The notes under the pieces were generated by a model. The model was given only the letters and a program-made list of their open reading frames with translations. It had not been told where the DNA came from and ran no database searches. Below, piece by piece: positions 1 to 64,000 of a stretch of 64,000 nucleotides of DNA. Source of the DNA: Microvirga splendida (GTDB lineage: Bacteria > Pseudomonadota > Alphaproteobacteria > Rhizobiales > Beijerinckiaceae); contig NZ_JAELXT010000006.1 of NCBI RefSeq assembly GCF_016427565.1, positions 124,001 to 188,000 on the forward strand, written 5' to 3'. The position numbers and the translations under genes were made by a program. Position 1 is the first letter of the stretch. Each line of letters starts with the position of its first letter.

Positions 1-118
1 TCCGATGGCTCCGCCATCTCCGGCCGGGAATGACACCGAGCTCCACATCCGCCGTTGCCCCCCGGCGCGGGCGGGTGCTATAGGCCGGCCAGCAGATATC
101 CAAGGGGTATGACCATTC

Positions 119-406
119 ATGTCGGTCGATGAAAAAACGGTCCGCCGCATCGCCCATCTGGCGCGCATTGCCGTGACGGATGAGGAGGTGCCCCATCTCC
201 AGGGCGAGATCAACGCGATCCTCTCCTTCGTCGAGCAGCTCAACGAGGTGAACGTCGACGGTGTCGAGCCGATGACCTCCGTGACCCCCATGGTCATGAA
301 GAAGCGCCAGGACGGCGTGACCGACGGCGGCTACCCGGAGAAGATCGTCCGGAACGCCCCCGCCACGGAAGACCACTTCTTCCTGGTGCCCAAAGTCGTC
401 GAGTAG
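119..406 (+). CDS. gatC: Asp-tRNA(Asn)/Glu-tRNA(Gln) amidotransferase subunit C
   Basis: This 95-residue protein matches GatC, the small subunit that stabilises GatA against GatB in the cytoplasmic amidotransferase that converts Glu-tRNA(Gln) and Asp-tRNA(Asn) to their amides. The N-terminus has the typical GatC pattern of a [10 protein letters not shown] helix, and the C-terminus ends in FFLVPKVVE, close to the usual family ending. The ATG is preceded by AAGGGG about 11 bases upstream. gatA follows after a 115-base gap that contains an inverted-repeat element, so the two genes may still be co-transcribed. Identification is firm from sequence and neighbour. Confidence 0.96.
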
Positions 407-411
407 CGACA

Positions 412-510
412 TCATCCCGGCCGCAGCGCCAGCTTGAGAGCCGGGATCGCTCAAACCAGTTATTGCTTCCAGACGTTCCCGGATCGCGGCTCCGCCCCGT
501 CCGGGATGAC
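412..510. repeat. Intergenic inverted repeat (CATCCCGG...CCGGGATGAC family)
   Basis: The gatC-gatA gap is bounded by CATCCCGGCC on the left and GTCCGGGATGACA on the right, which are inverted copies. A related fragment (CCGGCCGGGAATGACAC) lies at about 20-38. The same terminal blocks recur at 11041-11132 and 15178-15282. It looks like a dispersed palindromic repeat of the kind common in Hyphomicrobiales genomes. Confidence 0.6.
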
Positions 511-521
511 AGGATGATCCC

Positions 522-2032
<1,511 letters not shown>

Positions 2033-2036
<4 letters not shown>

Positions 2037-2341
2037 GCCCAGTGGGTCCCACCGTTCCCGTCGTCACCCTCTGGGACTGGCTGCCCGCAGCCTTCGATCC
2101 GGTGCTGATTCTGATCGCGGTCTGGCTCGGCTGGAAGGCCGACCAGTTCGGCAAGGTAATGATCGTCGCGCTGGCCGCCTTCGGCGGGTCGGTCCTGGTG
2201 TCCTGGGCGATCAGCAGCCTCGGGTTGCCGTGGATCGCGCCGGTCCGCTCGGACGGGCTGACGCTCTTCCCGGTCCGGCTGGTCGCCGCAATGCTCTGGG
2301 CGAGCGGCGCCTATGCGGCCCACCGTCTGTCGAAGCGCTAG
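2033..2341 (+). CDS. Small membrane protein of unknown function
   Basis: A product of about 100 residues begins right at the gatA stop, either at TTG 2033 (TTGA overlap, suggesting translational coupling) or at GTG 2042. I could not decide between them because neither has a strong Shine-Dalgarno sequence. It has three hydrophobic segments, near residues 20-35, 42-62 and 80-98, separated by short charged loops, and ends in a basic tail (HRLSKR). It is probably an inner-membrane protein. I do not recognise a family. Its stop overlaps the convergent gene at 2338 by four bases. Confidence 0.6.
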
Positions 2342-2865
2342 GTTTCGGCGAGCCCTGCACCGGAACCGGCCGGGTTGCCGAGTGCCGCTGCGATGTCCGA
2401 GAGCGTCGCTTTTTCGGCGTCGCTGACGGCCACGCCTCCAAAGCCCAGGAAACCGCCCTCCTTGCCGGCCTCGGCCGATTTACGGGCGACGCTCCACAGC
2501 CATGACTTGAAGGCGGCCGCCTCGTCGGGCGCCTTGGCGTCGAGAAGCACCGAGACGCCATGAAGCTCCTCGATGGCCTTACGCTTCACATCGGCGAACT
2601 GGCTGCCCTTGAACTGGCTTTGGAAGGAGTCGCGCACGGCGTTACGCGTCTCGGTGTTGGCGATGTCGTCGGCCACGGCCTTCACCAGGGGCGTGGCCTG
2701 GGCGTCCTGCTTGGCCTCGAGCAGGGCCCAGCCGCTGGACATGGATTCCTGCAGCAGGCTCCAGAGCCCGCCCGGATCCGCCGCGGTGATCGCCATGCTG
2801 GCCACCACGGGGCTTGCCACGAGGCGGGACCATTCCTCAGGGGTGAAGCTCGACTTGTTCGCCAT
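2338..2865 (-). CDS. Conserved hypothetical soluble protein
   Basis: This 175-residue protein begins MANKSSFTPEEWSRL at 2865, with GGAGGCC just upstream; the longer reading frame to 2910 lacks this site. It is mostly helical in appearance, with no signal peptide or membrane segment. It carries the pattern FTPEEW..L..SP..A.MAITAADPGGLW near the start and a Gly-rich GGFLGFGGVAVS stretch near residue 145. I recall similar proteins of unknown function in Hyphomicrobiales but no named role. It converges with the small membrane gene after gatA. Confidence 0.65.
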   Translation of the reverse strand: MANKSSFTPEEWSRLVASPVVASMAITAADPGGLWSLLQESMSSGWALLEAKQDAQATPLVKAVADDIANTETRNAVRDSFQSQFKGSQFADVKRKAIEELHGVSVLLDAKAPDEAAAFKSWLWSVARKSAEAGKEGGFLGFGGVAVSDAEKATLSDIAAALGNPAGSGAGLAET

Positions 2866-2959
2866 GGTTGGCCTCCTGACATGCAGCCGGTGGGACACTC
2901 CCAAGCGCAATCGCTCGAGCTTGCCCTTGGTTCCGGGGCCAGCATAGCGGTGCGGAGCC

Positions 2960-2996
2960 CAAAAGGAATGGGCCCGACCGTGAGGTCAGGCCCATC
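2960..2996 (-). terminator. Rho-independent terminator of the 3023-3349 gene
   Basis: Read on the minus strand, ATGGGCC.GACC pairs with GGTC.GGCCCAT around a short loop (2968-2995) and is followed by TTCCTTTT. It lies just past the stop of the leftward gene. Confidence 0.75.
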
Positions 2997-3022
2997 CTGC
3001 GCAGTTGTGACGCGAGACGCGA

Positions 3023-3349
3023 TTACTGCGGGTTGGCCGGGGCCGCGGGGGCAGCCGGAGCTGCCGGAGCAGCAGGAGCCGCCGGGGTCGTCGGCGTGAC
3101 CGGGGTCACCGGAGCGGTCGTGGGGCCACCGACGGCGCCCGGTGCAACGGTTTCCGTCTGGGTGCCGACTGCGCCGGTGGTCGTCGGCTCGTCGCCGCCA
3201 TCATAGAAGAGGAAGGCCAGCAGGCCGAGAGCGATAACAAGACCGCCGATCACGTAGGCAAGAGTGTTCGAACCACGGCTGCTGTTATCGTAGACGTTCG
3301 TCTCACGATTGTAGACGTTGGGTTCGCGATCCATGGGATCCATAGCCAT
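3023..3349 (-). CDS. Single-pass membrane protein with Ala/Pro-rich tail
   Basis: This 108-residue protein starts MAMDPMDREP at 3349, behind a GGAG placed about 8 bases upstream. A charged, Asn-rich N-terminal stretch is followed by one transmembrane helix (AYVIGGLVIALGLLAFLFY, about residues 32-50), then a low-complexity region of Thr/Val/Gly and finally tandem PAA/PAAP repeats to the C-terminus. It is likely anchored with the tail in the periplasm. Function is unknown. It is divergent from gatB, and its transcript appears to end at the hairpin at 2968-2995. Confidence 0.75.
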   Translation of the reverse strand: MAMDPMDREPNVYNRETNVYDNSSRGSNTLAYVIGGLVIALGLLAFLFYDGGDEPTTTGAVGTQTETVAPGAVGGPTTAPVTPVTPTTPAAPAAPAAPAAPAAPANPQ

Positions 3350-3570
3350 TTTGAAACTCCTTGACCGTTTTACCTCCCGAACAACGCCGGATGCGGGGAG
3401 CGGTTTCATAGGAGCGTGGCAATTATTCTCGAAATCTGTGCATAAATTATTTCTCAACTTAACAAACCGGCAATCAATCTGAACACCCGTTCATCTTGAA
3501 GGGGGTTGACCGGTTCAAGCGCCGCTCGTACTCCGGGCTTCAAACACTGAGAATTAAAGGCGCAAGGCTC

Positions 3571-5046
3571 ATGAACGCTCCGGTCAACCCTAAGAAGCTC
3601 ATCAAGGGCGCGACAGGCGATTGGGAAATCGTCATCGGCATGGAGATCCATGCCCAGGTGACGAGCCAGGCCAAGCTCTTCTCCGGGGCCTCGACGGCCT
3701 TCGGCAACGATCCGAACAGCAACGTCTCGCTGGTGGATGCGGCTATGCCCGGCATGCTGCCCGTGATCAACGAGGAATGCGTGCGCCAGGCCATCCGCAC
3801 GGGGCTCGGCCTCAAGGCCGAGATCAACCTGCGCAGCACCTTCGACCGCAAGAACTACTTCTATCCGGACCTGCCGCAGGGCTACCAGATCAGCCAGTAC
3901 AAAAGCCCGATCGTGGGCGAGGGCGAGGTGATCGTGGACGTGCCGGAGACCGGCGAGACCATCACGGTGCGCATCGAGCGCCTGCACCTGGAGCAGGATG
4001 CCGGCAAGTCGATCCACGACCTGCACCCGACCCTGAGCTTCGTCGACCTCAACCGTTCCGGGGTGGCCCTCATGGAGATCGTGTCGAAGCCGGACCTGCG
4101 CTCGGCCGACGAGGCGCGCGCCTACGTGACCAAGCTGCGCACGATCCTGCGCTATCTCGGCACCTGCGACGGCGACATGGACAAGGGCAACCTGCGCGCC
4201 GACGTGAACGTCTCCGTGCGCCGCCCGGGCGACGAGCTCGGCACCCGTTGCGAGATCAAGAACGTCAACTCCATCCGGTTCATCGGCCAGGCCATCGAGG
4301 TCGAGGCGCGGCGCCAGATCGCGATCATCGAGGATGGCGGCACCATCGAGCAGGAGACCCGCCTCTACGATCCGGGCAAGGGCGAGACGCGCTCCATGCG
4401 CTCCAAGGAAGAGGCGCACGATTACCGCTACTTCCCCGACCCGGACCTGCTGCCCCTCGAGTTCGACCAGGCCTATGTGGACGACCTGGCGAAGGGTCTG
4501 CCGGAGCTGCCGGACGAGAAGAAGGCGCGCTTCATGGCCGATTACGGCCTCTCGCCCTATGACGCGAGCGTGCTGGTGGCCGAGCGCAGCTCCGCCGATT
4601 TCTTCGAGGAGGTGGCCAAGGGCCGCGACGGCAAGGCCGCGGCGAACTGGATCATCAACGAGCTGTTCGGCCGCCTGAACAAGGAAGGCAAGGACATCTC
4701 GGAGACGCCGGTCTCGGCGGCCCAGCTCGGCGCCATCATCGAGCTCATCGGCGAGAACGTGATCTCCGGCAAGATCGCCAAGGACCTGTTCGAAATCGTC
4801 TTCACGGAAGGCGGCGACCCGCGCGAACTCGTGGAAACGCGTGGCATGAAGCAGGTGACCGACACTGGCGCCATCGAGAAGGCCGTGGACGAGATCATCG
4901 CGGCAAACCCCGACAAGGTGGAGCAGGCGAAAGCCAAGCCCACGCTGCTCGGCTGGTTCGTCGGCCAGACCATGAAGGCCACGGGCGGCAAGGCCAACCC
5001 GCAGGCCCTCAACGACATCCTCAAGAAGAAGCTCGGGATCGAGTAA
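3571..5046 (+). CDS. gatB: Asp-tRNA(Asn)/Glu-tRNA(Gln) amidotransferase subunit B
   Basis: GatB, 491 residues, binds the misacylated tRNA and activates the side-chain carboxyl with ATP. The N-terminal [12 protein letters not shown] block, the [10 protein letters not shown]-like motif ([21 protein letters not shown]) and the C-terminal YqeY-like domain ([30 protein letters not shown]) are all present. The start at 3571 (MNAPVN) is chosen because it precedes the conserved N-terminus closely and follows GCGCAAGG; an upstream in-frame ATG adds 25 unlikely residues. It is separated from gatCA by three small genes. Confidence 0.97.
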
Positions 5047-5110
5047 GGCCGTTGGCCATCCCGGCGGAACGCAGCCGCGCCCGTCGGGGCTCCCGCAGGG
5101 CACCGAACCT

Positions 5111-5761
5111 GTGACCTCGCAGCCCAACCCCTTCGCGCCGCACTGGCTGATCCGGGACATCGTGATCGGCTCGCACCGCGCCGCCGTGGGGGCCGGAGGC
5201 CTTCTGTTCGTCGGCGACTCCCTCGTCGAAGGTTTCTACTGGAATCGCATCGCATCGCTGCCCGTGCTGAACGCGGGCTATTCCGGCATCTGGACCGAGG
5301 CCCTGGAGCCGCGGGTGCCGCTTCTCCTGCAATCGGCCCGTCCCGGGCTCGCCATGCTGCTCGTCGGCACGAACGATGCCAAGAAGGGCTGTACGGACGA
5401 TGCGCTCGACGGTGTGATGCGGCACTTCGATTCCATCCTCCGTCACTTCGAGGAGGCAGCCGTGCCGCTCGTCGTGATGACCCCGCCGCCCATCGAGGCG
5501 GGCAAGCGCCTGACGGGCTTCTATGCGAAGGACGCCATGGCATCCTTGAGCCGCCGCATGGTGCAGGCGGCGAAAGGCCGGGCCGTGGCCATCGTCGATC
5601 TGCAGCGGGCTTTTGCCGACGGGGACGGCGCCGCGAAAGCAGGCGTTACGACGGACGGCATTCACCTGTCGGCAGGGGCCTATCGCCGGCTGCACGACAT
5701 GCTCGAACGAACGATCGCCACCGTGACGGCGAGGAGGGGCGGTGACCAACGCGGCGCGTAA
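5111..5761 (+). CDS. SGNH/GDSL-type hydrolase
   Basis: This 216-residue protein has the SGNH esterase layout: block I LLFVGDSLVEGF with nucleophile S37, a glycine in block II (NAGYSG), block III GTND (86-89), and the block V dyad TDGIHLSAGAY (D182, H185). No signal peptide is visible, so it is probably cytoplasmic. Members are esterases, lipases or acyl-carbohydrate hydrolases; the substrate cannot be read from sequence. The start is GTG. It overlaps the next acetyltransferase gene by 20 bases, so the two are co-translated. Confidence 0.85.
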   Translation: MTSQPNPFAPHWLIRDIVIGSHRAAVGAGGLLFVGDSLVEGFYWNRIASLPVLNAGYSGIWTEALEPRVPLLLQSARPGLAMLLVGTNDAKKGCTDDALDGVMRHFDSILRHFEEAAVPLVVMTPPPIEAGKRLTGFYAKDAMASLSRRMVQAAKGRAVAIVDLQRAFADGDGAAKAGVTTDGIHLSAGAYRRLHDMLERTIATVTARRGGDQRGA

Positions 5762-6269
5762 CATTGAGGACCTTGCTGTCATCCGTCCCGTCGTCGACAG
5801 CGACAGGCAGGATCTCTTCGGCCTGATCGCGATCTGCTATGTGGACTATCCCGGCTGCTTCGTCGATCCGCATGAGGATCTGCCGGACCTGCGCGCACCC
5901 GGCACCGCCTATCGCGAGACCGGCGGCGCCTTCTGGGCCGTCGAGGACGAGCGCGGTCGCGTCTGTGCCTGCGTGGCTGTCGATTTTCCGGACAGCGGAA
6001 CGGCGGAACTGCACCGGCTCTACGTGCGCCCGGACCAGCGCGGACGCGGCTTGGGCTCGCGCCTCGTTCATCGGGCCGAGGCGCATGCGCGCAGCAACGG
6101 CGCGGCTCGCATGGTTCTGTGGTCCGACACGCGCTTCGTCACGGCGCACCGCCTCTATGCGAGGTTGGGCTATGTGCAGGCCGGGGAACAGCGTCAGCTG
6201 GCGGATATTTCGCAATCGGCGGAATACCGGTTTGAAAAGAGCCTTGAAAGCATCCAGAGTGCGGCCTGA
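5742..6269 (+). CDS. GNAT family N-acetyltransferase
   Basis: This 175-residue GNAT protein carries the acetyl-CoA binding motif A as LYVRPDQRGRGLGSRLVHRAE (about residues 92-112) and a C-terminal AHRLYARLGY motif B. The start is GTG inside the end of the SGNH hydrolase gene. The acceptor substrate is unknown. Pairing with an SGNH hydrolase could mean linked acyl transfer and removal, but that is only inference from the overlap. Confidence 0.85.
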   Translation: MTNAARNIEDLAVIRPVVDSDRQDLFGLIAICYVDYPGCFVDPHEDLPDLRAPGTAYRETGGAFWAVEDERGRVCACVAVDFPDSGTAELHRLYVRPDQRGRGLGSRLVHRAEAHARSNGAARMVLWSDTRFVTAHRLYARLGYVQAGEQRQLADISQSAEYRFEKSLESIQSAA

Positions 6270-6302
6270 GCGGGTGCGGATCACAGGATGGGAGCAGCGT
6301 CC

Positions 6303-6938
6303 ATGATGTTAGAGGTGGCGGGCGTCTTTGCCGGAATCATCCTTGCGCAGGTATCGCCCGGCCCGAACCTCATGGCCGTGTCCTCCATCGCCCTGGGCGG
6401 CGGGCGTGGGCCCGGCGCCATCGCGGCGGCGGGAATCGCCACGGGGGTGTTCATCTGGTCCATCCTGTTTGCGCTCGGGATCGGCGCGCTCCTCAAGGCT
6501 TTCCCGCAGGCGATCACCGCGATGCGCCTTCTGGGTGGAGGCTATCTCGTCTATCTGGGCCTGCGCGCCCTGCGGACGGCGTTTGCGCCATCCGCCAGAA
6601 AGCCCAACCCGGAGCGCGCCGCCATCCCGGCGGGAGAAGCCTACCGCCGCGGATTGTTCGTCGTCATGACCAATCCGAAGGCGGCCCTGAAGTGGGTGGC
6701 GATCTCGATGTATCTGGCGTCCCTGAGCCTCTCGACGCTCCAGTTCCTGGCCATCGGAGTCGGAGCTTCCGCGTCGGCCATGATCATCTACGGCACCTAC
6801 GCGCTGATCTTCTCGACCGGTGTCGCCATGCGGGCCTATGCCCGCTTCTTCCGCATCATCGAGGGAAGCTTCGGCGCCGTCTTCGGCGCCATCGGCGCGA
6901 AGGTCTTCGTCGATGGCGTGCGCGAGCTGAGGGCCTGA
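6303..6938 (+). CDS. LysE/RhtB-type amino-acid exporter
   Basis: This 211-residue integral membrane protein has the LysE-superfamily N-terminal motif AQVSPGPN (about residues 16-23) and about six hydrophobic segments, with the RALRTAF and TNPKA motifs typical of RhtB-like exporters. The substrate is probably an amino acid or derivative leaving the cell, but is not predictable. The start at 6303 (MMLEV) is chosen over 6288 because GGGAGC lies seven bases upstream. Confidence 0.85.
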   Translation: MMLEVAGVFAGIILAQVSPGPNLMAVSSIALGGGRGPGAIAAAGIATGVFIWSILFALGIGALLKAFPQAITAMRLLGGGYLVYLGLRALRTAFAPSARKPNPERAAIPAGEAYRRGLFVVMTNPKAALKWVAISMYLASLSLSTLQFLAIGVGASASAMIIYGTYALIFSTGVAMRAYARFFRIIEGSFGAVFGAIGAKVFVDGVRELRA

Positions 6939-6947
6939 CGCGCTGCG

Positions 6948-7361
6948 TCAGGCGACGCCGTATTCCTCCGCGTAGCGGTTGGCCACCCGCGTCTGCCACA
7001 GGCACAGCGCCGGCGCGACGATGAGCTCGACGACCAGGCCGCCGAGCATGAAGAGCGAGGGCAGGCCGGTGAGCCCCAGGCCGATGAGGCGGCTCAAGCC
7101 CCCGATGACCACGACCAGCGTGAGCAGCCGGAAGCGGCCGGTGTGGATCTCGATGGAGGGCAGGGTGCTCCAGAAGCACAGGCCGATGCCGAGCAGCAGG
7201 CCCGACAGGTAGCGGAAGTGGCTCTCCGCCGAGATGCTCACCGCATCGCCCGTCAGCGCCTGCCCGAACAGGACGCCGTAGAGCCCCGTTGCAACCGGGA
7301 TGACCGCCACGACGGCAACGGCCTGCTGCAGCAGCTTTCGCTCACGTGCCATGCCGGGCAT
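6948..7361 (-). CDS. DUF4345-type membrane protein
   Basis: This 137-residue protein has four hydrophobic segments and the pattern LYG..FG..L....SISAESHFRYLSGLLLGIGL (about residues 27-62), which I recognise as the DUF4345 family. GGAG sits five bases before the ATG. Function is unknown. It is convergent with the LysE-type gene, with only nine bases between their ends. Confidence 0.75.
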   Translation of the reverse strand: MPGMARERKLLQQAVAVVAVIPVATGLYGVLFGQALTGDAVSISAESHFRYLSGLLLGIGLCFWSTLPSIEIHTGRFRLLTLVVVIGGLSRLIGLGLTGLPSLFMLGGLVVELIVAPALCLWQTRVANRYAEEYGVA

Positions 7362-7455
7362 GGGATCTCCTCAGGTTTTCTGGATTCCGCTTCTTCACGA
7401 TTGAGACACAATCTTCTAGTGTCTGCGCAACAGAATTTTCTTCGGGGGATGGACG

Positions 7456-8097
7456 ATGCCGACACGTTTCGAGCTTCACGGAATTGCCTTGTCCGGGCCG
7501 ACCTACAAGGTCGGCCTGCTGCTGACGCTCTCGGGCGAGCCCTTCGACTACATGCACATGAACCTGAGAGGCGGGGAGCACAAGCAGCCCGGCTATCTGT
7601 CGAAGCAGCGTTACGGGCAGGTGCCTCTCCTCGTTGACCGCAACAACGGCCGGCATCTGTGCCAGTCCGCCGCGATCCTGGAATACCTGGCCGATACCCT
7701 CGGCAAGTTCGGCGGCGCGACGCTCGACGAGCGCCTGCAGGCGCGCGAGTGGCTCTATTGGGACTTCGACCGCCTGGCGCCGGCGATCTACCGCACCCGC
7801 GGCATCAAGGCCGGGTTCCGCAAGGGCGGCCCCGAGGTTCTGGAGATGTATGCGGCCGAGGCCCAATCCGCCCTCCAGGTGCTGGACCAGCACCTCGCGG
7901 GACGGAACTGGATCGTGGGCGAGGGGGTCACTATCGCCGACATCGATATTTACGGCGTGCTGGCCTATGCGGGCGACGCCGAGATCGACCTCGCGCCCTA
8001 TCCGGCGGTGACGGCTTGGATGGCGCGCTTCGAGGCGCTCGATGGATGCAGGAAGCCCAAGGATCTTCTGCCCATGGAAAGCCGCGCCGCCGCATGA
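7456..8097 (+). CDS. Glutathione S-transferase family protein
   Basis: This 213-residue protein has a thioredoxin-fold N-terminal domain (residues 1-80) with the glutathione-binding GQVPLLVD (cis-Pro) and CQSAAILEYLA (Ser/Ala-Ile-x-x-Tyr-Leu) motifs. A helical C-terminal domain contains the hydrophobic staple pattern GEGVTIADIDIYGVLAY. It is cytoplasmic and likely a glutathione transferase or disulfide reductase of unknown substrate. Its TGA overlaps the ATG of the downstream acetyltransferase (ATGA), indicating one operon. Confidence 0.88.
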   Translation: MPTRFELHGIALSGPTYKVGLLLTLSGEPFDYMHMNLRGGEHKQPGYLSKQRYGQVPLLVDRNNGRHLCQSAAILEYLADTLGKFGGATLDERLQAREWLYWDFDRLAPAIYRTRGIKAGFRKGGPEVLEMYAAEAQSALQVLDQHLAGRNWIVGEGVTIADIDIYGVLAYAGDAEIDLAPYPAVTAWMARFEALDGCRKPKDLLPMESRAAA

Positions 8098-8555
8098 GCG
8101 ATCTCCTGATCCGCGAAGCGCAGGCGGGCGATCTCGAAGCGATCATCCGCCTGCACGAGGAGGACGAGCTGGGCTCCCACGGCGATCTCTGGTCGCCCGA
8201 AACCCGGCCTGCCTACGAGGCCGCTTTCGCCGCGATCGAGCGCAGCCCCGAGAACCGGCTGTTCGTGGCGGTCGATGGCCGCGAGATCGTCGGCACGTTC
8301 CAGCTCACCTTCATCCCCAACCTCACGGGACGCGGCGCTCTGCGGGTGAAGGTGGAGAGCGTGAAGGTGAAGGCCGCATGGCGCTCCACCGGCATCGGCG
8401 CCCGGATGATGGTCTTCGCAGAAGAACACGCCCGTGAGAACGGCGCCCGCGCCATGGAGCTGACCTCCAACAAGACCCGGGGGGACGCCCACCGCTTCTA
8501 TGAGCGCCTCGGATTCACGCGCAGCCATGAAGGTTTCAAGAAGAAACTCGGCTAA
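8094..8555 (+). CDS. GNAT family N-acetyltransferase
   Basis: This 153-residue GNAT protein starts MSDLLIREAQAGD at 8094, overlapping the GST stop by four bases. Motif A reads VKVKAAWRSTGIGARMMVFAE (about residues 84-104) and motif B is DAHRFYERLGF near residue 135. It resembles small aminoacyl or aminoglycoside-type acetyltransferases, but the substrate is not identifiable. A dispersed repeat begins immediately after its stop codon. Confidence 0.87.
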   Translation: MSDLLIREAQAGDLEAIIRLHEEDELGSHGDLWSPETRPAYEAAFAAIERSPENRLFVAVDGREIVGTFQLTFIPNLTGRGALRVKVESVKVKAAWRSTGIGARMMVFAEEHARENGARAMELTSNKTRGDAHRFYERLGFTRSHEGFKKKLG

Positions 8556-8690
8556 AGCATCGGACCCAAAAGTGTTCTTGCACCTTTGGGATCCATCCGA
8601 TGCTTTCTTCTTGGATAAAAGCATCGTGTGACCCGGAAAACCGGATCCACTTTTCGCTGGCGCGGCCCGCTGGGTCCGCACGATGCTCTA
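8556..8690. repeat. AAAAGTGG/GCATCG palindromic repeat, copy 1
   Basis: Two linked hairpins. AGCATCGGACCCAAAAGTG pairs with CACCTTTGGG...CCGATGCT (8556-8604). GCATCGTG...GGAAAACCGGATCCACTTTTC with CGCACGATGCT runs to 8690. Four further copies occur at 18432, 51617, 59065 and 61409. It starts one base after a stop codon. The rest of this gap, up to 8874, shows no other structure I can name. Confidence 0.85.
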
Positions 8691-8874
8691 GTTGGTGGGA
8701 CTGCCGCACCCAGACGGCGACGTGTGCAGCTGATTAGGAGCCGGACGGATCCGCGTGGGGTACCTATCTCGAAATACCGCCACAGGTTTGCGGCATGGCC
8801 GGTTGTGCTGACTCGAAAGCTCTTCGATACTCATCTCCGCAGCATTCCTCTCTTTCACAGCGGAGGGTTATGAG

Positions 8875-9240
8875 ATGTCCCCTGCCATTGAGATCAGGCG
8901 CTTTGAGAGCCCCGACCAACTCCTCGACATGAAGGAGCACGGCCGAATTTCCATTATCAAGATGGCTGATGGCACAGCTGGCATGCACGCCGTCTTCGAA
9001 CCAGGCTGGACCTGGGAGGCCGACGAGAAGCCGCTGCTCGGCTCACCCGATTCATGTCCGATGCGCCACACTGGCTACTGCATTGGCGGCAAGCTTGTGG
9101 TTCGCATGGTTGATACGGGCATTGAGACGCACATCGGCGCCGGCGACTTCTTCGAGATCCCACCCGGCCACGACGCATACGTCGAAGGCAATGAGCGCGC
9201 GGAGTTGATCTTGTTCGCTCCACCCGAACACCAGCACTGA
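8875..9240 (+). CDS. Cupin-domain protein
   Basis: This 121-residue single-domain protein has a cupin signature: DSCPMRHTGYCIGGKLVVRM (about residues 59-78) for the first motif and GAGDFFEIPPGHDAYVEGNE (about 88-107) for the second. A metal site is possible through H65 and H99, but the first motif lacks the usual paired His and Glu, so metal binding is uncertain. GGAGGG sits eight bases before the ATG. The upstream DNA is less GC-rich than its neighbours, suggesting accessory DNA. Function is unknown. Confidence 0.8.
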   Translation: MSPAIEIRRFESPDQLLDMKEHGRISIIKMADGTAGMHAVFEPGWTWEADEKPLLGSPDSCPMRHTGYCIGGKLVVRMVDTGIETHIGAGDFFEIPPGHDAYVEGNERAELILFAPPEHQH

Positions 9241-9420
9241 CGGCCCAACGGGTCAGAGAACGCTGCGATGGTCGTTTCGTCACCATTCTCCCGCGATCGA
9301 TAGATCGGGACGAGATGGGGAGCGATCCGAGCATTCCTTTACGAAACGCCTGTCCTCGTCCGCGGTCGCAAGTGCCCCGAAGATGAGGCTGAAAGGCTTG
9401 CCGCTGAACCAGTCGGCCGA

Positions 9421-9783
9421 TCAGTTGAGCGTGCGGATCTCGTGCCGGGCGGTGCCGGGAGGGCCCTTGCGGATCGTCACGCTCGCGTCCTGCGCCAGCG
9501 GATGGGTCTTCAGGACCCGCTCGATGGCGTAGTACATGGCCTCGGCATCACGACCATAGAGTTAGATGATCGTATCTGCTTCGCCGCGCGCATATCCGTC
9601 GATCTCGCCGAGGTCCCCGAGGGCGACCTCGAGCTGGCTTTCGAAGCCGGAGAGGCTGTATTCCTCGTAGATCGCAGCGGGAAGGGAATGGCTGTCGAGG
9701 CGGATGAACAGCGCCTGCTGGGCCGGAATGTAGTTGCCGCCGGAAGCGGCTTGCTTGCCGATGATGCGGGATAGCCAATTCAT
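9421..9783 (-). pseudogene. Unidentified gene interrupted by an in-frame TAA
   Basis: A leftward gene starts MNWLSRIIGKQ at 9783 with AGGAG seven bases upstream. It reads about 73 codons to a TAA at 9562-9564, then continues in the same frame for 46 more clearly protein-like codons (beginning LYGRDAEAMYY) to a TGA at 9421-9423. A single base change, such as TAC or TAT to TAA, would explain this and would restore a product of about 120 residues reading ..DTIIYLYGRDAEAMY... I do not recognise the family. The remaining DNA from 9241 to 9420 has no supported gene. Confidence 0.65.
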
Positions 9784-9880
9784 GGAGAGCTCCTGTCCAA
9801 TCGAGGCGTTCGTCAAAGGACGAGCATCGGGCGAGTCTCAAAAGTGGCCGTCACCTTCGAGCCCGATGATGCAGGCTTTG

Positions 9881-10132
9881 TCAGGCCTTGGTGCCGTCCT
9901 TCAGGCGCTTGTTGCAGGCGCTCCAGAAGGCCGGCCACTTCATGTCCTTGGCGACCTTGCCGCTGGCCTTGGCTTCCTTCCACTCGAGGCTGCACTTGCT
10001 CATGCGCTCGCGGGCGGCCATCTGGGCCGCGGTCGGCTCCTTCTTCGGCTTGGTCTCGGTGGCCTGTGCGGCGCCGGCGAGCGCGAAAGTCATGGCGGCA
10101 GCAAGAGCCGCGTTTCCTATTCGGTTCATCAT
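9881..10132 (-). CDS. Small secreted protein with a cysteine pair
   Basis: This 83-residue precursor has a signal peptide (MMNRIGNAALAAAMTFALAG, cleavage likely after AQA at about 23). The charged mature part has two cysteines in the pattern RMSKCSLEW (about C47) and WPAFWSACNKRL (about C72). The Cys spacing and Lys-rich character recall PsiF-like periplasmic proteins, which is a weak match. GGGGGTGA lies about six bases before the start. A similar small secreted protein is encoded at 37982-38236. Function is unknown. Confidence 0.7.
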   Translation of the reverse strand: MMNRIGNAALAAAMTFALAGAAQATETKPKKEPTAAQMAARERMSKCSLEWKEAKASGKVAKDMKWPAFWSACNKRLKDGTKA

Positions 10133-10321
10133 CGAATCACCCCCACAGCGATTTATTTACGTTATAAGATTTCTGAATCGGCGCGCGGCAACATGCAAGC
10201 CCCGTTGAGCTGCCATGCGTCGATTTCGTAGGATTTTCATTGCGGGCGAGGGTGCCAGGGCCAATCTTATGGCTTAACGTTCCGGCGCAAACCCGTGTTG
10301 TAACCTAAAGAGAGGCGTTTC

Positions 10322-11029
10322 ATGGCGGCTTCCGCGCAGCACCCGATCGATCTCTATTACTGGCCCACCCCGAACGGGTGGAAGATCACCATCATGCTCG
10401 AGGAATGCGGGCTGCCCTATGCGATCCACCCGGTGAACATCGGCAAGGGCGACCAGTTCAAGCCGGACTTCCTGACGATCTCCCCCAACAACAAGATGCC
10501 CGCCATCGTCGATCATGACGGGCCGGGCGGTGAGCCGATCTCCGTGTTCGAGTCCGGCGCGATCCTGCAATATCTCGGCCGCAAGACCGGCCAGTTCTAT
10601 CCGCAGGACGAGAGGGGGCGCGTCGAGGTCGATCAGTGGCTGTTCTGGCAGATGGGCGGCTTCGGCCCCATGCTCGGCCAGACCCACCATTTCCGCATCT
10701 ATGCGCCGGAGAAGGTGCCTTACGCCATCGACCGCTACACCAACGAGACCAACCGCCTCTACGGCGTGCTGAACCAGCGCCTCGCGGACCGGGAATTCGT
10801 GGCCGGTGCCTATTCCATCGCCGACATGGCCATCGCCCCCTGGGCGAAGCTCTGGGAGCGCCAGGGCCAGAACATCGAGGACTTCCCGCATGTGAAGCGC
10901 TGGCTGGAAGCGGTGCTCGCCCGCCCGGCCGCCCAGCGCGGCATCGCGGTCGGGGCGGAGGACCGCACCAAGACCGACCTGACCGACCCGGCCGTGCAGG
11001 CCGTGCTGTTCGGCCAGAAGGCGCGGTGA
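10322..11029 (+). CDS. GST-like disulfide-bond oxidoreductase (YfcG/Ure2 type)
   Basis: This 235-residue protein starts with IDLYYWPTPNGWKITIMLEE (about residues 9-28), characteristic of the YfcG/YghU/Ure2-like branch of the GST superfamily. The Asn/Thr before the first helix contacts glutathione and disulfide reductase activity is usual. The motifs SPNNKMPAIVD and VFESGAILQYLG follow, then the helical domain with YSIADMAIAPW. It is cytoplasmic, and the substrate is unknown. AAGAGAGGCG precedes the ATG. Confidence 0.88.
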   Translation: MAASAQHPIDLYYWPTPNGWKITIMLEECGLPYAIHPVNIGKGDQFKPDFLTISPNNKMPAIVDHDGPGGEPISVFESGAILQYLGRKTGQFYPQDERGRVEVDQWLFWQMGGFGPMLGQTHHFRIYAPEKVPYAIDRYTNETNRLYGVLNQRLADREFVAGAYSIADMAIAPWAKLWERQGQNIEDFPHVKRWLEAVLARPAAQRGIAVGAEDRTKTDLTDPAVQAVLFGQKAR

Positions 11030-11040
11030 GGTTCACTGCT

Positions 11041-11132
11041 CGTCATGCCCGGCCTTGTGCCGGGCATCCACGTCTTAATGGCGCAGTGGTTCAAAGATGT
11101 GGATGGCCGGGACAAGCCCGGCCATGACGCAG
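11041..11132. repeat. Intergenic inverted repeat (CGTCATGCCCGG...CCGGCCATGACG)
   Basis: The ends, CGTCATGCCCGGCC and GGCCGGGACAAG..CCGGCCATGACG, are inverted copies with nested hairpins and a central GATGTGGATGG. The element lies between convergent genes. A related copy is at 15178-15282. Confidence 0.75.
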
Positions 11133-11154
11133 GTTGAATAGGTGAGCTAAGGCC

Positions 11155-11559
11155 TCAATTCACCTTGGCCCAGGTCTGCGAGCGGCAGATAAGCCCGCCC
11201 AGGACGCAGCCGGAGAGCTGCATGGCCTTGCCGCCGGCAAAGCTCATCTTGCCGGAATAGGTCTTGCCGTCCTTGTAGTTGTAGAGCTGGCCGGTGAAGC
11301 CCTCGGCCGAGGGCTGGATGTTGGAGATCATCTGGACCCCGACCAGGTTCCGGCCCTTCAGTTTCGGGTCCGGGTTGTTCACGTCCTTGGCCTCGCCCTG
11401 AACGGCAATGATGGTGCCGCAATAGGCGCCGCCGCACCGGGCTATGCGCACTCGGGTTTCGCCGGTTTCGCTCAAATAGGTGCCGCTCGGGTCCGCCGGC
11501 TGGGCGGAGGCCGGAAGGGCCAGCATGACGAGGCCGAGGGCGAGGATGGTTTGTTTCAT
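11155..11559 (-). CDS. DUF2147-family periplasmic protein
   Basis: This 134-residue precursor has a signal peptide ending ALPASA (about residue 19), followed by the DUF2147 signature: GTYLSETGETRVRIARCGGAYCGTI near the start, then DVNNPDPKLKGRNLVGV. The family is a small beta-barrel of unknown function. Its cysteine pair (about C42 and C47) probably forms a disulfide. It is leftward and convergent with the GST-like gene across a repeat. Confidence 0.85.
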   Translation of the reverse strand: MKQTILALGLVMLALPASAQPADPSGTYLSETGETRVRIARCGGAYCGTIIAVQGEAKDVNNPDPKLKGRNLVGVQMISNIQPSAEGFTGQLYNYKDGKTYSGKMSFAGGKAMQLSGCVLGGLICRSQTWAKVN

Positions 11560-11727
11560 GGGGAACTCCCTTAAGGTCGGTCTTCAGCGGACCGCTCGTG
11601 GAAGAGACTAGGGGAGGCGGTTAAGCTTTCCAAGCGGGCAGGGCCAAAAGGCCCTTGAGGCACAGGGGGCTCGCCGCTATAAGCGCCCCACTTCACCATT
11701 TCCCCTCATAAATAGAAGCGAGCTGTC

Positions 11728-12150
11728 ATGGCCACCGAGCGCACTTTCTCCATCATCAAGCCCGACGCGACCGAGCGTAACCTCACCGGCGCCATCAATG
11801 CCGTCATCGAGAAGGCCGGCCTGCGCATCGTCGCCCAGAAGCGCATCCTCATGAGCCGCCGCGAGGCCGAGACCTTCTATGCGGTCCACAAGGAGCGTCC
11901 CTTCTTCGGCGAGCTCGTGGACTTCATGATCTCGGCCCCGGTCGTCGTGCAGGTTCTGGAAGGCGAGAACGCCGTGCTCCGCTACCGCGAGATCATGGGC
12001 GCCACCAATCCGGAGAGCGCTGCCGAAGGCACCATCCGCAAGCTCTACGCCAAGTCCATCGGCGAGAACTCGGTCCACGGCTCCGACAGCCAGGACAACG
12101 CCAAGATCGAGATCGCCCAGTTCTTCTCGGGCAACGAGATCGTCGGGTAA
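11728..12150 (+). CDS. ndk: Nucleoside diphosphate kinase
   Basis: This 140-residue enzyme transfers the gamma-phosphate between nucleoside triphosphates and diphosphates through a phosphohistidine. It has the [10 protein letters not shown]-terminus, the active-site block NSVHGSDS (catalytic H117) and the [21 protein letters not shown] nucleotide-binding stretch. Length is typical for Ndk. It is probably a single-gene unit; a CCCTCTCCC hairpin starts immediately after the stop and could act as its terminator. Confidence 0.97.
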
Positions 12151-12151
12151 A

Positions 12152-12330
12152 AACCCTCTCCCGGGTGGGAGAGGGTGGCTGCGTCAGCAGCCGGGTGAGG
12201 GAATGACCTCATTCAAGTGAATCTCTGAAATGGCCGGGTTCGCCCCGGCCATTTGCTTTTGGGCTGTTCTGCCATCTTGTCCGGCGGCATCCCCTCACCC
12301 CAGCCCTCTCCCAAACGGGAGAGGGAGAAG
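12152..12330. repeat. Paired CCCTCTCCC/GGGAGAGGG palindromes
   Basis: There are two copies in opposite orientation. CCCTCTCCCGGGTGGGAGAGGG followed by GGGTGAGGG is at 12154-12201, and CCCCTCACCCCAGCCCTCTCCCAAACGGGAGAGGG is at 12291-12325. The same pair arrangement occurs at 40808-40967. The whole ndk to oxidoreductase gap is taken up by it. Confidence 0.8.
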
Positions 12331-12376
12331 AGGCGGCCTTTTCATTTTTGGCCCTTTCCCTCATCATGCGCCCGCC

Positions 12377-14530
12377 ATGAACCAAGCCCCCCGCATCGAA
12401 CGCCGCGCCTCGGTCTGCCCGCATGACTGCCCCTCCGTCTGCTCCCTCGAGGTGGAGGTGATCGACGGGCGCACCATCGGGCGCGTGCATGGGGCGAAGT
12501 CGAACACCTACACGGCGGGCGTGATCTGCGCGAAGGTGGCGCGCTATGCGGAGCGCATCCACAACCCGGACCGGCTGCTCTACCCCATGCGGCGCACGGG
12601 CCCGAAGGGCTCAGGATCCTTCGAGCGCATCTCCTGGGACGAGGCGCTGGACATCGTGGCGAAGAAGTTCCTGGAGGCCGAGCGGGAGTTCGGCTCGGAA
12701 TCCGTCTGGCCCTATTACTATGCCGGCACCATGGGCTACGTGATGCGCGACGGCATCAACCGCCTGCGCCATGTGAAGAAATATTCCGGCCAGTATTCCA
12801 CCATCTGCACGGCCATGGCCTATACGGGCTACGTGGCCGGCACCGGCCACCTGCGCGGCGCCGATCCGCGCGAGATGGCGGCGTCCGACTGCATCGTGAT
12901 CTGGGGCACCAACGCGGTGCACACCCAGGTCAACGTGATGACCCACGCGATGAAGGCCCGCAAGGAACGCGGAGCCAGGATCGTCGCCATCGACATCTAC
13001 GACAACGCCACCATGAAGCAGGCCGACATGGCGCTGCTCCTGCGCCCCGGCACCGACGGCGCGCTCGCCTGCGCGGTCATGCACGTGCTGTTCCGCGACG
13101 GTTATGCGGATTGGGATTATCTTGAGCGCTACACCGACCATCCGCGCGAGTTGGAAGAGCATCTGCGCACCCGCGACCCCGCCTGGGCCTCGGCCATCAC
13201 AGGCCTGTCCGTGCAGGAGATCGAGGCCTTCGCCAAGCTCGTGGGCACCACCAAGCGCACCTATTTCCGCCTCGGCTTCGGCTTCGCGCGCCAGCGCAAC
13301 GGCGTGGTCAACATGCATGCGGCCCTGTCGATCCCGGCCGTGACCGGCGCGTGGCAGTACGAGGGCGGCGGCGCACTGCATTCCAACAGCGGCATCTATC
13401 GCTGGAACAAGGCCCTGATCGAGGGGCACGACGCCATCGATCCGGCGATCCGCATCCTCGACCAGTCGCAGATCGGCCGCGTGCTCACCGGCGACGCCGA
13501 AGCGCTCTACAACGGCCCGCCCGTGAAGGCGATGCTGATCCAGAACACCAACCCGGTCTCCGTCGCGCCGGAGCAGGAATTGGTGAAGCAGGGTTTTCGC
13601 CGCGACGACCTCTTCGTCTGCGTCCACGAGCAGTTCATGACCGAGACGGCGCTCATGGCCGACATCGTGCTGCCCGCGACCATGTTCATGGAGCACGACG
13701 ACCTCTATTCCGGCGGCGGCCACCAGCATTTCCAGGTCGGGCCGAAGCTCATCGATCCGCCCGGCGAGTGCCGTTCCAACCACGAGGTCTTTCGCGGGCT
13801 GGCCCAGCGCCTCGGCGCCGAGCATCGCGGGTTCAGTATGGAGCCGCGCGAGATCATCGACTGGACGCTCCAGAACTCCGGCCGGGGATCGCTCGAAAAC
13901 CTTGAGGCGCAGGTGCATGTCGATGCGCAGCCGCCCTTCGAGGAGGCGCATTTTCTCAACGGCTTCGCCTACCCGGACGGCAAGTTCCGCTTCAAGCCCG
14001 ATTGGACCACGATTCCCTCCTCCAACAACGGGCCCATGGGGCCCTGGGCCGCCATGCCGGCCTTCCCCGACCATTGGGAGGTGATCGAGGAGGCGACCGA
14101 GGAGCACCCGTTCCGCCTCGCCACGAGCCCGGCGCGCAACTTCCTCAATTCCAGCTTCACCGAAACCCCGACCTCGCTCGACAAGGAGCGGCGGCCCGAG
14201 GTGATGATCAACCCGGCCGATGCGCAGGCTCAAGGCATCGTTGAGGGCGATTGGGTGAAGCTCAGGAACCACCGCGGCGAGGTGTTCCTGCGCGCAAAGC
14301 CGTTCGACGGCGTCCGGCGCGGCGTGCTCATCGCCGAGGGCATCTGGCCCAACGCCGCCCATCCCTTCGGGCGCGGCATCAACACGCTCACGGGCGGCGA
14401 CCAAGTGGCGCCCTATGGCGGCGCAGCCTTCCACGACAACCGGGTGGCGCTGGAAAAGGCCGATCTCGACTCGTCCCTGGAGCCGCCGGTGGCGAGGAAA
14501 CAGCATCGGCCCGAGGCGCTCGTCGGCTAG
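12377..14530 (+). CDS. Molybdopterin-dependent oxidoreductase (DMSO-reductase superfamily)
   Basis: This 717-residue protein begins MNQAPRIERRASVCPHDCPS. Four cysteines (C-x3-C-x3-C and a fourth in AGVICAKV near residue 50) form the N-terminal [4Fe-4S] site of the bis-MGD oxidoreductases. The body has the family's bis-MGD-binding domains, and residues from about 575 form the C-terminal molydopterin dinucleotide-binding barrel (RLATSPARNFLNSSF). No twin-arginine leader is present, so it should be cytoplasmic. No electron-transfer or chaperone partner lies nearby. The substrate is unknown. Confidence 0.85.
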   Translation: MNQAPRIERRASVCPHDCPSVCSLEVEVIDGRTIGRVHGAKSNTYTAGVICAKVARYAERIHNPDRLLYPMRRTGPKGSGSFERISWDEALDIVAKKFLEAEREFGSESVWPYYYAGTMGYVMRDGINRLRHVKKYSGQYSTICTAMAYTGYVAGTGHLRGADPREMAASDCIVIWGTNAVHTQVNVMTHAMKARKERGARIVAIDIYDNATMKQADMALLLRPGTDGALACAVMHVLFRDGYADWDYLERYTDHPRELEEHLRTRDPAWASAITGLSVQEIEAFAKLVGTTKRTYFRLGFGFARQRNGVVNMHAALSIPAVTGAWQYEGGGALHSNSGIYRWNKALIEGHDAIDPAIRILDQSQIGRVLTGDAEALYNGPPVKAMLIQNTNPVSVAPEQELVKQGFRRDDLFVCVHEQFMTETALMADIVLPATMFMEHDDLYSGGGHQHFQVGPKLIDPPGECRSNHEVFRGLAQRLGAEHRGFSMEPREIIDWTLQNSGRGSLENLEAQVHVDAQPPFEEAHFLNGFAYPDGKFRFKPDWTTIPSSNNGPMGPWAAMPAFPDHWEVIEEATEEHPFRLATSPARNFLNSSFTETPTSLDKERRPEVMINPADAQAQGIVEGDWVKLRNHRGEVFLRAKPFDGVRRGVLIAEGIWPNAAHPFGRGINTLTGGDQVAPYGGAAFHDNRVALEKADLDSSLEPPVARKQHRPEALVG

Positions 14531-14554
14531 TCCGAAGACTGAAACAAATACTAA

Positions 14555-14662
14555 CCTCATCCTGAGGAGGTCGCGAAGCGACCGTCTCGAAGGAGGCTCC
14601 AGAGAGCACTGGAGACGCCCTGATCCTTCGAGACGGTGCTGACGCACCTCCTCAGGATGAGG
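14555..14662. repeat. CCTCATCCTGAGGAG palindromic repeat, copy 1
   Basis: The ends CCTCATCCTGAGGAGG and CCTCCTCAGGATGAGG are inverted copies, with an internal GTCTCGAAGGAGGCTCCAG palindrome. A second copy lies at 43421-43530. It sits just downstream of the oxidoreductase gene. Confidence 0.85.
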
Positions 14663-14787
14663 GCTTAGGTTGAAGCCCCGATCGGATAGTCAGACCTTCT
14701 TAAGCCTATCCACATCTCCCCCTTGATCCTGAACGGCCAAGCCTATTCTTAACCGCCGAACGTGATTTCATCTCTGGGGAGCTGTCC

Positions 14788-15153
14788 ATGATCTCGACCG
14801 CCCGCGCGCTGCTCGTCGCAGCCGCCGTTTCCGTGAGCGCGACGGCCGCGTATGCTGCCGCCTCCAACATGCCGACCCAATACCAGCCCGATCCGGCCCT
14901 GAAGACCGAGAGCATCAGCCAGCTGCGCGCCCGGGTGAGCCAGGCCTGCACCGTCATCCAGGCGAAGCTCCAGAGCGAGGCGAGCGAGTCTTCGCTCAAC
15001 CGGGCCTGCGACTGCTATGCCGGCCGCACCATGCGCTCGCTCAGCGCCGAGGAGGTGCAGGCCTATCGCGACACCGGCGTGTTCAACGACACCGCCCGCG
15101 CCAAGGCGCTTGCCGCCCTCGATTCCTGCAGGCTGCCGCGCCCGCAGATTTAA
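14788..15153 (+). CDS. Small secreted protein of unknown function
   Basis: This 121-residue precursor has a signal peptide (about residues 1-24, ending AYAAA). The mature domain has four cysteines near residues 51, 71, 73 and 111, in patterns QACTVI, RACDCYAGR and LDSCRLP, and is likely disulfide-bonded in the periplasm. A GGGGAG ribosome binding site is about six bases from the ATG. I recognise no family. It is flanked by two different dispersed repeats. Confidence 0.7.
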   Translation: MISTARALLVAAAVSVSATAAYAAASNMPTQYQPDPALKTESISQLRARVSQACTVIQAKLQSEASESSLNRACDCYAGRTMRSLSAEEVQAYRDTGVFNDTARAKALAALDSCRLPRPQI

Positions 15154-15177
15154 CTGAAAGCACTTATCTGCCTTATC

Positions 15178-15282
15178 GTCATGGCCGTCCCCGGACTTGA
15201 TCCGGGGATCAGTCCCGGCCATCCACGTCTTGAAACGGGTTGAGAGCGTGGATCCCCGGAACAAGTCCGGGGATGACGAGGG
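15178..15282. repeat. Intergenic inverted repeat (CGTCATGGCCGTCCCCGG...CCGGGGATGACG)
   Basis: The terminal inverted blocks CCCCGGACTTGATCCGGGG and CCCCGGAACAAGTCCGGGG flank a centre containing CCATCCACGTCTTG. It is related to the 11041-11132 element and sits between convergent genes, ten bases before the end of purN. Confidence 0.8.
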
Positions 15283-15292
15283 TGGATGGGTT

Positions 15293-15937
15293 TTAAGTCG
15301 GCGAATGCAGCGCGCCGCCTGCATCCCACTGCCTCGAAAACACAACCCGCCCGTTCTCCAGCCGGGCCGTGCCGTCGCAGATCATCCGCAACGCCTGCGG
15401 GTAGAGCCGGTGCTCCTGCGCGATCACGCGGGCGGCGAGGCTCTCCTGCGTGTCGCCCGGCACCACCGGCACCACGGCCTGGGCGATGATCGGGCCGGCA
15501 TCGAGCTCCGGCACCACGAAATGCACCGTGCAGCCATGCACCAGCACGCCGTCCTCGAGCGCCCGGCGATGGGTCTGCGTGCCGCGATAGAGGGGCAGGA
15601 GGGACGGGTGGATGTTGATCATGCGCCCGGCCCAGCGCTCCACGAACCAGTCGCTGAGCACCCGCATGAAGCCGGCAAGGCAGATGAAGGCGATGTCGTG
15701 CTCGTTGAGCGCCGCATCCAGCGCCCGGTCGAAGCTCTCCCGGTCGGGAAAAGCCTTGTGGTCGATGGCGAGCGTCGCGAGCCCGGAATCCTTCGCCCGC
15801 GCTAACCCTTCCGCGTCCGGGCGGTTCGAGAGGACGAGGGCGATCTCGGCCGGGAAGTCCGCAGCCTGAGCGGCCTCGATCAGCGAGGCCATGTTCGAGC
15901 CGCGGCCCGAGATCAGGATGGCGACGCGGCGGGTCAT
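15293..15937 (-). CDS. purN: Phosphoribosylglycinamide formyltransferase
   Basis: This 214-residue enzyme transfers a formyl group from 10-formyl-THF to GAR in purine synthesis. It starts [19 protein letters not shown], the usual PurN N-terminus. It keeps the catalytic motif INIHPSLLPLYRGTQTHRRALEDG (Asn-His plus downstream Asp in VPELDAGPIIAQ). The ATG overlaps the purM stop (ATGA), so purM-purN are translationally coupled. Confidence 0.97.
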   Translation of the reverse strand: MTRRVAILISGRGSNMASLIEAAQAADFPAEIALVLSNRPDAEGLARAKDSGLATLAIDHKAFPDRESFDRALDAALNEHDIAFICLAGFMRVLSDWFVERWAGRMINIHPSLLPLYRGTQTHRRALEDGVLVHGCTVHFVVPELDAGPIIAQAVVPVVPGDTQESLAARVIAQEHRLYPQALRMICDGTARLENGRVVFSRQWDAGGALHSPT

Positions 15938-17016
15938 CAAAGCTTTAAGGAGCCTGAAGTCTGCACGCTCTCGCCGCCTGCATGGGCAATCGTCTCGCCG
16001 ATGCGAACCGGGTTTTCGCCGGCCTGGCGAAGGCGCTCCATCACCGCGTCCGCCTTGTCGGCGCTCGCCACCACGATCATGCCGATGCCGCAGTTGAAGG
16101 TGCGCAGCATCTCGGTCTCGGCCACGCCGCCGGTCTTGGCCAACCAGCCGAACACGGGCGGAACCGCGATGGCATCGAGGTCGAGGCGCACGCCGACGCC
16201 GTCGGGCAGCACGCGCGGGATGTTGTCGGGGAAGCCGCCGCCGGTGATGTGGCACAGCGCGTTGATGCCGTCGCCGGTTTTCAGCACCTCCAACAGGGCC
16301 TTCACGTAGATCCGGGTCGGCTCCAGCAGGGCCTGGGCCAGGGTTTTGCCCGATGCGAAGGCGGCGGGCGCATCCCAGGCCAGGCCGGAATGCTCGACGA
16401 TCCGGCGCACCAGGGAGAAGCCGTTCGAATGGACCCCGGAGGAGGGCAGGCCGATGAGCACGTCGCCCACGCTCACGTCCTTGGGGAGCAGCGTGCCGCG
16501 CTCGGCCGCGCCCACGGCAAAGCCCGCGAGGTCGTAGTCGCCCTTGGCGTAGAGCCCCGGCATCTCGGCGGTCTCGCCGCCGATCAGCGCGCAGCCCGCC
16601 TGGAGACAGCCCTCGGCGATGCCCTTGACGATATGGACGCCGACCTCGGGCGAGAGCTTGCCGGTGGCGAAGTAGTCGAGGAAGAACAGGGGCTCGGCGC
16701 CCTGCACGATGATGTCGTTCACGCACATGGCCACGAGGTCGATGCCGATGGTGTCGTGGATTCCCGTGTCGATGGCGATCTTCACCTTGGTGCCGACCCC
16801 GTCATTGGCCGCCACCAGGATCGGGTCCTTGAAGCCCGCGGCCTTGAGGTCGAAGAGCCCGCCGAAGCCGCCGATCTCCGCGTCCGCGCCCGGCCGGCGC
16901 GTGGAGCGCACCAGGGGCTTGATCTGGTCGACCATGGCGTTGCCCGCATCGATGTCCACGCCCGCCTGGGCATAGGTCAGGCCGTTCGTCTGCTTCTCGG
17001 ACTTCTCGGTCGTCAT
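15937..17016 (-). CDS. purM: Phosphoribosylformylglycinamidine cyclo-ligase (AIR synthetase)
   Basis: This 359-residue AIR synthetase has the signature motifs [14 protein letters not shown], the glycine-rich [21 protein letters not shown] and [11 protein letters not shown]. It catalyses ATP-dependent closure of the imidazole ring in purine synthesis. It is the upstream gene of a two-gene leftward operon with purN. The start at 17016 has GGGGTGAG next to it, which lies in a small hairpin (17021-17037). Confidence 0.97.
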
Positions 17017-17020
17017 GGCT

Positions 17021-17037
17021 CACCCCGTGTTGGGGTG
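17021..17037 (-). promoter_or_regulatory. Hairpin overlapping the purM ribosome binding site
   Basis: On the minus strand CACCCC-AACAC-GGGGTG forms a six-pair stem whose 3' arm GGGGTGAG is also the only plausible Shine-Dalgarno for purM, five bases from the ATG. It may reduce translation initiation. No known purine riboswitch core is recognisable. Confidence 0.35.
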
Positions 17038-17135
17038 GGCAGTAAGCCTGGAGGGGGCGGGAGGCAAGGGGCTATGTCACTTTTGGATCTTGTGAAGCAT
17101 GGCAGATGGGGAAAGCCGATGGCTTCAACCGGCGC

Positions 17136-17750
17136 CTAGGCAGGCTTTACAGGCTGGCGGAGGATGGTCCTGAGTTTGCTCGGCGCTGTCTTGCGAGCAT
17201 CGCTCAGATAGATCTCGTGATGGTGACCATTGCGCACGAAGCCCTGGGCCGGCATCGTCTCGTTGTAGAGCTTGGCGAGAAGAGGTCCTTCATCGTCGTA
17301 GCTTCCGACATGGAGCGCCTGGAGGCAGCGGCCCTCCACGTAAGGCTCCAACCGTAGGCTGTCGGGTGGTTCGCCCAGTCTTCCCGAGGTCTTTCTGATC
17401 GCGGCTTCGAACAGGTCCAGTCCAATGAAGTCTGGTGCCATAATCATCAGCGTCCAGTGCCACTCGGCCTTTCGGCGCGCGACGAAACTTGCAGGATCGT
17501 CCGCCCACCACAGTCCCTCAAGCGGAGGTACGACGTAGTCCAGGGACTGAGCCGTCTTGGCGGCGAATTTCATGCCGTAACTGACCGAGTAGAGCCATTC
17601 GACCGCGTTCTTGAAGGCTTCGGCGGTGTTGGGATCTCCATGGCCGTCCACTTTGAGAAACCGAAGCGTAGGGACTTCGATTTGTTTGAAGCGACCGACC
17701 GGGGCTTGGAACAGCTCTTTGTAGAGCTTCTTGAAGTCGATCTTATCCAT
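17136..17750 (-). CDS. GyrI-like small-molecule-binding domain protein
   Basis: This 204-residue protein starts MDKIDFKKLYKELFQ at 17750. It matches the stand-alone GyrI-like (AraC effector-binding fold) proteins: KIDFKKLYKELFQAP at the start, FLKVDGHGDPN, AVEWLYSVSYGMKF, PPLEGLWWADD, and a C-terminal HHHEIYLSDARKT. Such proteins bind or hydrolyse small hydrophobic molecules; the ligand is unknown. It is a single leftward gene between purM and the divergent phosphatidyltransferase gene. Confidence 0.85.
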   Translation of the reverse strand: MDKIDFKKLYKELFQAPVGRFKQIEVPTLRFLKVDGHGDPNTAEAFKNAVEWLYSVSYGMKFAAKTAQSLDYVVPPLEGLWWADDPASFVARRKAEWHWTLMIMAPDFIGLDLFEAAIRKTSGRLGEPPDSLRLEPYVEGRCLQALHVGSYDDEGPLLAKLYNETMPAQGFVRNGHHHEIYLSDARKTAPSKLRTILRQPVKPA

Positions 17751-17893
17751 GCCGCTTTCCCGGGTTCTCGACGGTACGGAACAGTTATACAGATACAATT
17801 CTGACGTTAGCTGAGCAACAGGCTTGCCCACCATCCCGACTTTGTCTCTCCAGACGTTGAACTCCGCCCCCCGAGCGTCCATCATCACCGCCG

Positions 17894-18424
17894 ATGACCA
17901 TTCCGAACATCATCACCATCGCCCGCCTCATCATCGTGCCCATCGTGATCGTCATGATCATGCAGCAGCGGTGGGTGGCTGCCTTCGTCCTGTTCGTGGT
18001 GGCCGGGGTCTCGGATGCCGTGGACGGGTTCATCGCCCGCCGGTTCGACATGCGGAGCGAGTTCGGGGCCTATATCGATCCCATTGCCGACAAGGCGCTC
18101 CTGGTTTCGATCTACGTGACGCTTGCCGTCGTTGGCGCCATCCCGAGCTGGCTTGCCATCGTGGTGGTGTCCCGTGACGTGATGATCGTGGCCGCCGTGC
18201 TCCTGTCCTGGGTCATGAGCCGCCCGGTCGAGATCAAGCCGATCCTCGTGAGCAAGCTGAACACGGGCGCCCAGATCGCCTTTGCGGCCTTCGCGCTGGC
18301 CGCCAATGCCTTCGGGGCGGAACTCGCGGGGCTGGAGGATGTCGCCATGCTGGTGGTGGCGACCTTGACCGTCGCATCGGCAGGTGCCTATCTCGGGGGC
18401 TGGTTGCGGCACATGGGAAGCTGA
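17894..18424 (+). CDS. CDP-alcohol phosphatidyltransferase family protein (PgsA-like)
   Basis: This 176-residue, multi-pass membrane enzyme has the complete catalytic motif D-x2-DG-x2-AR-x8-G-x3-D-x3-D, as SDAVDGFIARRFDMRSEFGAYIDPIADK split over about residues 40-67. It would transfer a phosphatidyl group from CDP-diacylglycerol to an alcohol, most likely glycerol-3-phosphate (PgsA) or a related acceptor. The family does not tell which. It starts ATG 17894. A dispersed repeat and then perM follow. Confidence 0.85.
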   Translation: MTIPNIITIARLIIVPIVIVMIMQQRWVAAFVLFVVAGVSDAVDGFIARRFDMRSEFGAYIDPIADKALLVSIYVTLAVVGAIPSWLAIVVVSRDVMIVAAVLLSWVMSRPVEIKPILVSKLNTGAQIAFAAFALAANAFGAELAGLEDVAMLVVATLTVASAGAYLGGWLRHMGS

Positions 18425-18431
18425 TGACCGA

Positions 18432-18543
18432 AGCATCGGACCCAAAAGTGGATTTGCACTTTTGGGATCGATCCGATGCTTTCTTCCTGGATGAGAGCAT
18501 CGTTCGGGCGGAAAACCGGGTCCACTTTTCCGCACGATGCTCT
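18432..18543. repeat. AAAAGTGG/GCATCG palindromic repeat, copy 2
   Basis: AGCATCGGACCCAAAAGTGG pairs with CACTTTTGGGATC..CCGATGCT, followed by AGCATCGTTC..GGAAAACCGGGTCCACTTTTCC with GCACGATGCT. It has the same orientation as copies 1 and 5 and starts eight bases after the phosphatidyltransferase stop. Confidence 0.88.
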
Positions 18544-18561
18544 GGAGTGTAAGGTGTACCG

Positions 18562-19680
18562 ATGACGGTCCAACGGCAGATCGGGTTCTGGATTGCGGCG
18601 CTGGTCGTCGCGGTGCTGCTGCTGTTCGTGCTGCGCGGCATTCTGTTGCCCTTCGTGGCGGGCTTCGCGCTGGCCTATCTGCTCGACCCCCTGGCCGACC
18701 GGATGCAGAAGATCGGCGTCGGGCGCCTCGGCGCCAGCCTGATAATCCTCATCCTGTTCGTGCTGGTTTTCATCGTCGCCCTGATGATCCTGGTGCCTTT
18801 CGCGGCCCAGCAGGTCGGTGCCTTCGTGGAGAGGCTGCCCGGCTACGTGGCACGGCTGCAGGAGCTCGGGGCCGAGCAGCTCGGCCCGCTCGTCCGGCGC
18901 CTCGGCATCGAGGAGGCGCTGCCGGCCGCGCCCCCGTCCGTCGGCAACCTCATCAGCCAGGGCATCGCCTGGATGACCACCTTCCTCCAGGGGCTGTGGT
19001 CCGGCGGGCAGGCGCTGATCGGCATCTTCTCCCTGCTGGTGGTGACTCCGGTGGTGGCCTTCTACATGCTCGTGGACTGGGACCGCATGGTGAGAACCGT
19101 CGATTCCTGGATGCCCATGCGCCACCGGGACACGATCCGCGACATCGCCCGGGACATCGACCGGGCCATCGCCGGCTTCGTGCGCGGGCAGGCCCTGGTC
19201 TGCCTGATCCTCGGCACCTTCTATGCGGTCAGCCTCGCGCTGATCGGGCTCAATTTCGGGGCGCTCATCGGCATGACGGCCGGGCTCCTGAGCTTCATCC
19301 CCTATGTGGGCTCGCTCACCGGCCTCATCCTCTCGGTCGGGGTCGCTATCGTGCAGTTCTGGCCGGACTGGACCATGATCGTCGCGACGCTCGGCATCTT
19401 CATTTTCGGCCAGTTCGTGGAAGGCAACATCCTGTCGCCGAAGCTGGTCGGCGAGTCCGTCGGCCTGCACCCGGTCTGGCTCATGTTCGCGCTCGTGGCC
19501 TTCGGCGCGCTCTTCGGCTTCGTCGGCCTGCTGCTGGCGGTGCCGCTGGCGGCGGCCATCGGGGTCATCGCCCGCTTCGCCCTGCGCCAGTATCTCGCCA
19601 GCCCCATCTATCAGGGCACCGATCCGGTGATCCTGAAACCTCGCATCGAGATCGATCGCAAGGCCGATCTCGATGCGTGA
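18562..19680 (+). CDS. AI-2E family (PerM-like) membrane permease
   Basis: This 372-residue membrane protein has the AI-2E/PerM topology: two N-terminal transmembrane segments (LVVAVLLLFVLRGILLP..), a middle extracytoplasmic helical part (about 85-160), then about six further segments. It has the family motif FGQFVEGNILSPKLVGESVGLHPVWLMFAL near residue 290. The transported substrate is not established for this branch. Its end overlaps hdaA by eight bases, so it belongs to the hdaA-ppk-ppx transcript. Confidence 0.88.
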   Translation: MTVQRQIGFWIAALVVAVLLLFVLRGILLPFVAGFALAYLLDPLADRMQKIGVGRLGASLIILILFVLVFIVALMILVPFAAQQVGAFVERLPGYVARLQELGAEQLGPLVRRLGIEEALPAAPPSVGNLISQGIAWMTTFLQGLWSGGQALIGIFSLLVVTPVVAFYMLVDWDRMVRTVDSWMPMRHRDTIRDIARDIDRAIAGFVRGQALVCLILGTFYAVSLALIGLNFGALIGMTAGLLSFIPYVGSLTGLILSVGVAIVQFWPDWTMIVATLGIFIFGQFVEGNILSPKLVGESVGLHPVWLMFALVAFGALFGFVGLLLAVPLAAAIGVIARFALRQYLASPIYQGTDPVILKPRIEIDRKADLDA

Positions 19681-20365
19681 GGTGCCCAAGCAGCTGGCCT
19701 TCGACCTTCCCCTGGACCCGCGCTTCGGGGCCGAGGACTTTCTCGTCAGCCCCTCCAACGAGCAGGCCTACGGCCTCATCGAGACCTGGCCCGACTGGCC
19801 GGACACGATCCTCCTGCTCGTGGGACCGCGCGGCAGCGGCAAGAGCCACCTGGCCTCGATCTGGGCCACCAACGCCCATGCCTGGACGGTGGACGCCGCG
19901 GCGATCACCCACGACAAGGTCCCGCATCTCGTCTCGAACGGGGCGCTCGCCATCGAGGACATGGACCGGGGCGAGCGGGACGAGGCGGCCCTGTTCCACC
20001 TCCTGAACCTCGCCCGCGAGAAGAGGGCGTCCCTGCTCATCACCAGCGAGACGCCTCCCGACCGCTGGGGATTGAGAACGCCCGACCTCCTGTCCCGCCT
20101 GCGGCTGGCGCCGGGCGTCGCCCTGGAGGCGCCGGACGATGCCCTCCTCAAGGCGGTGCTGGTGAAGCTGTTCGTGGACAGGCAACTCGTGGTCGACACC
20201 TCCGTTGTCGACTATATTGCCTTGCGGATCGAACGCTCGCTCGCCAAGGCCTCCGAGATCGTGGCTCTCCTCGACCGGGAGGCCTTAAGCCGGGGCCGGC
20301 GTGTCTCGCGGGCCATCGCGGCCGAAATCCTAGGCGCCGCGCAGGAAACGGATGAGAACGAGTGA
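19673..20365 (+). CDS. hdaA: DnaA-related regulatory inactivator of replication initiation
   Basis: This 230-residue DnaA-like ATPase lacks the DnaA DNA-binding domain. The N-terminal [12 protein letters not shown] resembles the sliding-clamp-binding segment of Hda proteins. Walker A is GPRGSGKSH (about 51-59), Walker B is LAIEDMD, and sensor motifs follow. It should act with the beta clamp to promote hydrolysis of DnaA-bound ATP after replication initiation. It overlaps perM by eight bases and ppk by four (GTGA). Confidence 0.88.
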
Positions 20366-22677
20366 AGCCTGAAAACGCCCTGTTGTCGAACCGTCGTGAA
20401 ACCGTCACGAAGCCCAGAGCAAAACGAGCGCCGAAGAGTGAAGCGGCGGAGAACGAGGTGCGCAGCGCGATTGCCCTGAAAGAGGTGGAGACCGTCAGCG
20501 AAGCCCCGCTGCCCAAGGCTCCGCCGGATATCGAGCTCGACGGCGCGGCCCTGCGCAAGTTCCCGCAGCGCTTCATCAACCGGGAGCTCTCCTGGCTGCA
20601 GTTCAACCGCCGGGTGCTGGAGGAGGCCTCCAACGCCCATCACCCGCTCCTGGAGCAGCTGCGCTTCCTCTCGATCTCGGCCGAGAACCTGGACGAGTTC
20701 TTCATGGTCCGCGTCGCGGGCCTGCGCGGCCAGGTCCGCTCCGGCCTCACGACCGTGTCGCAGGACGGGCTCCTGCTGCAGGAGCAGCTCGCGAAGATTT
20801 CCGTGGCGGTGTCGAACCTCGCCTCCGACCAGCAGAGGCGCTGGCGCGAGCTGCGGGACATGGTGCTGGAGGAGGGGATCGTCCTCGCCGAGGGCGCGGG
20901 CCTGACCAAGGCCGAGGCCTCCTGGCTCGAGGATTACTTCCTCAGCCATATCTTCCCGGTGCTGACCCCGCTCGCCATCGACCCGGCGCACCCGTTCCCG
21001 TTCATCCCCAATCTCGGCTCCTCCATCGCCCTGAAGCTGGCGCGGCGGAGCGACGGCAAGGTGCTGAACGCCCTGATCCGCCTGCCGTCGCGGGGCGAGC
21101 GCTTCATCCGCCTGCCGGATTTCGCCGAGACCGGCGCCACCCGCTTCATCGCCCTGGAGCAGATGATCGTGCTCTACACGAGCAGGCTTTTCCCCGGCTA
21201 CGAGGTGCAGGGGCAGGGCGCATTCCGGGTGATCCGCGATTCCGATATCGAGGTGGAGGAAGAGGCCGAGGATCTGGTGCGCCTGTTCGAGTCGGCGCTC
21301 AAGCAGCGCCGCCGCGGCAGCGTGATCCGCCTGGAGGTCGAGGCGGCGATGCCGGAGGACCTGCGCCTCTTCGTGGCCGAGGAGCTGGAGGTCTCGGACG
21401 ACGAGGTCTTCGTCGTCGAGGGCATGATGGGCCTGCGGGACCTGTCCCAGCTCGTGGCTCTGGAGCGGCCCGACCTCAAGTTCAAGCCGTACAACCCGCG
21501 CTTTCCCGAGCGCATCCGCGAGCACAGCGGCGATTGCTTCGCGGCGATCCGCGAGAAGGACATCATCGTCCACCATCCTTACGAATCCTTCGACGCGGTG
21601 GTGCAGTTCCTGCACCAGGCGGCCCGCGACCCGAACGTGGTGGCGATCAAGCAGACGCTCTACCGCACGTCGTCCAACTCGCCCATCGTGGCGGCGCTGG
21701 CCGAGGCGGCGGAGGCCGGAAAGTCCGTGACCGCCCTGGTGGAGCTGAAAGCCCGCTTCGACGAGGAGGCCAACATCCGCTGGGCGCGCGACCTGGAGCG
21801 TGCGGGCGCGCAGGTCGTGTTCGGCTTCATCGAGCTGAAGACCCATGCCAAGCTGTCCATGGTGGTGCGGCGCGAGGGCAGCCAGCTCATCACCTATTGC
21901 CATGTGGGCACGGGCAACTACCACCCGATCACGGCCCGCATCTACACGGACCTGTCCTATTTCACCGCCGATCCGGCCATCGGGCGGGACGTGTCGCGCA
22001 TCTTCAACTTCGTCACGGGCTATGCGGAGCCGGCGGAGCTGGAGCGCATGGCGGTCTCGCCGCTCACCCTCAAGAAGCGCCTGCTCCAGCACATCGAGGA
22101 GGAGATCGCCCACGCCAAGGCCGGGCGGCCCGCCGCGATCTGGTGCAAGTGCAATTCGTTGGTCGATCCCGTGATCATCGATGCGCTCTACGACGCATCC
22201 GCCGCCGGCGTGCAGATCGACCTGATCGTGCGCGGCATCTGCTGCCTGCGTCCCGGCATCAGGGGCCTGTCGGAGAACATCCGGGTCAAGTCCATCGTCG
22301 GGCGCTTCCTGGAGCACACGCGCATCTACGCTTTCGGCAACGGGCACGGGCTGCCCAGCACCAAGGCGCATGTGTACATCTCGTCGGCGGATCTCATGTC
22401 GCGCAACCTCGACCGCCGGGTCGAGGCGCTGATGCCCATCGTGAACCCCACGGTGCACCAGCAGGTGCTCGACCAGATCATGCTCGCCAACCTCCTCGAC
22501 AACGAGCAGAGCTGGACGGTATTACCCGACGGAACGAGTCAGCGGATCGTGCCCGGCAAGGGCGAGGAGCCGTTCAATGCCCACAAGTATTTCATGACGA
22601 ACCCAAGCCTCTCAGGCCGTGGCAAGTCCCTCAAGACCTCCAGCCCCAAAGCGCTCGCCAAGCGCGGGCAGCGCTAG
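20362..22677 (+). CDS. ppk: Polyphosphate kinase 1
   Basis: This 771-residue PPK1 makes polyphosphate from ATP. The N domain begins [19 protein letters not shown] at about residue 72. The catalytic domains contain [13 protein letters not shown] and the autophosphorylated histidine in [19 protein letters not shown]. The start is GTG, overlapping the hdaA stop. About 70 non-conserved basic residues precede the core, and a Lys/Ser-rich tail follows it. ppx is immediately downstream, so synthesis and degradation of polyphosphate are encoded together. Confidence 0.96.
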
Positions 22678-22678
22678 C

Positions 22679-24199
22679 ATGCCGGCGCTCAGCCATGAGG
22701 CACCGGGGCGGCTCAAGCTCGGCCGCCCGGTGGCAATCATCGACATCGGCTCGAACTCCGTGCGTCTCGTGGCCTATGAGGGCCTCTCGCGCGCGGTGAC
22801 GCCGATCTACAACGAGAAGGTTCTCTGCGGTCTCGGCCGCCACGTGGCGACCACCGGCCGCCTCGACGAGGAGGCGGTCGACCGGGCGCTTCGGGCGCTC
22901 GCGCGCTTTCGCGTTCTCTGCGACACGATGAACGTGTCGGAGATCTTCGTGCTCGCCACCGCGGCCGCGCGCGATGCTTCCAACGGCCCGGCCTTCCTGG
23001 AGGCGGCGGAAAAGGCCTGCGGCCAGCCGATCAGCCTCCTGTCCGGCGCCGAGGAGGCGCGGGCCTCGGCGCTTGGGGTCATCGCCGGCTTCCACGAGCC
23101 GGACGGCATCGTCGGCGACATGGGCGGCGGCAGCCTGGAGCTGGTGGACGTGCGCGGCTCCCAGGTGGGGCAGGGCATCACCATGCCGCTCGGCGGCCTT
23201 GCCCTGCAGGACGTGAGCGGCGGCTCGTTGCGCAAGGCGCAGAAGATCGTGCGCGAGGCCCTTGAGCGCGCACCGGAATATCTCGAGAACCTGCATGGCC
23301 GCACCTTCTATGCGGTGGGCGGCACCTGGCGCGCCCTCGCCAAGCTGCACCAGGCGGCGCAGGATTATCCGCTCCACGTGATGCACGGCTACATCCTCGA
23401 TCCCGAGGACGGGCTCGACTTCCTGCACCTCGTGGAAGAGGCCGATTCCAAGACCCTCAAGGACATCGAGAGCATCTCGGAAGCCCGGCGCCCGCTGCTC
23501 GCCTATGGGGCCATCCTGCTGGAGGAGATCATCCGGCTCGGCGAACCGAAGGAGGTGACGATTTCCGCCTTCGGCGTGCGCGAGGGCGTGCTCTTCGACA
23601 AGCTCGACGCGGAGACCCGCGAGCGCGATCCGCTCATCGCCGCCGCGAGCGCCCTCAACCTGCTGCGTTCCCGCTCGCCGCGCCATGGCGAGGAGCTGTG
23701 CGGGTGGACGGAAGCCTTCATCCGCAGCCTCGGCCTGCCGGAGACGGATTACGACATCCGCCTGCGCCGCGCGGCCTGCCTGCTCGCCGATATCGGCTGG
23801 CGCGTGCATCCCGATTACCGGGGCGAGCAGAGCCTCAACCTCATCGCCTACGGGGCCTTCGCGGGAATCGACCATCCGGGCCGCGCCTATCTCGCCCTGT
23901 CGGTCTTCTTCCGGCACGAGGGGCTTTCGCCCGATAAGGTGAGCTCGCGCATCAAGACGCTGGCCGGCCCGCGCCTGATGGAGCGCGCCCGCCTGCTCGC
24001 GGCGCTCATGCGGGTGGCCTACCCGGTGTCGGTCGCCATGGAGGGCGTGCTGCCCCAGGCGCCCCTGCTCGCCCGGGGCAGCCAGGTTGTGCTGCAGCTC
24101 CCGGCCGCCATGGAGCCGCTCGCCAACGAGCGCCTGACCGGCCGCATGCGTGCGCTCGGCAAGCTCCTCAACATGGAGCCGACGGTCGAGATCGTATGA
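22679..24199 (+). CDS. ppx: Exopolyphosphatase / pppGpp phosphohydrolase family
   Basis: This 506-residue protein has the actin-like fold motifs of Ppx/GppA: VAIIDIGSNSVRLVAYE (about 17-33), GDMGGGSLELVDV, and a catalytic Glu region in LSGAEEARA. A C-terminal HD-like helical domain (LRRAACLLADIGWRVHPDYRG) is present. It degrades polyphosphate from the end. The start at 22679 is one base after the ppk stop; an in-frame ATG 60 bases upstream lies inside ppk and is not needed. Confidence 0.94.
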   Translation: MPALSHEAPGRLKLGRPVAIIDIGSNSVRLVAYEGLSRAVTPIYNEKVLCGLGRHVATTGRLDEEAVDRALRALARFRVLCDTMNVSEIFVLATAAARDASNGPAFLEAAEKACGQPISLLSGAEEARASALGVIAGFHEPDGIVGDMGGGSLELVDVRGSQVGQGITMPLGGLALQDVSGGSLRKAQKIVREALERAPEYLENLHGRTFYAVGGTWRALAKLHQAAQDYPLHVMHGYILDPEDGLDFLHLVEEADSKTLKDIESISEARRPLLAYGAILLEEIIRLGEPKEVTISAFGVREGVLFDKLDAETRERDPLIAAASALNLLRSRSPRHGEELCGWTEAFIRSLGLPETDYDIRLRRAACLLADIGWRVHPDYRGEQSLNLIAYGAFAGIDHPGRAYLALSVFFRHEGLSPDKVSSRIKTLAGPRLMERARLLAALMRVAYPVSVAMEGVLPQAPLLARGSQVVLQLPAAMEPLANERLTGRMRALGKLLNMEPTVEIV

Positions 24200-24203
24200 G
24201 CCG

Positions 24204-24743
24204 ATGACCGGGATCAGGACCAAGGCCTCGCGCATCGTCTACGAGAACCGCTGGATGCGCGTCCGGGAGGATGCCATCGAGCGGCAGGACGGCTCGCCCG
24301 GCATCTACGGCGTCGTCGAGAAGGCGGATTTAGCCGTCATCGTGCCCCTCGACCACGGCCTGATCCATCTGGTGGAGCAGTATCGCTACCCAGTGCAGGG
24401 CCGCTACTGGGAGCTGCCGCAGGGCTCATGGGAAGACGCGCCCGGCACCGATCCCCTGGAACTCGCCCGCGCCGAGCTGCGCGAGGAGACGGGGCTGACG
24501 GCCGCCACCATGACCCGCGTGGGGCATCTCTTCGAGTGCTACGGCTACTCGACTCAAGGCTACCACATCTATCTGGCGCAGGGGCTCCGGGCCGGTGAAG
24601 CCCAGCGCGAGGCAACCGAGCAGGACATGGTGAGCCGGGCGTTCCCGGTGGACGAGGTGCTGGCGATGGTCACGGACGGTGTCATCAAGGATTCCGCGAC
24701 GGTGGCGGCGTTGGGAATGCTGCGGCTCAAGGGCTTGCTCTGA
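24204..24743 (+). CDS. NUDIX hydrolase (ADP-ribose pyrophosphatase-like)
   Basis: This 179-residue protein carries a NUDIX box at about residues 74-98, ending AELREETGL (the REUXEEXGU consensus with Ala in place of the first Arg). The upstream IVPLDHGLIHLVEQYRYPVQGRYWELPQG is typical of ADP-sugar pyrophosphatases. It is Mg-dependent and cytoplasmic. It starts ATG 24204, four bases after the ppx stop, so it ends the perM-hdaA-ppk-ppx operon. The substrate is uncertain. Confidence 0.9.
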   Translation: MTGIRTKASRIVYENRWMRVREDAIERQDGSPGIYGVVEKADLAVIVPLDHGLIHLVEQYRYPVQGRYWELPQGSWEDAPGTDPLELARAELREETGLTAATMTRVGHLFECYGYSTQGYHIYLAQGLRAGEAQREATEQDMVSRAFPVDEVLAMVTDGVIKDSATVAALGMLRLKGLL

Positions 24744-24771
24744 GTGTTCTTCCCGCAAGAGCGGCCTGAGA

Positions 24772-25749
24772 CTACCGCGCTTCGACGAGAACCTTCGCAT
24801 ACCTGACGGCGCTTTCGAGCGCCTGCGTCCTCAAATCGGCAAGTGATTGAGTGGGGTCGGCGAGAAACTTCACGCGTGCCGCATTCTCGATCTCGGGCCT
24901 GCAGATATCGAGCATCGTCGAGATGAGCTTCTCCTGATCGACGAGCTGACCTTCGCGCAGGGAGCTCGCATCCTTCAAGCAGTTTTCCGGGGTTTGAATG
25001 TTGGAGGCCTGGCTGGAGGTCTTGGGCAGAGCAGCCGGGAGGGCCTGTGCGGGCGGTTGTGCCTTCCTGGCGCTCGCTCTCGCCTGAACCGCGCTCGTAA
25101 CCACGTTCTTTTTGATGACGTCGTTGAGGCTGCTTCGAATGCCGTCGGGAGCGACGCCGTCGAGGCGCACCACTTCCATAGCCGCATCCAGCGCAGCCTG
25201 GACCTCCTTGTTGCAGATAGTCATGGCGGCCGTGGCAAGAACCTCTGCGCTTTCCGAAGATGCGACGAGATCTTCGATTTCGCTGGTCGTGCAGGCATAC
25301 ATGCGGTCCCGCAGCAGGTCCCTTGCCTTTGCGGCCTCCTCGGAACGCTGCTTGCGAACGGCATTCGCCTGCTCGACCTCACTGGAGCGTCGTGCGATGG
25401 CGCCACTGAGCCGCGTGCCGACGGCTCTCGGCAAATCTTCCGCGTAAGGCCCTTTGAAGAAGTTGGCCCCGGTTCCCGGGCCATAGAGCTGGTCATGTAC
25501 GTTGATCATGGCCAGGGCCGGTGCATCGCAGGTCTTTCCGACGGCGCTGAGCGCGTCGTACCAGCGGCCCTGGACCGCCAGATCCAGAGCGGAGGTGTTT
25601 GCCTCGATTGCCCTGGCATAGCAATCGGTCGCGGCGCGCACATAAGGCAGGTGGAGCCTGCGCTTCTGCGCATCGCTCAAACTTTGACCGAATGCAGCAC
25701 TGACAAAGAGAACCGAAGTCGCCCCGAGAGCAAAAAGAACACGTTTCAT
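24772..25749 (-). CDS. Secreted protein of unknown function
   Basis: This 325-residue precursor starts MKRVLFALGATSVLF with a signal peptide cut near AFGQ (about residue 21). The mature protein is helical and Ala/Ser-rich, with paired cysteines near residues 43, 73, 148 and 174 and others near the C-terminus (ENCLKD, DICRPE). It has no transmembrane helix and no family I know. It is convergent with the NUDIX gene. Likely periplasmic. Confidence 0.65.
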   Translation of the reverse strand: MKRVLFALGATSVLFVSAAFGQSLSDAQKRRLHLPYVRAATDCYARAIEANTSALDLAVQGRWYDALSAVGKTCDAPALAMINVHDQLYGPGTGANFFKGPYAEDLPRAVGTRLSGAIARRSSEVEQANAVRKQRSEEAAKARDLLRDRMYACTTSEIEDLVASSESAEVLATAAMTICNKEVQAALDAAMEVVRLDGVAPDGIRSSLNDVIKKNVVTSAVQARASARKAQPPAQALPAALPKTSSQASNIQTPENCLKDASSLREGQLVDQEKLISTMLDICRPEIENAARVKFLADPTQSLADLRTQALESAVRYAKVLVEAR

Positions 25750-25870
25750 GGTTTCAAGCCAACACCCCGGGTCGAGGTTAACACGGCTTGAAGTCACAAC
25801 GAAGGGGTTGCCTTAGAGGAATTCCACGCGCTTGGCGATGCGTGGTTGCCGCGGCGGGGAAGCGAATCGA

Positions 25871-25966
25871 GATCCTCGGCGCGACGCCCTCCTGCTCGGC
25901 CACCGCCTTGAGCGGCACCCGCAGCAGGTCGAGCACGGAGCCGGTGCTGCTGCGGCTACGGCTGCG
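25871..25966 (-). pseudogene. Fragment of an rnd-like gene (internal 3' region)
   Basis: These 96 bases match 30651-30746 of rnd at 85 of 96 positions by hand alignment. They still encode STGSVLDLLRVPLKAVAEQ in the rnd frame on the same strand. Homology stops at both sides. No start or stop belongs to it. It marks the left edge of the cytochrome cassette. Confidence 0.8.
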
Positions 25967-25993
25967 CCCGGAACTCCGCCCGCCCCCGTCTGT

Positions 25994-26022
25994 TTCCCAG
26001 GTGTAACTTCCCAGGTGTAACT
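25994..26022. repeat. Tandem duplication of TCCCAGGTGTAACT
   Basis: The 14-base unit TCCCAGGTGTAACT is repeated directly (25995-26008, 26009-26022). It lies between the rnd fragment and the cytochrome start and could be a junction scar or an attachment-like sequence. Confidence 0.7.
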
Positions 26023-26047
26023 CGGATTCGGCAGGGATTCTGGATGG

Positions 26048-26758
26048 ATGGCTGACAGGCAGGAAGGCGGCAGAAGGGACCGAGGCAGGGTCTCGGGCCT
26101 CGGCGTGGCGGTCGGGGCCCTGGGCCTTGCGGCTTTGCTGGGCATCGCGGGCCTGATCGCCGTCTATACGGGCGCCTACAACGTGGCGGCGACGGAGGAG
26201 CATGCGTCGTTCACCCGCTGGGCCTTCGACACCACGTTCCACAACTCGGTCGAGAGCCGGGCGGACGATGTCGCCGCGCCTGCAGCCTTCACGCCTGCGA
26301 TGATTGCGGCCGGGGCGGGCCCCTACAAGACCATGTGCCAGCACTGCCATGCGGGACCCGGCGTTGAAAGGGCCGAATGGGCAGGCGGCATGCGGCCGCG
26401 GCCTCCCCACCTGACCGAGGCGGCTGCCGAGTGGGAGCCGCAGGAGGTGTTCTGGCTGGTCAAGCACGGGGTCAAGATGTCGGGCATGCCGGCCTTCGGG
26501 CCGACCCATGGCGATCAGGCGATCTGGAACATCGCGGCCTTCGTCAAGCAGCTGCCGGCCATGACGTCCGAGGAATACGCACGGCTCGGCGGCGGGCAGC
26601 AGGGTGGCGGTCATCACGGCGGTGCGACGCAGGCCACCGGCGCGGGTGGCGGAGGATCTCAAAGCAGCACGCCCCAGGCGGCCGGCGCACCCGGCGGGAC
26701 GCAGGGCTCAGCGCCCGCAGACGCCGGCGGTGCTGCGCACGGCACGCATCCGCACTGA
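26048..26758 (+). CDS. Membrane-anchored mono-heme cytochrome c
   Basis: This 236-residue protein has an uncleaved N-terminal helix (about residues 17-41), so the domain faces the periplasm. The heme site CQHCH (C97, C100, H101) and a likely axial Met in KMSGMPAFGPTHGD (about M147) define a class I cytochrome c. The last 60 residues are low-complexity Gly/Ala/Gln with His clusters (GGGHHGG, HGTHPH) that could bind metal. It is first in a three-gene cassette with a DUF305 protein and a lipoprotein. Confidence 0.88.
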   Translation: MADRQEGGRRDRGRVSGLGVAVGALGLAALLGIAGLIAVYTGAYNVAATEEHASFTRWAFDTTFHNSVESRADDVAAPAAFTPAMIAAGAGPYKTMCQHCHAGPGVERAEWAGGMRPRPPHLTEAAAEWEPQEVFWLVKHGVKMSGMPAFGPTHGDQAIWNIAAFVKQLPAMTSEEYARLGGGQQGGGHHGGATQATGAGGGGSQSSTPQAAGAPGGTQGSAPADAGGAAHGTHPH

Positions 26759-26775
26759 ATTGGAGCAGACTTCCC

Positions 26776-27231
26776 ATGGGCATGTCCTACTGGCGCTTTG
26801 CCGCGATGATCGCAACCTCCACGGTGGTGATGTACGGGCTGATGTACCTGAACACCTATGCGGCCGAGCACGTGTTCTGGAGCGAGACCCGCGCCTGGAT
26901 GGCGCTCGTCATGGGCGCGACCATGTCGGTGATCATGCTCATCTTCATGATCGACATGTACAAGAAGATGGCGCTCAATTTCGCGATCTTCGGCGGCTCC
27001 ATCGCGGTGTTCGCCCTCAGCCTCTGGCTCGTGCGCAGCCAGGCCACGGTGGACGATGTGGACTACATGAAGGCCATGATCCCGCACCATTCCATCGCCA
27101 TCATGACGAGCGAGCGCGCCCAGATTTCCGATCCGCGTGTGCGCAAGCTCGCCGACGAGATCATCGAGGCGCAGGAGCGCGAGATCGCCGAGATGAAGTA
27201 CCTGGCGGCCGATCTGGAGGCGCGGGACTGA
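26776..27231 (+). CDS. DUF305-domain membrane protein
   Basis: This 151-residue protein has three transmembrane segments (about 7-24, 40-62, 68-86) followed by a short DUF305 helical domain with the characteristic YMKAMIPHHSIAIM (H104, H105) and a REIAEMKYL helix. DUF305 proteins are often found with copper or other metal handling genes, but no activity is proven. GGAG is ten bases before the ATG. Its TGA overlaps the next ATG by one base. Confidence 0.87.
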   Translation: MGMSYWRFAAMIATSTVVMYGLMYLNTYAAEHVFWSETRAWMALVMGATMSVIMLIFMIDMYKKMALNFAIFGGSIAVFALSLWLVRSQATVDDVDYMKAMIPHHSIAIMTSERAQISDPRVRKLADEIIEAQEREIAEMKYLAADLEARD

Positions 27232-27812
27232 TGGCAGGGCTCTTCCTTCCCGCAGTACGAAGGCATCTTCTCCCGGCCCTGGCGCTTGGGCTGCTGGCGG
27301 GATGCGGCGACAGCGCGGCGCCGGACGATGTGGTGAATCCCATCCGGATGCACGACGTTGCCCGAATCCTGCCTGCGGAACAGGCGCTCGCCGGGGCTCA
27401 TATCCCCACCCTCGATCCCCACACGATGAACGATGCCGAGATCGAGAAGGCGATCGGGACAGGCTCCCATTGCGATTTCCGGTATACGAGCTCCGGCAGG
27501 CCGGTTCTCGCATTCGGCGTGCAGCCGGGCGGGGCTCCGACAAGGGGTGTCGTCAAGCTCAACGGAAGCCTCGTCGCCCTGACGCCGGCTTCTGCCACGG
27601 AAGGCGCCAAGGCGTCCGGCAGCCTGCTCCTGCTGGCCGATCCGGTCCGCATCTCGGTCGCACCGGATGCGCCGGGCGAGGGCGAGGATCGCGAAGGCGC
27701 GCGGCACCGGGAGGCGAGCATGATCTTCGAGATCGGCCAGAACCTCCAGGTCGGCTATCGCGGCTATCTGGATTGCATGCCCGAACCGCAGGCGACCTCC
27801 GCGGCCCAATAG
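27231..27812 (+). CDS. Lipoprotein of unknown function
   Basis: This 193-residue precursor has a lipobox (LGLLAGC, lipidated Cys about 25). The mature part includes a cysteine in GSHCDFRYTSSGRPVLAF (about C82) and another in YLDCMPEP near the end. There is no known domain. It begins at the DUF305 stop codon, so all three genes of the cassette form one operon. Probably periplasmic, membrane-tethered and working with the cytochrome. Confidence 0.75.
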   Translation: MAGLFLPAVRRHLLPALALGLLAGCGDSAAPDDVVNPIRMHDVARILPAEQALAGAHIPTLDPHTMNDAEIEKAIGTGSHCDFRYTSSGRPVLAFGVQPGGAPTRGVVKLNGSLVALTPASATEGAKASGSLLLLADPVRISVAPDAPGEGEDREGARHREASMIFEIGQNLQVGYRGYLDCMPEPQATSAAQ

Positions 27813-27824
27813 ACGCCGGGACGA

Positions 27825-27937
27825 TCAGGCGGGCGCAATCTCTCGCAGCTTCACGCGGCCGCGCTCGAGCACCATCCCGAGCTGCCCGTTCTTGAGGGCG
27901 AGGGCCTTCTCGCCGAGGAGCTTCCAGCGCGAGCCGT
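27825..27937 (-). pseudogene. Fragment of the 3' end of rnd
   Basis: The DNA at 27832-27937 matches 30481-30586, the 3' end of intact rnd, at 102 of 106 positions by hand alignment. It encodes EKALALKNGQLGMVLERG and ends with its own TGA at 27825-27827 (..IAPA-stop). The 5' part of the gene is missing. From here to 28166 there is AT-richer DNA with no gene I can support. Confidence 0.85.
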
Positions 27938-28166
27938 GCACCCTTGATAGGTTCTCATTGGCTCATTCGGCCTGACCAGCAACGCCTCGTTGTCTCGATA
28001 CTTGCCCTCCGCAGCGCCAGCGTTACGGCCAAGGTGCCGTAGCACACATGCAACATGCCGTAAGGAAAGTATGTCTGATCAAAGAAGTGATGCCTGAACA
28101 ATAGGGCATTTCTTCAATGCTCCGCTATAGGGAGCAGTAATCGAATCGCCAATGGGGATAAATAGA

Positions 28167-30341
28167 ATGGGAACTCCTGTATTTTGGGGCACAGACATCT
28201 ACGTCAGTGGGCTGGGAGATCACGACCAGCCACATATTACGGCCTTGGCTGATGGCCGTTTCGTGATGGCCTGGGTCGATAACACCACGCAGGAAATCCG
28301 GGCGCAGATCCTCAATGCCGACGGATCGATCCGGGGAGGGCAGTTCACCCTCAATACAATCTCAGCAGGCGAGCAGCAGCTCCCCAATATTCTGGCCTTG
28401 GCGGATGGGCGGTTCGTAGCCGTCTGGACGGATCAGAGCGCCTCTCAATACGATGACGGTGCCACGTATTCGGGCGACTACGCTGACGTCTTCGGACAGA
28501 TTTTCAGCATCGACGGCGTAAAGATCGGCAGTTCCTTCAAGGTCAATGAGGGCGCAACGCCGACTCATGCCTCAGATAAGCCTAGCATCACGGCTCTCAG
28601 TGGCGGCGGATTTGCCGTGACCTGGCGCGATTACAATCTGCCCGATCCGGACTCGTCCTGGGCGGACATATGGGTTGCCGCCTACAATAGCGATGGTAGC
28701 TCCGCCGGGGCTCCGACGTCGATTGTCAGGACTGCGGATGACGAGAACGTAAAGCCGATCATCCAGGGCCTCGACGGCGGCAAGGCCATCGTCCTCTGGA
28801 CTGACGGAACCAACACCAACGCCATCAACCTGTTTGGACGGATCATCGATGCCAACGGCAATGAGGTAAACGATCTGGGCAACATCGGATTGCCCCGCGC
28901 CGATTCCGAGAACGTCGTTCAGATCGACCCGCAGATCACCAGGCTGAAGGACGGCGGCTTCGTCGTCACCTGGAAGGTTCGCGACCCGGCCATCGATTCC
29001 ATTGAGCGGTACGCGGTCTGGGCACGTGTGTTCAAAGCCGACGGGACGGGAGCCGACATGTTCGAGGTCAGCCCCTCGACCAATGGAGGCGTAGAGGTGG
29101 ATCCGGTGGTGACCGCGTTCAATGACGGGCGATTCATGATCACCTGGGCTGATTACCAAAGCTACGGCTCGCTGAGCACGGAAGTGAAGAGCCAAGTCTA
29201 CACGGCTTCCGGTGCGAAGGACGGTGGAATTTTCACGGTGAATGCGCCAGATAGCGCGAACGACCGCATGCCTAGCATCACGACCCTTGAGGACGGCCGC
29301 GTGGCGGTCGGCTGGTGGCATGACGGCGAGCCGACGATCCGGGTGAAGATCATCGATCCGCGTGAGGCGGCCATCGAGCTCTCGGCCAGAACCCTCACCG
29401 CACAAAAGCTGGCGCTCAGCAACGACTGGGTCGGCACAGGCTTTGGGGATATCCTCGAGGCCGGGCTCGGGAACGACCAGATCGAAGGCGGCGCTGGGGC
29501 AGATGTGATTGCCGGAGGCGACGGGTTCGACACGGTGAGCTTCGCCCATGCCGCGGCCGGCGTTGTAGCCAGCATGGCTGGGGGCACCGGCGGCGATGCC
29601 GCAGGCGACGTGTACTCGTCCATCGAGCACCTTTTGGGGTCGCATCACGCCGACACGTTCTACGGCAACGGAGTGGCGGTGCTGCAGGGCTCCGGCGGCA
29701 ACGATATCTATTATGTCAGCGGAGGCGATCAGGTGGTTGAGACTGCCGGCGGGGGCTACGACAAAGTTGTCGTGACCGGCACCAGCTATCGGCTCGATGC
29801 CGCCGCTGAGGTGGAGGAACTGCTGTTCGCCGGCGTCTCCAGCAGAAAGTCCTACAGCCTCACCGGGTCCAGTGCAGCCAACACCATGAAGGGGAGTGTG
29901 GGCAAGGACACCCTCAAGGGCCTGGATGGCAAGGACAAGCTTTACGGCGGGTCCGGCGATGATAAGCTCTATGGCGGTTCCGGCAATGACCTGCTGTCGG
30001 GCAGCAAGGGCAAGGACAGCTTCCTGTTCGACACGAAGCTCGGAACCTCCACGACCGACCGGAAGGTGAACTTCGACACCATCACGGACTTCTCGACGAA
30101 GGACGACACGATCCGGCTGGAGAACAAGATTTTTGCAAAGCTGAAGAAGACCGGCACGCTGAAGAAGGACTTCTTCGCCACCGGCACCAAGGCGATCGAT
30201 AAGAACGACTACATCGTCTACAACAAGAAGGCGGGTGTGCTGTCTTACGATGCCGATGGATCGGGCAGGGGCAAGGCGATTGAGTTCGCCCAGGTCAAGA
30301 AGGGGCTTGCCCTCTCGCATCTCGACATCTTCGTCATGTGA
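28167..30341 (+). CDS. RTX-type secreted protein with seven propeller-like repeats
   Basis: This 724-residue acidic protein has no signal peptide. Residues 24-385 contain seven repeats of the form I-T-x-L-x-D/G-G-R/G-F-x-x-x-W (starting near 24, 75, 141, 199, 257, 315 and 371), suggesting a seven-bladed beta-propeller. Two glycine-rich calcium-binding nonapeptide stretches follow, near 431-456 and 585-615 (KLYGGSGDDKLYGGSGNDLL). A C-terminal region (YDADGSGRGKAIEFAQV) is typical of type I secretion substrates in this order. The start at 28167 has GGGG nine bases upstream; 28152 does not. No dedicated RTX exporter is in the window. Confidence 0.85.
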   Translation: MGTPVFWGTDIYVSGLGDHDQPHITALADGRFVMAWVDNTTQEIRAQILNADGSIRGGQFTLNTISAGEQQLPNILALADGRFVAVWTDQSASQYDDGATYSGDYADVFGQIFSIDGVKIGSSFKVNEGATPTHASDKPSITALSGGGFAVTWRDYNLPDPDSSWADIWVAAYNSDGSSAGAPTSIVRTADDENVKPIIQGLDGGKAIVLWTDGTNTNAINLFGRIIDANGNEVNDLGNIGLPRADSENVVQIDPQITRLKDGGFVVTWKVRDPAIDSIERYAVWARVFKADGTGADMFEVSPSTNGGVEVDPVVTAFNDGRFMITWADYQSYGSLSTEVKSQVYTASGAKDGGIFTVNAPDSANDRMPSITTLEDGRVAVGWWHDGEPTIRVKIIDPREAAIELSARTLTAQKLALSNDWVGTGFGDILEAGLGNDQIEGGAGADVIAGGDGFDTVSFAHAAAGVVASMAGGTGGDAAGDVYSSIEHLLGSHHADTFYGNGVAVLQGSGGNDIYYVSGGDQVVETAGGGYDKVVVTGTSYRLDAAAEVEELLFAGVSSRKSYSLTGSSAANTMKGSVGKDTLKGLDGKDKLYGGSGDDKLYGGSGNDLLSGSKGKDSFLFDTKLGTSTTDRKVNFDTITDFSTKDDTIRLENKIFAKLKKTGTLKKDFFATGTKAIDKNDYIVYNKKAGVLSYDADGSGRGKAIEFAQVKKGLALSHLDIFVM

Positions 30342-30378
30342 TGCAGGCCTGCCGTCTTCGGCGGCAATGAGACGGGTG

Positions 30379-30402
30379 GTAAGGCGGCTTCGGCCGCCTT
30401 AC
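30379..30402. terminator. UUCG-loop hairpin between convergent genes
   Basis: GTAAGGCGGC-TTCG-GCCGCCTTAC is a perfect ten-pair stem with a stable tetraloop, 38 bases past the RTX stop and 48 bases past the end of rnd. It lacks a T-tract, so it may serve both strands weakly. Confidence 0.55.
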
Positions 30403-30449
30403 TGCGTCATGGCAGGTGGAGGTTCGGTGCTGTCAGGGCTGCGAGGCGC

Positions 30450-31634
30450 TCACGCCGGGCGAGCCTCATCGCCTCGAAGCGGCGCAATCTCCCGCAGCTT
30501 CACGCGGCCGCGCTCGAGCACCATCCCGAGCTGCCCGTTCTTGAGGGCGAGGGCCTTCTCGCCGAAGAGCTTCCGGCGCCAGCCGTTGAGGGAGGGCACG
30601 TCGGCGTCGTCGCTCTCGGCGATGGCCTCCAGCTCTTCCACGGTGGCGATGATCTTCGGCGCGACGCCCTCCTGCTCGGCCACGGCTTTCAGCAGCACCT
30701 TCAGCAGGTCGACCACGGAGCCGGTGCTGTTGCGGCCGCGGCTGCGTTCCGGCATCGGGATCGTGGCGGGATCGCGGGCGAGCGCCCGCTCCACGGCTTC
30801 CAGAATCTCGCCGCCGGTGCGGGAGCGCTCGAACCCGTTGGGGATGGTGCGCAGGCGCCCGAGCGCTTCCACGCTGCGCGGCGCCGAGGTGGCGATGTCG
30901 ATGACCGCGTCGTCCTTCAGGATGCGCCCGCGCGGCACGTCGCGGCTCTGCGCCTCGCGCTCGCGCCAGGCGGCGATCTCCATGAGGATCGCGACCTCCT
31001 TCGCCTTCCGCAGGCGGCCGGCGAGGCGGCGCCAGGCATTGTCCGGATCGGCCTGGTAGGTCTCGGGCGAGGTCAGGATCGCCATCTCCTCGCCGAGCCA
31101 ATCGAGCCGGCCGTTCGCCTGCAGCTGGCTCACGAGGGCCTCGTAGACCTTCACCAGATGGGTGACGTCGGACAGGGCATAGGTGAGCTGGGCGTCGCTC
31201 AAGGGGCGGCGCGACCAGTCGGTGAAGCGGGAGGATTTGTCGATCTTCGCCTTGGCGAGATCGTTGGTCAGCTGCTCGTAGGATACCGAGTCCCCGTAGC
31301 CGCACACCATGGCGGCCACCTGGGTGTCGAACAGGGGCTCGGGCACGATGCCCCCGAGATTCCAGACGATCTCCAGGTCCTGCCGGGCGGAGTGGAAGAC
31401 CTTCACCACGTTTCTGTTCGCCATGAGCGCCATGAACGGCTCCAGGCTCATGCCCTCGGCGAGCGGATCGACCAGAACCGCATCCGCGGGGTCGGGGCCG
31501 GCCATCTGGATCAGGCAGAGCTTGGGGTAATAGGTGGTTTCGCGCAGGAACTCCGTGTCGACGGTGACGAACGGGTGCTGGCTGAGGCGGCCGCAGGCGG
31601 CGGCCAGGGCATCGGTGGAGGTGATCAGGTCCAT
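30450..31634 (-). CDS. rnd: Ribonuclease D
   Basis: This 394-residue 3'-5' exoribonuclease takes part in tRNA 3' maturation. The DEDD catalytic motifs are present: FVTVDTEF (D26, E28), HSARQDLEI, and the third in TYALSDVTHL. The HRDC domains occupy about 210-380. It starts MDLITSTDAL at 31634, the usual family start; a 16-residue extension is unlikely. Pieces of its 3' region are duplicated at 25871-25966 and 27832-27937, suggesting repeated DNA insertion at this gene's end. Confidence 0.95.
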   Translation of the reverse strand: MDLITSTDALAAACGRLSQHPFVTVDTEFLRETTYYPKLCLIQMAGPDPADAVLVDPLAEGMSLEPFMALMANRNVVKVFHSARQDLEIVWNLGGIVPEPLFDTQVAAMVCGYGDSVSYEQLTNDLAKAKIDKSSRFTDWSRRPLSDAQLTYALSDVTHLVKVYEALVSQLQANGRLDWLGEEMAILTSPETYQADPDNAWRRLAGRLRKAKEVAILMEIAAWREREAQSRDVPRGRILKDDAVIDIATSAPRSVEALGRLRTIPNGFERSRTGGEILEAVERALARDPATIPMPERSRGRNSTGSVVDLLKVLLKAVAEQEGVAPKIIATVEELEAIAESDDADVPSLNGWRRKLFGEKALALKNGQLGMVLERGRVKLREIAPLRGDEARPA

Positions 31635-31722
31635 GGAGCGTTCATACCCCATCTGCAAGGCGCTCGCGAGTCCGCCATCCACAGAGCTGACCCATGGTTA
31701 AGGCTTGGTAAAACCTTATCAA

Positions 31723-31759
31723 TTGACACGGAAAGGAAAATAATAGTTACTTTGTATCA
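31723..31759 (+). promoter_or_regulatory. Possible promoter region of the first GG-leader peptide
   Basis: TTGACA at 31723-31728 fits a -35 hexamer, but no good -10 lies 16-18 bases on. TTGTATCA at 31752-31759 is shared with the region upstream of the second peptide gene at a similar distance (64 versus 59 bases before the ATG). The local sequence is AT-rich. Confidence 0.3.
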
Positions 31760-31815
31760 CTGACCGCGAGGTCAGGTTCAAAGTCCAACAACACCCTAAA
31801 GGTGGGGAGGTCTTC

Positions 31816-31947
31816 ATGAAGAAGAAGACACAGACCAGAACCAGCGAGAAGGGGCAGAAGGCCGTTGTCGAACTCAGCGAGAAGGAACTCGCCGGGGTCG
31901 CGGGCGGTCGCCGGATCATCGTCTATCAGACCACATCCTGCATCTGA
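31816..31947 (+). CDS. Double-glycine leader peptide precursor, 12-residue core
   Basis: A 43-residue peptide is encoded behind a very strong ribosome binding site (GGTGGGGAGG, five bases from the ATG). The leader is basic at first (MKKKTQTRT), then has the C39-peptidase recognition pattern VVELSEKELAGVAGG. Cleavage after Gly31 would release the core RRIIVYQTTSCI with a single Cys next to the C-terminus. The gene converges on the exporter genes and ends before the terminator at 32022. The core is short for a pore-forming bacteriocin, so a signal peptide or modified peptide is also possible. Confidence 0.75.
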   Translation: MKKKTQTRTSEKGQKAVVELSEKELAGVAGGRRIIVYQTTSCI

Positions 31948-32021
31948 CCTGGATTGAGCGGAGCGGCGGAGCAGGTGCGGATTCCGCGCAGGCTCCGCCG
32001 GATCTCCCTCGCAACCGGAAC

Positions 32022-32053
32022 AAGGCGCGGCTTTCTGGGAGCCGCGCCTTTTT
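32022..32053 (+). terminator. Rho-independent terminator after the first peptide gene
   Basis: AAGGCGCGGCT-TTCTGGG-AGCCGCGCCTT is a perfect eleven-pair stem followed by TTTCGTTT. It lies 75 bases past the peptide stop and 15 bases before the end of the converging transporter gene. Confidence 0.85.
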
Positions 32054-32067
32054 CGTTTCACGCAGGT

Positions 32068-34230
32068 TCAGGCCCGGCTGCCGAGGGAATGGCGGGCCGC
32101 TTCGGTGAAGGCCAGTGCCTCCCCGTCCATCGGCGGGGAGACCCGGCCCTCGCGCAGCACCACGATCCGGTCCGCCGCGCGGATCGTCTCGGGCCGATGG
32201 GCGATGACGATGCGGGTGATCCTCAGCTCCGCGAGCGACCGGTTCACCTCGCGCTCCTTGTCGAGGTCGAGGCTCGACGTGCCCTCGTCCATGAACAGCA
32301 TGCGCGGCCTGCGGTAGAGGGCGCGTGCCAGCATCACCCGCTGGCGCTGCCCGCCGGACAGGGTGGTGCCCATGTCGCCGATGAGCGTGTTGTAGTTCAT
32401 GGGCATGGCCATGATCTCGTCGTCGATCCCGGCGATCCTGGCGCAGTCGCGCATCCAGTCGAGATCGAGCGTGGCGTCGAAGAAGCAGATGTTCTCGGCG
32501 ATGCTCCCCGAGAGCAACTGGTCGTCCTGCATCACCACGCCGATCTGCTGGCGGAACGCCTGGGTGCCGAAATGCGCGAGCGGCGTGCCATCGATCAGCA
32601 CTGCGCCCTCCAGGGGCTTGAACAGGCCGAGCATGACCTTGAGCAACGTGGTCTTGCCGCCGCCGGACGGCCCGGTGATGGCCACGAACTCGCCGGCCTC
32701 CACTTTGAGATCCACGCCCGACAGCACCTCCGGCTCCGTATCCGCATAGCGGAAACCGACGCCCTTCAGCTCGACGAACCCGGCGATCGGCCGCGCCACG
32801 AGGCTGTCGCCATGCCGGTCCTCCTCGCGCTCGGAGAGCGCGATATCGGAGAGGCGGTCGAGATGCAGGTCGAGCATGCGGACCTGGATGCCGGTCTCGA
32901 TCAGGGTGGTGGCCTTGGAGAGGAACTGCTCCTTGTAGGCCATGAAGGCATAGAGCATGCCGATGGTCATGTCGTTGGCCATGATGGCCCTGGCGCCGAG
33001 CCAGACCACGAGCACGTTCTCGATGCCATAGATCAGGTCGTTGGCGGTCTTGAACCCGATGGTGAAGCGGCCCTGGCGGATGCCGCGGCTGATCGAAGCC
33101 GCATAGCGGTTCTGCCACAGGGCCTCCCGGTCGGCTTCGCGTCCGAAGATCTTGATGCTCTGGATGGCGCGGGCCGTCTCGATGAAGGTGGTCTGCTCCC
33201 TGGCGTCGGCCTCGATCATCTCCTCCTGCCGCTGGCGCAGGGAGCGGTACAGGGCAAAGCGTAAGGCGGCGTAGAGCGCCAGCGCGGCGAAGACGATGCC
33301 TGACAGCGTGGGGCTGTAGATCAGGATCATGGCCAGGGTCAGCGTCGCCATCACCCCGTCGACGAAAGCGGCCACCAGCCCCTCGGAAACCAGCTTCTGG
33401 ATCGGCTCCGCCGAGCGGAAGCGCGAGACGAGATCGCCGATATGCCGCTTCTCGAACCAGCCCAGGGGCAGGCGCACGAGATGGTGGAAGAGGTTGGCGC
33501 CCATCTGGAAATTGAGCGCGCCGCTCAAGAACAGCAGCACATGCGAGCGCAGCCAGTCCGCCCCGATATGGATGAGGGTGAGCAGGCCGAAGCCCAGCGC
33601 CAGCGCCGTGAGCAGGCCCCCATCGCCCTTCATCACCGCCTCGTCGACGGCGAGCTGCATGTAGAAGGGCGCTGCGAGGACCGCGAGCTGCAGAACCGCC
33701 GACAGCACCAGCGCCTGGGCCAGGGCTCGCTTGATCCCCCGCATCCGCCCCCACAGGGCCGTGAGGGCCAGGCGCGAGCGTTCCTTCCTGCGCTCGAAGC
33801 CCTGCGTCGGGGTCAGCTCCAGGGCAACGCCCGTGAAGTGGCGGCTGACCTCGTCCAGGGTAAGGGTGCGAACGCCGAGAGCCGGGTCGTGGATCGTCAC
33901 CTTGCGGGCGCCGACCTCCTTCAGCACCACGAAATGGCTCATGTCCCAATGCAGGATGCAGGGCAGCTTGATCTCGCCCAGTTGCTCGGGCTCCAGCCGC
34001 AGGCCCCGCCCGGTCATGCCGAGGCGCTGGCCCATGGCCAGCACGTCCTTGAGGGTCACGCCCTTCAGCGAGATCGAGAACAGCCGGCGCAGGGCGGCGA
34101 GATCCACCTCGCGGCCGTGATAGCTCGCGATCATGGCCAGGCACGCCAGCCCGCACTCCGCCGCCTCCGACTGCATGATGGCCGGCAGGCGCGGCGCGCC
34201 GAAGAAGTCGAGGCGGGCGGAGAGCGTCAC
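32068..34230 (-). CDS. CvaB-like ABC exporter with N-terminal C39 peptidase
   Basis: This 720-residue peptidase-containing ABC transporter has three parts. The C39 domain (1-125) has catalytic C26 (QSEAAECGLACLAMI), H99 (SHFVVL) and D115 (HDPALG). The transmembrane domain spans about 160-435. The ATPase has Walker A GPSGGGKTT (520-528), signature LSGGQRQR (624-631) and Walker B MLFMDE. It should cut leaders after Gly-Gly and pump cores out with the adjacent adaptor and an outer-membrane channel not seen here. The start is GTG 34230, overlapping the adaptor stop (GTGA); the frame stays open upstream, but that part is antisense-like noise. Confidence 0.92.
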   Translation of the reverse strand: MTLSARLDFFGAPRLPAIMQSEAAECGLACLAMIASYHGREVDLAALRRLFSISLKGVTLKDVLAMGQRLGMTGRGLRLEPEQLGEIKLPCILHWDMSHFVVLKEVGARKVTIHDPALGVRTLTLDEVSRHFTGVALELTPTQGFERRKERSRLALTALWGRMRGIKRALAQALVLSAVLQLAVLAAPFYMQLAVDEAVMKGDGGLLTALALGFGLLTLIHIGADWLRSHVLLFLSGALNFQMGANLFHHLVRLPLGWFEKRHIGDLVSRFRSAEPIQKLVSEGLVAAFVDGVMATLTLAMILIYSPTLSGIVFAALALYAALRFALYRSLRQRQEEMIEADAREQTTFIETARAIQSIKIFGREADREALWQNRYAASISRGIRQGRFTIGFKTANDLIYGIENVLVVWLGARAIMANDMTIGMLYAFMAYKEQFLSKATTLIETGIQVRMLDLHLDRLSDIALSEREEDRHGDSLVARPIAGFVELKGVGFRYADTEPEVLSGVDLKVEAGEFVAITGPSGGGKTTLLKVMLGLFKPLEGAVLIDGTPLAHFGTQAFRQQIGVVMQDDQLLSGSIAENICFFDATLDLDWMRDCARIAGIDDEIMAMPMNYNTLIGDMGTTLSGGQRQRVMLARALYRRPRMLFMDEGTSSLDLDKEREVNRSLAELRITRIVIAHRPETIRAADRIVVLREGRVSPPMDGEALAFTEAARHSLGSRA

Positions 34231-35477
34231 ATCCGCCCCCTGACGCTGATGAGCGGCTCGAACAGCCAGGCGACGAGGGAGCGGCCCTCCAGCACGATGT
34301 CGGCCTTGAGGGTCATGTCGGGCTGGAGGGCGACCTGACGCCCGAAGGCCTCCACGTCCTGGCGGTCGAGGCGCACGGTGACCCGGTACGCGGGTTCGGT
34401 CAGCGGGACCTTCCCGATCACCTCGTTGGGCAGGAGCACCGCCTGGGACACGGTCTCGACGGTTCCACCCTGCGTGCCGAAGCGCTGGTAGGGGAAGGCG
34501 TCCACCATCAGGCGCACCCGCTGCCCGGCCTCGACGAAGCCGATGGCGCGGCTCGGCACGAAAAGCTCCGCCAGCAGGCCCGCGCCTTCGGGCAGTATGG
34601 TGAGAAGCGGCCGGTTCGGATCGACGATCTGGCCGGGCATGACCTGGAGGGCGGTGACACGCCCGGCGATGGGGGCTGTGACCACCTGCGCCCGCTGCGC
34701 CTGGGCCTCTGCCTGCTGGCGCTCCTTGTCGGCAAGGTTCAGGCGCAGCTGCGCCACGCGCTCGGCCTGCTGCACCGGCAGCTGCTCCCGCTGAAGCTCG
34801 GTCTGGCCCAGCTCCTTCTCGGCCGCCGCCAGCTCCCGGTCGAGTTCGGCGAGCGCCTGGCGGCGGGCGAGCAGCGCCTCGTCCTGCTCCTGCAGCGCGG
34901 CCCGGGTGGTGTGGCCTTGTTGGGCAAGGCCTGCGACGGCGTCCCGCCGCTCCTCCGTCACCCGGATGCGCTCGGCCATGAGCCGCCGCTGAGCGGCCAG
35001 TGCAGCCCGCTCGGCCGCTACGGCGGCGATGGCCGCGTCGAGGCGCAGGACCTCGTTGGCCGTGCGGGCCGGGTCGGCGGCGATCTGGTCGCGGAGCACC
35101 CGCACCTGGGTTTCCAGGGAGGCGAGGATCGCCCCGTCCAGGGTGCCGCCGGCCTCGAGGCCCTGGGCCGACGCGACAGTGAAGAGGGGCTGGCCCGCCT
35201 CGACCCGGTCGCCGTCCCGGACCTTGAGGTCCGAGACCACGCCGCCGCGCATGGCCGCGATGCGCACCGCGCCGCCCGCCGCCACGAGAGCGCCGCTCGC
35301 GGTCTCCTTGCGGGCATATTCCGCCGTGCCGAGAAAGCCTACGACGGTTGCCGTGCAGGCGATCAGAAATGCCCCTAGGAGCCGCCACGAGAAGGGCGCA
35401 ACCGGCAGCGACACGGACGAATGCTCGCCCGAGGCTGCCGCGATGGCCTGCGGCCTGAATAAGGATTGATGCGCCAC
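34227..35477 (-). CDS. CvaA/HlyD-type membrane fusion protein of the peptide exporter
   Basis: This 416-residue adaptor starts MAHQSLFRPQAIAAASG (GTG at 35477 behind GGGGACGGG). One transmembrane helix lies at about 30-50, then a lipoyl-like half (RIAAMRGGVVSDLKVRDGDRVEAGQPL), a long helical hairpin (about 110-260, rich in Glu/Ala/Gln/Arg), the second lipoyl half (VTAPIAGRVTALQV) and a beta-barrel. The FRPQA opening is typical of colicin V-type adaptors (CvaA). It is the first gene of a two-gene operon with the C39 transporter, which overlaps its stop. Confidence 0.88.
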   Translation of the reverse strand: MAHQSLFRPQAIAAASGEHSSVSLPVAPFSWRLLGAFLIACTATVVGFLGTAEYARKETASGALVAAGGAVRIAAMRGGVVSDLKVRDGDRVEAGQPLFTVASAQGLEAGGTLDGAILASLETQVRVLRDQIAADPARTANEVLRLDAAIAAVAAERAALAAQRRLMAERIRVTEERRDAVAGLAQQGHTTRAALQEQDEALLARRQALAELDRELAAAEKELGQTELQREQLPVQQAERVAQLRLNLADKERQQAEAQAQRAQVVTAPIAGRVTALQVMPGQIVDPNRPLLTILPEGAGLLAELFVPSRAIGFVEAGQRVRLMVDAFPYQRFGTQGGTVETVSQAVLLPNEVIGKVPLTEPAYRVTVRLDRQDVEAFGRQVALQPDMTLKADIVLEGRSLVAWLFEPLISVRGRM

Positions 35478-35620
35478 CCCGTCCCCTAACGCAACAAAGC
35501 AACGTTATGATGTTGCAGAAAGACCGGGATCGCACAAGGGAGTTCATCGGTTCGGTGATTCCAAAGCGGCCGGTGCGGCGGTTCTGTCGCAGGGCTCTTG
35601 TCTCTCCCCAATGTGTGACA

Positions 35621-35647
35621 TTGTATCAAGTTGCTGTTCTCAAGAAC
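35621..35647 (+). promoter_or_regulatory. Possible control region of the second GG-leader peptide
   Basis: TTGTATCA (35621-35628) is shared with the first peptide's upstream region; TTGTCT at about 35599 would sit 17 bases before it as a -35. A palindrome GTTCTCAAGAAC (35636-35647) follows, where an operator near the transcription start could lie. This is pattern-based only. Confidence 0.3.
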
Positions 35648-35679
35648 TCAGATCACCGGAACAGCCAAGGGAGAACATC

Positions 35680-35901
35680 ATGTCGAATATCCAAGTCTTG
35701 ACCGAGGAGTGCCTCGGCGTCGTGGCGGGCGGAAAAAGCCGCTGCGACCGGCCGCCGGGCATCAACCACGCTGAGCTCTACGCCTGGTCGACCTTCTGCG
35801 CGAACCTGCACGGCGGAGGCTGGCGGGAGTGGTACATCTACGGCCACGACATGCTGTCGGCCGAGCAGCGGCAGCCCAAGAAGGAGCCGAAGAGGCCCTG
35901 A
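35680..35901 (+). CDS. Double-glycine leader peptide precursor, two-cysteine core
   Basis: This 73-residue precursor starts at ATG 35680 with AAGGGAG six bases upstream; a longer frame to 35611 lacks such a site. The leader is MSNIQVLTEECLGVVAGG (18 residues), close in length and pattern to colicin V-type leaders. The predicted 55-residue core has two cysteines about 18 apart (KSRCDRPP and STFCANLHGGG), an aromatic centre (WREWYIYGHD) and a basic tail (KKEPKRP). It is divergent from the exporter operon and is likely its substrate. No homologue is recognised. Confidence 0.75.
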   Translation: MSNIQVLTEECLGVVAGGKSRCDRPPGINHAELYAWSTFCANLHGGGWREWYIYGHDMLSAEQRQPKKEPKRP

Positions 35902-35960
35902 AGACCGGGACCGGCCCAGGTCTTTCGGGCAGTCCTGCGGCTAAGACTCTGCGGATCGTC

Positions 35961-35986
35961 AGACGGCGCCTCGATCGGCGCCGTCT
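35961..35986. terminator. Hairpin between the second peptide gene and the converging gene
   Basis: AGACGGCGCC-TCGATC-GGCGCCGTCT forms a perfect ten-pair stem, 59 bases past the peptide stop and adjoining the end of the leftward gene. Only a weak T-run follows (CCATTT). Confidence 0.65.
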
Positions 35987-35990
35987 CCAT

Positions 35991-36404
35991 TTACGAGGTC
36001 AGATCCTCCGTCCGGGTGCCGCCGGTGCCGGGCAGGGGGAAGCGCTTGGCAGCCTTGCGCCGGGCGCGGGCCTGGCGCTCGGCGAGCTTTATGAGCCAGT
36101 CGAGAATGTTGTGCTCGACCACGAAGCCGGTCTCCGCATCCTCGAGGCGCTGGATCCGGTCGACCCGGAAGCCGCGATAGCCGTCCTCGGTCAGGATATC
36201 GATGCCGCCCAAAAGCATCTTGCCCGGCCCCACCTTCAGCTCGCGCGCCAGCACCCAGCGCCGGGTCGCATTGCCGGCCTGGTCCACATAGTCGAGCTCC
36301 AGCGCCGCCTCCAGCGGATAGACGTGCCAGTTGCCCTCGATCCGCTCCTCGACGGGAGCGTTCCGGGCCGGCCTCAACAGGGATGTTGCAAGGGTGGTAA
36401 CCAT
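35991..36404 (-). CDS. Conserved hypothetical protein with WYL-like pattern
   Basis: This 137-residue protein starts MVTTLATSLLRPARNAP at 36404. The core reads YVDQAGNATRRWVLARELKV, then GYRGFRVDRIQRLEDAETG (about residues 78-96). The order Tyr-x-Asp..Arg-x-Val and Phe-Arg-x-Asp-Arg-Ile resembles the WYL ligand-binding fold seen in regulators, but no DNA-binding domain is present. The match is suggestive only. A basic helix (RQARARRKAAKRF) is near the end. It abuts the bacteriocin-like locus, but a link is unproven. Confidence 0.6.
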   Translation of the reverse strand: MVTTLATSLLRPARNAPVEERIEGNWHVYPLEAALELDYVDQAGNATRRWVLARELKVGPGKMLLGGIDILTEDGYRGFRVDRIQRLEDAETGFVVEHNILDWLIKLAERQARARRKAAKRFPLPGTGGTRTEDLTS

Positions 36405-36610
36405 AGGAAGAATATGGTGTTTCACCCTTTGTTCCGCAAGGGTTTGAGGGGGTTTTGAAGGGCAGAAAAGGCCTATCAATGATAAAGGGCAGCGGGCGTT
36501 TCGGAACAGTTGGGAACGCTCCCCGAAACCCAGTGTCCTGAAGTCCCCCAAGCGGCCGAGTTAAGCTACTTGGAGCCTGCCATCCTGGTGCCAGAAGCCA
36601 AGTCCAGCTC

Positions 36611-37027
36611 ATGCAGATCGAAGTCCTTGAAGAAGCCAACCCGCCCGGTGCCGACGATATGACCGCCGGCGTGCGGGCGCACGTGGTCGAGAAGACCGGC
36701 CCTCTGCTGCGCGTCCCTCTGACCCTGCTCCTGCGGGACGACGCCAACCGGGTACGCGGCGGCATTCGCGGGGTCGTCGTCCTGTGCTGGCTCCAGGTCG
36801 ATCATTTCTGGGTCGACAAGGCCCTGCGCGGGCAAGGCTATGGCTCCCGCCTGCTGGACATGGCCGAGGAGACCGCACGCATGCACGGGGCCATCGGCGC
36901 GCAGCTGACCACCTCGACCTTTCAGGCGCCCGGGTTCTACGAAAAGCAGGGCTATGCGGAGATCGGCCGCCTGAAGGACCGCCCGCCCGGCCACGACCGG
37001 ATCTGGATGGCGAAGCGCTGGGGCTGA
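36611..37027 (+). CDS. GNAT family N-acetyltransferase
   Basis: This 138-residue protein has a GNAT motif A (DHFWVDKALRGQGYGSRLLDMAEE split across about residues 64-87) and motif B near the end (FQAPGFYEKQGYAEIGRL). It resembles YhhY/YjaB-like small acetyltransferases with a shortened N-terminus. The substrate is unknown. No strong ribosome binding site precedes the ATG; the 206-base gap upstream shows nothing else I can identify. Confidence 0.82.
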   Translation: MQIEVLEEANPPGADDMTAGVRAHVVEKTGPLLRVPLTLLLRDDANRVRGGIRGVVVLCWLQVDHFWVDKALRGQGYGSRLLDMAEETARMHGAIGAQLTTSTFQAPGFYEKQGYAEIGRLKDRPPGHDRIWMAKRWG

Positions 37028-37155
37028 GTGCCCGGAGCCCTAAGGGCTCTTCCTGAGTCGACCTTTGCCGTGCTCCGAACCTATGATGCCCGAATGCCGA
37101 TCCGGCTCGGCCATGCACGGCCCAGGGGCCGAAGACCGGATCAGGAGGACGCCGC

Positions 37156-37941
37156 ATGAGCCAGGATATCCGCACCTCCGCACCCTTGGCTCGCCGGGAG
37201 CCGGCCATCCGCCGGATCGGGCGCGCCGACCTGGTCGATGCCCTGTCGGCGGGCCTGCGGGACTTCCAGGCCTATCCGGCCTTCGGGCTGTTCTTCGGCA
37301 GCGTCTATGCCCTCGGCGGGGTCGTCATCCTCGCCTGCGCGTTCCTGTGGGACCTCGTCTATCTCGTCTACCCGCTCGCCTCGGGCTTCGTGCTGGTCGG
37401 GCCGTTCGTGGCCGTCGGGCTCTACGAGGTCAGCCGCCTGCGGGAGCAGGGGGAGCACCCGACCCTGGCCGGCGTGTTCGGGGCGATCTGGGCGCAGGGG
37501 GGCAAGGAAATCTCCTGGATGGCCTTCGTGACCATCTTCCTGTTCATCATCTGGATGTATCAGGTCAGGCTGCTGGTCGCCCTGTTCTTCGGGCTCCACG
37601 GCATGCCGGCGGGAGGCTTCCCGGGCGTTCTCTTCACCACGCCCGAGGGCCTGGCCTTCCTGGCGGTCGGCCACGTGGTCGGGGCGGTACTGGCCACCGT
37701 CACGTTCTCGCTCACGGTGGTGTCCTTCCCGCTGCTGCTCGACCGGGAGGTGGATTTCATCACCGCCATGATCACGAGCGTGCGCGCCGTGGTGAGCAAC
37801 CCGGCCGCCATGCTGGGCTGGGCGCTCTGCGTCGTGCTCATGCTGTTCACGGCGGCGCTCCCGGCCTTCCTGGGCCTCGTCGTGGTCCTGCCGGTGCTCG
37901 GGCATACCACGTGGCATTTGTATCGGAGACTGGTGGCTTAA
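37156..37941 (+). CDS. DUF2189-family integral membrane protein
   Basis: This 261-residue inner-membrane protein has six hydrophobic segments (about 45-70, 75-95, 120-145, 165-190, 205-225, 230-250). Its N-terminus is IRRIGRADLVDALSAGLRDFQ, and it has the DUF2189 motif FPLLLDREVDFITAMITSVRAV near residue 200. AGGAGGACGCC precedes the ATG. Function is unknown, though a role in envelope or respiratory chain support has been suggested for neighbours of this family. Confidence 0.82.
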   Translation: MSQDIRTSAPLARREPAIRRIGRADLVDALSAGLRDFQAYPAFGLFFGSVYALGGVVILACAFLWDLVYLVYPLASGFVLVGPFVAVGLYEVSRLREQGEHPTLAGVFGAIWAQGGKEISWMAFVTIFLFIIWMYQVRLLVALFFGLHGMPAGGFPGVLFTTPEGLAFLAVGHVVGAVLATVTFSLTVVSFPLLLDREVDFITAMITSVRAVVSNPAAMLGWALCVVLMLFTAALPAFLGLVVVLPVLGHTTWHLYRRLVA

Positions 37942-37981
37942 GGCCCTGCTGCTGTCGATAACCGAGGGACGAGGACTCTCG

Positions 37982-38236
37982 CTATCCTCCAGCCGCCTTG
38001 GTCCGCTGCATGCAGTCCCGGATATAGGCTTTCCGGGCGCTCTTCATGCCGGCCTTGACCTCCGGGCTGTTGACCGCTGTTCTCGACTTCACCTTATAAG
38101 TCCGCCTTGCCTCCTGCTGGCAGATCTCGCGCTGAGCCTGCCGTTCCGGAGAGCGCTGCTTTCGCCTTTCCTGTGCGAATGCTTCAAGTGAGGGCAACGC
38201 CAGCAGAGCGATGACGGCGATCGGTAGCGCGCGCAT
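37982..38236 (-). CDS. Small secreted basic protein
   Basis: This 84-residue precursor has a signal peptide ending EAFAQ (about residue 21). The mature peptide is strongly basic (RRKQRSPERQAQRE), with a Cys pair in REICQQEAR and IRDCMQR about 35 apart. That general pattern is shared with the protein at 9881-10132. AGGAGGCAGG precedes the ATG. Function is unknown. A LexA-type box lies 107 bases upstream and might control it. Confidence 0.7.
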   Translation of the reverse strand: MRALPIAVIALLALPSLEAFAQERRKQRSPERQAQREICQQEARRTYKVKSRTAVNSPEVKAGMKSARKAYIRDCMQRTKAAGG

Positions 38237-38342
38237 TCCTGCCTCCTGTGGTTTGCCGTGATGTTACCGGTGGGGTGCACCCCTGGCGAGGAGTCGGAAG
38301 GAGTAATCATATTGCGCAACCTTCCGGAAATGGCGTGGGCAT

Positions 38343-38386
38343 GTTCTTCTTTTGTTCTTGACAAATCCCACAAGCTGAGCCATACC
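38343..38386 (+). promoter_or_regulatory. LexA-type SOS box overlapping a promoter-like sequence
   Basis: GTTC-TTCTTTT-GTTC (38343-38357) fits the alphaproteobacterial LexA operator GTTC-N7-GTTC. TTGACA begins on the next base (38358-38363) and CATACC lies 17 bases further on, so LexA would cover a -35 element. No good gene follows on the + strand before aspS. The 698-base gap (38237-38934) otherwise shows only short low-quality frames. Confidence 0.6.
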
Positions 38387-38934
38387 TGTGCCGTCCTGCC
38401 TCGCGAGGGACGCGCCCGAGGCGTCGGTTGTGGGGGCGGGATACGGTTCTGGCCGCTGTGGGACAAGACGCTGGTCCCGCATGCCGGGGCTCTGAGTGGA
38501 GGATGCGAGGCGCAGGGCCTGTTCGGGCAGGCTGGCGTCGTCGGCCTTCCAAGCCTCGCCGGCACCGGCGCACCCGGGGCTGCGCGACATGACGCGCCGC
38601 AAAGCTCTCTGAGGGTTCGTCCGTGATGGGCTGAAGCGCGAGGCTCAGGGTCGAAAAGCCGTGCGCGGGGGGCTAAGGTGCTTCCCGTCCGGGCGGATCT
38701 CCCGTCCCGACCCGAACTTCGCCCGCTCCACCGGAGTGAAGCGAAGCAGCCTTGCTCCCGCGCTTCCTTTGAATGCCCGAGACGAGCCAGGACCAGCCTG
38801 CAGCCGCCACCCCGAACCGGGGAGGGAGCGCCTCCGCGCAGGCGCGATTTCAGCCTTCCGCCTTGACTTCCCCGGCCTCCCATGGATGTTGCGCCTCAAA
38901 CCGAACCAGCAGGCTTTTGTCCATGTCCGCCTCC

Positions 38935-40743
38935 ATGCACCGTTACCGTTCCCACACCTGCGGCGCGCTCCGCGAATCCGATGTCGGCGGGGTCGCCCGC
39001 CTGTCCGGCTGGTGCCACCGCATCCGCGACCATGGCGGCGTGCTGTTCATCGACCTGCGCGACCATTACGGCATGACGCAATGCGTGATCGACCCCGATT
39101 CCCCGGCCTTCAAGATGGCCGAGACGGCCCGGTCCGAGTGGGTGATCCGGGTGGACGGCAAGGTGCGCAAGCGCCCGGCCGGCACCGAGAACCCGGAGCT
39201 GCCCACCGGTATGATCGAGGTCTACATCACCGACATGGAAGTGCTGGGCCCGGCGGCCGAGCTGCCGATGCCGGTCTTCGGCGACCAGGAATACCCGGAG
39301 GAGACCCGTCTCACCTACCGTTACCTGGATCTGCGCCGCGAGAAGCTGCACGCCAACATCATGAAGCGCGGCGCCATCGTGAACAGCCTGCGCACCCGCA
39401 TGCAGCAGAGCGGCTTCTTCGAGTTCACGACGCCGATCCTGACCGCCTCGAGCCCTGAGGGCGCGCGCGACTTCCTGGTGCCGTCGCGCATCCATCCCGG
39501 CAAGTTCTATGCGCTGCCGCAGGCCCCGCAGCAGTTCAAGCAGCTGATCATGATCTCCGGCTTCGACCGGTACTTCCAGCTCGCCCCCTGCTTCCGCGAC
39601 GAGGACCCGCGCGCCGACCGCCTGCCGGGCGAGTTCTATCAGCTCGACGTGGAGATGAGCTTCGTCACCCAGGAGGACGTGTTCCAGACCATGGAGCCGG
39701 TGATCCGCGACACCTTCAAGGAGTTCGCGGACGGCAAGCCCGTCACCGAGACCTTCCCGCGCATCCCGTATTTCGAGTCCATGCTGAAATACGGCAACGA
39801 CAAGCCCGACCTGCGCAACCCGCTCATCATCGCCGACGTGTCGGAGGTCTTCACCCGCGAGGACGTGACCTTCAACGCGTTCAAGAACGTGATCAAGTCC
39901 GGCGGCGTCGTGCGCGCCATTCCGGCCACCGGCGCCGCCTCGCAGCCGCGCTCCTTCTTCGACAAGCTCAACGACTGGGCCCGCACGGAAGGCGCGCCCG
40001 GCCTCGGCTACATCGTGTTCGAGGAAGAGGGCGGCCAGATCGTGGGCAAAGGCCCCATCGCCAAGTTCATCCCGGAGGCAGCCCAGGCGGCCATCCGCGA
40101 GAAGGCCGGCATCAAGGCCGGCGACGCGGTGTTCTTCTCGGCCGGGGCCGAGGACAAGGCGGCCTCGCTCGCCGGCAAGGCGCGCACCCGCATCGGCGAC
40201 GAGCTCGGCCTCATCGACAAGGACCGGTTCGAGTTCTGCTGGATCGTCGACTTCCCGCAATACGAGTGGAACGAGGACGAGAAGAAGATCGACTTCTCCC
40301 ACAACCCGTTCTCCATGGCGAACTTCGACCATGACGCCTTCATGGCCCTCGACCCGGCTGACAAGGACACGATCCTCAAGATCACGGCCTTCCAGTACGA
40401 CATGGTCTGCAACGGCTACGAGATGGCCTCGGGCTCGATCCGCAACCACCGTCCCGACCGGATGGTGAAGGCCTTCGAGATCGCCGGCTACGGCGAGAAG
40501 GAGGTCATGGAGCAGTTCGGCGGCATGTACCGCGCCTTCCAGTACGGCGCGCCGCCCCACGGCGGCATGGCGGCGGGCGTCGACCGCATCGTGATGCTGC
40601 TCTGCGGCGCGCAGAACCTGCGCGAGATCACCCTGTTCCCCATGAACCAGAAGGCGGAAGACCTGCTGCTCGGTGCCCCCTCCGACGTGACGCCCAAGCA
40701 GCTGCGCGAGCTGCACATCCGGCTGAACCTGCCGGAGAAGTAA
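38935..40743 (+). CDS. aspS: Aspartate--tRNA ligase
   Basis: This 602-residue class II synthetase has the N-terminal OB fold ([19 protein letters not shown]), motif 2 ([19 protein letters not shown]), the bacterial GAD insertion (about 290-420) and motif 3 ([22 protein letters not shown]). With GatCAB encoded nearby, it may be non-discriminating and also charge tRNA(Asn), which cannot be told from sequence alone. I chose MHRYRS at 38935; an ATG 12 bases upstream (MSAS) is equally possible, and neither has a strong ribosome binding site. Confidence 0.96.
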
Positions 40744-40807
40744 GCGGCCCTGTTCGGAGCATCCGGCCCGAGACGGTGCGGGGAGGCTGGGATCTGAAAC
40801 CAGCGGC

Positions 40808-40967
40808 GCGTCTCCCTCTCCCATGTGGGAGAGGGTTGGGGTGAGGGAAGGCCGGTGCCGGAGAAGATGCAGCGGGTGACGTGCTGCAGCGAAGACAGCA
40901 GTTCTAGGCTGGTCCAACGCCACGCCCTCACCCCTGCCCCTCTCCCACACGGGAGAGGGGAAAGCGC
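40808..40967. repeat. Paired CCCTCTCCC/GGGAGAGGG palindromes
   Basis: CCCTCTCCCATGTGGGAGAGGG followed by TTGGGGTGAGGG is at 40811-40845. The mirror arrangement CCCTCACCCCTGCCCCTCTCCCACACGGGAGAGGGG is at 40925-40962. It fills much of the 352-base aspS to malic enzyme gap; nothing else was identified there. Confidence 0.85.
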
Positions 40968-41095
40968 TACAGCGGCGTCAGCGTGAAGCACACGCATCGT
41001 CCCGCACCCTTCACTGCCTGAGAAGAACATTGACGCCGGAGGGCAGGGCGCTCACAAGGTCCTGAGTATCACGGTTGGTGCAAGGAGCGTTGGGG

Positions 41096-43399
<2,304 letters not shown>

Positions 43400-43420
43400 G
43401 TTTTGTGACACTCCAGCAGC

Positions 43421-43530
43421 CCTCATCCTGAGGAGGTCACGTCAGTGACCGTCTCGAAGGACGAGGGCGCCTCCAGTGCTCTCTGGAGCCTCCTTCGAGA
43501 CGCAGCCTCCGGCTGCTCCTCAGGATGAGG
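43421..43530. repeat. CCTCATCCTGAGGAG palindromic repeat, copy 2
   Basis: Terminal CCTCATCCTGAGGAGG and CTCCTCAGGATGAGG blocks are inverted copies, with the internal CTCCAGTGCTCTCTGGAG palindrome. It is related to 14555-14662 and sits between convergent genes. Confidence 0.88.
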
Positions 43531-43552
43531 TGAGTGCGTATCGGGAGGCGGT

Positions 43553-45433
43553 CTACTCCACCGTCGCGGAGATGTTCAGCTTCGCCAGCGCTGCCTTCGG
43601 GTCGGACGCCAGCATCGCGTCCATCACGCCGAAGCCCGAGGGGTTCTTCGGCTGCGCGTTGATCGTGAGCTTTCCGGGCTTGGCGATGAACCGGCCGATG
43701 GCCTGACCCAGGGTCTTGGCCTGTTCCGAATTGCCCATCATGGATGACACGACAAACGGTGCGGCGCTGGCATAGATCGTCCGCAGCGCCTCGGGCGTGG
43801 TCTTCTGCTCCTTGGCGGCGCTGGCGAGGTAGCGCCCGAGCAGGCCCTTGTCCTCGACCACGACGTCGGCCGATTTCGCCTTGGCGCCGATCAGCGCCGC
43901 GGCGGCGGTGGCCTCGTCCGGGCTGAAGAGATCCTTGGTGACGTTGCCGATGGTGCCCGTAAGCGAGAGGCTGCCCATGTCCTGCCCCTGAACGGACACC
44001 TCCTTGAGGGCGATCTCGCTGGCGGCCTCGTTCCAGGTGGCGGCAATCAGGAAGGACGTGTCCAAGGTCTTGTAGCCCAGGGCTGCGATTTCCTTCACGA
44101 ACTCGTCCGTGCTGTTCGACGGCAAGGCAAGGACGAAGTTGCGCTGCTCGATTCGGATGTTCGTCGGAAGGCCGTTGAGCGGCTTGTCGGCCGTGATCTC
44201 GAAGCTCTCCATGGTGGCGCGGGTCCGCTCCGGTTTGCCGCTGGTCTCGCCCTTGCTCAGGGCGTCGATGTCGACGCCTGATATGCGTAGCGTTCCCAGG
44301 GTCGGGATGAGCGTGCGAAACTCCTCCTGGCCGAGGCCTTCGAGGGGCTTGCCCTGGAGCGCCTTGAGGCCGTTCAGGGTCGGCGTCATGGAGAAGCCGG
44401 TGAGGCTGACGGTGCCGATCTTCACGCGGCCGTCCTGGTCGCCGGCCTCGAACCCTTCCAGGCGGATATCCGCCGGCTGGGACGCGGTGGCGCCCGTATA
44501 GGCGACCCGCGCGATGCTGCCGGCCTGCTGCTTGTCTTTGCCGGACGGGGCGCCGTCGGGGCGTCCCTTGAACCGGATGCCGGTGGCCTCCATGAAGCCG
44601 ATGTCGAATGCTCCCATGAGATCGACCACCGCCGTTGTGAGGCGGGATTCCTCCCCGGGCGTCAGGTCGTCCTTGCCGCGCATGTCCGAGAGCAGCGCCA
44701 TGGTGCCGCCCCAGGAATCCCGGGTGGGCCGGGCCATGACGTCCCGTGCCGCAACCCGGGCGATCTGCACCGAGAGGTTCTCGGCGCTGTCGACCATGTC
44801 GAGGTTTTCCATGGTGACGGCCCCGTAGACCTTGGTCATCGGCGCGGAGGCGGCGACGTCCTTCGTCTCGTAGAGCCGCACGAAAGCCGGGGTGTTCAGG
44901 TCGGTGACGGTCGTCTGACCATAGCTGAACAGGACGTTGCCCTTTGCGCCGGTCTTTTCGATCGCCATGGCTCCGATGACGGCCTTCGCGACCTGCCCCT
45001 GGACGACGTCATTCAGCGAGACGTTCCTGTAGAAGATCGTCTGGGTCTCCTGCCCCAGCTTGTGGATCACCTTGATCTCGGGAGCCGTGACCTGCCGGGC
45101 GCCGATCCGCATGAGGCGGTCGGCGAGCGGCTCGGAGGCGGACGAGAACAGCGATTCGACCTCGCTGCGGGAGACGGTCACGCCGGAAAAGTCGATCCGC
45201 TTCGCCTCATAGGTGAAGTCGCCCCAGGTGAAGCGCACATCGTCCAGGCTGTAGCTGTCGGCGGACTGGGCGAAGGCCGCGCTCCAGAGCGGGACCCGGA
45301 TGGCCCCGACGGAGACGTGCTGGTTTCCGTGACCGGAGACCAGATTGCGAACGACCGCTGGTTCGAACTGCAGGGCAGCCGAGCCGGCCATGAGGGCGAG
45401 CGCGCAGACGCCCGCGCGGTAACGAATTCTCAT
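43553..45433 (-). CDS. Large exported protein of unknown function
   Basis: This 626-residue protein has a hydrophobic N-terminal segment (MRIRYRAGVCALALMAGSAA), a signal peptide or anchor. The body is rich in beta-strand-like repeats of the type LTGFSMTPTLNGLKAL and LRISGVDIDALSKGE. The alternating amphipathic pattern recalls periplasmic AsmA- or YdgA-like proteins, without a clear family hit. It is convergent with the malic enzyme gene across a repeat. Function is not assigned. Confidence 0.7.
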   Translation of the reverse strand: MRIRYRAGVCALALMAGSAALQFEPAVVRNLVSGHGNQHVSVGAIRVPLWSAAFAQSADSYSLDDVRFTWGDFTYEAKRIDFSGVTVSRSEVESLFSSASEPLADRLMRIGARQVTAPEIKVIHKLGQETQTIFYRNVSLNDVVQGQVAKAVIGAMAIEKTGAKGNVLFSYGQTTVTDLNTPAFVRLYETKDVAASAPMTKVYGAVTMENLDMVDSAENLSVQIARVAARDVMARPTRDSWGGTMALLSDMRGKDDLTPGEESRLTTAVVDLMGAFDIGFMEATGIRFKGRPDGAPSGKDKQQAGSIARVAYTGATASQPADIRLEGFEAGDQDGRVKIGTVSLTGFSMTPTLNGLKALQGKPLEGLGQEEFRTLIPTLGTLRISGVDIDALSKGETSGKPERTRATMESFEITADKPLNGLPTNIRIEQRNFVLALPSNSTDEFVKEIAALGYKTLDTSFLIAATWNEAASEIALKEVSVQGQDMGSLSLTGTIGNVTKDLFSPDEATAAAALIGAKAKSADVVVEDKGLLGRYLASAAKEQKTTPEALRTIYASAAPFVVSSMMGNSEQAKTLGQAIGRFIAKPGKLTINAQPKNPSGFGVMDAMLASDPKAALAKLNISATVE

Positions 45434-45516
45434 AAGATCCCCCGAGGCCGGCCCGATCCGGGCCGCACCCTTTCTCTTGAAACGTGCTGGGTAGAATAGG
45501 CCGGGGGCCGGCTGCT

Positions 45517-45843
45517 TTACAACGAGAACGAGGTGCCGCAGCCGCAGGAGGCGGTGGCGTGGGGGTTCTCGATCTTGAAGGACTGGCCGATCAGGTCGTC
45601 CACGAAGTCGATCACGGAGCCGTCCATGTACTGGATCGACACCTCGTCCACGACCACGGTGGCCCCGTTCTTCTCGATCACGAGGTCGTCGTCCTGCCGG
45701 GTGCGGTCCACGTCGAAGGCATACTGGAAGCCCGAGCAGCCGCCGCCGTTGACGCTGATTCTCAGGTGGGATCCGGCAGGTTCCGTGGCCATGATCTCGG
45801 TGATGCGGCGGGCGGCGCGGTCTGTCAGGGTGATATCGGCCAT
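45517..45843 (-). CDS. erpA: Iron-sulfur cluster insertion protein, ErpA/IscA family
   Basis: This 108-residue A-type carrier starts MADITLTDRAARRI at 45843. It has the three conserved cysteines, in GGGCSGFQY (about C34) and the terminal CGCGTSFSL (about C100 and C102), which together bind the cluster. It delivers Fe-S clusters to apo-proteins in the cytoplasm. The longer frame to 45924 has no support. It is divergent from dgt, with 94 bases between starts. Confidence 0.93.
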   Translation of the reverse strand: MADITLTDRAARRITEIMATEPAGSHLRISVNGGGCSGFQYAFDVDRTRQDDDLVIEKNGATVVVDEVSIQYMDGSVIDFVDDLIGQSFKIENPHATASCGCGTSFSL

Positions 45844-45937
45844 GAGCACTTCCAGTCCATCGAAGGACGCAGTTCTTGCGCTATCTGTTAAGAGCAAGGT
45901 AAGTGCGCCCTGACAAGGCTTCAACCCGGGGATATCT

Positions 45938-47146
45938 GTGCGGCCCTTTGGCGAGAGATGGCGAGCCCCTTACGCCTGCGATCCCTGGGGGAGCCGCGGG
46001 CGGCTCTTCCCCGAGGCGGTCTCCCCGACCCGCAGCGAGTTCCAGCGCGACCGGGACCGGATCATCCACTCCTCGGCCTTTCGCCGGCTCAAGCACAAGA
46101 CGCAGGTGTTCGTCTATCACGAGGGCGACCATTTCCGGACCCGGCTGACCCACACCATCGAGGTGAGCCAGATCGCCCGCGCGCTGGCGCGGTCGCTGGG
46201 CCTCGACGAGGATCTGGCCGAGGCTCTGGCGCTCTCCCACGACCTCGGCCACACGCCCTTCGGCCATACGGGCGAGGATACGCTGGACGAGTGCATGGCG
46301 GGTTTCGGTGGGTTCGACCACAACGCCCAGGCCCTGCGGGTGGTGACCCGCCTGGAGCGCCGCTATGCGGAATACGACGGCCTGAACCTCACCTGGGAGA
46401 CCCTGGAGGGCCTGGTCAAGCACAACGGCCCGCTCCTCGATGCCGAGGGGAAGCCGACCCTGCGCTACGCCGCCCGGGGCGTCCCGCTGGCGATCCTCGA
46501 ATACAATGCCCAGCAGGACCTGGAGCTCGCCACCCATGCCGGCGGCGAGGCCCAAGCCGCGGCCATTGCAGACGACATCGCCTACGACGCCCACGACATC
46601 GACGACGGCCTGAGAGCCGGGCTGTTCGGGATCGAGGATCTGCGCGAGGTGCCGTTCCTCGCCGAACTCCTGAGGGAGATCGAGAGCCGTTATCCGAATC
46701 TCGACCTCTCCCGCCGGATCCACGAGCTGACCCGGCGCGTGATCACCCGTTTCGTCGAGGACGTGGTGGCGGAAGGGGAGCGCAGGATCGCGGCCCTGGC
46801 GCCGCAGAGCGCTGGCGACATCCGGCAGGCGGGGACCACGGCGGTCTGCTTCTCGAAGGCCATGACGGAGGCGGATGCCTCGATCAAGCGCTTCCTCTAT
46901 GCCCGCATGTACCGCCACCCGGACGTGATGCGGGTCCGGGCCCAGGCCGACGACGTGCTGCGGGACCTGTTCCGGCGCTTCAAGGCCGAGCCGGATCTGA
47001 TGCCGGAGGAGTGGCGGGCCGACCTGCCGAGGGACGATGAGCCCCGCCTCGCCCGCCGGGTGGCGGACTACATCGCCGGCATGACGGACCGCTATGCGAT
47101 CCTCGAGCATCGCCGCCTGTTTGACGTGACGCCGGACCTGCGTTAG
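45938..47146 (+). CDS. dgt: Deoxyguanosinetriphosphate triphosphohydrolase-like protein
   Basis: This 402-residue HD-superfamily dNTPase has the metal-binding histidines and aspartate in [18 protein letters not shown] and [15 protein letters not shown] (about 68-115). Conserved [15 protein letters not shown] follows, as does [14 protein letters not shown] near residue 212. It degrades dNTPs to nucleoside and triphosphate. The start is GTG, with few upstream signals. The argS gene follows by 48 bases, probably in one transcript. Confidence 0.9.
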
Positions 47147-47194
47147 GCGCACCACAGCATTTCAGGGCCATGGGCCCTTCAGAGACAAAGAACC

Positions 47195-48955
47195 ATGAAC
47201 ATTTTCGGGCTGTTTGAGACGCGGGTTGCGGATGCGCTTGGCCGGTTGGCCGAGGCGGGCAAAATTCCATCGGGGCTGGACGTCAGCCGCGTGGTGGTCG
47301 AGCCCCCGCGCGATCCCTCCCACGGCGATCTCGCCACGAACGCCGCCATGGTGCTGGCCAAGGAAGCGCGCATGAACCCGCGCGCGCTCGCCGAACTGCT
47401 CGTCACGGACCTTCAGGACGATCCGCGCGTCACCAAGGTCGAGATCGCCGGCCCCGGCTTCATCAACATCCGCCTGAACCCGGGGGTGCTGCACGAGGTG
47501 CTGCGCGCAGCCGTCCTGGATGCGAACGGCTTCGGCCGCAGCGACCAGGGCGCGGGCGCTCCCGTGAACGTGGAATACGTCTCGGCGAACCCCACCGGCC
47601 CGATGCATGTGGGCCATTGCCGTGGCGCCGTGTTCGGCGATGCCCTTTCCGGGCTGCTCGATTTCGCCGGATACAAGGTCACCCGCGAATACTACATCAA
47701 CGATGCCGGGGCGCAGGTCGATGTCCTCGCCCGCTCGGCCTATCTCCGCTACAGGGAAGCCCTGGGCAAGGAGATCGGCGAGATCCCGGAGGGGCTCTAT
47801 CCGGGCGACTACCTCAAGCCCGTCGGCGAGCGCCTGGCGAAGGAGCATGGCGAAAGCCTGCTCGACAAGCCCGAGGCCGAGTGGCTGCCGCTGGTGCGTG
47901 AGGCGTCCATTAACGCCATGATGGACATGATCCGCAGCGATCTCGCGGTGCTCAACATCCACCACGACGTGTTCTTCTCCGAGCGCTCCCTGCAGCTCGG
48001 CGCCGAGGATCAGGTGAAGGCGCTGATCGAGAGGCTGCGCTCGCGCGACCTGGTGTATATGGGCCGCCTGCCGCCCCCCAAGGGCCAGAAGGACGAGGAT
48101 TGGGAGGATCGCGAGCAGCTCCTGTTCCGCGCCACCGCGTTCGGCGACGAGGTGGACCGGCCGCTGCTGAAATCCGACGGCTCCTACACCTATTTCGCCT
48201 CCGACATCGCCTATCACCGCTCAAAGTTCGAGCGCGGCTTTGCCTCGATGATCGACGTGTGGGGCGCCGACCACGGCGGCTACGTGAAGCGCATGCAGGC
48301 GGCCGTGAAGGCGGTGTCCGACAACAAGGCCGACCTCGACGTGAAGCTCTGCCAGCTCGTGAAGCTGCTGCGCGGCGGCGAGCCGGTGAAGATGTCGAAG
48401 CGCTCGGGCGATTTCGTCACCCTGCGCGAGGTGGTCGACGAGGTGGGCCGGGACGCCACCCGGTTCATGATGATCTTCCGCAAGAACGACGCGACCCTGG
48501 ATTTCGACCTCGCCAAGGTGGTCGAGCAGTCCAAGGACAACCCGGTCTTCTACGTCCAGTACGCCCATGCCCGCTGCGCTTCCGTGTTCCGGCAGGCGGC
48601 CGAGGCGTTCCCAGGCGCAGACTTCTCGGCGGCCCAGCTCGAGAAGGCGGATCTGTCGATCCTGGCTGACGAAGCGGAAATGGACATCATCCACCGCATC
48701 GCCCAGTTCCCCAGGGTGATCGAGGCGGCGGCGGAGGCTCACGAGCCGCACCGGGTCGCTTTCTACCTCTACGATCTGGCCAGCGCCTTCCATAGTTTAT
48801 GGAATAAGGGCAAAGACTTGCCGCAATTACGCTTTGTTAATCTAACTGATAAAGAGTCAACACAAGCGAGGCTCGCTCTCGTGCATGCCCTGAAGGGCGT
48901 GCTCGCATCTGGCCTCGCAATCCTGGGCGTTACGGCACCTGACGAAATGCGATAG
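47195..48955 (+). CDS. argS: Arginine--tRNA ligase
   Basis: This 586-residue class I synthetase has the HIGH motif as [17 protein letters not shown] (about 132-148) and [12 protein letters not shown] in the second half. The C-terminal anticodon-binding domain is [21 protein letters not shown]. The last quarter contains a strikingly AT-rich stretch (48791-48866, about 37% GC by hand count) with rare codons such as TTA and AAT, unlike the rest of the gene. The SPOR gene follows. Confidence 0.96.
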
Positions 48956-49062
48956 TGTTTCCCGAGGCGGATCAACCGCTTAGGGGTTTGGTCGCGTCGG
49001 GTCTGTCACGTCGTGCCGGCGGAGCAGCAGGTGCTCCTGTCGCGTAACTGGAGATCCGGCGC

Positions 49063-50505
49063 ATGAGCGAATCACCAAAGCCCCGTTTTGCCGTCGACCT
49101 CAACGAGATCGAACGGCAACTCGCCCAGGCGGGCACCCCGCAGCACCAGCAGGCCTCGGCCACGCGGAGCGATCCGTTGGCGGAATTGGCCCGTATTGTG
49201 GGGCAAGACGATCCATTTCAGTCGATTCTTGCCAGTGACGGCGCGTCCCGTCCGCGCCAGCAGACCGCGTCCGTGGACGACCTTTTTGCCGTCCGCGACA
49301 CTATGACGCCCGCCGCCCGCGAGGTCCCGGTGCGCGGGTCTCACGCGGGGCAGGCGCAGCATTCCTATCATCAGGACAGCTACCCGCAGGCCCATGCCCG
49401 CGCGGCCGAGCCGGCCTATGCCGGCCAGGGCCAGGCTTACGACGAGCAGGATTCCTACGGCAACGAGGCCTATGCCCAGGATTACTACCTGGATCAGGCC
49501 GCCCAGTATCCCGACCAGGGCTATGACGACGGCGAGCGCCTCGATTATCCGCCCGTGGAGAAGACCCGCTCGCGCAAGGGCCCGATCGCCATCGCGGCCG
49601 TTGTCGGCGCTCTGGTGCTCGGCGGCGGCGGGGCCTACCTGGCTTCCGGCTCCTCTGCGGTCACGGGCGGCGAGCCGCCGCTGATCAAGGCCGACAACGA
49701 GCCGACCAAGGTCCAGCCGCAGAACCCGGGCGGGGTCGAGATCCCGAACCAGAACAAGCAGATCTACGAGCGGGCCAACCAGAGCGGCGCCACCAAGGTG
49801 GTCAACCGCGAGGAGCAGCCCGTCGACGTGCAGCAGGCCGTGCGCATGAACGGCAACGCCGTGGCGGATGCCACCGGCGGCGCCATCGGCACGTCGGTCA
49901 AGCCGCAGCAGACCGCCAGCCTGAACCTCGGCGAGCCGAAGAAGGTCCGCACGGTCACGATCCGTCCCGACGGGACCACGGCCGGCGAGGCTCCGGCTCC
50001 GCAGCCCGCGGCTCCGGCCGCCATGACCCTGCCGCCCCAGGCCCAGCCCGCGCCGGTTCAGACGGCCTCCGCTCCCGCCGTGCCGGCGCAGCCGACGCCT
50101 GTGGCCAGCACCCCGGTGGCGGCTCCGGCCGCCCCGGCTCCGGCCACCCCGGCTCCGGCCCCGAAGCCCGTTCCGGCGGCAGCAACGCCCGCCGCCGCGC
50201 CTGCGCCGCAGCAGGTGGCTTCGGTCGAGCCGACGGCACCGGCCGCAGCCGAGACGACCCCGACCGGCGGCTTCGCCGTGCAGCTGGGCATCGCCAACAC
50301 CGAAGCGTCGGCCCAGTCGGTCTTTGCCTCGTTCCAGCGCAAGTACTCCGATCTCGAGGGTATGCCTTCGATGATCCGCAAGGCCGAGGTGAACGGCAAC
50401 ACGCTCTATCGCGTCCGTGTCGGGCCCATGTCGCGGGAGGAGGCCTCTTCGCTCTGCTCCAGGCTTCAGGGCCAGGGCGGCCAGTGCTTCGTGGCCAAGA
50501 ACTGA
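49063..50505 (+). CDS. SPOR-domain membrane protein
   Basis: This 480-residue single-pass protein has a cytoplasmic Gln/Tyr-rich N-terminal region (about 1-165) and one transmembrane helix (GPIAIAAVVGALVLGGGGAYLAS, about 172-194). A long Pro/Ala-rich periplasmic linker follows, then a C-terminal SPOR domain (about 400-480, starting GGFAVQLGIANTEASAQS and ending GQCFVAKN). SPOR domains bind denuded peptidoglycan at the septum, so it probably acts in cell division. It may be transcribed from a promoter inside the end of argS. Confidence 0.88.
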   Translation: MSESPKPRFAVDLNEIERQLAQAGTPQHQQASATRSDPLAELARIVGQDDPFQSILASDGASRPRQQTASVDDLFAVRDTMTPAAREVPVRGSHAGQAQHSYHQDSYPQAHARAAEPAYAGQGQAYDEQDSYGNEAYAQDYYLDQAAQYPDQGYDDGERLDYPPVEKTRSRKGPIAIAAVVGALVLGGGGAYLASGSSAVTGGEPPLIKADNEPTKVQPQNPGGVEIPNQNKQIYERANQSGATKVVNREEQPVDVQQAVRMNGNAVADATGGAIGTSVKPQQTASLNLGEPKKVRTVTIRPDGTTAGEAPAPQPAAPAAMTLPPQAQPAPVQTASAPAVPAQPTPVASTPVAAPAAPAPATPAPAPKPVPAAATPAAAPAPQQVASVEPTAPAAAETTPTGGFAVQLGIANTEASAQSVFASFQRKYSDLEGMPSMIRKAEVNGNTLYRVRVGPMSREEASSLCSRLQGQGGQCFVAKN

Positions 50506-50579
50506 AACAGCTTGGAACTGAGACAGCTTGGCCATCGAGATTTCTTGACCCTGCCGGGCAGGGGACGTAAGGCGCGGGT

Positions 50580-51599
50580 ATGACCACCCGCGCCTTCATT
50601 GCCGGATGCTCCGGCCTCACACTCACCCCCGACGAGGCTGCCTTCTTCCGGGAGGCGCAGCCCTGGGGCTTCATCCTGTTCCGCCGCAACGTGGACAGCC
50701 CTGAGCAGGTGAGGGCGCTCTGCGCCTCCCTGAGGGACACGGTCGGCCGAACTGATGCCCCGATCCTGATCGACCAGGAGGGCGGCCGGGTCCAGCGCAT
50801 GGGGCCGCCGCACTGGCCGAAATACCCCTCCGGCCGCACCTATGGGCAGCTCCACGCCAACGATCCTCTGGTCCAGCGGGAGATCGCCCGCCTCGGTGCG
50901 CGGCTGATCGCCCACGATCTGCGCTCCGTCGGCGTCACGGTGGATTGCCTGCCCGTCCTCGACGTGCCGTCGCCGGGCTCCCACGACATCATCGGCGACC
51001 GGGCCTATGGCAGGACGCCCGCCCAGGTGGCCATCCTCGGCCGGGCCGCCGCCGAGGGCCTGCTGGCAGGCGGCGTCCTGCCGGTGGTCAAGCACATGCC
51101 GGGCCACGGCCGGGCCGGGGCCGACAGCCATCTGGCGCTGCCCATCGTCGAGGCGTCCCGCGAGGAGCTGGAGCGGCACGATTTCGCGCCCTTCCGCATG
51201 CTCACCGACATGCCCCTCGCGATGACGGCGCACGTGGTCTACACGGCCCTCGACCCGGAGAATCCCGCCACCACCTCCCGCGTCGTCATGGAGGAGATCA
51301 TCCGGGGCCATATCGGGTATGACGGGCTGGTGATGACCGACGATCTCTCCATGCACGCCCTGTCGGGCTCCTTCCGGAGCCGGACCGAGGCGGCTTTCGC
51401 GGCCGGCTGCGACATGGGTCTCCACTGCAACGGCAGCATGGAGGAGATGAGCGCGGTGGCCGAGGCTGCCCCCGTCCTGGCGGGCGAGTCCCTGCGCCGG
51501 GCTAACGCAGCGTTAGCGCGCATCACCCACGATCCGGAGCCCCTGGATCCTGTGGATGCGCGGGCGCGGCTCGATTCTGCTCTTGCGATGATCGCCTAA
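50580..51599 (+). CDS. nagZ: Beta-N-acetylhexosaminidase
   Basis: This 339-residue GH3 enzyme removes N-acetylglucosamine from muropeptides in cytoplasmic peptidoglycan recycling. It has the NagZ hallmark KHMPGHGRAGADSHLALP (general-acid His region, about 176-193) and the nucleophile loop GLVMTDDLSMHALSG (catalytic Asp about 254). A short gap separates it from the SPOR gene; a dispersed repeat follows its stop. Confidence 0.94.
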   Translation: MTTRAFIAGCSGLTLTPDEAAFFREAQPWGFILFRRNVDSPEQVRALCASLRDTVGRTDAPILIDQEGGRVQRMGPPHWPKYPSGRTYGQLHANDPLVQREIARLGARLIAHDLRSVGVTVDCLPVLDVPSPGSHDIIGDRAYGRTPAQVAILGRAAAEGLLAGGVLPVVKHMPGHGRAGADSHLALPIVEASREELERHDFAPFRMLTDMPLAMTAHVVYTALDPENPATTSRVVMEEIIRGHIGYDGLVMTDDLSMHALSGSFRSRTEAAFAAGCDMGLHCNGSMEEMSAVAEAAPVLAGESLRRANAALARITHDPEPLDPVDARARLDSALAMIA

Positions 51600-51616
51600 A
51601 GCCCGTGAAGCTGACT

Positions 51617-51727
51617 GCGCATCGTGCAGAAAAGTGGTTCCGGTTTTCTGCATCGGACGATGCGCTCTTGAAAAATGAGAGCATCGGGTGGATCCCAAAA
51701 GTGCCTTCCACTTTTGGGCCCGATGCT
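51617..51727. repeat. AAAAGTGG/GCATCG palindromic repeat, copy 3
   Basis: GCGCATCGTGCAGAAAAGTGG.. with CCGGTTTTCTGCAT..GACGATGCGC comes first, then GAGCATCGGGTGGATCCCAAAAGTG with CACTTTTGGGCCCGATGCT. The two hairpins are in the reverse order to copies 1, 2 and 5. Confidence 0.87.
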
Positions 51728-51753
51728 AAAGCCCATTGAGTTGAGTAGCGTCC

Positions 51754-52554
51754 ATGGCAAAGCCCTTACCCTTTGACGAAGTCGAGCTGAACGAGCGCGC
51801 CGAGGGCGAGCCCGCCCTGCTCGTCGACGTGGACGGGTTCGAGGGGCCGCTCGACCTCCTGCTCGAACTGGCCCGGCGCCAGAAGGTGGACCTCCACCGC
51901 ATCTCGATCCTGGCCCTGGCCGAGCAGTACATCGCCTTCATCGAGGAGGCCCGCCGCCTGCGCCTGGAGTTGGCGGCCGACTATCTCGTGATGGCGGCGT
52001 GGCTCGCCTATCTCAAGTCGCGCCTGCTGCTGCCCGAGCCGCCGAAGGGCGAGGAGCCGAGCGCCGAGGACCTGGCCTCCGCGCTCGCCCTGCGCCTGCG
52101 CCGCCTGGAGGCGATCCGCGAGGCGTCCAGGAAGATGGGCGAGCGCCAGTGGCTCGGCCGCGACGTCTTCGCCCGCGGCGCCCCGGAGCCGGTCGTCGTC
52201 CACCGGGAGTCCCAGTACGAGGCGAGCCTCTACGATCTGCTCAAGGCCTATGCCCATCAGCGGCAGATCCAGTTCAACGCCAGGGTTTCCCTGCACAAGC
52301 GCAACGTCTGGTCCCTGGTCGAGGCCCGGGAGGCCCTGGAGCGCCTGGTCGGGCACCTGAGCGACTGGGTGACCCTCGACACCTATCTCGTGGAATACAT
52401 GGTCGAGCCCGCCATGCGCCCGACCGTTCTGGCCTCGGCCCTGTCCGCCACCCTGGAAATGGTGCGCGAGGGCAAGCTCACGGTCCGCCAGGACGAGGCC
52501 TTCGCACCGGTCTGGGTCAAGCCCGTCGCCGACCCGGCCGAGGCAGGAGTTTAG
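51754..52554 (+). CDS. scpA: Segregation and condensation protein A
   Basis: This 266-residue kleisin of the SMC-ScpAB chromosome-condensation complex has the N-terminal FEGPLDLLLELARRQKVDLHRISI (about 28-51) that binds the SMC coiled coil. YLVMAAWLAYLKSRLLLPEP and the C-terminal winged-helix segment follow. It is cytoplasmic and nucleoid-bound. Its stop lies one base before the scpB ATG, so the pair is co-translated. Confidence 0.95.
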   Translation: MAKPLPFDEVELNERAEGEPALLVDVDGFEGPLDLLLELARRQKVDLHRISILALAEQYIAFIEEARRLRLELAADYLVMAAWLAYLKSRLLLPEPPKGEEPSAEDLASALALRLRRLEAIREASRKMGERQWLGRDVFARGAPEPVVVHRESQYEASLYDLLKAYAHQRQIQFNARVSLHKRNVWSLVEAREALERLVGHLSDWVTLDTYLVEYMVEPAMRPTVLASALSATLEMVREGKLTVRQDEAFAPVWVKPVADPAEAGV

Positions 52555-52555
52555 G

Positions 52556-53271
52556 ATGCTGCCCGACATGCAGGACGAAACCCCCGAAACCCTCGACGAT
52601 GAGGCTCCCGAGGCCATCCATGTGCCCGATCACGGCGAGGCCATGCGCGTCGCCGAGGCGCTGCTTTTCGCCTCCGCGGCTCCCCTGAGCGCCGAGGAGC
52701 TGGGCGGCCGCCTGCCGGAGGGGGCGGACGTGGAGAGGATCCTGCAGGACCTGACCGAGCTCTATGCCCCGCGAGGGGTGAACCTCGTCAGGGTGGCGGG
52801 GAAATGGACCTTCCGCACGGCGAGCGACCTGTCCTTCGTGCTCGCCCGCGACGTGGTCGAGCAGCGCAAGCTCTCCCGCGCCGCCATGGAGACGCTGGCC
52901 ATCATCGCCTATCACCAGCCGGTGACCCGGGCCGAGATCGAGGAGATCCGCGGCGTGGCCACCTCGAAGGGCACCATCGACACGCTCCTGGAGACGGGCT
53001 GGATCCGCCTGCGGGGGCGCAGGAAGGCGCCGGGCCGCCCCGTGACCTACGGCACGACGCCGGCCTTCCTGGAGCATTTCGGCCTCGACGCCATCGAGGA
53101 CCTGCCAGGCCTCGAGGAGCTCAAAGGCGCCGGCTTCATCGAGGGCCGCGTGCCCTCCGACTTCTCCGTGCCGATCCCGTCCGACGCCGATATCCTGCGC
53201 GAGGACGAGGATCCGCTGGAGGACGATCTCCTGCAGCCCCTGGACATGCACCAGACCGAGGCCGGCGAGGA

Positions 53272-53275
<4 letters not shown>
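52556..53275 (+). CDS. scpB: Segregation and condensation protein B
   Basis: This 239-residue ScpB has two winged-helix domains: AEALLFASAAPLSAEELGGRLPEG (about 26-49) and LSRAAMETLAIIAYHQPVTRAEIEEIRGV (about 106-134). TTFAFLE-like and FGLDAIEDLPGLEEL segments lie near the end. It forms a dimer that binds ScpA. A GGAGTTTAGG stretch precedes the ATG. Its TGA overlaps the following ABC ATPase ATG by four bases. Confidence 0.95.
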
Positions 53276-54396
<1,121 letters not shown>

Positions 54397-54454
54397 GTTG
54401 GCGGCAAGTTATTAACCTGAAACGCCGCGCCCTCCGGGGCGCAGGAGGATTGCC

Positions 54455-54700
54455 ATGGGTGGCACGAGTATTTGGCACTGGATCGTCGTGGGTCTGATCG
54501 TGGTCCTGCTGTTCGGACGCGGCAAGATTTCCGACATGATGGGCGATGTCGCGAAGGGCATCAAAGCCTTCAAGAAGGGCATGTCCGAGGACGACACCCC
54601 GGCCAAGCCGGCGCAGCCCTCCGAGCCGGTTCGGACCATCGACCATCAGAACGGCACGACCACCACGACCACCGTCTCGACGGATCACAAGGTCGGCTAA
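54455..54700 (+). CDS. tatA: Twin-arginine translocase subunit TatA
   Basis: This 81-residue TatA has the N-terminal hydrophobic helix ([16 protein letters not shown], about 6-21), the FG hinge (20-21) and an amphipathic helix ([20 protein letters not shown]). A disordered tail rich in Thr follows. It oligomerises to form the Tat translocation pore in the inner membrane. It is the first of three consecutive tat genes. Confidence 0.96.
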
Positions 54701-54774
54701 GCTGTGTGCGCGCGCCGCAGGACGTGGCGCGTGAGTCCGTGTGAGTACCTAAGAGGCAGGTTCGAGGCCGCGTC

Positions 54775-55335
54775 ATGTTGGACATGAGCTGGGGTGAGAT
54801 CATGGTGATCGGCGCCGCCGCGCTGATCGTGATCGGCCCGAAGGATCTGCCGAAGGCGCTGCGCACCGTGGGCCAGATGACCGGCAAGCTCCGCCGCATG
54901 GCGTCGGAGTTCCAGGGCCAGTTCAACGAGGCCATCCGGGAGGCCGAGCTCGACGAGGTCAAGAAGCAGCTCCAGGGCGTGAACGATTCCGTTCCGTCGC
55001 TCAACACGAGCTTCAACCCGATCCAGACCATCCGGGACGAGCTGAAGACCTCCATTGAGGCGCCCGCGACCCCGGAGAAGGCTCCGGAGCCGGCAGACCC
55101 GCAGATAGCCGGACCGGAAACGACCGCGGAGAGCCCGCAGGCCGCGTCAGATGCGTCGGTTCAGGCCGCCGTGGAAGGGCGCGCCGCCGATCCGCTCGTC
55201 GAGCTGCCGCTTCCGCCGAGCGTCGATCCGGCGGCGGAGATTGCCGATTCCCTGCGGCGGGAAGCCGAGTATGAAGCCCAGCAGGCTGCCCTTGCCGAGC
55301 ACCTCTCAGAAAAACCGGACGCGAAAGTCGGATGA
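54775..55335 (+). CDS. tatB: Twin-arginine translocase subunit TatB
   Basis: This 186-residue TatB has the glutamate-containing hydrophobic helix (MSWGEIMVIGAAALIVIGPKDLPKAL, about 4-29) and amphipathic helices to about 75. A long Pro/Ala-rich acidic tail follows. With TatC it forms the receptor for twin-arginine signal peptides. Its stop overlaps the tatC ATG by four bases. Confidence 0.95.
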   Translation: MLDMSWGEIMVIGAAALIVIGPKDLPKALRTVGQMTGKLRRMASEFQGQFNEAIREAELDEVKKQLQGVNDSVPSLNTSFNPIQTIRDELKTSIEAPATPEKAPEPADPQIAGPETTAESPQAASDASVQAAVEGRAADPLVELPLPPSVDPAAEIADSLRREAEYEAQQAALAEHLSEKPDAKVG

Positions 55336-56135
55336 CCACTGCCGTTGAAAACGATGAGGTCGAGTCGTCGCGCGCGCCTCTGATCGAGCATCTCACCGAG
55401 CTGCGCTCCCGCCTGATCAAGGCGCTGGTCGCGTTCGTGGTGATGTTCTTCCTCTGCTTTGCCGTCGCGAAATACATCTACAACGCCCTGGTATGGCCCT
55501 ACGTCCTGGCGGTCGGCTCCCCCGAGCTGGCCCGTCTCGTCTATACCCACGGCCTCGAGTACCTGTTCACACAGATCCAGGTGGCGGCCTTCGGGGCAGG
55601 CTTCCTGGCGTTTCCCGTGATTGCCATGCAGGTCTACAAGTTCGTGGCGCCGGGCCTCTACAAGAACGAGCGGCGGGCCTTCGTGCCCTATCTGGTCGCC
55701 ACGCCGGTCCTCTTCGCCATCGGGGCGGCATGCGTCTATTTCATCGCCATGCCGCTCCTCATGCGGTTCTCGGTGGGCATGCAGCAGCTGGCGACGGAGG
55801 CGGGACCGACCATCGAGTTCCTGCCCAAGGTCAGCGAATACCTGTCGCTGATCATGACCCTGATCTTCGCCTTCGGAATCTGCTTCCAGCTGCCGGTGAT
55901 CCTGACCCTGCTGGCGCGAGCCGGGATCATCGATTCGCAGTTCCTGAAGGACAAGCGGCGCTACGCCATCGTGATCGTCTTCGTAATCGCCGCGATCCTG
56001 ACCCCGCCGGACATCATCAGCCAGTTCGCCCTTGCGATCCCAACCCTGCTTCTTTACGAGGCGTCCATCTTCTCCGTCCGCATGGTCGAGAAGAAGCGTG
56101 CGGAAGCCGAGGCCGCGCGCGCGGCGGAGGAGTAG
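55332..56135 (+). CDS. tatC: Twin-arginine translocase subunit TatC
   Basis: This 267-residue TatC has six transmembrane segments and the conserved N-terminal APLIEHLTELRSRLIKALVAF (about 15-36). FGICFQLPVILTLLARAGI (near 175-195) and TPPDIISQFALAIPTLLLYE follow. It recognises the RR motif of Tat substrates. It ends the tatABC operon, 102 bases ahead of serS. Confidence 0.97.
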   Translation: MTTAVENDEVESSRAPLIEHLTELRSRLIKALVAFVVMFFLCFAVAKYIYNALVWPYVLAVGSPELARLVYTHGLEYLFTQIQVAAFGAGFLAFPVIAMQVYKFVAPGLYKNERRAFVPYLVATPVLFAIGAACVYFIAMPLLMRFSVGMQQLATEAGPTIEFLPKVSEYLSLIMTLIFAFGICFQLPVILTLLARAGIIDSQFLKDKRRYAIVIVFVIAAILTPPDIISQFALAIPTLLLYEASIFSVRMVEKKRAEAEAARAAEE

Positions 56136-56236
56136 GGCCTACAGGCTCTACACAGAGGCCGCCGTCCTCGGCACAAGATTGAAGGGGCGGTCTTGTCATC
56201 GGGGCGAGGCTGCCTGACGAAGCAGGTCCTCATCCC

Positions 56237-57598
56237 ATGCACGACATCCGTTCCATCCGCGAGAATCCCGCGGCTTTCGACCAAGGCCTCCGGAACCGGG
56301 GCATGGAGCCCTTGTCCGCCCGCCTGATCGCCCTCGACGACCAGCGCAAGAGCGCCATCTCGGCCCTGCAGGCCGCCACCGAGCGCCGCAATGCCATGTC
56401 CAAGGAGATCGGGCAGGCCAAGGCGAAGAAGGACGAGGCGCGGGCGCAGGATCTGATGGCCGAAGTCGCCCGCATCAAGGAGACGATGCCGGAGCTTGAG
56501 GAGGCCGAGCGCGTGGCCGAGAAGGCCCTGTTCGATGCCCTGGCCGCGATCCCGAATATTCCGAAGGAGGGCGTGCCGGTCGGTGCCGACGAGCACGGCA
56601 ACGTGGAGCGTCACCGCGTCGGCAACCCGAGGAACCTGGCCGCCGCCAAGCAGCATTTCGAGATCGGCGAAGCCCTCGGCCTGATGGATTTCGAGACGGC
56701 CGCGAAGCTCTCCGGCTCGCGCTTCGTCGTGCTCAAGGGCGGCCTTGCGCGCCTGGAGCGGGCGCTCGGCCAGTTCATGATCGACCTGCACACCACCGAG
56801 CACGGCTACACGGAAGTGAACCCGCCGCTGCTGGTGCGCGACGACGCCATGTTCGGCACCGCGCAGCTGCCGAAGTTCGAGGACGATCAGTTCTGGGCCT
56901 TCCCCGGCAACTCCCTCGAACAGGTTGTGTCCGCCGCCCTCGAAGGCCAGCCGCGCGACGCTATCGCCAAAATGATCAGGGATACGCGCTACGGCATGAT
57001 TCCGACCGCGGAGGTGACGCTCACCAATCTGGTGCGCGAGCAGATCCTCTCCGAGGAGGAGCTTCCCCTGCGCTTTACCGCGCTCACCCCGAGCTTCCGC
57101 GCCGAGGCGGGCTCCGCCGGCCGCGACACGCGCGGGATGATCCGCCAGCACCAGTTCGTGAAATGCGAGCTCGTCTCGATCACGACGCCCGAGACCTCGG
57201 CCGACGAGCACGAGCGCATGCTGACCAGCGCCGAGAACGTGCTGAAGAAGCTGGAGCTGCCGTTCCGCACGATGACGCTCTGCACTGGCGACATGGGCTT
57301 CTCCTCGACCAAGACCTACGACATCGAGGTGTGGCTGCCGGGGCAGGGGGCCTATCGCGAGATTTCGAGCTGCTCGGTCTGCTCCGACTTCCAGGCGCGG
57401 CGCATGAACGCCCGCTACCGCGCCGCGGGCGAGAAGCAGCCGCGCTTCGTGCACACGCTCAACGGCTCCGGCCTCGCGGTCGGCCGCACCCTCGTGGCGG
57501 TGCTGGAGAACTACCAGAACGAGGACGGCAGCGTCACGGTCCCGTCGGTGCTCCAGCCCTACATGGGCGGTCTCGCCCGCATCGAGCGTCAGGGCTGA
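56237..57598 (+). CDS. serS: Serine--tRNA ligase
   Basis: This 453-residue class II synthetase has the N-terminal antiparallel coiled coil (about 25-100, rich in Lys/Glu/Ala) that binds the long variable arm of tRNA(Ser). The catalytic core follows: motif 2 [28 protein letters not shown], and motif 3 [20 protein letters not shown] near the end. surE starts two bases after the stop. Confidence 0.96.
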
Positions 57599-57600
57599 AC

Positions 57601-58362
57601 ATGCGCATTCTCTGCACCAACGACGACGGCATCCACGCTCCCGGGCTCAAGAGCCTGGAGGCCATCGCGCGCGAGCTGTCGGACGATGTCTGGGTCGTCG
57701 CGCCCGAGACCGATCAGAGCGGCGTCGCGCATTCGCTCTCCCTCAACGATCCGCTGCGCCTGCGCGAGATTTCCAGCCGGCACTTCGCCGTCAAGGGAAC
57801 GCCGACCGACTGCGTGATCATGGGTGTGCGCCACCTCATGCGCGACGCCAAGCCCGACCTCGTGCTCTCCGGCGTCAACCGGGGGCAGAACGTGGCCGAG
57901 GACGTGACCTATTCCGGCACCGTCGCCGGAGCCATCGAGGGCACGATCCTCGGCATTCCGTCCATCGCGCTCTCCCAGGCCTATGGCCCGGACACACGCA
58001 ACTCGCCGCGCTGGCAATGCGCCGAACATCACGGCCCCAAGGTGGTGCGCAAGATCCTCGAAGCCGGGATCGACAAGGGGATTCTCGTCAACGTGAACTT
58101 CCCGGATTGCGAGCCTCAAGAGGTCGAGGGAACGGCCCTCGCCAACCAGGGGCAGCGCACCCAGGAGCTTCTGCGCCTCGACGAGCGTCGGGACGGGCGC
58201 GGCAATCCCTACTTCTGGATCGCGTTCGAGCGCCGTCCCTTCACGCCCGGCAACGGCACGGATCTCTGGGCCATCGCCAACCGGCGCATCGCCGTGACGC
58301 CTCTTCGCGTCGACATGACCGACGAGCCGACCCTAACCCGCTACGCCCAGGCCTTCGGCTGA
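57601..58362 (+). CDS. surE: 5'-nucleotidase SurE
   Basis: This 253-residue metal-dependent phosphatase has [20 protein letters not shown] at the N-terminus (metal ligands D8 and D9). [17 protein letters not shown] (Ser and Asn sites) and [22 protein letters not shown] follow. It hydrolyses nucleoside 5'-monophosphates and short polyphosphate. serS, surE, pcm form a stationary-phase maintenance cluster typical of alphaproteobacteria. Confidence 0.96.
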
Positions 58363-58378
58363 GGAGGGCGCGGGCGCG

Positions 58379-59065
58379 ATGAACCAGGATCTGCCATACT
58401 GGCCCGAAGCGGACGATGCCCGCGACGAGCAGGCGGCGATCGGGGCCGCGTCCTTCATCCTATCCCTGCGGGCGAAAGGCATCCGCGACACGGCGCTGCT
58501 GCGGGCCATGGAACTCGTGCCGCGCGAGGTCTTCGCGCCGCGCCGCTTCACCGATCTCGCTCGGACCGACGTCGCCCTGCCTCTGCCCTGCGGCCAGACC
58601 ATGACGGGGCCGAGAACGGTGGCCGCCATGCTGCTGGCGCTCGGCGTGCAGCCCGGCCAGCGGGTGCTGGAGGTGGGCACGGGCAGCGGCTACGTGACGG
58701 CGCTCCTGGCGCGGCTCGGGGCGGAGGTGACGAGCGTCGAGCGCTACAACACCCTGGCGGCTGCCGCGGCCCAGCACCTCAAGATCGTCGAGGCCGGCAA
58801 TGTCCGCCTGGAGGTGGGCGACGGGCTCGCCACGCGGATCCGGGATCGCTTCGACCGCATTCTGCTGAACGGCGCGCGCGCGGAGCTCCCGGAAACCCTC
58901 ATGCCTCTCCTAGGGTCCGGTGGGCGCCTCGTCGGGGCGCTCACCGTCGAGGGCATGCCTCGCCTCGTGAAGATCGAGCGCGGTGCCGACGGAGAACTAG
59001 CGCAGAGCCTCGGCGTGCCTCTGCGGATTTCCCCGCTCGTCACCGGGATTGCGGCGACTCTCTAG
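58379..59065 (+). CDS. pcm: Protein-L-isoaspartate O-methyltransferase
   Basis: This 228-residue SAM-dependent methyltransferase repairs isoaspartyl residues in damaged proteins. It has LALGVQPGQRVLEVGTGSGYVTALLARLG (SAM-binding motif I, about 80-108), PLPCGQTMTGPRTVAAML just before it, and DRILLNGARAELPETLMPLLGSGGRLV as post-motifs. It directly follows surE, a common pairing, and a dispersed repeat follows its stop. Confidence 0.94.
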   Translation: MNQDLPYWPEADDARDEQAAIGAASFILSLRAKGIRDTALLRAMELVPREVFAPRRFTDLARTDVALPLPCGQTMTGPRTVAAMLLALGVQPGQRVLEVGTGSGYVTALLARLGAEVTSVERYNTLAAAAAQHLKIVEAGNVRLEVGDGLATRIRDRFDRILLNGARAELPETLMPLLGSGGRLVGALTVEGMPRLVKIERGADGELAQSLGVPLRISPLVTGIAATL

Positions 59066-59174
59066 CGCATCGTGCGAAAAAGTGGATCCCGGTTTTTCGC
59101 GCTCGACGATGCGCCAGAGAATCAAGAGCATCGGGTGAATCCCAAAAGTGCACGCCACTTTTGGGCCCGAGGCT
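59065..59174. repeat. AAAAGTGG/GCATCG palindromic repeat, copy 4
   Basis: GCGCATCGTGCGAAAAAGTGG.. with TTTTTCGCGCTCGACGATGCGC comes first, then GAGCATCGGGTGAATCCCAAAAGTG with CACTTTTGGGCCCGAGGCT. It has the same hairpin order as copy 3 and begins within the last base of pcm's stop codon. Confidence 0.87.
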
Positions 59175-59290
59175 CGGCCGAATCGAAATTTTTTCGACAA
59201 GGTTACGAGAAAGTGCGCACCATCAACCGTTGCTTAACCTGAACAGGCTTTTAATCGCTTCATCGAGTTGCGTTCGATTGGGGTTGAGTG

Positions 59291-60361
59291 ATGCGTTTGC
59301 GTATGGGTTCTGAGCATTGGGGTGCGGTGTCTCGGATCGCTCTGGTGAGTTTGATCGGCAGTGCCGCGGCGGCGTGCAGTACCGACAGCGCGCGGTTCGC
59401 GGAGAACCCATTCTCCAATCCATTCGCGGCCAGCGAGCGGATGGAATCCGGCGCGTCAGTTCCCTCGCAGCCTCAGGCTTCCCCGGCCTATGCGGCCGCT
59501 CCGATGCCGACCGCTTCGGTCCAGGCCCAGGCCCTGCCGCCGGTGCAGGCCCAGCCTCTCTCGCAGCCCGCCCGCATCGCCTCGGCTCCCGCCCCCGTCC
59601 AGCCGCGCCCCGTGCCGGCCGCTCAGACGGCGGCTGCCCAGCCCAAGTTCCGCCTCGTCGACACGTCCAAGGTCCCGGCCGCCACGACTCCGGTCGCCGA
59701 TGCCGAGCCGGCCCGGCGCGTTCGCCCTGGCACAACCATGACGGCGCAGGCTCCCGCTGCTCCGGCTCCCGCCAAGGCGGCGCCCATGCAGGTCGCGTCG
59801 GCCGTCGATGAGCCTCTGGTTTCGGCGCCCAAGCCGCTCGTTTCCGCGCCGAAGCCGGTCGTCGAGCAGCCCAAGGTTGCGGCTCTGACCCAACCCGAAG
59901 CGGTGAAGCCCGTCGCGCCTGTGGCACCGGCCCCGCAGCCGGAGGCCGCGAAAGCTCCGGCGCCGGAGCCAGAGCAGACCGCCAGCGTTCCGGCCGGCGA
60001 CTTCCGCTGGCCCGCCCGCGGCCGCGTGATCGCCGGGTTCGGCGCCAATGGCGGCAACGAGGGCATCAACATCGCCGTCCCCGAAGGCACGCCCGTGAAG
60101 GCGACCGAGGCCGGCACCGTGACCTATGCGGGCAGCGAGGTGAAGGGCTACGGCAACCTCGTCCTGATCAAGCACGAGAACGGCTACGTCTCAGCCTATG
60201 CCCACAACGGCTCTCTGAACGTGAAGCGCGGCGAGCAGGTGAAGCGCGGCCAGGTGATCGCCACCTCCGGCCAGACCGGCAACGTGACCTCGCCCCAGCT
60301 GCACTTCGAGATCCGCAAGGGCGCGCAGCCCGTCGATCCGCTGAAGTATCTCGGCGGCTGA
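59291..60361 (+). CDS. Degenerate LytM (M23) lipoprotein, NlpD/DipM-like
   Basis: This 356-residue precursor has a lipobox (LIGSAAAACS, Cys about 29) and a long Pro/Ala/Gln-rich linker. A C-terminal LytM domain (about 238-350) starts FRWPARGRVIAGFGANGGNEGINIAV and ends SPQLHFEIRKGAQPVDPLKYLG. The first Zn-binding position (usual HxGxD) reads NEGIN and the second reads LHFEI, so the metal site is incomplete. It should be an activator of an amidase at the septum rather than an endopeptidase. No LysM domain was seen. Confidence 0.85.
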   Translation: MRLRMGSEHWGAVSRIALVSLIGSAAAACSTDSARFAENPFSNPFAASERMESGASVPSQPQASPAYAAAPMPTASVQAQALPPVQAQPLSQPARIASAPAPVQPRPVPAAQTAAAQPKFRLVDTSKVPAATTPVADAEPARRVRPGTTMTAQAPAAPAPAKAAPMQVASAVDEPLVSAPKPLVSAPKPVVEQPKVAALTQPEAVKPVAPVAPAPQPEAAKAPAPEPEQTASVPAGDFRWPARGRVIAGFGANGGNEGINIAVPEGTPVKATEAGTVTYAGSEVKGYGNLVLIKHENGYVSAYAHNGSLNVKRGEQVKRGQVIATSGQTGNVTSPQLHFEIRKGAQPVDPLKYLGG

Positions 60362-60447
60362 TCCTGGATAGAACTTCGGTCGGCTTCGAACTTCGAGGCT
60401 GGCCCAACGAGGGGACGGTGGAGCTCAGCCACCGTCCCTTTGTCGTT

Positions 60448-61338
60448 TCAGATCGCCTTGCCCAGACGTCCCGCAAGGTCCTGGATGAACTGCCACGCGG
60501 TGCGGCCCGAGCGGGCGCCGCGGGTGGTGGCCCATTCGAGGGCCTCGGCGCGGACCGCCTCACGGTCGGCCTTGAGGCCCAGATGGTCCACATAGCCGAA
60601 GACCATGTCGAGATACTCGTCCTGGCTGCATTTGTGGAAGCCGAGCCAGAGGCCGAAGCGGTCGGACAGGGACACCTTCTCTTCGATGGCCTCGCCGGGG
60701 TTGATCGCCGTCGAGCGCTCGTTCTCCATCATGTCGCGGGGCAGGAGGTGGCGGCGGTTGGAGGTGGCGTAGAAGATCACGTTGTCCGGCCGCCCCTCGA
60801 TCCCGCCCTCCAGAACCGCCTTGAGCGACTTGTAGGAGGTGTCGTCCGCATCGAATGACAGGTCGTCGCAGAACACGATGAAGCGGTGCGGATCGGCCCG
60901 GAGCAGGCCCATGAGGTCCGGGAGGGTCTCGATGTCCTCCCGATGGATCTCGATGAGCTTGAGGGGGCGGGAATCGGCCGGCCGGGTGTGGTTGATCTCC
61001 GCATGGACCGCCTTGACCAGGGACGACTTGCCCATGCCCCGGGCGCCCCAGAGCAGGGCGTTGTTGGCCGGCAGCCCCCTGGCGAAGCGCCCGGTGTTCT
61101 CCGCCAGCTGGTCCCGCACCCGGTCGATGCCCCGCAGGAGGCTCATCTCGACCCGGTTCACCTTGGGGACGGGGGAGAGCCTGCGCCCCACCGCCTGCCA
61201 GACGAAGGCGTCGGCCGCCGTAAAATCGGCGTGAGCGGCTCCGGTAGGGGTGAGCCTCTCAAGGGCATCGGCAATGCGGGTCAGAAGCGCCAGGGATTCA
61301 GGAGAATTCAGGTCTGCAGGCATCGGGAACAAGGCCAT
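60448..61338 (-). CDS. DUF815-family ATPase
   Basis: This 296-residue P-loop protein has the DUF815 layout. The Walker A GARGMGKSSLVKAVH (about 94-108), Walker B FIVFCDDLSFD and sensor-like SNRRHLLPRDMMEN resemble AAA+ ATPases. The role is unknown. The start at 61338 (MALFPMPADLN) is preferred because the extension further upstream runs into a dispersed repeat; MPADLN at 61323 is also possible. It is leftward, between the convergent LytM protein and divergent yajC. Confidence 0.85.
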   Translation of the reverse strand: MALFPMPADLNSPESLALLTRIADALERLTPTGAAHADFTAADAFVWQAVGRRLSPVPKVNRVEMSLLRGIDRVRDQLAENTGRFARGLPANNALLWGARGMGKSSLVKAVHAEINHTRPADSRPLKLIEIHREDIETLPDLMGLLRADPHRFIVFCDDLSFDADDTSYKSLKAVLEGGIEGRPDNVIFYATSNRRHLLPRDMMENERSTAINPGEAIEEKVSLSDRFGLWLGFHKCSQDEYLDMVFGYVDHLGLKADREAVRAEALEWATTRGARSGRTAWQFIQDLAGRLGKAI

Positions 61339-61408
61339 CCAGAGTGGGTGAGGGGATTGCTTAGCGCAGAAAGCGTCAAACGGTCCACCGAGAGGCCTTT
61401 GGAAACCG

Positions 61409-61518
61409 AGCATCGGACCCAAAAGTGGAGGCCACTTTTGGGGAAATCCGATGCTTCTTTCATAGAAAGGCACATCGTCGGGCGCGGAAAACCGGTGCCC
61501 ACTTTTCCGCACGATGTG
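61409..61518. repeat. AAAAGTGG/GCATCG palindromic repeat, copy 5
   Basis: AGCATCGGACCCAAAAGTGG with CCACTTTTGGGG..CCGATGCT is followed by CACATCGTCGGGCGCGGAAAAC with TTTTCCGCACGATGTG. It has the same hairpin order as copies 1 and 2. It occupies the region upstream of the leftward ATPase gene, between it and yajC. Confidence 0.87.
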
Positions 61519-61624
61519 CCTGCAACTTCATTGATTTCGCGGAGTCGATGGGTATAGTCCGCCACGCTTTGTATCCCGTCCGGCGCGGGTAGGCCCCACA
61601 TGTGCCTGCCACGCGCCTTTATCC

Positions 61625-61969
61625 ATGGAGAGCCGCTTGTTCATTTCACCTGCCTACGCACAAGGGGCCCCCGCGGCCGGCGGAATGGAGATGATCCTTC
61701 AATTCGTCCCGTTCATCCTCATATTCGTCATCATGTGGTTCCTGATCATCCGGCCCCAGCAGCGCCGGGTGAAGGCTCACCAGGAGATGATCAAGAACGT
61801 GCGTCGCGGCGATACGGTCGTCACCTCCGGCGGCATCATCGGCAAGGTGACCAAGGTGACCGAGGACGCGGCGGATATCGAGGTCGAGATCGCCGACGGC
61901 GTGCGGGTGAAGGTGGCTCGCGCCATGATTTCCGACGTCCGCTCCAAGAGCGAGCCTGTGAAGGCCTGA
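61625..61969 (+). CDS. yajC: Preprotein translocase subunit YajC
   Basis: This 114-residue small inner-membrane subunit of the Sec holotranslocon has an N-terminal secretion-like start (FISPAYAQG), a transmembrane helix (FVPFILIFVIMWFLII, about 28-43) and the YajC core (RPQQRRVKAHQEMIKNVRRGDTVVTSGGIIGKV). The ATG at 61625 has no good ribosome binding site. A TTG at 61637, four codons in, follows GGAGAG and would give the more usual MFISPAYAQ start. secD and secF follow. Confidence 0.92.
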   Translation: MESRLFISPAYAQGAPAAGGMEMILQFVPFILIFVIMWFLIIRPQQRRVKAHQEMIKNVRRGDTVVTSGGIIGKVTKVTEDAADIEVEIADGVRVKVARAMISDVRSKSEPVKA

Positions 61970-62055
61970 TTGAGACAAGGCCGGCCCTTCCTCATGGGGA
62001 TGGGCCGGTTCGCCGCAGCGGGCTGCGGCAGAGTGTGTGAAAGGTTGAGCTGACG

Positions 62056-63663
62056 ATGCTGCGCTTCTCCAAATCGAAGATCATCGCCACGATGGCGGTC
62101 ATCCTGATCGGTCTGCTCCTGGCGGTTCCGAGCATGATGTCCCGCGAGCAGCGTGAGGGCTACCTGAATGCCATTCCGAGCTGGGTGCCATCCTGGCTCG
62201 TGCCGTCCCGCGCCATCGTGCTGGGCCTCGACCTGCAGGGCGGCTCGCACGTTCTGCTCGAGGTCGACAACCAGGATCTGCTGCGCGGCCAGATCACCCT
62301 GCTGCGCGACGACGTCCGCCGCATCCTGCGCGACACCCGCGTCTCGTCCCAGAACGGCATCCAGACCATCCAGCGCGGCGTGCAGATCCGCGTGCCGGAT
62401 GCGGCCGACCGCGACCGGCTCCTGCCGCGCCTGCGCGAGCTGTCGCAGCCGATCGGCAATGCCATGCTGGGTCAGGCGGGCGGCAATTCCATCGAGATCA
62501 ACACGTCCCCGGACGGCGTGATCACGATGACCTACACGGAGGCCGGCATCAACGAGCGCGTGCGCCGCGCCGTCGACCAGTCCATCGAGGTCATCCGCCG
62601 CCGCGTGGACTCGACCGGCACGACCGAGCCCAGCATCCAGCGCCAGGGCGCCGACCGCGTCCTCGTCCAGGTTCCGGGTCTCCAGGATCCGCAGCAGCTG
62701 AAGGCGCTCCTCGGCGAGACCGGCAATCTCGAGTTCCGCCTGCTCGCTCAACAGGGCGCGACGGATGTGGACATGCTGCCCATGGAGGATGCAGGCGGCC
62801 AGCGGGTCCCGGTCGAGCGCAGGGTCATCGCCGAAGGCGGCGACCTGACCGACGCGCAGCCGGCCTTCGATACGCAGACCAACCAGCCCATCGTGAATTT
62901 CCGCTTCAACATCCGCGGCGCGCAGCGCTTCGGCCAGGCGACGACGGAGAACCTCGGGCGCCAGCTCGCCATCGTTCTGGACAACCGGGTGATCTCCGCT
63001 CCGACGATCCAGTCGCCCATCACCGGCGGCTCGGGCCAGATCTCCGGCAGCTTCACGGTCGAGCAGGTGAACAATCTCGCCGTGCTGCTCCGCTCCGGCG
63101 CCCTGCCGGCGAAGCTCACCATCGTCGAGGAGCGCACCGTCGGCCCAGGCCTCGGGCGCGACTCCATCGAGGCCGGCAAGATGGCCACCTACGTGGCGGC
63201 CGTGTTCGTCGTCATCTTCATGTTCGCCACCTACGGCCTCTTCGGCCTGTTCGCGAACATCGCGCTGATCGTCCATGTGGGCCTCATCTTCGGCCTCATG
63301 TCGGTTCTGGAAGCCACGCTCACGCTCCCGGGCATCGCCGGCATCGTGCTCACCATCGGCACGGCGGTCGACTCGAACGTGCTGATCTACGAGCGCATCC
63401 GCGAGGAAGTGCGGGCGGGCCGGTCCATCGTGTCGGGCATCCAGGCCGGCTTCGACCGGGCCTTCGCGACCATCGTGGACTCCAACAGCACCATGGCCAT
63501 CGCGGCGGTGATCCTGTTCTTCCTCGGCTCCGGCCCCGTGCGCGGCTTCGCGGTCGTGTTCATTCTCGGCATCCTGACGACGGTTCTCACCGCCGTGACC
63601 CTGACGCGCATGATGATCGCGCTCTGGTATCACTGGATGCGTCCCAAAGCTCTTCCGTTTTAA
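62056..63663 (+). CDS. secD: Protein translocase subunit SecD
   Basis: This 535-residue SecD has an N-terminal transmembrane helix, a large periplasmic P1 region (about 25-340) including the GLDLQGGSHVLLEVDNQD start, and the membrane half with five further helices. The conserved TIGTAVDSNVLIYERIREE (about 432-450) and the GIQAGFDRAFATIVDSN cytoplasmic loop are present. It uses proton motive force to finish protein export. It is separated from secF by 12 bases. Confidence 0.97.
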   Translation: MLRFSKSKIIATMAVILIGLLLAVPSMMSREQREGYLNAIPSWVPSWLVPSRAIVLGLDLQGGSHVLLEVDNQDLLRGQITLLRDDVRRILRDTRVSSQNGIQTIQRGVQIRVPDAADRDRLLPRLRELSQPIGNAMLGQAGGNSIEINTSPDGVITMTYTEAGINERVRRAVDQSIEVIRRRVDSTGTTEPSIQRQGADRVLVQVPGLQDPQQLKALLGETGNLEFRLLAQQGATDVDMLPMEDAGGQRVPVERRVIAEGGDLTDAQPAFDTQTNQPIVNFRFNIRGAQRFGQATTENLGRQLAIVLDNRVISAPTIQSPITGGSGQISGSFTVEQVNNLAVLLRSGALPAKLTIVEERTVGPGLGRDSIEAGKMATYVAAVFVVIFMFATYGLFGLFANIALIVHVGLIFGLMSVLEATLTLPGIAGIVLTIGTAVDSNVLIYERIREEVRAGRSIVSGIQAGFDRAFATIVDSNSTMAIAAVILFFLGSGPVRGFAVVFILGILTTVLTAVTLTRMMIALWYHWMRPKALPF

Positions 63664-63675
63664 GGAGTGCGTATC

Positions 63676-64000
63676 GTGCGCCTCATCCGCCTCTGGCCCG
63701 AAAACTCCCATTTCGACTTCATGCGCTTCCGGCGCTTCTCGTTCCCGCTGTCGGCCGTCATCTCCATCCTGACGGCGGTGATGCTTCTGTCCGGCGGCCT
63801 CCACTTCGGCATCGACTTCCAGGGCGGCACGCTCATGGAAATCCAGGCCCGGTCCGGCCAGGCCGATGTGGGCCAGATCCGGCAGACCGCCCAAGGCTTC
63901 GGCTTCGGTGATGTCGAGGTGCAGGAGTTCGGCTCCGCCGGCGAGGTCTCCCTGCGCTTCCCCATCCAGGAGGGCGGCGAAGCCGCGCAGGCTGCCGTGG
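63676..64000 (+). CDS. secF: Protein translocase subunit SecF (3' end outside window)
   Basis: The first 108 codons of secF are present, from GTG 63676 with AAGGAG nine bases upstream. They encode a short cytoplasmic start (MRLIRLWPENSHFDFMRFRR), the first transmembrane helix (FPLSAVISILTAVMLLSGG) and the start of the periplasmic domain with the SecF hallmark FGIDFQGGTLMEIQ. The gene runs off the right edge. It works with SecD and YajC. Confidence 0.96.
   Translation, partial: MRLIRLWPENSHFDFMRFRRFSFPLSAVISILTAVMLLSGGLHFGIDFQGGTLMEIQARSGQADVGQIRQTAQGFGFGDVEVQEFGSAGEVSLRFPIQEGGEAAQAAV

What the first reader, a model, noticed from the sequence alone, without database searches (positions are those of the whole stretch)
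31816..35901. Colicin V-type exporter flanked by two unrelated double-glycine peptide genes
A C39-peptidase ABC transporter with an intact Cys-His-Asp triad and its CvaA-like adaptor overlap as an operon. Each end of the locus carries a small gene whose product ends its leader in VAGG, preceded by an L-(S/T)-E-x-x-L pattern. Both genes have strong ribosome binding sites and hairpins after them. The cores differ completely (12 versus 55 residues). Transporters of this type cut leaders after Gly-Gly and export the core, so this is a likely two-substrate bacteriocin or peptide-signal system. I know of no described system with this layout. No immunity gene or modification enzyme is evident.
Basis: partly seen in the sequence, partly recalled or inferred. 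Interest (0 to 1): 0.85.

Follow-up and report, generated by a model that had tools for sequence, protein, structure and literature searches.

The report
Exporter with tiny conserved secreted peptide
A soil bacterium carries a pump that probably cuts and exports a tiny peptide whose six-letter core has been kept almost unchanged across related species, which looks more like a chemical message than an antibiotic, although the receiver is not known.

Summary
A Microvirga genome carries an intact C39 (colicin V-type) exporter and HlyD adaptor overlapping by 4 bp, with a double-glycine (GG) peptide gene at each end. The two peptides are not equals. P1 (31816-31947) is found in 15 of 48 genomes of the genus, each time between rnd and the exporter's 3' end. 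Its core begins RR[IV]I[VLIM][YH]; in six genomes nothing follows that hexapeptide. P2 (35680-35901) was found in one other genome, frameshifted there; different long-core GG peptides lie at its place in seven others. A second tiny-core family, P3 (RKVNEYEGQHR), occurs in 7 of 48 genomes, all with the exporter and without P1. P1 or P3 occurs in 22 of 26 genomes with a close exporter and in 0 of 22 others; one exporter subclade lost P1, and two of its three members carry P3. Best reading: export of a short peptide, probably a signal, plus an optional larger GG peptide; a bacteriocin is unlikely for P1. No receptor was found. In Burkholderiaceae a tiny GG peptide ending P-x-x-x-W lies between a LuxR-type regulator and an HlyD adaptor, which supports signalling by analogy only. 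New variant of a known kind.

The parts
31816..31947 (+). P1: GG-leader precursor, 43 aa, core RRIIVYQTTSCI
   Evidence: in 15 of 48 genus genomes counting this one
31723..31759 (+). P1 upstream element: TTGACA ... GTTAC, then TTGTATCA (31752-31759)
   Evidence: aligned across 15 P1 loci; TTGTATCA occurs twice in the window, 0.15 expected (motif chosen after the fact)
32022..32050 (+). 13-pair terminator-like hairpin between P1 and the exporter's 3' end
   Evidence: 3 such sites in the region, 2.3 expected in shuffles; a similar GC-rich stem is seen by eye in most P1 loci aligned
32068..34230 (-). C39-peptidase ABC exporter (PCAT), 720 aa from GTG
34227..35477 (-). HlyD/CvaA-type adaptor, 416 aa, overlaps the exporter by GTGA
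35499..35516 (-). Dyad GCAACAT-CATA-ACGTTGC upstream of the adaptor; operator-like, function unknown
   Evidence: related half-sites upstream of the adaptor in many relatives (by eye)
35621..35628 (+). TTGTATCA upstream of P2, 59 nt before its ATG (64 nt for P1)
35680..35901 (+). P2: GG-leader precursor, 73 aa, 55-aa core; accessory
35961..35986 (+). 10-bp hairpin after P2, no T run
   Evidence: read by eye; not listed

Best explanation
A peptide export module whose main cargo is a tiny linear peptide. P1 is made with a GG leader; the C39 domain cuts after Gly-Gly; the ABC exporter and HlyD adaptor, with a TolC-type channel encoded elsewhere, release RRIIVYQTTSCI (in six relatives only RRIILY or RRVILY, or one Gly more, since their leaders end GGG). 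The most likely role is a self-made extracellular signal: one hexapeptide motif is kept while its flanks vary, one exporter lineage carries another fixed tiny peptide (P3) instead, and no immunity or modification gene is seen. P2 is an optional second, larger GG cargo. Shown by sequence: gene reality, leader features, conserved core, co-occurrence with the exporter, P1/P3 alternation. Inferred: cutting, export, signalling. Unknown: the receptor.
For: P1 in 15 of 48 genus genomes, all with the exporter, all in the same rnd-exporter gap. Core hexapeptide pN/pS 0.15, last 12 leader codons 0.29, 15 genes. P3 in 7 of 48 genomes, all with the exporter and none with P1, near its adaptor in two, 12-16 kb away in three, on another contig in two. 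P1 or P3 in 22 of 26 genomes with an exporter of 66% identity or more and 0 of 22 others. The exporter tree places a subclade with P3 or nothing inside the P1 clade, with the P1 frame gone from its gap. One exporter at E 1e-100 or better in the own genome and no GG leader below E 1 other than P1 and P2. TolC-type proteins present. Leaders meet the published PCAT rule. Analogy: of 30 LuxR loci read in a Burkholderiaceae sample, 27 have a GG precursor with a P-x-x-x-W end directly downstream and 22 an adaptor next, 21 both.
Against: No receptor or regulator at the locus. LuxR-type genes are in 44 of 48 genus genomes whether or not the exporter is present, and are missing from one P3 genome, so they do not point to a receptor. 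4 of 26 exporter-bearing genomes have neither P1 nor P3 (three have a long-core GG peptide; one has an adaptor that seems to lack an internal stretch). P1 tails after the hexapeptide vary from 0 to 10 residues and two precursors have 3-4 residues before it, which is odd for a precise ligand. The fork that unites the P1 clade in the tree is not well supported, and one P1 genome (G011) falls outside it. Genomes are related, so the counts are not independent. No expression or mass-spectrometry data.
Confidence: 0.5

Rival explanations
1. P1 is the precursor of a modified peptide (RiPP): an enzyme encoded elsewhere modifies the RRIIVY core before export.
For: Conserved tiny core with an aromatic end; weak leader resemblance to lantibiotic leaders, below cut-off (E 0.0074).
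Against: The P1 gap is bounded by rnd and the exporter, and the adaptor is followed by a WYL-like gene in the P1 loci where both flanks are held; no enzyme was recognised there, nor at the four P3 loci with common flanks (frames read by eye, not searched for families). No Cys, Ser or Thr in the conserved hexapeptide.
Confidence: 0.17
2. P1 and P2 form a bacteriocin system (class II microcin-like), P2 being the toxin and P1 an inducer or second peptide.
For: Exporter type; P2 core of 55 aa, sporadic as bacteriocins are; TTGTATCA shared by both upstream regions.
Against: No immunity gene seen; P1 core conserved, not diversifying; 13 of 15 P1 genomes lack P2; P2 frameshifted in one relative.
Confidence: 0.15
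3. P1/P3 peptides act outside as structural or host-directed factors (biofilm, plant interaction) rather than as a self-signal.
For: GG peptides enable biofilm in Synechococcus (PMC4997328, abstract in the listings); the genus includes root-nodule species (recalled).
Against: Nothing here tests this directly; the size is very small for a structural role (inference).
Confidence: 0.12
4. P1 is a decoy or regulator of the peptidase domain and is not exported.
For: Key leader residues are as conserved as the core.
Against: The core ratio pN/pS is lower than the leader's (short stretches), and P3 keeps its core while its leader drifts.
Confidence: 0.05

Closest known systems
CvaAB/TolC colicin V and class II microcin export systems
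   Same: C39 exporter, HlyD-type adaptor, GG leader, TolC elsewhere
   Different: No immunity gene seen; P1 precursor 43 aa with a short conserved core, against 75-120 aa precursors and highly variable cores (PMC9746304, passages)
Streptococcal PCAT signal systems (ComAB/CSP, rtg locus)
   Same: GG-leader peptides cut and exported by a PCAT, several peptides per exporter, signalling use (PMC7018657, passages)
   Different: Gram-negative exporter with HlyD adaptor; no sensor kinase or Rgg-type regulator at the locus; very short core (core sizes of the streptococcal signals are recalled)
HetC of Nostoc PCC 7120
   Same: C39 PCAT tied to developmental control, suggested exporter of regulatory peptides (PMC10986499, passages)
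   Different: No GG precursor found near hetC according to that paper; here the precursor is adjacent and conserved
NHLP bacteriocin export ABC transporter (TIGR03796)
   Same: Best NCBIfam score for the exporter (529.6 bits)
   Different: Below the cut-off of 853.3 bits
LuxR + P-x-x-x-W GG peptide + adaptor loci of Burkholderiaceae (seen here)
   Same: Exporter family (48-50% identity in L100, L104, L112, L113), GG leader, tiny core
   Different: Regulator adjacent; core sequence unrelated; tandem core copies in some

Membership tests
PCAT (C39 peptidase-containing ABC transporter) | C39 domain with Cys/His/Asp plus ABC membrane and ATPase domains | tested here: met
PCAT substrate (GG peptide) | Leader ending GG with hydrophobic residues at -4, -7, -12, -15 | tested here: met
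   P1 V/L/L/V, P2 V/L/L/I read; rule from PMC7018657 (passage)
PCAT substrate (GG peptide) | Cut after GG and exported by this exporter | not testable with these tools
   needs biochemistry
Class II microcin | Precursor of about 75-120 aa | tested here: not met
   P1 43 aa (30-49 in relatives), P2 73 aa, just short (range from PMC9746304)
Class II microcin | Cognate immunity protein nearby | tested here: inconclusive
   neighbours are rnd and a WYL-like protein and no small membrane protein was recognised; immunity genes share no sequence and no transmembrane prediction was run
Class II microcin | PCAT, MFP and TolC | tested here: met
NHLP export system | TIGR03796 above cut-off | tested here: not met
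   529.6 against 853.3 bits
Lanthipeptide/RiPP | Modification enzyme with the precursor | tested here: not met
   none recognised at the locus; an unlinked enzyme cannot be excluded
Peptide pheromone system | Exported peptide sensed by a cognate receptor | tested here: inconclusive
   no adjacent receptor; LuxR genes not linked to the exporter's presence
Peptide pheromone system | Response to synthetic peptide | not testable with these tools
   needs culture

The most novel reading that the evidence does not exclude
Microvirga uses linear peptides with cores of about 6 to 16 residues, of two alternative fixed types (RRIIVY and RKVNEYEGQHR) on one exporter lineage, as pheromones. Together with LuxR-linked P-x-x-x-W peptides of Burkholderiaceae this would be a broad, undescribed form of Gram-negative peptide quorum sensing built on C39/HlyD exporters.
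Probability: 0.35. Interest if true: 0.88.

Novelty: new variant of a known kind. Interest (0 to 1): 0.64.

Why it matters
Peptide signals cut by C39 exporters are known from Gram-positive bacteria. For Gram-negative ones the HetC authors call functions beyond toxin export probable but without evidence (PMC10986499, passage). A fixed hexapeptide core, with a natural switch to a second peptide on the same exporter lineage, gives directly testable molecules: both cores can be synthesised and tested, and the exporter deleted.

Tried and rejected
P1 as a chance frame: rejected by the homologues, the conserved upstream region and the synonymous bias. P1 outside Microvirga: family sample 15 of 397 genomes at E 0.001, of which 14 are of the genus and G330 matches in the leader only (G033, which has P1, is not among those hits); order sample 4 of 397, the own genome and three others whose cores differ, one of them also with RR after GG. 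Curated families: nothing above cut-off for P1 and P2 in Pfam and NCBIfam, and no match up to E 0.1 in PHROGs; none for P3. A LuxR receptor by co-occurrence: not supported. A conserved enzyme or receptor beside non-adjacent P3: none recognised by eye; four of the five share one chromosomal site between a large frame conserved at 93-95% and a 121-aa gene. Literature: eight searches of the held library listed no paper on this system as judged from titles and abstract starts; the strings RRIIVY, NEYEGQH, PKGTW, APKSTW, PKGGW and PKNTW gave no paper. Most subscription papers and bioRxiv are not held.
Full report
What is there. The window lies in a 5.2 Mb genome, contig C59:124001-188000; the close relatives of its exporter are named Microvirga. 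The exporter (34230-32068, minus) has Peptidase_C39, ABC_membrane and ABC_tran domains and the adaptor (35477-34227, minus) has HlyD_3. They overlap by GTGA. By sequence the nearest solved relatives over the full length are bacteriocin-type PCATs (8vp3, 4ry2 and others); the C39 domain aligns best with 6mpz, with the Cys, His and Asp stretches in register. TolC-type proteins are elsewhere in the genome (7 PF02321 matches). P1 (31816-31947, plus) lies between rnd (RNase D) and the exporter's 3' end; P2 (35680-35901, plus) is divergent from the adaptor, next to a small WYL-like protein (weak match, E 0.085). Both leaders carry hydrophobic residues at -4, -7, -12 and -15, the positions given in PMC7018657 (passages read).

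Chance. A leader profile made from 13 GG leaders of other genomes, without P1 and P2, ranks P1 first (E 0.0045) and P2 second (E 0.092) among 1305 open frames of the window; the third has E 2.3 (one search gave the same with one letter mistyped). Most of these 13 leaders come from the same genus. A 16-row profile that contains the P1 and P2 leaders finds only these two in the whole genome at E below 1; the next is E = 2 inside a 426-codon frame.

P1 is conserved. P1 is found in 15 of 48 genus genomes (the 15 with E of 7e-5 or better; seven more genomes have only hits at E above 0.05, which were not counted; G007 has two copies). All 15 have it in the gap between rnd and the exporter's 3' end; in G005 the exporter is split over two contigs and in G025 over two frames. 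The core begins RR[IV]I[VLIM][YH] in all 16 sequences aligned; AKKD precedes it in one and KCD in another, and 0 to 10 residues follow. In six precursors from six genomes the core is the hexapeptide alone, or one residue more if the cut falls one Gly earlier, since these leaders end in GGG. Over the hexapeptide codons of 15 genes pS is 0.475 and pN 0.072; over the last 12 leader codons 0.398 and 0.115 (18 and 36 nt only, related genomes). An upstream TTGAC...GTTA...TGTATCACTGG region is conserved across 15 loci, and a GC-rich stem after the gene in most, by eye. Beyond the genus only leader-type hits were seen: G330 in 397 family genomes and three in 397 order genomes.

P2 is accessory. A P2 relative exists in G032; there the leader and the core homology lie in different reading frames. 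Long-core GG peptides that the P2 search did not match sit on the adaptor side, divergent from the adaptor, in G011, G044, G015, G003, G009, G023 and G004. In the remaining P1 genomes I saw none there with the filters (the output was cut for L158-L165, which one search covered with a stricter filter). P2's function stays open; a bacteriocin is a fair guess.

A second tiny peptide. A precursor with core RKVNEYEGQH(R) was noticed near the exporter of M. antarctica and M. puerhi and found by profile in 7 of 48 genus genomes. The stretch RKVNEYEGQHR is identical in five; one lacks the last R and one has RQ for RK; LLT or MT precedes it in five. P3 is near the adaptor in G004 and G023, 12-16 kb from the exporter in G015, G041 and G045, and on another contig in G008 and G026; four of these last five share one chromosomal site. 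All 7 genomes have the exporter and lack P1. Exporters at 66% identity or more occur in 26 of 48 genomes: 15 have P1, 7 have P3, none has both, 4 have neither (G003, G009, G034, G044; all but G034 have a long-core GG peptide). None of the 22 others has P1 or P3, although six of them have a more distant C39 exporter (32-56%). If genomes were independent, the chance of all seven P3 genomes falling among the 11 exporter-bearing ones of the 33 without P1 would be 8e-5; they are not independent, so this is a guide only. In the exporter tree (28 rows; the split exporters of G005 and G025 and several distant ones left out) a well-supported subclade of G034, G045 and G026 lies within a P1 clade whose own fork is not well supported, and P1-bearing G011 falls outside that clade. 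In this subclade the P1 frame is gone from the rnd-exporter gap, with a TTGTT..CGTATC remnant by eye in two of the three; two members carry P3, and G034, with neither, has an adaptor that seems to lack about residues 98-267. The simplest reading is that one exporter lineage exchanged one tiny fixed cargo for another.

How it most likely works. Cutting after GG and export through exporter, adaptor and a TolC-type channel follow from the families. The product would be RRIIVYQTTSCI. Tiny size, strong constraint, no immunity or modification gene seen, and replacement by another fixed peptide favour a signal over a bacteriocin. TTGTATCA stands 64 and 59 nt before the P1 and P2 starts and nowhere else in the window (0.15 expected), which suggests joint control; the motif was picked after seeing it.

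An analogy that supports signalling. Four Burkholderiales relatives of the exporter (48-50% identity) have a tiny GG peptide (LPKGGW.. or APKSTW.. twice) directly after a LuxR-type gene; Autoind_bind and GerE domains were confirmed by Pfam for two of the four (L112, L113), and the other two are about 66% identical to them. This regulator has a match at E 1e-50 or better in 80 of 299 genomes sampled from the family of G400. Of the 30 best loci read (two of them L112 and L113 again), 27 have a GG precursor directly downstream; 26 end in Trp, one in Trp-Gly, all with P-x-x-x-W, some with two or four copies. 22 of 30 have the adaptor next, 21 of them with a precursor. L259, L261 and L267 had no precursor by my filter. 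No such regulator lies in the Microvirga loci searched, and LuxR genes there do not track the exporter (44 of 48 genomes), so this is analogy, not membership.

Against known systems. Class II microcin systems have five parts including immunity, precursors of 75-120 aa and variable cores (PMC9746304, passages): exporter parts met; precursor size and variability not met for P1; immunity not seen. NHLP exporter model: below cut-off. The HetC authors expect non-toxin roles for Gram-negative PCATs but report no substrate (PMC10986499, passages). No paper on this system was seen in searches.

Limits. Draft genomes, no expression data, no receptor, counts on related genomes, short coding stretches. 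One search kept the best 80 of 87 matches (76 loci). The genome could not be scanned as a file.

Noticed in passing
L100:4390-5416, L104:2499-3507, L112:4667-5653, L113:4668-5654 and loci L238-L239, L243-L270: In Burkholderiaceae a LuxR-type regulator is followed by a GG-leader precursor whose core ends P-x-x-x-W, sometimes in 2-4 tandem copies, then an HlyD adaptor (and the C39 exporter in the first four loci): a candidate peptide quorum-sensing system. 27 of 30 loci read have the precursor. A 2015 survey of LuxR solos has no occurrence of 'bacteriocin' or 'HlyD' in its main text (PMC4338825, passages).
   Followed up: partly
L196-L202: P3, a GG peptide with core RKVNEYEGQH(R), in five of seven genomes not adjacent to its presumed exporter.
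   Followed up: yes
window 35499-35516 and adaptor upstream regions of relatives: Dyads of the GCAACAT/ATGTTGC or TGAAACAT/ATTTCA kind before the adaptor in many loci, possibly one regulator's site (by eye).
   Followed up: no
L271 (G785): Three different GG-leader small frames in one stretch of about 3 kb from another family of the order; no exporter was looked for.
   Followed up: no
L194 (G330): Another GG-leader frame with a very short core (VRKSIR) in another genus of the family.
   Followed up: no
window 28152-30341: 729-aa protein with RTX calcium-binding repeats (HemolysinCabind), a likely type I secretion substrate beside rnd.
   Followed up: no
L148 (G007): Two P1 paralogues in one gap, one with core RRIILY and one with RRIIMHDPCCIKCMSK.
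   Followed up: no
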